A stretch of 21,112 nucleotides of DNA from a virus, in IMG/VR virus record IMGVR_UViG_3300009068_000229, positions 1 through 21,112 of that record. One strand, written 5' to 3'. Below are positions 1-21,112 of the stretch, piece after piece (position 1 is the first letter of the stretch; every line of letters starts with the position of its first letter). A model generated the notes under the pieces. That model did no database searches. It was not told the DNA's origin and saw only the letters and a program-made list of their open reading frames with translations. The position numbers and the translations under genes were made by a program.

Positions 1-224
1 CCGGTCTGTTGGATAGATTGCAACACATTGTTCAAATAACCATTGACGTTACCGGCATTGGTCAAAGCAGCGTTGGCTGTCAATGTGAAGAAGTCTAGTT
101 TAGGACCTTGGATCTGAACTGGACCTTGAGCAGCTACGTTAGCTGTTCCTGCGATAGAACCGTTTGCCACGTCCAGTGCAAATACTGGTTGTGTAGTTCC
201 GTTTACTTTTGTAAATACTGCCAT
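1..224 (-). CDS. Truncated phage protein, probably a virion component (N-terminal 74 codons)
   Basis: The gene reads leftward from an ATG at 224 and runs off the window, so only the first 74 codons are visible. The product begins MAVFTKVNGTTQPVFALDV and continues with small and polar residues (Gly, Ala, Asn, Gln), with no membrane segment. The start is well fixed: AAAGGA lies about seven bases upstream, and a perfect TATAAATA late-promoter motif lies 41 bases before the ATG. A late promoter implies a virion or assembly protein. I do not recognise the family; the composition suits a tail or decoration protein, but that is inference. Confidence 0.75.
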   Translation of the reverse strand, partial: MAVFTKVNGTTQPVFALDVANGSIAGTANVAAQGPVQIQGPKLDFFTLTANAALTNAGNVNGYLNNVLQSIQQT

Positions 225-265
225 GATAAATTTCCTTTAAAGTTAGTGGGTTGTTGCCCTACTTT

Positions 266-273
266 TATTTATA
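266..273 (-). promoter_or_regulatory. T4-type late promoter, TATAAATA
   Basis: Read on the minus strand this is an exact TATAAATA, the consensus bound by T4 late sigma gp55. It would start a leader of roughly 36 bases carrying a small GGG/CCC hairpin and the AAAGGA ribosome site of the gene starting at 224. No matching -35 element is needed for this promoter class. Confidence 0.75.
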
Positions 274-286
274 CAATCGGCAAAAA

Positions 287-2314
287 TCACTGGGGTTGAG
301 GATTGTTTTTTGCTTTGTTTCTGGCGGTAAAATCAAATCTATTCACTGCTTTGCCATAGCCTGCAGGGGTCGCAAACACCCATCCTTCATTGCCGGGCAC
401 CTGTGCATCTAGTTTTCCTAACAGATCCAGTTTCAAATCATGCAACATTTCAAACAACAAGAATGCCGCAGCCAACCCCTGTTCATTGCTGGTAGGACTA
501 CTCAGGTACTGTGCAATATTGCCAACTTTTTGTGGTGTTTGTGTTTGTTCCAACCAGGCTAAGAATCCAGGCACAAGGTCACGAAAATCACCTGTGTAGG
601 CAGCGTGTCTTGGATCCACACGTTTGTTTATGTAGTCTATGGCCAACTTGGCCAAGTCAGTGATCTTCATTGCACGTAGTTCACCAGGATTGAGCAAAGT
701 ATCTATAGCCGCTCGATTCTGCTGCAACATTGTTTTGATCTGGTTGTACATAGGACTGTTCTTAGGTACAGGTTTTGCGGTGATTGGTTCTATCAGCAAC
801 AATCCTTCCACAGGATTGAATCTGACTCCGCTGAGTGGTTGTTTGGCAGCACCTGCATCTGCATACATGGTGTGTACAGCCACACCTATGTTGCTGTTGG
901 CAATTTGTTGTCCTAATTTGCTGTCCGCCGGAATACGATATGTCACAGTGTTGGGTCTAAATATCAGTAGTCCAGCAGACTTATAAACTGCGCCGGGTAC
1001 AATTTCTTCTTCTGTTGCTGGCAACGGGTTATCGGTGTTGGCCCAGTACATCAGATCTCCTTTGACATAACCACGGAAGTTTGTAGGAGTGGCTGCTTCA
1101 AGATATGGCCAAATAGCGTTGTATGTTGGCAGTAAAGTTTTGACTCTATCTGCTTTGTTGCCTTTAGCAACAGCATTAGCATCTCGTCGAGACATATCGT
1201 CAGCAATGGCATCTGTGCTGGTAAACAATCCATCGTAACCGGCTGCTGAAAAACCCGAATCATCTGTAAGCACAAACTCACCGGTTGTAGGCTTGCGGCC
1301 AAACACCACAGCAGGTTTTCCATCCCATTTTACGGATCCTGTTTGAGAATTTTTATAAAACCCATCAGCTATGGCCAATGCTTGGTCTACTCCGGCACTG
1401 CCCTTGCGGAAAATATAATCTTCCAGGTGTTCGATGCCTTTGGCTTTTCCGCCTACAGCAGCAGGTTCTTGTTCGTAAAGTTGGTAAGATTTTTTAGTTT
1501 CAACCAAGGCTACGTATCCGCGATTCACGATACGATCACGTAATCTAGCTAGGAAATATGCGTCGCTTTCTTTCACAGATAAATCAGGTTCCTGCAAGCC
1601 TTCGCCGGCTAGATAACCACGGAAATCAGCTAGCTTGGCATCACGGTTGGGATCTTTGGCCAATGCAGCATAGATTGATTCCACATTCTTGAGATTGGCA
1701 CGAGTGGCTCCAGATCCCAGCAGCACCTGGGCCACATAGTCAGGATCCAGGCCACCTTGCACCAGCTCATTTGTGGCACGAGAGAACATGCCATTGGAGC
1801 CCACTTTGAGTCCTAGTTGTTTGGCTATGCTGCTCATCAACACATTACGGTTCTTGCCTTTGTAGGCCGAGCCTGTACCGCCTGCATAAAAGAACTGTCC
1901 CCAATCCAAGTTCTCAAAGAACATAAAGTCAGTCTGTACAAATCCACGATTGGCATCACCAGCGATAGGTGTTTTAAGATGTACCTCACCTTTTTCACCT
2001 TTTTTAACCACGTATTCTCTGGGATCTAGTCCTTGGCTTTGAACAAATTGCTTTAGGATACTTTCTACTTGTTCTCTTGAAGCTTCATTGAGATCCACAG
2101 CAAGATCCAAGTCGCCCGAAGAAGGGGCCTTGCCGGTTGATCCTAACCAACGCAATGGTACGCCATCTTCTCCAAGTTCTGTACTGAAATCTATACCAGT
2201 CACTTGTTCTATCCATTGGATCGTGGCAGGTACATCTTGACGATTGATACGCTGTGTGAGAGGCTCGCCCTTGGGGCCTTTGAAAACATTGCCGCCTTCT
2301 AGTAAATATCTCAT
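287..2314 (-). CDS. Bifunctional-looking protein: N-terminal nucleotidyltransferase-like domain plus C-terminal KWDG ligase-like domain
   Basis: 675 residues from the ATG at 2314, whose ATGA overlaps the stop of the upstream gene; the open frame extends to 2410 but that part only shadows the upstream gene. Residues 58-73 hold a GST...SSGDLDLAV motif typical of the polymerase-beta/nucleotidyltransferase fold (Asp68, Asp70). A third candidate metal ligand, Asp129, sits in QTDFMFF. From about residue 290 a second domain begins, with HLEDYIF, then KWDGKPAVVFGR (KxDG at 329-332) and KGDLMYW (418-423). KxDG followed by a later acidic strand is the layout of covalent nucleotidyltransferases (DNA/RNA ligases). 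It also resembles uncharacterised proteins seen in T4-like cyanophages (DUF6267-like, from memory). The exact substrate cannot be told. It is the last gene of a three-gene operon (3340 to 287). Confidence 0.8.
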   Translation of the reverse strand: MRYLLEGGNVFKGPKGEPLTQRINRQDVPATIQWIEQVTGIDFSTELGEDGVPLRWLGSTGKAPSSGDLDLAVDLNEASREQVESILKQFVQSQGLDPREYVVKKGEKGEVHLKTPIAGDANRGFVQTDFMFFENLDWGQFFYAGGTGSAYKGKNRNVLMSSIAKQLGLKVGSNGMFSRATNELVQGGLDPDYVAQVLLGSGATRANLKNVESIYAALAKDPNRDAKLADFRGYLAGEGLQEPDLSVKESDAYFLARLRDRIVNRGYVALVETKKSYQLYEQEPAAVGGKAKGIEHLEDYIFRKGSAGVDQALAIADGFYKNSQTGSVKWDGKPAVVFGRKPTTGEFVLTDDSGFSAAGYDGLFTSTDAIADDMSRRDANAVAKGNKADRVKTLLPTYNAIWPYLEAATPTNFRGYVKGDLMYWANTDNPLPATEEEIVPGAVYKSAGLLIFRPNTVTYRIPADSKLGQQIANSNIGVAVHTMYADAGAAKQPLSGVRFNPVEGLLLIEPITAKPVPKNSPMYNQIKTMLQQNRAAIDTLLNPGELRAMKITDLAKLAIDYINKRVDPRHAAYTGDFRDLVPGFLAWLEQTQTPQKVGNIAQYLSSPTSNEQGLAAAFLLFEMLHDLKLDLLGKLDAQVPGNEGWVFATPAGYGKAVNRFDFTARNKAKNNPQPQ

Positions 2315-3105
2315 GGTGCTGTACCTGCTAGCATGGCCTGCATGTAGGCCTGGTGTTGTGGATTGGTCATGTCTAATGGTACCCAGCCTGTTCCAAAATC
2401 TATCTCCCATTCTGCTGATGTTTGATTGTACCGCACACTGGCATGTGACATGGTGTTTTGTCCCGGTTGGCCTTGTGGTTGCGGCGGCGATGGTTGTTGC
2501 GGTGCAGCTTGCCCTCCGCTGGTTGCTGCTGTTTGTGCCGCAGCTTGCCCTCCACCGGCTGCTGCTGTTTGTGCCGGATGAAACTGAACTAGAACACTGG
2601 CATCATACGCTGCCTGTGCCACTTTTTGCCATTCAGCTAATTCTTGTGTGGCAGTTTTGTCCATCCAGAAAGTATGCAATTCTCTCACACCATCTTCCAA
2701 TCGGTTCATAATATTGGTAGCTTGATCGGTATAGTATGTCGTGGGCTGCCCATTGGCACCCACTGTGGCCACTGCCTGTGGCAATGTTCTAATATCCATG
2801 TTGTTCATCAATGAAGATATCATCTGGCGTAGTGTTTTTTCTAATGCTCTCATAGACTGATCGCTTAGATCTTCCGGATTGGTCACAACATCTGCTGCCA
2901 TGGCCTGAGATACTTGTTTTGCCCAATCGCGTTGCATCTGTCGTGATTGTCTGGCTATCAACGGTGGTGCGTTGGCCAGTGCTTCCAGTTCTGGGGTTGA
3001 TTTTTGCTGATCGGGTACATCTATACCAAATCCTTTTAAGAATCCTTTGGACCATGCACCCACTTCATTCAGCCGGCGGCGTTGGGTCAGTTCATGAATT
3101 TGCAT
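2311..3105 (-). CDS. Unknown phage protein with Ala/Gln/Pro-rich linker
   Basis: 264 residues from ATG 3105, with AAGGA about seven bases upstream. The first 14 bases overlap the preceding gene and the TGA overlaps the next ATG, so the three genes look translationally coupled. Residues 1-170 are predicted mostly helical and polar. Residues about 178-215 form a low-complexity linker of Ala, Gly, Gln and Pro built partly from a 36-bp tandem repeat. The last 45 residues form a small compact-looking segment ending in LAGTAP. No signal peptide, membrane segment or catalytic motif was found. The family is not recognised. The flexible linker between two ordered parts could suit an assembly or scaffolding role, but nothing in the sequence proves that. 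Confidence 0.75.
   Translation of the reverse strand: MQIHELTQRRRLNEVGAWSKGFLKGFGIDVPDQQKSTPELEALANAPPLIARQSRQMQRDWAKQVSQAMAADVVTNPEDLSDQSMRALEKTLRQMISSLMNNMDIRTLPQAVATVGANGQPTTYYTDQATNIMNRLEDGVRELHTFWMDKTATQELAEWQKVAQAAYDASVLVQFHPAQTAAAGGGQAAAQTAATSGGQAAPQQPSPPQPQGQPGQNTMSHASVRYNQTSAEWEIDFGTGWVPLDMTNPQHQAYMQAMLAGTAP
2504..2575 (+). repeat. 36-bp tandem direct repeat (two copies) inside a coding region
   Basis: Two adjacent 36-base units (2504-2539 and 2540-2575) differ at only about three bases. On the minus strand they encode the repeated peptide pattern GGQAA(A/P)Q in the Ala/Gln-rich linker. The unit is a multiple of three, so copy-number change would keep the frame. Confidence 0.8.
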
Positions 3106-3340
3106 CTGTTTTCCTTACTGATCGAGAGAATTTACCGGCATTTTTTGTGCGTATGGCATTGAGAAATTTCCTATTGAGAGCTTCGGCTGTTTCTGTATCA
3201 AATTCACTGTCTATTTGTTCCAGCAATCTGATGGCATTGACTATTATGGTGGCCGCACGATTTTCTATCACCAGCCGACGATCTCGTTCGATGTACAGAC
3301 TGTCCAGTTCTTCCAGGATGCTGCGTGTTTTCTTTTGCAT
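3092..3340 (-). CDS. Small helical phage protein of unknown function
   Basis: 82 residues from ATG 3340 (MQKKTRSILEELDSLYIERD). An in-frame TTG at 3349 is an alternative start: AAAGG lies only four bases before it, but about eleven before the ATG. The product is charged and predicted almost entirely alpha-helical, possibly a short coiled coil, with no cysteine pairs or membrane segment. Its stop overlaps the start of the next gene by 14 bases, making it the first gene of the operon that ends at 287. A weak late-type motif (GCTAAATA) lies upstream. The family is not recognised; the position suggests a small assembly-related protein, which is inference. Confidence 0.7.
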   Translation of the reverse strand: MQKKTRSILEELDSLYIERDRRLVIENRAATIIVNAIRLLEQIDSEFDTETAEALNRKFLNAIRTKNAGKFSRSVRKTDANS

Positions 3341-3361
3341 GTAAATCAATGGCCTTTGGAT

Positions 3362-3369
3362 TATTTAGC
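3362..3369 (-). promoter_or_regulatory. Possible late promoter, GCTAAATA
   Basis: Minus-strand GCTAAATA differs from TATAAATA at two positions and lies 21 bases before ATG 3340. It faces away from a stronger motif at 3384-3391, giving a divergent promoter pair in the 72-base gap between two genes. Confidence 0.35.
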
Positions 3370-3383
3370 GTTTTCCGGATGTG

Positions 3384-3391
3384 AATAAATA
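3384..3391 (+). promoter_or_regulatory. T4-type late promoter, AATAAATA
   Basis: One mismatch from TATAAATA, 21 bases before the ATG at 3413. The ribosome site AAGGA (3399-3403) lies between. This is the only promoter candidate for the plus-strand fibre gene. Confidence 0.6.
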
Positions 3392-3412
3392 TCTATACAA
3401 GGATACCAACCA

Positions 3413-4693
3413 ATGACCAGCAGCATCAACCCACAAAACATCGACGCCAACTACCCTGTTGCCGGCGTGCCTAACAATACTCAAGGATTCCGTGATAACT
3501 TCACTAACATCCAAACCAACTTTACTTACGCCAAAAACGAAATTACAGATCTGGAAAACAAGGCCATCCTTAAAAGTGCATTGACCGGCACCACCTTGGA
3601 CAACAACATGGCGGATCAATTGATCTACTCTGCGTTGATCCGTGACTTTTCCGGCAGTATCGTGCAAAACACAGTGACTTCGGGATCGGTCACTTTGGAT
3701 TATAGTTCCGGGCATTATCAAACTGTGAGCACTAGCGGTAGTGTTAGCCTGGGATTTACCAACTTTCCCACAGCGGGAACTGTGGGCATGATGCGTGTGC
3801 AGATCAATATCACCAACACCGCATACACTGTGACCTTGCCTGCTGCTGTGACCCTGGGTGTCACTGGCATACAAGGTATCAGTTCTAATGTGATCACATT
3901 CGGAGCAATTGGTTATTATGAATTTGGATTTGTGACCAGTGATGGTGGTACTACTGTTACTGTGTTTGATTTGAATAGGCCTCTCAGTTATTATACCAAC
4001 ACCGTTAATGTGGCAGCTACTACTAGTAGCACCAGTACCACCACAGGTGCAGTGATTGTAGCTGGCGGTATGGGAATCGCAGGAAACTTGTACGTGGGTG
4101 GTGACATATTTGGTAATGTGACTGTGACAGATATTTCACTTGGTAATGTAACAGCATCCGGATTTGTCAGTGCTACGGGCAATGTCACCGGTGGTAATAT
4201 ACGCACCGCGGGATTGATTTCAGCAGCTGGCACCATAAGTGCGGGCGGGGTAGTATTGACAGGAAACATCAGTGCCAATGGTTATCAAGGTAACACATTC
4301 TCAGTGACTGGTAACGTAACCGGGGCTAACATCATTGGTATTGTTGCTGCTGGATCCAATACAATCACTACGTCAGGTAACATCAGTGGCGGCAATGTCA
4401 GTGCCACTGCCAACGTCATTGGTGGTAATATACGAACTGGTGGTCAAGTAAGTGCTACCGGTAATGCATTGTTTTTGGCTGGCACCGCAGTACCAGTTGG
4501 TGGCACAGCAGGTGCTGGCATAATGATGTCTAGCACTACCAATCTTGGTATATTTTTTGGATCAGGTGCGCCAACAATAGCAGCAGCTCAAGGTAGTTTA
4601 TATCTCAGGACTGATGGGTCTAGTTCTAGCACACGCCTGTACGTGAATACCACGGGTAGTACCAGCTGGACCAACGTGACCACTGCTATCTAA
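3413..4693 (+). CDS. Repetitive tail-fibre-like structural protein
   Basis: 426 residues from ATG 3413, behind AAGGA and a late promoter. Residues 1-55 form a helical head containing the NNTQGFRDNF motif (21-30), which I recall from other T4-like phage fibres. Residues 85-190 are beta-rich. At 210-232 comes TTGAVIVAGGMGIAGNLYVG, a segment typical of trimeric fibre shafts. Residues 243-350 are imperfect short repeats around GN(V/I)(T/S)GGNI and VSATGN, suggesting a beta-helical or collagen-like trimer shaft. The C-terminus (about 385-426) is a small beta domain with LYLRTDGSSSSTRLYVNTTG, a common fibre ending. It is isolated on the plus strand between minus-strand genes. A role in host binding is likely but inferred. 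Confidence 0.85.
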   Translation: MTSSINPQNIDANYPVAGVPNNTQGFRDNFTNIQTNFTYAKNEITDLENKAILKSALTGTTLDNNMADQLIYSALIRDFSGSIVQNTVTSGSVTLDYSSGHYQTVSTSGSVSLGFTNFPTAGTVGMMRVQINITNTAYTVTLPAAVTLGVTGIQGISSNVITFGAIGYYEFGFVTSDGGTTVTVFDLNRPLSYYTNTVNVAATTSSTSTTTGAVIVAGGMGIAGNLYVGGDIFGNVTVTDISLGNVTASGFVSATGNVTGGNIRTAGLISAAGTISAGGVVLTGNISANGYQGNTFSVTGNVTGANIIGIVAAGSNTITTSGNISGGNVSATANVIGGNIRTGGQVSATGNALFLAGTAVPVGGTAGAGIMMSSTTNLGIFFGSGAPTIAAAQGSLYLRTDGSSSSTRLYVNTTGSTSWTNVTTAI

Positions 4694-4756
4694 TTATTTC
4701 TTTATACTGCCCAACAACTGCTTGAGTTTGTTGCTTTGCGGCCATTGAGTTGATTT
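4694..4756 (-). pseudogene. Remnant of a replicative-helicase 3' end
   Basis: This gap holds a short open stretch on the minus strand ending in TAA at 4694-4696. It encodes QSNKLKQLLGSIKK, against QSSKLKEMLGKIKTA at the end of the helicase about 1.2 kb away. Over 13 codons (4700-4738 versus 5884-5922) 30 of 39 bases match, and both copies end within two codons of a stop. A stop at 4757-4759 and the lack of a start show it is not a gene now. The simplest reading is the old helicase terminus, left behind when the radical SAM gene and a new helicase end were acquired. Confidence 0.6.
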
Positions 4757-4771
4757 TTAGGACTAACTTAA

Positions 4772-5878
4772 TCACAAAAATCTAGCATAAAATTTAGCTA
4801 CTTCAGGAAATGTTTTTTCAAAAGATTGATTTCTAAAATTGTCAAACTTTTTAATTTCATGTATCATGCTGTTGATGCTGTCTGGATTTTCTTGCCAAGA
4901 CTGTGGTATAAGATGTCTCTGATCGGTCATACTCATGGCAGACACATATTCTTGTGAGCATGCTGCTAGTGAAAAAATACCAAATGCTAGATGTTTAGTA
5001 TGATCAACTTGATCACCTTCTCTATTGATTGAGAAATTATTTTTAACCCAGTGAGATAATTCATCAGTATACCATAAATTAAATATGCTGACCGTTTCCT
5101 CAATCAGGAACATGGTGTTACTCGGGGCCGACTCTCGAATTTCAAGAATGTTATCAACTGTCTGATTCCAGCTCGCAGGCCACCGTAAATATTCAAATCT
5201 CTCACCTATACCATCTAAACTTATCTGTAATCTGACCAGGCGGAATCGGTTAATGAGTTCGTGTTGGCGTGGGTGAATGGGTTGTGTGCCATTGGTCTGA
5301 AAACACAAAGTTAACTGTTGTTTGGCATTGGGTACATTATCTGCTAACCAATCGGCTATGCTCCAATATGATTGTCCTAACATGGTTTCTCCACCACAAA
5401 ATACTACCATTCGTAGATTAGATAGATCCAATTTCTTTAATGCTGGGACCACATCATCGTACGGCGTTTTTACCAACTGGTCCCATGAGTTGTGAATTTT
5501 TAGATGTTTCTGCCAGAAAGTGCTACTGTTTGGCCCACATGTTCTGCAAGCAAGATTACAACTGATATCCCCGTTGATATCTATCCTAGTTGGTCCCGAT
5601 AAATTATACCCAGATATCTCAAGTCCTTGTTTCATCCCCGATCGATAGCTGATTTGCCCACTGGATTCTAGACTCTGACAATTTTCACAACCCTGAGCCC
5701 AGACATTTTGTTTGTTTTGTTCTCTGAGCATACTAAAATTACTATCTTTCCAATAGTCAGTATTGATATCTACTAAAAATCCATCATTTCGTAAACAGCA
5801 ATGTTTTACGGATAAATTTCCACGATCAAAATATATGACTAGCCCGCCATGTATTATTGGGCAATATAAATCGCTCAT
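4772..5878 (-). CDS. Radical SAM protein with N-terminal twitch-type domain
   Basis: 368 residues from ATG 5878, which overlaps the helicase stop (ATGA); the open frame extends further up but only shadows the helicase. Residues 1-90 match the layout of twitch-domain radical SAM proteins: CC at 27-28, then GCENC (Cys64, Cys67) followed by ESSGQISYRSG. The core begins near residue 97 with the cluster-binding CNLACRTC (Cys107, Cys111, Cys114). It continues with VVFCGGETML (GGE motif, about 158-167) and FQTNGT. Such enzymes bind a [4Fe-4S] cluster and cleave S-adenosylmethionine to start radical chemistry; the substrate is unknown. The gene is visibly more A+T-rich than its helicase and primase neighbours and is flanked by a duplicated helicase tail, which suggests recent acquisition. 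Confidence 0.88.
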   Translation of the reverse strand: MSDLYCPIIHGGLVIYFDRGNLSVKHCCLRNDGFLVDINTDYWKDSNFSMLREQNKQNVWAQGCENCQSLESSGQISYRSGMKQGLEISGYNLSGPTRIDINGDISCNLACRTCGPNSSTFWQKHLKIHNSWDQLVKTPYDDVVPALKKLDLSNLRMVVFCGGETMLGQSYWSIADWLADNVPNAKQQLTLCFQTNGTQPIHPRQHELINRFRLVRLQISLDGIGERFEYLRWPASWNQTVDNILEIRESAPSNTMFLIEETVSIFNLWYTDELSHWVKNNFSINREGDQVDHTKHLAFGIFSLAACSQEYVSAMSMTDQRHLIPQSWQENPDSINSMIHEIKKFDNFRNQSFEKTFPEVAKFYARFL

Positions 5879-7323
5879 GCCGTTTTGATCTTTCCCAACA
5901 TCTCCTTGAGCTTGCTGCTTTGTACATCGGCGCTGACCTTGGGTGTGGGATCCAATGGATCTATACCCGGCTTGGGCTGCGCACGTTCCCATCCGTTGTT
6001 TGATGTCACAGGCTCGGCAGGTGTGACACTTGCACGGGCTTTGATAGTTTCCATAAAACTGGGCTTGGAAGCACGTGACCCGGTATCCCCATCTTCGCCA
6101 CCTTCATCGGTGATACGCATGGTCTCAATGTTGTATTCCAAATCAATCTTTTGACCCACACCCGTGGAACTACGCGATTTCATACATTGGATCTGATACT
6201 TGCCACGTTCTTTCATTGATCTGCTGGTAAAGATACCAAACACATTGTCTGCTGTGTTGATCTTTGAAATGCCACCTGCGATATGACTGTGATCAAATTC
6301 TACTTCTTCCACTGCACTACGATTCAACTGCGAGGCAGTGACCATCAATATCTGTAGTTCTTTGGCCAAGTTGCGCAGTTCTTCACTCACATACTTGTCT
6401 TTGATAAACTGATCATTGGGATTGACTTTCACACTGATTGGCATCAGCAAGTCCAGGTAATCAATCATCACAAAATCCACACGTTTGCTGGTTTGTATCT
6501 GATATTCTTTCAAGTATGATCTAATGTCATTGATGTTGCTCTGTGCCGGCAACCCTTTCACTTGATAGTTGCCGGACTTCTTGCCCATCATCCTGACCTT
6601 GAGCTCAGTGGTATTGATATCTCTGCGTATGTCTTTGGTGCTCATGTTTGTGAGCATGGCATCTGTACGCAAACTGGTCAAATCCTCACTCAGTTCCAAT
6701 GTCACATACACTCCACTTAGCCCTTGTTGCAACCAGTTCAGTGCGATATTCATCATGACCAAACTCTTACCCGATCCCGACCCACCTGCAAATATGTTTA
6801 GTTCTCCACGACTGAATCCACCATACAGCAATCGATCCATCTGTGGCCAGCCAGTGCTCACCTGCCCGCCTGAGTTAAAATAGTTGTTGATACGACTTGC
6901 TGGATCAGCAAAGTAGTCTGTGCCCATGTCTTTGGTCAGACTGATCTGTACTGCATCTTTGATCAGTTTTTCCACTGGGCCGTACTCGCCCTTTTCTAGC
7001 AAGTCTGCTGATTTCAATATAGCACGTTCTAATTCTTGTCTGCGTGTGAATGCTTCAAACTCCTCCATGAACCATTCATAGTGTCCTTCATTCAAGTCTG
7101 GCACCGCCTGTAGTTTCAGACCAGTGGTGGCTGCTATCTGCGTGATATCCGGCAGAGTTTTGTGTTTTTCGCTGTGCTCTTTGATAAACTCTGCTGCTGC
7201 TCGTAGGCTCTTATCAAAGTTCTCTGGATTGTAAATGTTCTGCACACGCACATAGCTGGCAGCATCCTCTAATATCATTTCCAGGAATAATTTTTGTACA
7301 TCAATGCTGTAATCTTTTAACAA
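5875..7323 (-). CDS. Replicative DNA helicase, DnaB-like (T4 gp41 type)
   Basis: 482 residues, close to T4 gp41 (475). It unwinds DNA ahead of the fork as a hexamer with the primase. The RecA-like core shows Walker A AGGSGSGKS (179-187), Walker B VMIDYLDLL (285-293) and the Gln-bearing motif VTASQLNRSA (328-337). Residues 1-130 are the helical N-domain. The tail from about 405 is Pro/Ser-rich and ends in a short basic helix. The start is a TTG at 7323: AAGGAAG sits about six bases upstream, and the next methionine (residue 16) would cut into the N-domain. The first 23 bases overlap the primase end, so primase and helicase are coupled as in T4 (genes 61 and 41). The radical SAM gene follows directly. 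Confidence 0.93.
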   Translation of the reverse strand: MLKDYSIDVQKLFLEMILEDAASYVRVQNIYNPENFDKSLRAAAEFIKEHSEKHKTLPDITQIAATTGLKLQAVPDLNEGHYEWFMEEFEAFTRRQELERAILKSADLLEKGEYGPVEKLIKDAVQISLTKDMGTDYFADPASRINNYFNSGGQVSTGWPQMDRLLYGGFSRGELNIFAGGSGSGKSLVMMNIALNWLQQGLSGVYVTLELSEDLTSLRTDAMLTNMSTKDIRRDINTTELKVRMMGKKSGNYQVKGLPAQSNINDIRSYLKEYQIQTSKRVDFVMIDYLDLLMPISVKVNPNDQFIKDKYVSEELRNLAKELQILMVTASQLNRSAVEEVEFDHSHIAGGISKINTADNVFGIFTSRSMKERGKYQIQCMKSRSSTGVGQKIDLEYNIETMRITDEGGEDGDTGSRASKPSFMETIKARASVTPAEPVTSNNGWERAQPKPGIDPLDPTPKVSADVQSSKLKEMLGKIKTA

Positions 7324-8284
7324 GTTGCTTCTTCCTTAATTCTATTTTGATCTTACTGCTGTTTCTGTTTTCAAATATAATTAGCAGAGTCGCCAGGCGT
7401 CCATAACGCATCACGCTGTCATTCACATCCTTAATATCCGCGGGCCATGGTGGCATGCTCACTGCCCAACCCAGTTCCACAGCACGATCTACCAGTTCCA
7501 TGCCTGCGGCGTCTTGATCTGGCACCACTGTTATTTCCTTGCCTAGACTACGGATCAGTCGTGCTTGCTCATTACTTATGGTACTGTGCATCACTGCCAG
7601 ACCACCGATGCATAACGCATCAAATATACCTTCTACCACGATTGCATGAGTCCAGTCGTTGTGTTGTAAGTCTGTACCAAACACATAGCCTGGTTGGCTA
7701 TTGCTGATGTATTTAGGCGTACGGTCATCTAAGAATCTCTGTGTGTATCCTACTATGCGATCGTCGTGAATGAATGGTATGATCACGCTGGGTCTATGTT
7801 TCCATGATTTTTCCGGATGATCCTGTATCATCACAGGATAGTCATCAGGCACACACCTAAGCCTTAGATACTCCCTACGCAGATCTTCGCCCGCCAATAA
7901 CTCACTCAATGCCGGCAGTTCTTGTTCTTCAAACTGGATGTCTGATAATGCATTGAATACTCGCTGGCGATCATCCAGGATACCATGTATGCTACGATGC
8001 CTTAGGCTTTCTAGATTCAACGCATCAATCTCTGCGTCGGGCACACCCATCCAGCCCAAGAGCCTACGGGCTTTAAAGCTCACTGAGCGGCCAAGGATAA
8101 AGCTGGCGGTGTAATTGCAGTTGAAGCAGTGATAACTCCACCCCGATTCTGTGGGCTTGAGACCTCCCCGACCACGACGATCTACTGTGGCGCTGCTGTG
8201 CTGGCAGCACACCGCATTGAAACTTACCCAACCTGATGGCGTGGATTTTCGTTTTGCCGGTAGATATTGCAGGATGTCTAGCAT
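7301..8284 (-). CDS. DNA primase (T4 gp61 type), zinc finger plus Toprim
   Basis: 327 residues. It makes RNA primers for lagging-strand synthesis and works with the helicase encoded just after it. A zinc-binding region near the N-terminus has CCQH (26-29) and HCFNC (52-56) around a conserved RRGRGG. The Toprim catalytic part has VVEGIFDAL (Glu218) and VVPDQDAAG (Asp256, Asp258). Length and motif order match phage gp61-type primases (T4 342). The ATG at 8284 has no clear ribosome site. Instead a sigma-70-like promoter places the predicted transcript start on the ATG, so the mRNA may be leaderless. The last 23 bases overlap the helicase start. Confidence 0.92.
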   Translation of the reverse strand: MLDILQYLPAKRKSTPSGWVSFNAVCCQHSSATVDRRGRGGLKPTESGWSYHCFNCNYTASFILGRSVSFKARRLLGWMGVPDAEIDALNLESLRHRSIHGILDDRQRVFNALSDIQFEEQELPALSELLAGEDLRREYLRLRCVPDDYPVMIQDHPEKSWKHRPSVIIPFIHDDRIVGYTQRFLDDRTPKYISNSQPGYVFGTDLQHNDWTHAIVVEGIFDALCIGGLAVMHSTISNEQARLIRSLGKEITVVPDQDAAGMELVDRAVELGWAVSMPPWPADIKDVNDSVMRYGRLATLLIIFENRNSSKIKIELRKKQLVKRLQH

Positions 8285-8290
8285 CCGTAC

Positions 8291-8319
8291 AGTTTAACAG
8301 ATTGTTTGAGCAATCGCAA
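8291..8319 (-). promoter_or_regulatory. Candidate sigma-70 promoter for primase, leaderless layout
   Basis: On the minus strand: -35 TTGCGA (8314-8319), a 17-base spacer, -10 TAAACT (8291-8296), then six bases and the ATG at 8284. Each hexamer matches four of six consensus bases, so it is weak by itself. Spacer and ATG distance are the same as in stronger promoters at 13285 and 17106. The primase cannot easily share the late transcript of the structural gene upstream, so it needs its own promoter. Confidence 0.45.
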
Positions 8320-8322
8320 CGG

Positions 8323-9393
8323 TTATCGGTATTGTACGTTGCGGATCAAGCCATTTGTGAATAACACTGTGGCTGCCAATGAGCCCTGGAACTGTAATGG
8401 AACATATCCTGCGCCACCATTGGTTACCGTGACCGATCCAACACCACCATTACCACTGGCCGAAGCCACTGCTTCTGCACCAGCACCATTGCCTAAAATC
8501 TGCACATACGGTGGGGCCACATAATATTGTCCTGGATAGGTCACACTTATTCCTGTGACCACACCATCTACCACGGTGGCTGTACCACTGGCACCGTATC
8601 CGATGCTATTGTTCATGGCCAATCTCAACAGCGGATGGAATCCTACGATGTTAAAGTAGTCACTTACTGTTTCGTCTAGGTATTGCCGTGATTCAGATAC
8701 ATCTGTCCAAACTGCTTCGTAGTTTTCGGCAGCCTGTATCTTGACTGTGCCTGTGTAATGCACAAGATCAAACTTGATGGTGGTAAAAGCTGTCTGGTTG
8801 GTATTGATATAACTGCTGTAAAATTCAGTTTGTTGTATGCTGTTGACCGGTTGTGGTGTCAATGCCCAATCTGGAAATGCTGTGGGTGCGGCACCAACAT
8901 ATTGATTCTTACCATATAGATCGGGCACAGTGCATTCTGCGCTGGGAATAAAGCTAGGGAATATGCTATCCACGATGTTGCAATCAGCGCGGGCTGCACT
9001 ATCTGCACCGGTATAGGCTGCCTGTACATAGTCACCGGCAGCACGTTGTATGCTGTAACTGGCTGGTTGAGACTGGATGTTGATGGTGTCTGAGCTGTTG
9101 AGAACCACCTTCACACGCCCTGTGCTTGCACTTAGGGTCTCCATGTCTTTGGCCAACAGCAACTGTCCGCCAGCTTGGTCGATAAGACGGAACACGAACG
9201 TGCTACCGGTGATATTGACGGGTTTCTGATCTTGATTGATGAACTCAAACAACAGAACGTTATCAACACCTTTGTTAATGGTTAGGGTCTTTGCATACAC
9301 AGGGTCATACCTCGCAGTAAAGTATCCTCCACTGGTGTCTACTAATAGCACTCGTGTGATTTGTTGGTAAAGATAAGCGGTGGTAGAATACAT
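8323..9393 (-). CDS. Tail/baseplate-like structural protein
   Basis: 356 residues from ATG 9393. Residues 30-100 form a beta-sandwich-like block (LTINKGVDNVLLFEFINQDQ, then TFVFRLID and LLAKDMETLS) resembling N-terminal domains of phage baseplate upper proteins. The middle has a virion-like mix of Tyr, Asn and Gln. Residues about 270-345 contain two rounds of a Gly-rich motif (GVVTGISVTYPGQYY; GGVGSVTVTNGGAGY), common in phage tail and fibre proteins. No signal peptide or enzyme motif was found. A GATAAATA late motif lies seven bases before the ATG and TAGGAT abuts the start. It is a single-gene unit between divergent late promoters and the primase. The structural role is well supported; the exact position in the virion is not. 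Confidence 0.8.
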   Translation of the reverse strand: MYSTTAYLYQQITRVLLVDTSGGYFTARYDPVYAKTLTINKGVDNVLLFEFINQDQKPVNITGSTFVFRLIDQAGGQLLLAKDMETLSASTGRVKVVLNSSDTINIQSQPASYSIQRAAGDYVQAAYTGADSAARADCNIVDSIFPSFIPSAECTVPDLYGKNQYVGAAPTAFPDWALTPQPVNSIQQTEFYSSYINTNQTAFTTIKFDLVHYTGTVKIQAAENYEAVWTDVSESRQYLDETVSDYFNIVGFHPLLRLAMNNSIGYGASGTATVVDGVVTGISVTYPGQYYVAPPYVQILGNGAGAEAVASASGNGGVGSVTVTNGGAGYVPLQFQGSLAATVLFTNGLIRNVQYR

Positions 9394-9400
9394 ATCCTAT

Positions 9401-9408
9401 TATTTATC
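9401..9408 (-). promoter_or_regulatory. T4-type late promoter, GATAAATA
   Basis: One mismatch from TATAAATA on the minus strand, with seven bases between motif and ATG 9393. In T4 the start point lies about five or six bases past this motif, so the leader would be only one or two bases. It is divergent with the motif at 9423-9430, 14 bases away. Confidence 0.6.
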
Positions 9409-9422
9409 CGAAAAATACTGAC

Positions 9423-9430
9423 CATAAATA
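9423..9430 (+). promoter_or_regulatory. T4-type late promoter, CATAAATA, leaderless layout
   Basis: One mismatch from TATAAATA, followed by five bases (CCCCA) and then ATG 9436. The predicted start point coincides with the A of ATG, and no ribosome site fits between. It pairs back to back with the minus-strand motif at 9401-9408. Confidence 0.6.
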
Positions 9431-9435
9431 CCCCA

Positions 9436-9813
9436 ATGGGTAACAATGTATTTGAAAAACTAACGGAGAAATATCCTTTTATCAGTCTATGCATGTATGC
9501 CAATTCTGAATATGTGGGTGTGATCCAAAACAAAGATGATGTGGTTACCACGATCTATGACTTTGGCGCAGTGGCAGATCAGTCTGACAAGATGATGTAT
9601 CTAGAATTAGCATCAGTTTGGTGGTGGGAAAGCAACAGATCTATTCCCATCAATATCTTCTTGCGTAAAGATTGGGAACAATTCCGTTACACTCTGCGTA
9701 CATTCGTCAATAAAGATCTAGAAATAATGCATGGCCCTGCTTGCAGTCTATTAGATATAGCTCGAAAGAAAAGCAAACGCAAAAGCATCATGCTGGTGCG
9801 ACGGCTTGATTAA
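9436..9813 (+). CDS. Conserved-looking small phage protein of unknown function
   Basis: 125 residues from ATG 9436 (MGNNVFEKLTEKYPFISLCM). The open frame reaches back to a TTG at 9361, but that part overlaps the divergent gene and its promoter. The centre, YVGVIQNKDDVVTTIYDF followed by an acidic stretch and WWWESNR, reads as a compact alpha/beta fold. The C-terminus is strongly basic (ARKKSKRKS), suggesting nucleic-acid contact, though that is inference. It has a late promoter but no ribosome site. Its last 26 bases overlap tail-to-tail with the mini-DnaE gene. I recall similar proteins from other T4-like phages but know no function. Confidence 0.75.
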   Translation: MGNNVFEKLTEKYPFISLCMYANSEYVGVIQNKDDVVTTIYDFGAVADQSDKMMYLELASVWWWESNRSIPINIFLRKDWEQFRYTLRTFVNKDLEIMHGPACSLLDIARKKSKRKSIMLVRRLD

Positions 9814-10366
9814 GCAGATTCATGTGCAATGCCACTAGGGCTGCATAACCTAGTGCATGGGCTTTCTTAAACACATATCCCCGACTGAGATCACCATCCC
9901 ATACCGAGCCAAACACATCCGTCCAAGACTGATTTTGTAAGTGTGCTTTGCCCGGCCGTATGATAGAGATAAATGCAGCCATCCTGGGGATTGAATCAGG
10001 TCTCATACTCTGTAGTAATCCTGTGTAGTTGCCCACATGTACCAATTGCTGTGCCCACTCAGTGTCCAACCACAATCTCTCCCACGGTGGGTCAGCTGCC
10101 AGCATCTCAGCATAGTGTGCAGGATCTCGAATCAAACCATACACCCCCATGTTCAGAAAATCTATTTTGAAATAACCACGTGACTCAGCAGTTTCGTAAT
10201 CTATGGCTGCACATGCCATCACAGGATCCTGTGGAATATCAGTGACATACACACCCGAATTGTGTTTTCTCGCTGTGCCTTGATGCAGTTGCCGTGCGGG
10301 TGTATGGCGTATCAGTTTCAACGCATGTTCTCTGTCAGCAAAGTCAATATCAATATCTGCGCTCAT
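9788..10366 (-). CDS. Miniature DNA polymerase III alpha (DnaE)-like protein: palm/fingers motifs only
   Basis: 192 residues versus roughly 1,100-1,200 for bacterial DnaE. The DnaE catalytic motifs appear in order. SADIDIDFADR (2-11) matches the PDIDIDF palm motif (Asp6, Asp8). RKHNSGVYV (33-41) matches the HASGVV region. GYFKIDFLNMG (64-74) matches LVKFDFLGL, with the third catalytic Asp69. LVHVGNYTGLLQSMRPDS (108-125) and IIRPGK (135-140) match the VFQLES...RPGP finger region. FKKAHALGYAALVALHMNLL (166-185) matches FNKSHAAAYALVSYQTAWL. The PHP, thumb, clamp-binding and OB regions are absent. Family knowledge says the three Asp residues bind metal for nucleotide transfer; whether this short form polymerises is unknown. 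It is the last gene of the seven-gene operon, one base after the zinc-finger gene (TAACATG), with AGGA upstream. Confidence 0.8.
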   Translation of the reverse strand: MSADIDIDFADREHALKLIRHTPARQLHQGTARKHNSGVYVTDIPQDPVMACAAIDYETAESRGYFKIDFLNMGVYGLIRDPAHYAEMLAADPPWERLWLDTEWAQQLVHVGNYTGLLQSMRPDSIPRMAAFISIIRPGKAHLQNQSWTDVFGSVWDGDLSRGYVFKKAHALGYAALVALHMNLLNQAVAPA

Positions 10367-10367
10367 G

Positions 10368-11042
10368 TTACCATCCTGCTTGTTTCAACATTTCCTGTGC
10401 GTATTCGTGATCGGCTGGATATGTCTGGAATTTTTTCTGCCACACATCCGAGTCGATATAAATCCATATCATAGCTATTTGGTCTGAACTGAGTTCGCTC
10501 AAGAATTTTTGCCCCGATTCGGAACTGTATATCACCCAAGGACTCACACGCCCGGCGGTGATAGCATGGCATATCACATTGGCATTGCCGTATCTCAAAC
10601 AGTCATGTGCTGGGTTACCGGTCTTCTCTGCCCAGTCCAATCCGTATTCCATTGCTCTTGCTAGTGCATCATCCACTGCTTCCAGTGTGAGATAGTTTGC
10701 GAGATACTCTGTGTAGATCTGATCGCTGCACCATTTATCAATCTTCTTCTGTTGCTTGAGTAGCCACGCCATAAATCTTTCTGGATTGATTACTCGAGTA
10801 TTCACACAGTAATGTCCAAACTTCACAAAAGCACGATAATAAGATGATGTTTCAAAATCATCAAATGTTTTGTTCTTGGCCGAGCCCTGCATGGTCTCAT
10901 AAAACCTCACATAGGCTTGTAACCCCAACTGCACTCCTCTATCGCCGCGTTGCAGTCTGCGACGTTTTGGCTCGCACATGTGAACTTCGATACTGCTTTC
11001 TCTCAAGAAAGTTTTATCACAATGACCACAAACAAAACTCAT
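10368..11042 (-). CDS. Zinc-finger protein of unknown function
   Basis: 224 residues from ATG 11042, which overlaps the preceding stop (ATGA). The N-terminus carries one zinc finger of C2HC type: VCGHC (Cys5, Cys8) then VHMC (His21, Cys23), followed at once by a basic patch, EPKRRRLQRGDR. The rest is a predicted helical domain with many aromatic residues (LGLQAYVRFYE, YYRAFVKFG, WLLKQQKKIDKW) and no enzyme motif. A single finger next to a basic patch suggests DNA or RNA binding. The gene sits immediately before the mini-DnaE with a one-base gap, so the two are probably made in similar amounts and may work together; that is inference. I recall the family from other phage genomes, without a known function. 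Confidence 0.8.
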   Translation of the reverse strand: MSFVCGHCDKTFLRESSIEVHMCEPKRRRLQRGDRGVQLGLQAYVRFYETMQGSAKNKTFDDFETSSYYRAFVKFGHYCVNTRVINPERFMAWLLKQQKKIDKWCSDQIYTEYLANYLTLEAVDDALARAMEYGLDWAEKTGNPAHDCLRYGNANVICHAITAGRVSPWVIYSSESGQKFLSELSSDQIAMIWIYIDSDVWQKKFQTYPADHEYAQEMLKQAGW

Positions 11043-11740
11043 GTTAATAGTTTATTCTCTTGAATATAGTTAGTCAAATATTCATTCAATGTCTGATGAT
11101 GTCTAATTCTTCGATGAGTCATTTCCGGTGGCACATGCGGTGATCCGTCTTGATACTGCTGAGGCGGTACTCCTTGATTGGCTTGCCATGATACTGCACG
11201 CCAATTGAATTTGTCAATAATTTCAGGTTGATCAAAAAATCTCAGTCTAGGATCATCTAATAGATCAATATATAAATTATCTGCTTGTTGAAATATCAAC
11301 ACCCGATGCCCTCGGCTTTTTAAATCTGAGATAGTGCTCAATATACGATACATCAGATCTTCTATACGATCTAAGATACTATATATTTCAGTTTTGAGTT
11401 TAATTTCAACAAATTGATCACGATCTTTCTGTGTCCAGTCCAATTGCCAACGGGTGCTGAATTCTTGATTTTGCGGATTCACCCACCTACCTTCAAAATC
11501 ATCTATTGGCGTGCAGATAGGAATTTCTAACCTTGAGAGAAATGTCATGCCAAGTATATAAAAGGTAGGAGGTGCGGTGTAACTGTGTTTGAGAGTGGTA
11601 CGCAATATACGACTATTTGCACTACCACTAATTGCAAGACTAACAGGATTGTCTAATCTTAGTTGTTCTGCCAGATCAATATGCCCGTGTCCGATTGCAT
11701 ATAAATGCATATAACTACAACCATTAACAACTAGATTCAT
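11039..11740 (-). CDS. SGNH/GDSL hydrolase-like protein
   Basis: 233 residues from ATG 11740, overlapping the upstream stop (ATGA) right after a run of eight A's. The N-terminus MNLVVNGCSYMHLYA places a serine after the first strand (Ser9), as in the SGNH block I motif. SGSANSRI (38-45) gives a block II-like Gly/Asn. The C-terminal DGSPHVPPEMTHRRIRHH (from Asp198) has the Asp and His residues expected of block V. Family members hydrolyse esters, often acetyl groups on sugars; the substrate here is unknown. The block III GxND motif is not clear, so this could be a non-enzymatic relative. The gene is more A+T-rich than its operon neighbours. Confidence 0.65.
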   Translation of the reverse strand: MNLVVNGCSYMHLYAIGHGHIDLAEQLRLDNPVSLAISGSANSRILRTTLKHSYTAPPTFYILGMTFLSRLEIPICTPIDDFEGRWVNPQNQEFSTRWQLDWTQKDRDQFVEIKLKTEIYSILDRIEDLMYRILSTISDLKSRGHRVLIFQQADNLYIDLLDDPRLRFFDQPEIIDKFNWRAVSWQANQGVPPQQYQDGSPHVPPEMTHRRIRHHQTLNEYLTNYIQENKLLT

Positions 11741-12180
11741 TTTTTTTCGTTACCACTGGATTTGTTATAAGCATCAATTTCTTTTTGTGTAACCAGGTGC
11801 GCCATCACATCAATCTCATCATCTTTGTATGTGGGGAAAATAGTCATCAAGGCTTTGCGTTTGGCACTGAGTCCTGCTTCTTTCTTCTTGGGTGCAATCC
11901 AGTTATGTTTCATCACTCCCATGCCCGGGCTTGCAGCAGTTGCACACAGCCATTGCAGTTTGGGATGCTTGGCTATGTCAAAGAAGTTTTTGTTGAGATA
12001 GTGATTGGTGCTCTGTACATAATATTCTTGTATGTCTTGACTGCCGCCCACTGCTGAGCCCCAACGTATCATGAGATAGATACTGAATTTCTTTCGTTCC
12101 TCGGTGGTGAGTTCATCATAGAAGTCACGGTTCTTTGCGTCCAGCTGACGCATCTCATTTATGATATCTAGTTTATCCAT
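11737..12180 (-). CDS. Conserved phage protein, possibly a clamp-loader small subunit (gp62-like)
   Basis: 147 residues from ATG 12180, sharing one base with the stop of the preceding gene (TAATG). The fold looks all-helical. The central segment FSIYLMIRWGSAVGG followed by YYVQSTNHYLNKNFF and HPKLQWLCA resembles phage clamp-loader A subunits, in which a similar 'RW...N..LN..FF.....HPKLQ' pattern precedes a basic stretch (here IAPKKKEAGL). T4 gp62 is 187 residues, so this one is short. If right, it would join an AAA+ large subunit to load the sliding clamp, but no gp44 homologue sits beside it. I treat the assignment as tentative and the gene as certain. Confidence 0.75.
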   Translation of the reverse strand: MDKLDIINEMRQLDAKNRDFYDELTTEERKKFSIYLMIRWGSAVGGSQDIQEYYVQSTNHYLNKNFFDIAKHPKLQWLCATAASPGMGVMKHNWIAPKKKEAGLSAKRKALMTIFPTYKDDEIDVMAHLVTQKEIDAYNKSSGNEKK

Positions 12181-12482
12181 TATTTGATCTTGGTCAGCTT
12201 ATACATCATTTTAACTTGATCCAGTAGGTCTTGTAAAGCAGGATTGATTTCAGCGGCCACAACTATGTCCCGCCATTGTTCGAATAGTCGGTATTCATCG
12301 CCGGCAAGTTCATAGTAAGGCTCATATACTTTTTCTTGGATTTCTTTGTATTCTTCCATTTCGCACAATTTTTCCCATTTGGTGCGTTCCCATTCATCCG
12401 GTTCATACTCCTTGGTAAGCCACAGGTCTTTCCATTGGTCTAGATACCGGTCAGCAGCTATAGGATTGATGATCTTTTTCAT
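12180..12482 (-). CDS. Small acidic phage protein, paralogue of the preceding gene's C-terminus
   Basis: 100 residues, ATG 12482 overlapping the upstream stop (ATGA). It is very rich in Glu, Lys, Trp and Tyr in the first 70 residues (WERTKWEKLCEMEEYKEIQ). The last 28 residues, with NPALQDLLDQVKMMYKLT, match the end of the preceding gene product (NPTLQDILDHAIMVYHLT), so the two share a helical module. No catalytic or membrane features were found. Function unknown; the position in an overlapping operon suggests an early accessory protein. Confidence 0.75.
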   Translation of the reverse strand: MKKIINPIAADRYLDQWKDLWLTKEYEPDEWERTKWEKLCEMEEYKEIQEKVYEPYYELAGDEYRLFEQWRDIVVAAEINPALQDLLDQVKMMYKLTKIK

Positions 12483-12778
12483 GGTGATTTTTCAGTCTGA
12501 GTCAAATGATACACCATTATAGCATGATCTAGAATATCTTGTAAAGTGGGATTTGTCCGTGCAGCTCTGCGTATGTTGCCCCATAGTTTGTCTTCCATGA
12601 TCCCATCGCGTCGATTTTTCATTCCTGCCCGTATGTCTGAGTCGCGACGTTCTTCGTGTATGTCGTAATCGTATCCTATTTCCACTCTTGTGTTGGGATC
12701 GGCTCCTGCTTCGCGCTGATACACCGTGTCATCCACCCGTTCATATATCAATGTGGCTCCGGGCTTGAGCTGTCCCAT
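12479..12778 (-). CDS. Small phage protein of unknown function
   Basis: 99 residues from ATG 12778, which shares a base with the upstream stop (TAATG). The frame is open further upstream to 12913, but that part shadows the neighbouring gene. The N-terminus MGQLKPGATLIYERVDDTVY is followed by REAGADPNTRVEIGYDYD, a pattern I recall from conserved hypothetical proteins of T4-like phages. The C-terminal helix NPTLQDILDHAIMVYHLT is shared with the next gene product. No enzymatic motif was found. Confidence 0.75.
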   Translation of the reverse strand: MGQLKPGATLIYERVDDTVYQREAGADPNTRVEIGYDYDIHEERRDSDIRAGMKNRRDGIMEDKLWGNIRRAARTNPTLQDILDHAIMVYHLTQTEKSP

Positions 12779-13278
12779 TACCAGGCCTTGTTGTAATCCA
12801 CTATTTCGCAGTTGCGGCTGATGTCTTTGACAAAATACACACAATCGGGTTCTGCGTCGTCGTTCAAGGGCACTGCCAGCAGCTGGCCATTTTTGAGTTT
12901 GGGTGCAAACCAATTCACTTCGTGATACACATCCAAGATTTCAATGTCTGGAAAGCTGGGACGGAAACTGGTCAGCGGATTGAATTGGAATACCTTGAAG
13001 CCACGATCATTTATGCTGGTGAGTGGCAGCACTTCAAGGTCACCCACGTCGGGCTCACCGATTAGGATCTGCCAATCCATGGGCATCTTGATAGTGGCAT
13101 CGCCTATCCTTAATACCAATGCAGGTGCATTAAAACTTTCCAGGAATATGAGTGGTATAAAATGATAGTCTGGATCTTTGGGATCCGAGTTATCCAAGAT
13201 GGCAAATCTCATATCATCGACTTCGTCGGGCAAGTGATCTAGGTCATAAAAGCTATTGTCTAAGGTTAGTATTCGCAT
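12778..13278 (-). CDS. Conserved-looking phage protein of unknown function, first gene of seven-gene operon
   Basis: 166 residues from ATG 13278 (MRILTLDNSFYDLDHLPDEV). It is acidic and beta-rich, with FIPLIFLESFNAPALVLRIG and a C-terminal PKLKNGQLLAVPLNDD. There are no membrane segments, and the single cysteines form no metal motif. It is the promoter-proximal gene of an operon whose seven genes overlap or abut down to 9788. A near-perfect sigma-70 promoter places the transcript start on its ATG and there is no ribosome site, so it is probably translated from a leaderless mRNA. I recall similar proteins in T4-like phages without an assigned role. Confidence 0.8.
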   Translation of the reverse strand: MRILTLDNSFYDLDHLPDEVDDMRFAILDNSDPKDPDYHFIPLIFLESFNAPALVLRIGDATIKMPMDWQILIGEPDVGDLEVLPLTSINDRGFKVFQFNPLTSFRPSFPDIEILDVYHEVNWFAPKLKNGQLLAVPLNDDAEPDCVYFVKDISRNCEIVDYNKAW

Positions 13279-13284
13279 GTGTGT

Positions 13285-13313
13285 AGTATAGTTGGATATC
13301 TTGCCAATGTCAA
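13285..13313 (-). promoter_or_regulatory. Sigma-70 promoter, leaderless layout, overlapping the UvsW stop codon
   Basis: Minus strand: TTGACA (13308-13313, perfect -35), 17-base spacer, TATACT (13285-13290, five of six), then ACACAC and the ATG at 13278. The seventh base after the -10, the usual start point, is the A of ATG. The -35 hexamer overlaps the TGA of the UvsW gene (13310-13312). It drives the operon 13278 to 9788. Confidence 0.78.
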
Positions 13314-14779
13314 GATATCTTCATCCATTCCAGTTTTTCGGCAGTGAATGGATAGTTGGCCTCTTTGTAGAACACCTTTCGTTTGTTTAGATGTCGTCTA
13401 GCGAACTTGCATGTTGATGTGATATCCCATATCTGCACATGATCCTTGTCTTCGGCTTTGCGGATACCACGCCCAATACTCTGGATCACACGCACGAAAC
13501 TCTTGCCCGGCTCGATTAGCACAAGGTTAAAGATACGTGGTATGTTGATACCCACAGCAGCCACACCATATGTGGCCACGATGATCTTGCCATCACTCAC
13601 AGCAATCTCATCATATTCTTCTTGACGTACTTTGGCTTTGGTAGCCCCGGATACAAATACTGCATGCTCTCCCAGTCGTTCTACCAGCTGGCGACCGCAT
13701 TCTGTTCTATCAACTAACACTAGTGTATTGCCTGTTTCATTCACACGCTGTATAAGCGATGCCATGGTGTCTAGTCTGCCAGATTCTTCCAATAGATATT
13801 TTAGCTCTGCTTGATAGTCTGCGTACTCCACATGATCCACCAGTTGCACTATATTCACATGGCAGTTGGCTAGCACACCAGCATCCTGCAATGTGCTTGC
13901 TGACAGTCTGCTGATCACTGGACCTAGACTGACCAATAGTGCTTGGCTCTCAAACAGTTCTTTTGGCACGGTGCCGGTCAATCCCCATCGAATTGGCACT
14001 CTAGACATCACGCCTGTCAGCAGAGTTTTGAGTGCATCTGCTTTGGCCATATGCACCTCATCCACTATCACACAGACCACATCTTCAATAAACTCCTGGA
14101 TGGTACAATCACCTATGCCGTTCTTGGTGTTCTTCATGAGATTGTTTAGGCTTTGCCATGTGCAGATTGTGTGCATACGGCCGTATTCTTTTCTGTCGCC
14201 AAAATACACACCCACATCCAATCCCATGTTGATGTAATCTTTTTCTGTCTGTGTCACAAGACTTTTGTTAGGCACGATAACAATACTACGACCATATCGA
14301 CTCACAGCATCACTCAATGCTGCTGTCATGATGGTCTTGCCAGCACCTGTGGCCACTTCTTGTATGCATTGTGGATTGGTTAAAAAGTTGTTGATGATCT
14401 CCACTTGATAATCACGCAACAGGATGGGCTGTCCTTCTGCAGGATGGTTCTTGGGCCACAGTCGATCGCTGTAGCTTTGTTCTGTCACTTGGGCAAACTC
14501 AAACGTGGTTGAGTACTCTCTACGATCATCCAATTCAATATCGTAGTCAAATCGTTCCAACAGCGGAATAATGTCCGGCAGTAGATTGACGTATGTGCTG
14601 CCGCCCAGTTGGAAATAAGATACCTTGCCATCCCATCGTCCCAGTCTCACTGCCGGCAGATATCGTGCGTATGGAATATCGTATTTGAATGCTTTGACTA
14701 GAGCTTTGCGAGCATCAAGATCCAGACCTTCAATTTTGATATTCACTTCGTCATTGATTTGTATTGTACATTGTTTCAT
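13310..14779 (-). CDS. uvsW: UvsW-type superfamily 2 DNA helicase
   Basis: 489 residues, close to T4 UvsW (503). In T4 this enzyme unwinds branched DNA and R-loops and moves replication from origin- to recombination-dependent mode. An N-terminal DNA-binding part (1-115, with LGRWDGKVSYF) precedes the helicase motifs. These are the Q-like LLRDYQ (120-125), Walker A ATGAGKT (143-149), Walker B VIVDEVH (237-243), motif III GLTGT (266-270), ATYGVAAVGINIP (402-414) and motif VI QSIGRGIR (433-440). All expected residues are present. The ATG at 14779 overlaps the upstream stop (ATGA). The stop at 13310 sits inside the next promoter. Confidence 0.93.
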   Translation of the reverse strand: MKQCTIQINDEVNIKIEGLDLDARKALVKAFKYDIPYARYLPAVRLGRWDGKVSYFQLGGSTYVNLLPDIIPLLERFDYDIELDDRREYSTTFEFAQVTEQSYSDRLWPKNHPAEGQPILLRDYQVEIINNFLTNPQCIQEVATGAGKTIMTAALSDAVSRYGRSIVIVPNKSLVTQTEKDYINMGLDVGVYFGDRKEYGRMHTICTWQSLNNLMKNTKNGIGDCTIQEFIEDVVCVIVDEVHMAKADALKTLLTGVMSRVPIRWGLTGTVPKELFESQALLVSLGPVISRLSASTLQDAGVLANCHVNIVQLVDHVEYADYQAELKYLLEESGRLDTMASLIQRVNETGNTLVLVDRTECGRQLVERLGEHAVFVSGATKAKVRQEEYDEIAVSDGKIIVATYGVAAVGINIPRIFNLVLIEPGKSFVRVIQSIGRGIRKAEDKDHVQIWDITSTCKFARRHLNKRKVFYKEANYPFTAEKLEWMKIS

Positions 14780-15642
14780 TGTAATTTTACTTCACGCACA
14801 AACTGTTGATCTCTTATCTGCTGAATCAGATCTATCTGATCTCCAGAATATTCCAGGTCCGCCACGGGAAAATAAAGTGGTTGTGCTTGTATATTATACA
14901 CACTCGTGATTCCTTTTGCAAGAAAAAAATCACTATGTTGCTCTATATAATTTTGTATTTGCGGATATCTTTCAGTAGGATCTCGGTCATGAAATGCCAC
15001 ATTGAAATCGGCACTATAGTGGCCAAATGGCCGAAATGCCTCGTCGCTTATGTACATATCATTGTCGTATGCTAGATCATCAACTGTTTTTCCTATCTCG
15101 CAATAGTTGAGATAAACTGTGCCAAACTTTATCAAAGTCTCTCCGTACTCACGTTGGAGTTCTTTAGACAAACAGTGAGTCTTAGGTAATCCAAACCATG
15201 TGCATACCATCCTTGGTAAAGGCAGTCCTGCTGCATCCTCACATCTATGTACTGCAAGATTTAGTTCTGCTAATGCCACTCGTACCTGTTCGGGTGCTCT
15301 CAACCAATAGTCGGATGTTTGCTGATCCAATAACCCATGATATTTTTCAAATATATTATGTAGGTAGTTGAGACAATCTTGAGTGTATTCAAATTCACGT
15401 TCGATTATGTGTTCGTGGGTGTTTATGATGTTGATACAGTTTTGTATCATGCTTGTTGCACGAGATTTTTCTTTTGCTGGATCATCAAACCCATAAAATC
15501 TATCTGCATGATCCAATGGATACGGATATCTTTGTTGCATTCGATCAAGCCATAACTCTGATAATGCCGTTGGCCTAATACGAAACTTTAATTCTGTGCT
15601 GTGATCTTTGCCTAATGTGATGATAAGATATTCACTGGTCAT
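14776..15642 (-). CDS. Phage protein of unknown function, co-transcribed with UvsW
   Basis: 288 residues from ATG 15642 (MTSEYLIITLGKDHSTELKF). The N-terminus is a beta-hairpin-like strand pair. It is followed by a long helical region containing INIINTHEHIIEREFEYTQD, then a Tyr/Asp-rich C-terminal half with FGHYSADFNVAFHDRDPTER. It has scattered Cys and His but no regular metal motif, no signal peptide and no membrane segment. I do not recognise the family. It precedes UvsW with an ATGA overlap, so both should be made together. Its promoter places the transcript start at, or one base from, the ATG and there is no ribosome site. Base composition is more A+T-rich than UvsW. Confidence 0.75.
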   Translation of the reverse strand: MTSEYLIITLGKDHSTELKFRIRPTALSELWLDRMQQRYPYPLDHADRFYGFDDPAKEKSRATSMIQNCINIINTHEHIIEREFEYTQDCLNYLHNIFEKYHGLLDQQTSDYWLRAPEQVRVALAELNLAVHRCEDAAGLPLPRMVCTWFGLPKTHCLSKELQREYGETLIKFGTVYLNYCEIGKTVDDLAYDNDMYISDEAFRPFGHYSADFNVAFHDRDPTERYPQIQNYIEQHSDFFLAKGITSVYNIQAQPLYFPVADLEYSGDQIDLIQQIRDQQFVREVKLQ

Positions 15643-15647
15643 AGTTC

Positions 15648-15676
15648 AGTATATACTTATCGCAAACAAAAGTCAA
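15648..15676 (-). promoter_or_regulatory. Sigma-70 promoter, near-leaderless, fused to the preceding terminator
   Basis: Minus strand: TTGACT (15671-15676), 17-base spacer, TATACT (15648-15653), then GAACT and ATG 15642. The two T's that open the -35 are also the end of the terminator's T-tract (15675-15681), so termination and initiation signals share bases. It drives the 14776-15642 gene and UvsW. Confidence 0.75.
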
Positions 15677-15701
15677 AAAAACAGGCACCTAAGTGCCTGT
15701 T
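15675..15701 (-). terminator. Rho-independent terminator
   Basis: Perfect 9-bp stem AACAGGCAC/GTGCCTGTT (15680-15688 with 15693-15701), 4-base loop, then a run of seven T's on the minus strand. It ends the AAA+ ATPase transcript. A second hairpin with a 7-bp stem lies just upstream (15707-15734). Confidence 0.85.
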
Positions 15702-15706
15702 ATAAA

Positions 15707-15734
15707 GTTCGGGCGGAGCCAACCTATCCCGAAC
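15707..15734 (-). other. Additional 3'-UTR hairpin
   Basis: Inverted repeat GTTCGGG/CCCGAAC (15707-15713, 15728-15734) with a 14-base loop and no T-run. It lies between the small gene ending at 15761 and the terminator, and could stabilise the transcript end. It does not fold as a tRNA. Confidence 0.5.
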
Positions 15735-15760
15735 GTTTCATTGACTGTAACGCCATGACT

Positions 15761-15901
15761 TTAAAAAACTGCCTCTAGCACCCGGGCCAGATAATAGGCA
15801 CTGATAAACAAACACACCCATCCTGACATGGTGCTGCCATCCTCAAAGCAATGCTTGGCAAACCAACCATTCAGCAGCATCCACACAATAGACACTTCCA
15901 T
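15761..15901 (-). CDS. Small (46-residue) membrane-like protein coupled to the AAA+ ATPase
   Basis: ATG 15901 lies one base after the ATPase stop (TAA-A-ATG), so translation is probably coupled. The product starts MEVSIVWMLLNGWFAKHC. After a short polar stretch (FEDGSTM) it has a hydrophobic segment, SGWVCLFISAYYLARVLEAV (about 26-45), long enough to cross a membrane once. The first 18 residues are also hydrophobic, so two short segments are possible. It ends in TAA ahead of a double-hairpin terminator. No family is recognised. Coupling and the shared transcript suggest a partner or regulator of the ATPase, or a small inner-membrane protein such as an exclusion or lysis accessory; this is inference. 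Confidence 0.6.
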   Translation of the reverse strand: MEVSIVWMLLNGWFAKHCFEDGSTMSGWVCLFISAYYLARVLEAVF

Positions 15902-15902
15902 T

Positions 15903-16925
15903 TTAGTCTGCTACCTTCATGCAAGTGGTCTCAGACAGGCGTTTCCAGTTACCGGGACTCAGCTTACGCAAATCAGCAATCTTCAGCGCCATACGCAGGC
16001 TCATTTCACGCAAACGAGTCTGGTTGGTTTCCATAAACTCAAAGATGCTGTCTTGAGTTTCGGGTTCAAAGTCGTAGCCTTCAAACAACACACCGTCTTT
16101 GGCAATCTGTTTGATACGCAAGATCTTGTCACGCATAGTGTCCAGCGTCAAGTCCAAGTAATGGCAACGACTTTGCAGAGCGTCCAAGTGATCACGCAGT
16201 TTCTGCGATTTCATCTTGTCGAACTTCATGTTGGTGATAAAGATCACACTGCCTTTGAAGTCAAACTGATCTGGGATGCCTTCGCGGCGCAGAGCCGAGC
16301 TCTCGCTCAACCAAGAAATCTTACGCTTCTTGCCCGAGTCCAATGCACCTTTCAGCAAGTTCAAACACACGTCGTCAAGCAGGATGCTGTCACAGTCATC
16401 AAACACCAGCACACAATTCTCGTCTGAGTATTTGTACAGAGTTTGATACAGGCCAATAGGAGTAGCCGAACCTTTCACAACTTCAGCTCGCAATCGTTTG
16501 CCTGCAAGACGATCAAACAGTGTGGCTTTTTCAATTTCTTGCTCAACGCCGTAGCTCTTGCCCACGCCAGGCGGGCCCGACACGATCATTGCGCGGATGT
16601 CGCCGCCAATGCAGGCTTTGCTCATTTCTGTAAGGATTTCAAAACGCTCGCGGATACGAGTCATTGCTTCGTCTTCAGTCTCTACTGTCTTAGCAGTAGG
16701 AGCAGATGTGTTCATTTCTACAGTGTCTCCATTTATCATCTCGTAGTCAGAGATAGCATCAACTTTGATGCGGATTGTGGCAGGGCAGTTGGGAAATGTG
16801 CCGTCATTTTGCACGGTCACATAACCACCTTTGGCACCAGTCTGGAATCCTGACACTAGTGTAAAGTTTTGGTTTTTTACAGTTTTGCCGCGATACTCGC
16901 CGCGTACGATACGAATTGCACTCAT
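15903..16925 (-). CDS. AAA+ ATPase of unclear role
   Basis: 340 residues from ATG 16925, with AGGAG nine bases upstream. Residues 1-65 form a small beta-rich N-domain (IRIVRGEYRGKTVKNQNFTL), followed by a linker. The AAA+ core shows Walker A SGPPGVGKS (116-124), Walker B LVFDDCDSILL (173-183), sensor 1 FITNMKFD (229-236) and LQSRC (250-254). LQSRC also occurs in the T4 clamp loader gp44, where the Arg acts in trans. The N-domain and Walker A form differ from gp44, so I call it a phage AAA+ ATPase rather than a clamp loader. Two sigma-70 promoters precede it, suggesting strong early expression. A tiny membrane-like gene follows in the same transcript. Confidence 0.85.
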   Translation of the reverse strand: MSAIRIVRGEYRGKTVKNQNFTLVSGFQTGAKGGYVTVQNDGTFPNCPATIRIKVDAISDYEMINGDTVEMNTSAPTAKTVETEDEAMTRIRERFEILTEMSKACIGGDIRAMIVSGPPGVGKSYGVEQEIEKATLFDRLAGKRLRAEVVKGSATPIGLYQTLYKYSDENCVLVFDDCDSILLDDVCLNLLKGALDSGKKRKISWLSESSALRREGIPDQFDFKGSVIFITNMKFDKMKSQKLRDHLDALQSRCHYLDLTLDTMRDKILRIKQIAKDGVLFEGYDFEPETQDSIFEFMETNQTRLREMSLRMALKIADLRKLSPGNWKRLSETTCMKVAD

Positions 16926-16970
16926 TTGGTTGGCTCCTAATGTGCTGTTGAACTTACTTACTAAGCTGTT

Positions 16971-16999
16971 ATTATAGCAAAATACCCATTATTAGTCAA
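16971..16999 (-). promoter_or_regulatory. Strong sigma-70 promoter for the AAA+ ATPase
   Basis: Minus strand: TTGACT (16994-16999), 17-base spacer, perfect TATAAT (16971-16976). The leader would be about 39 bases and ends with the AGGAG ribosome site of ATG 16925, so this transcript is conventional. The -35 overlaps the stop of the candidate 35-residue gene. Confidence 0.87.
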
Positions 17000-17099
17000 C
17001 CCGTTTAGTTGCATCTTTTTCCAACTTCGATTGCGAATTTAGTTGGATTATTCCAACTCTTGTTGCAATGTTGCTGAACTGTGCTTGTTTTGTTGACAT
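16992..17099 (-). CDS. Candidate 35-residue leaderless microgene
   Basis: On the minus strand an ATG at 17099 lies exactly six bases after a perfect -10 (TATAAT), and the frame runs 35 codons to a TAA at 16992-16994. The peptide begins MSTKQAQFSNIATRVGIIQL and is basic and polar, ending in KLEKDATKRVD. It has no ribosome site, so it would depend on leaderless initiation like the genes at 13278 and 8284. An ATG two codons earlier (17105) directly abuts the -10 and cannot be the start. This could instead be an untranslated leader for the ATPase; I lean to a gene because the promoter-to-ATG distance repeats a pattern seen elsewhere here. Confidence 0.4.
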   Translation of the reverse strand: MSTKQAQFSNIATRVGIIQLNSQSKLEKDATKRVD

Positions 17100-17105
17100 G
17101 AGCAT

Positions 17106-17134
17106 ATTATAGTGCAGAATGTAATATAAGTCAA
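17106..17134 (-). promoter_or_regulatory. Strong sigma-70 promoter upstream of the AAA+ ATPase operon
   Basis: Minus strand: TTGACT (17129-17134), 17-base spacer, perfect TATAAT (17106-17111). It is the same -35 and spacer as the promoter 135 bases downstream, giving a tandem pair. The predicted start point falls on the ATG at 17099. It lies directly after the terminator of the upstream structural gene. Confidence 0.85.
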
Positions 17135-17140
17135 CCTCAA

Positions 17141-17169
17141 AAAAAAACCCTACAACATGTAGGGTTTTT
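17141..17169 (-). terminator. Rho-independent terminator of the structural gene
   Basis: Stem CCCTACA/TGTAGGG (17148-17154 with 17158-17164), 3-base loop, flanked by A's on one side and T's on the other. Read on the minus strand the stem is followed by about nine T's. It lies some 17 bases after the stop at 17186. The flanking T-run on the plus strand means it could work both ways, though no plus-strand gene runs into it. Confidence 0.85.
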
Positions 17170-17185
17170 GGTATCAGAGTAGTGA

Positions 17186-17755
17186 TTAATCAGGAACCAC
17201 CAATGCTACTTTTGCCGGATCTACAAAAAAGTCAAAGGTCACGGTTTCGCCGCTGGCTATTGGATATGTCCAATCACCTACTCGATCGCCGACATTCACA
17301 CGCCACTCCCAAGGTTCACCATTTTTAGTGAGATTTGAAACGCCATCACTTTCCGCAGTATTGTTATTTGGATCTGAATAGTATGAATCGGACTGCCCTG
17401 TCACTACCCAGATATATGTGCTGGGGTCGTTGGCGTCGATAGGGGTGTCGGGATCGGTTGCTTGTCTCTCTTTAATGAATCCAGTGTAATTCATCCAGAA
17501 ATTTGTAAAAAACAAAGTGCCGCCGGTCACAGTGATGATAACTGGTATTTGCCCGGTGGCATCTGTTGTGGTTTCAAATAGGACCAATTCGTTCAAAGCC
17601 GGAGCAGGTAATTGTCCCACATCAGGAATCACGTCTGTCACAGTGGTAGTGACCGGACCATTCAAGATTTCTGCCCCATTGTATGTTGCTTGCACATGTA
17701 GATCGCCACTGATGGCATATGCACTACCTATCAATTTGACTATTCTCTGAACCAT
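17186..17755 (-). CDS. Virion-like structural protein
   Basis: 189 residues from ATG 17755, with GGAGG placed well upstream (GGAGGATAAATC-ATG) and a CATAAATA late motif 18 bases before the ATG. The sequence is rich in Thr, Val, Asp and Asn and predicted all-beta, with GDLHVQATYNGAEILNGPV near the start, an acidic middle (TDPDTPIDANDPSTY), and a final strand FDFFVDPAKVALVVPD. Cysteine, transmembrane segments and enzyme motifs are absent. It is a single-gene transcript with its own late promoter and a strong terminator, suggesting high late expression. A decoration, tail-tip or fibre-associated protein is plausible; the family is not recognised. Confidence 0.75.
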   Translation of the reverse strand: MVQRIVKLIGSAYAISGDLHVQATYNGAEILNGPVTTTVTDVIPDVGQLPAPALNELVLFETTTDATGQIPVIITVTGGTLFFTNFWMNYTGFIKERQATDPDTPIDANDPSTYIWVVTGQSDSYYSDPNNNTAESDGVSNLTKNGEPWEWRVNVGDRVGDWTYPIASGETVTFDFFVDPAKVALVVPD

Positions 17756-17773
17756 GATTTATCCTCCATGCTG

Positions 17774-17781
17774 TATTTATG
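17774..17781 (-). promoter_or_regulatory. T4-type late promoter, CATAAATA
   Basis: One mismatch from TATAAATA, 18 bases before ATG 17755, leaving a leader of about 13 bases with GGAGG. The motif overlaps the TAA that ends an orphan reading frame (17777-17779). Confidence 0.62.
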
Positions 17782-17884
17782 GCAGACCCAGTGAGATTTT
17801 ATTACGGCGTTCGTCTAAAAATCTGCGATTGTTTGCGAAAATCACTGTGTTTAGATAGTTCTGATCAGCGCCATAATTGTGCAA
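17777..17884 (-). pseudogene. Orphan coding-like tail (possible gene remnant)
   Basis: The 109-base gap between two genes is open on the minus strand in a frame different from either neighbour. It reads NYLNTVIFANNRRFLDERRN and ends ISLGLP-stop at 17777. It looks like a real protein C-terminus (balanced polar, hydrophobic and charged residues, no odd codons) but has no ATG or ribosome site. A TTG at 17884 would give 35 residues, overlapping the last codons of the glycosyltransferase gene. It may be the end of a deleted gene, or an extension of the glycosyltransferase lost by a frameshift. Chance is not excluded at this length. Confidence 0.3.
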
Positions 17885-18572
17885 TAGCAGGATCGGATAT
17901 TTGATGCGGTTTGGGCATGCCGTGGAACACCACCACCGCAGTATCCGGGGCAATCTTCACACCAGTGCCGGGTGCTCGTGGCTGGCGCCGTTGGAAATTA
18001 TATCCGCCGTCCAGGCATTGCCATCTAAAACTTTGAAACAGTCGATCTTCAAAAAATCTACGTTGATTGATATTGATGGATTTGGTGATGTAATCCTGAT
18101 CGCCTTGATTGTTTTTGGTCAGTTGGGCAATATCGCCTTGAGAGAACTGATCCCATATGCGAGAAAAATTACTCACATTCCACCACATGAAACTGCTGTT
18201 GAATACAGAATGATGTGGATTTTGTAAATATCTAAAATCTCGTATGCCCCAGAAATAATTTGTATCATGAGTTGTCACCCAAGATAAGTCTCGAACCACA
18301 ACAGTGTCTAGGTCCAGATACAATAAATTACCTGCATGATGTTCTGGATTGAACATCTGCATTTTATACCACCAGGATTTCTTTGGTCCTGCGATGCCCG
18401 GCCATTCAGTCAGTATGTGTTTGATCATGTGTGGTGGCACAGATCTATCATGTTCGGTATATACATGGAATCTTATGCCGCCTGGCAAGGCTCTGATCAG
18501 CATGCTGTATAAATTTTCTACATAGCGCCAATCATATCCGGTGCTGTGTATCACGCAGGCACAATCAATCAT
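17865..18572 (-). CDS. Glycosyltransferase-like protein, GT-A fold
   Basis: 235 residues from ATG 18572, whose ATGA overlaps the upstream stop. An in-frame ATG at 18605 (11 residues longer, GAGG four bases upstream) is a real alternative, but the first beta-strand (MIDCACVIHSTGYDWRYVEN) begins exactly at 18572. The key motif is LLYLDLDTVVV (83-93) with DxD at 87-89, which binds metal and nucleotide-sugar in GT-A enzymes. It is followed by FNSSFMWWNVSNF and a C-terminal VVFHGMPKPHQI, typical of GT8-like transferases. It probably transfers a sugar to a phage or host surface glycan or protein; donor and acceptor are unknown. It is the second gene of the minus-strand arm of the sugar cluster. Confidence 0.82.
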   Translation of the reverse strand: MIDCACVIHSTGYDWRYVENLYSMLIRALPGGIRFHVYTEHDRSVPPHMIKHILTEWPGIAGPKKSWWYKMQMFNPEHHAGNLLYLDLDTVVVRDLSWVTTHDTNYFWGIRDFRYLQNPHHSVFNSSFMWWNVSNFSRIWDQFSQGDIAQLTKNNQGDQDYITKSININQRRFFEDRLFQSFRWQCLDGGYNFQRRQPRAPGTGVKIAPDTAVVVFHGMPKPHQISDPAIAQLWR

Positions 18573-19423
18573 AGGTCCAGGGCCGGTGCGATTCTTTTTA
18601 GCCATAGGCCCTCTTTCAACTCATCAACGGTATATTCAGTATGGCAGATTTCAATTAACCATTGACTTCTATCTATATCATATGGTTTGTCTATATCTTC
18701 TATGGCGACCGATACTGGTGCGGCAAGACTGGATTCATGCACCACGGGCCTGCACCCTGCGATAGCTGCTTGAATGCCCGGGCCAGAGTTGTAATTCACA
18801 ACTGCATGATATGAGTGATCCATATCAAACCCGTCATAGGTATTGGGCACAGGTCTCGGTATTTCTAATCTTGCTCCTGCGGGCAAGTGTGGTAGATTCA
18901 GTCGAGATCTTGGATGTGGGCGAACAACAATAGGACGGTCACTCACACCCTGCAGATCCCGTATGCGATCCAACACCCAGGCCTCTTGACTAGGCAAGTC
19001 TTGCACTTGTAGGCTGCGGCTGTGTTGTGCAGCTATCATGATATCTGGTCTGTGGATATTGGATTTTGATAATTTCACACCTAACTTGGCTGGGCGATCG
19101 AGATCGAGATCTTGTGTATGACCATAGTATCCTTGTGATGTCACATGGTTTACAGATACTTTCCAAGTGTGTCCTCTGTTTAACGCACCCACTTCAATGA
19201 TAATCACCGGGCGATTCAATCTACGATAATGTTCATACACCTGCCGATTGGCTCGCATACGCCCATTCCATAATACAGACCAAATGATCGCAGCATCTGT
19301 ATCCCAGGAATTTTCCACAGTTTTTTGTCCGTTGGCTCGCAATGCATCCAGCACAGCACTCATCACTGGCGGACTGTTACCCGCACACTGGGCGGGAAAA
19401 TAAGATAGGGTTTTTATGCTCAC
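18569..19423 (-). CDS. Capsule-synthesis/GT-B glycosyltransferase-like protein
   Basis: 284 residues from GTG 19423. The frame is open to a TTG at 19462, but that part runs under the divergent gene, and the conserved-looking part begins at SIKTLSYFPAQCA. Motifs include DAAIIWSVLWNGRM (43-56), IIIEVGALNRG (74-84), IVVRPHPRSR (165-174) and YNSGPGIQAAIAGCRPVV (211-228). The last two resemble the sugar-nucleotide side of KpsC/KpsS-like capsule enzymes and GT-B glycosyltransferases. The C-terminus (WLIEICHTEYTVDELKEG) matches the gene at 20270-21082, so the two are paralogues. There is no ribosome site at the GTG, and ATG 19363 is a less likely start. Only about ten bases separate it from the divergent gene. 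Confidence 0.75.
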   Translation of the reverse strand: MSIKTLSYFPAQCAGNSPPVMSAVLDALRANGQKTVENSWDTDAAIIWSVLWNGRMRANRQVYEHYRRLNRPVIIIEVGALNRGHTWKVSVNHVTSQGYYGHTQDLDLDRPAKLGVKLSKSNIHRPDIMIAAQHSRSLQVQDLPSQEAWVLDRIRDLQGVSDRPIVVRPHPRSRLNLPHLPAGARLEIPRPVPNTYDGFDMDHSYHAVVNYNSGPGIQAAIAGCRPVVHESSLAAPVSVAIEDIDKPYDIDRSQWLIEICHTEYTVDELKEGLWLKRIAPALDL

Positions 19424-19429
19424 TAAATA
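19422..19429 (+). promoter_or_regulatory. Weak late-type motif ACTAAATA before the plus-strand sugar genes
   Basis: Two mismatches from TATAAATA, ending four bases before ATG 19434. Position and spacing resemble CATAAATA before ATG 9436, but the match alone is poor and it overlaps the GTG of the opposite gene. Confidence 0.25.
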
Positions 19430-19433
19430 TCTG

Positions 19434-20273
19434 ATGAAATACAGTATAGTTACCACTTTCAATGCCGACGGCTACAAGAAATATGGTAAGCAAATGATCC
19501 AAACTTGGCTATCTAACTGGCCAACTCAAGCCGAACTTCGAGTGTATGCTGAAAATTGTTCTGTGACCGAATCTGCACCCAATTTACAAGTTTTGGATTT
19601 AGAATTCGCTAGCCCACAATTGGTTGCATTTAAAAATCAATGGAGAGATGTTCCCAAAGCCAACGGTGATATCAGTGCTATTACAGGGCTAAATCAACGC
19701 AAAGATTTCAAGAAACAATTCAAATGGAATGCAGTACGTTTCAGCCATAAAGTATATGCCATATTCCATGCAGCAAAAGCATCCAACGCAGATTGGTTGA
19801 TATGGATGGATGCTGATATGGTGTGTCATAGTCCCATATCTGAATCGGATCTAGATAGATTGATACCCGCACATACAGATCTATGCTATCTTGGACGGCA
19901 AGGTAAGTTTTCTGAATGTGGGTTATATGCCATGAAACTACGCACACCGGCTATGGATCGATTCCTTGCTGAGTTTCAACGTGTGTATGATCAAGCAGAC
20001 ACGGGTATATTTGAATTGGCCGAATGGCATGATAGCTTTGTGTTTGATAGTGTGCGTGTTCGCATGCCCGACCTTGTACAACACAATTGGAGCGAAGCAT
20101 TGATTGATCTACGAGCGACCAAGACCACGAGTGTGGGTGAAGGCCATCCATTGATCAATACAGAATGGGGCGAATACCTGGATCATCTCAAAGGCAGTCG
20201 CAAAGATACAGGGCGTAGCGAACGTGCAGATCTCAAAATGCCACGGCGCAGCAGTTACTGGAAGAACACATGA
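19434..20273 (+). CDS. Glycosyltransferase-like protein, GT-A fold
   Basis: 279 residues from ATG 19434 (MKYSIVTTFNADGYKKYG). An ATG six codons earlier (19416, with AGGG upstream) is possible, but it would overlap the opposite gene and put residues ahead of the first strand. The core motif ADWLIWMDADMVCH (119-132) contains a DxD at 126-128 for metal and nucleotide-sugar binding. FKWNAVRFSHKVYAIFHAA lies before it and ECGLYAMKL after it, as in GT-A enzymes of phage sugar clusters. The C-terminal 40 residues are basic and probably disordered. Its stop overlaps the next start (ATGA). Substrates unknown. Confidence 0.83.
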   Translation: MKYSIVTTFNADGYKKYGKQMIQTWLSNWPTQAELRVYAENCSVTESAPNLQVLDLEFASPQLVAFKNQWRDVPKANGDISAITGLNQRKDFKKQFKWNAVRFSHKVYAIFHAAKASNADWLIWMDADMVCHSPISESDLDRLIPAHTDLCYLGRQGKFSECGLYAMKLRTPAMDRFLAEFQRVYDQADTGIFELAEWHDSFVFDSVRVRMPDLVQHNWSEALIDLRATKTTSVGEGHPLINTEWGEYLDHLKGSRKDTGRSERADLKMPRRSSYWKNT

Positions 20274-21082
20274 GCTGGATCTGTCTAAGCAAAAACGGCG
20301 AGGACGAATACATAGACATGTTTGCACGTGGCGCAGGAATGGAACCTACCCCATTGGAAACATGGAACTACGCAGACAATCAGGATCCACTGGTGCTGCG
20401 TGGTATTATGAAACACAAGATAATCAAAAAGTGCTGGCAAGACAAAAGATTCTTTTGGTACATGGATTCGGGTTACTTGGGCAATCGACCCAGTATCAAA
20501 AACCCGTATGGATGGAAACATTGGCATCGTATTGTACCCAATGATTTGCAACACGATCAGATCATACCACGGCCAGCTGATAGATTACAACGATTAGAAC
20601 TGTACATGAGACCGTATCATCGACACAGTCGCAATATATTGATTGTTGCTCCTGATCACAAACCTTGTGCATTTTACGGATTTGAATTGGAAGACTGGGT
20701 GAAAGATGTCACTAACGAATTACAGATGTACACCGATCGCCCAATTTGTATCCGAGAACGTCCTCCTAGTAGGATGGATCGTAAAACACAACGGGCCGAA
20801 GATTGGTTGGCCGATGTACATGCTGTGGTCACGTTTAACAGTACAGCAGCCACTGAGGCTATATTAGCTGGTGTGCCTGTGTTCACCACGGCACCATGTA
20901 ATGCCGCCAACCCAATGAGCAATCACGATCTTTCCAAGATAGAAGAACCGTGGTTTCCTACAGATGATCAACGCCATGCTTGGCTGTGTCATCTTGCGTA
21001 TGGACAATTTCATATAGATGAATTCAAGAGTGGTATGGCATATCGCATACTGAAACAAACACAGGAGATGATAAATGGCTGA
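20270..21082 (+). CDS. Capsule-synthesis/GT-B-like protein, paralogue of the divergent gene
   Basis: 270 residues from ATG 20270, overlapping the upstream stop. The N-terminal half has a Trp/Tyr-rich region (FFWYMDSGYLGN, 61-72) and the core continues with NILIVAPDHKPCAFYG (122-137). VTFNSTAATEAILAGVPVF (187-205) matches VNYNSGPGIQAAIAGCRPVV in the minus-strand gene at 18569. AWLCHLAYGQFHIDEFKSG matches that gene's WLIEICHTEYTVDELKEG. Both resemble GT-B or KpsS-type enzymes that bind a sugar-nucleotide near an NS/AAxEA motif. The gene overlaps the next start by eight bases. A role in making or decorating a surface glycan is inferred. Confidence 0.78.
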   Translation: MSWICLSKNGEDEYIDMFARGAGMEPTPLETWNYADNQDPLVLRGIMKHKIIKKCWQDKRFFWYMDSGYLGNRPSIKNPYGWKHWHRIVPNDLQHDQIIPRPADRLQRLELYMRPYHRHSRNILIVAPDHKPCAFYGFELEDWVKDVTNELQMYTDRPICIRERPPSRMDRKTQRAEDWLADVHAVVTFNSTAATEAILAGVPVFTTAPCNAANPMSNHDLSKIEEPWFPTDDQRHAWLCHLAYGQFHIDEFKSGMAYRILKQTQEMING

Positions 21083-21112
21083 ACATTATGGATGGCACTT
21101 TCCGGATTTTGA
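21075..21112 (+). CDS. Truncated gene start (first 12 codons)
   Basis: ATG 21075 lies seven bases after a strong AGGAG and overlaps the previous stop by eight bases. It reads MAEHYGWHFPDF before the window ends. Too little remains to assign a family. Similar openings occur, from memory, in phage FkbM-type methyltransferases of sugar clusters, which would fit here but cannot be shown. Confidence 0.65.
   Translation, partial: MAEHYGWHFPDF

Follow-up and report, generated by a model that had tools for sequence, protein, structure and literature searches.

In the phage DNA analysed here, a radical SAM (rSAM) gene was very probably acquired in a recent capture of cargo by one-sided homologous recombination and an illegitimate right joint, by which the recipient's own helicase tail was stranded beyond the cargo. 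The window, i.e. the whole stretch that was analysed, comprises 21,112 nt (positions 1 to 21,112 of IMG/VR record IMGVR_UViG_3300009068_000229) and comes from a large freshwater phage. The following features were located around the insertion (positions are those of the window):

3092..3349, minus strand: g3092, conserved virion structural protein, which closes the slot (phrog_11854).
3413..4693, plus strand: converging gene, probably for a fibre or structural protein (open reading frame; position and repeat-rich sequence).
4694..4738, minus strand: putative stranded recipient helicase tail (the remnant), QSNKLKQLLGSIKK and a TAA stop (comparison with L002/L195).
4740..4771, minus strand: putative donor rSAM-g3092 intergenic DNA (BLAST for 4750-4771; likeness by eye for 4740-4749).
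4772..5878, minus strand: rSAM cargo gene, putative twitch-type enzyme of 368 aa (Pfam Radical_SAM; NF033640; tree).
5875..5947, minus strand: putative donor-derived helicase tail, last ~73 nt of the gene (informative sites: 9 donor-like vs 1 recipient-like).
5875..7323, minus strand: DnaB-like replicative helicase (open reading frame; phrog_19, E = 5e-72; Pfam DnaB_C).

The helicase gene overlaps the primase gene (7301-8284) with its 5' end and the rSAM start codon with its TGA stop (ATGA, 5878-5875). Beyond the rSAM gene, the stop of the converging gene (4691-4693) directly adjoins the stop of the remnant. 'Fibre' is a working name for gene 3413..4693, given from its position and repeat-rich sequence; family searches (Pfam, PHROGs) with this gene gave no match.

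A preliminary description had reported a second copy of the helicase tail beyond the rSAM gene, and its numbers were exact on recount. The copy within the helicase (minus strand 5922-5884, CAAAGCAGCAAGCTCAAGGAGATGTTGGGAAAGATCAAA, translated QSSKLKEMLGKIK) and the second copy (minus strand 4738-4700, CAAAGCAACAAACTCAAGCAGTTGTTGGGCAGTATAAAG, translated QSNKLKQLLGSIK) are identical at 30/39 bases and 9/13 residues, and only one gene, rSAM (4772-5878), lies between them. The copies do lie near stops, as had been described, but are not terminal: the first is followed by two codons (T, A) and TGA, the second by one codon (K) and TAA. The intervening gene is A+T-rich (38.0% GC vs 44.6% for the window), again as described. 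Donor-like rSAM genes of phage relatives are equally A+T-rich (37-39% GC), and a non-phage origin judged by composition was therefore discarded. The next best ungapped match to the helicase tail within the window was 23/39, and the best match in 200 first-order Markov sequences (42 kb) was 26/39. In a self-comparison, with comparisons within the fibre gene excluded, no reciprocal scar (a duplicated fibre end beside the helicase) was seen.

Related loci were collected by seven protein scans of IMG/VR, which yielded 281 loci, 153 of them with distinct helicase ends. Several sit on contigs of 200-330 kb. The nearest named helicases, those of PA5oct-like jumbo phages (48%), were too distant for comparing junctions, and no rSAM relative was found among the INPHARED phages. 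In these loci, the slot from the helicase stop to g3092 is empty or occupied by a converging fibre-like gene or by cargo. Radical SAM genes are the commonest cargo; the others are SGNH-like (a name given from sequence, without family match) or of no known family, so that other cargo genes do occupy the slot, as the preliminary description had foreseen.

One close relative, represented by two contigs that are 100% identical over 5,095 nt (L002 and the longer L195, which contains it), provides the empty site. Its helicase is 92% identical to that of the window and the rSAM gene is absent. The helicase ends with VQSNKLKQLLGNIKK-TAA and the fibre stop is immediately next, without intergenic DNA. 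The remnant matches the L002 helicase tail at 41/48 bases, in the same register, vs 20/48 for the window's own active tail, and downstream of the remnant 20/24 bases match L002. Positions 7360-7397 of L195 (helicase tail) align twice to the window, with the active tail and with the remnant. A single helicase tail is present in each of the rSAM-free relatives L002/L195, L008 and L169; it resembles the remnant more closely than the window's active tail does and adjoins the fibre stop in the same register. None of the 40 empty loci carries two tails, and no other conserved gene includes the remnant. Judged from these alignments, the remnant is the native helicase end of the recipient, which is what had been predicted for it. 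Outside the window, its exact joint was found only in a single further contig, L001/L282 (99.99% over 11.4 kb), possibly of the same population as the window phage.

The helicase gene itself is a chimera, with an L002-like body and an L154/L155-like end of ~70 nt. In helicase nt 1-1200, 146 informative sites were resolved, of which 114 were of the recipient (L002) type and 32 of the donor type; in the last 73 nt, 1 site was recipient-like and 9 were donor-like (L154/L155) (Fisher p = 2.4e-5, for a breakpoint picked after inspection and a tail of only 10 informative sites). The left crossover was placed only within 5947-6123 of the window, where the linker (helicase nt 1201-1376) is poorly conserved and ambiguous. 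In the trees, the helicase body was sister to L002/L195 (1.000) and g3092 grouped with L002/L195 and L169 (0.985), while rSAM grouped with L154 and L007 (0.994). Comparison of the rSAM phylogeny with that of its neighbours, which the preliminary description had recommended, together with the informative sites placed rSAM and the active tail with the L154/L155 clade and the helicase body and downstream gene with L002/L195.

The nearest rSAM relatives of the window are those of L154 (85%) and L155/L007 (83%), in which the gene order is helicase-rSAM-g3092, without the fibre gene. Donor similarity extends past the cargo: at least the 22 nt beyond rSAM (4750-4771) align by BLAST with rSAM-g3092 intergenic DNA of L154/L155, and 4740-4749 (CTCAATGGCC) resembles the same DNA by eye, after a 7-nt gap (TAAATAA missing). 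The right joint is at about 4739/4740, ~44 nt before the recipient helicase stop. As donor tail, rSAM and then donor intergenic bases all match L154/L155, the incoming piece would have consisted of a donor helicase tail, rSAM and some donor intergenic DNA. The relatives that stand for donor and recipient have nucleotide identities of about 82-92% (nearest donor cargo 83%, recipient helicase body 92%), and the order of events is a reconstruction because the true donor and recipient are not among the sampled relatives. L154/L155 carry AATAAATAA before g3092, which resembles a T4-type late promoter core; the absence of TAAATAA there in the window is possibly the loss of a promoter rendered useless by the insertion.

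The proposed course of events is as follows. A recipient like L002/L195, with helicase and fibre genes stop-to-stop and no intergenic DNA, would have met a donor like L154/L155 (helicase-rSAM-g3092), presumably during co-infection. On the left side, homologous exchange in the helicase 3' region would have completed the helicase with the donor tail, in which the TGA stop shares bases with the rSAM ATG. At the right end, the end of the donor rSAM-g3092 intergenic DNA would have been joined without real homology ~44 nt before the recipient helicase stop, and the recipient tail would have been left before the fibre gene as a non-coding fragment. Surviving insertions would keep the duplicated tail until its decay or deletion, and remnants would later be lost. 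A duplicated gene end would be needed for harmless entry of cargo because the neighbouring core genes abut or overlap. The suggestion of the preliminary description, that the incoming DNA brought its own helicase tail and left the original downstream, is supported by the empty site, the chimera, the trees and the donor intergenic DNA. The recombination pathway is deduced from scars; the duplication, empty site, chimerism, donor DNA past the cargo, recurrence and truncation of the cargo at one joint were read directly.

Recurrence was examined with a profile of the helicase tail, which was used to seek second, in-frame, stop-terminated copies past cargo. Stranded tails were found in L035, L038, L071, L148, L181, L165 (short), L227, L230, L277 and the window phage (L153/L001). 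These ten loci represent seven distinct joints, one being common to L148/L181 and one to L227/L230/L277. Stranded tails were present at 10/72 cargo-bearing loci vs 0/40 empty loci (the 72 being 71 classified by a simple script plus L277, with 40 loci unresolved or unclassified and relatedness unweighted). No full-tail match was found upstream or on the reverse strand in the 153 loci. Remnant matches in L221 and L237 were rejected as artefacts, caused by an in-frame stop and an intein-like insertion, respectively.

The cargo differs between scars, being rSAM or other genes, and L035 and L148/L181 are without a radical SAM gene. In L148, the junction of the stranded copy with the next gene matches that of an empty relative, L141 (93% over 134 nt), and the same junctions in L035, L165 and L181 are also like those of empty relatives. 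At the active helicase stop, ATGA is present at 39/71 cargo loci vs 0/40 empty loci, and the stop is TGA in 45/71 vs 2/40 (p = 3.5e-10). From these sequences, the cargo-associated helicase tail tends to be an allele other than the native TAA tail. No remnant was detected at 62 of the 72 cargo loci; either remnants were lost or many insertions arose otherwise, by two-sided homologous exchange. The remnant of L227/L230 carries non-conservative changes (QNAKLKELPEQIK), which suggests its decay.

The right joints lie at about -31, -44, -58, -61, -70, -70 and -76 nt from the recipient stop, with no fixed site, and all seven fall within the last 76 nt of the 1.45-kb helicase gene. The donor side of the joint is past the gene in the window, inside the downstream fibre end in L165, in the last codons of the cargo in L227/L277 and inside a gene in L013. 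Short words are common to both sides at some joints (e.g. AGCAG, L277 vs L100/L270 and L078).

The scar also occurs at a second junction. Primase and helicase genes normally overlap by 23 nt. In L013, a second primase tail, in frame and with 82% identity over 111 nt, lies past the cargo that separates them, and a short second copy of the overlap is kept in L121, L159 and L281, where cargo also separates the two genes; the primase-helicase scar was thus found at four loci. The cargo before the second primase tail of L013 is a radical SAM gene cut after ~86 residues at the joint, and the right end of the incoming DNA is therefore not a defined cassette end. The variable joints and the truncated cargo gene argue against a homing element or an integrase. 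The primase-helicase junction is itself a second cargo slot, often holding radical SAM or SGNH-like genes (L157:1468-3544, L221:5983-6864, L013:2760-4369).

It is possible, though doubtful, that the insertions are portable cassettes, the two tail copies serving as homology arms for two-sided recombination into empty genomes and recombination between the copies causing loss. Between L227/L230 and L277, cargo (87%) and remnant (85-87%) are alike, but neither the helicase end directly upstream (54-59%) nor the gene that follows downstream (44-51%) is related. The remnant of L227/L230 is not the native tail of that lineage and travelled with the cargo. L148/L181 likewise have cargo and remnant in common with different downstream genes, and between lineages the similarity of the cargo exceeds that of the helicase body by up to 16 points. 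Such sharing was seen in two groups only, however, most cargo loci are without a second tail, and the window needs a one-sided event only, since its remnant is of the recipient type. The two processes are compatible if cassette transfer is a second step after one-sided capture, in which the tail copies might act as homology arms, as the shared remnants suggest without establishing it. A wider reading, in which stranded tails are not just scars but functional boundaries of enzyme-free cassettes that spread between divergent phages through recombination at repeats of host genes, as L227/L230 vs L277 would suggest, and were possibly seeded by targeted cuts in the helicase tail, appears unlikely.

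Targeted insertion, in which an endonuclease (homing-type or other) encoded outside the sequenced part cuts the recipient tail and one-sided repair from the donor follows, is improbable. It would fit the position of all seven helicase joints 31-76 nt from the stop and the high conservation of the tail motif, and homing-type elements probably exist in the group, given a helicase with an intein-like insertion and a long overlapping ORF in L237. The joints are not at a single position, however, and the scar also occurs at the primase, a different gene with a different sequence. The preliminary description had seen no endonuclease or integrase, and Pfam and PHROGs searches of the slot cargo representatives, taken from contigs that are fragments, gave none that was convincing; the one endonuclease match, to endonuclease VII, was sub-threshold (E = 0.007). 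Neither of the marks of homing, an endonuclease in the insert or a fixed cut site, was found with the slot cargo. No nuclease would be needed for the clustering if it stems from instability of longer direct repeats. Under one-sided capture, selection rather than targeted cutting would keep the joints within the final ~76 nt, and their clustering may reflect such instability.

The e14 prophage in E. coli icd supplies a new 3' end to the gene while the old end persists downstream, by means of an integrase and a fixed core site. Insertion at the helicase 3' end by an integrase or transposase according to this logic would leave the same footprint, a restored gene end and a stranded original tail. 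It is nevertheless very improbable: the slot cargo tested gave no integrase or transposase match, the phage slot has no fixed core site or common crossover, one joint (L013) cuts into the cargo, and donor DNA extends a variable distance past the cargo. A repeat finder returned a single weak inverted repeat, located within rSAM. That short basic C-terminal tails are alike by chance or through convergent evolution, which is conceivable for a motif of 13 residues, was dismissed as virtually impossible in view of 30/39 matches vs a simulated maximum of 26/39, the synteny with the native helicase-fibre junction and the recurrence at 10 loci vs 0 controls.

One-sided capture of this kind has a bacterial counterpart in homology-facilitated illegitimate recombination (HFIR), described for Streptococcus pneumoniae, Acinetobacter baylyi, Pseudomonas stutzeri and E. 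coli (PMC3240628), in which incoming DNA likewise recombines homologously at one of its ends and is joined without homology at the other. In the window phage, the L002-like helicase body with its L154/L155-like tail corresponds to the homologous side. A joint without substantial homology is found on the other side, where intergenic DNA was joined onto helicase codons; the variable joints and the truncated L013 rSAM agree with this. HFIR was observed with linear DNA entering bacterial chromosomes, whereas here the partners are phage genomes, the process is deduced from scars and a core-gene end is duplicated. A process akin to HFIR was also proposed for Vibrio cholerae T6SS arrays, in which effector/immunity and Rhs 3' ends are displaced (PMC5361080). 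In these arrays, as in the window, the upstream anchor is conserved, the 3' module is new and the old 3' part is stranded downstream; there, however, an immunity gene or toxin tip is displaced, and here a replication-gene scrap of ~10-25 codons, with unrelated cargo. The type of mechanism is known in bacteria; its phage version is new.

Lytic myovirus-like genomes in which variable cargo separates conserved modules are also known from work on PeSL cassettes of T4-like hyperplastic regions, for which a promoter/stem-loop model was put forward (Arbiol et al., 2010, as cited in PMC4503421), and from homing-endonuclease islands, with a nuclease-driven homing model (PMC10448857). In the window slot, neither a clear promoter/stem-loop nor a convincing nuclease was detected. 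Sigma-70 and terminator scans of the window stayed at or below shuffle level with hits inside rSAM only, sigma-70 being perhaps not the promoter type of this phage, and the window yielded nothing of use when searched for Rfam families, tRNAs and exact late promoters. To our knowledge, gene-tail scars are not part of the PeSL or homing-island models. No such scar in phages was reported in the literature searched, which did not cover the key T4-like cassette papers.

In lytic phages with gapless gene order, gene gain without integrases or transposons is usually deduced from mosaicism alone. The scars are directional, since they reveal the homologous side, the illegitimate side and the donor vs recipient genome. 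They recur at two core-gene junctions, and the process is therefore countable across metagenomes and testable in co-infections. For annotation, a short in-frame tail of a core gene in a phage genome may be the footprint of an insertion.

The cargo protein is a putative twitch-type radical SAM enzyme at the NF033640 threshold (169.5 bits, curated cutoff 170). The CxxxCxxC cysteines are invariant in 14 rSAM relatives. Its predicted fold resembles radical SAM enzymes only in a generic way (the fold search returned generic rSAM enzymes alone, at a best TM-score of 0.38), a PDB sequence search gave no match, and only three remote relatives (20-22%) were found in bacterial genomes. The insertion argument is independent of the rSAM substrate.

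Some other features of the related loci were recorded. The helicase of L221 (7086-7382) is 85% identical over its full length with an in-frame stop near codon 99, which is a sequencing error or a real nonsense mutation. The intein-like insertion in the L237 helicase (6990-8820) has an N-terminal Cys (...CLALDTK) and a C-terminal ...ANDILTHN|S, and the out-of-frame ORF 7220-8711 may be a homing endonuclease. A cargo gene of L035 (3175-3984) matches the N-terminal domain of ApeA, which is defence-related, but weakly and below the cutoff (E = 4e-4). The slot of L167 (2787-4535, minus strand), and similarly that of L161, holds a 582-aa ORF that matches two domains of bacterial DNA polymerase III alpha, NTPase (E = 8e-41) and finger (E = 8e-15), and is apparently a polymerase fragment carried as cargo. 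A single slot of L010 (2306-4308; 3-2005 after the helicase stop) holds two radical SAM genes in tandem, with 78% identity over 1 kb, which are a gene duplication inside the cargo.
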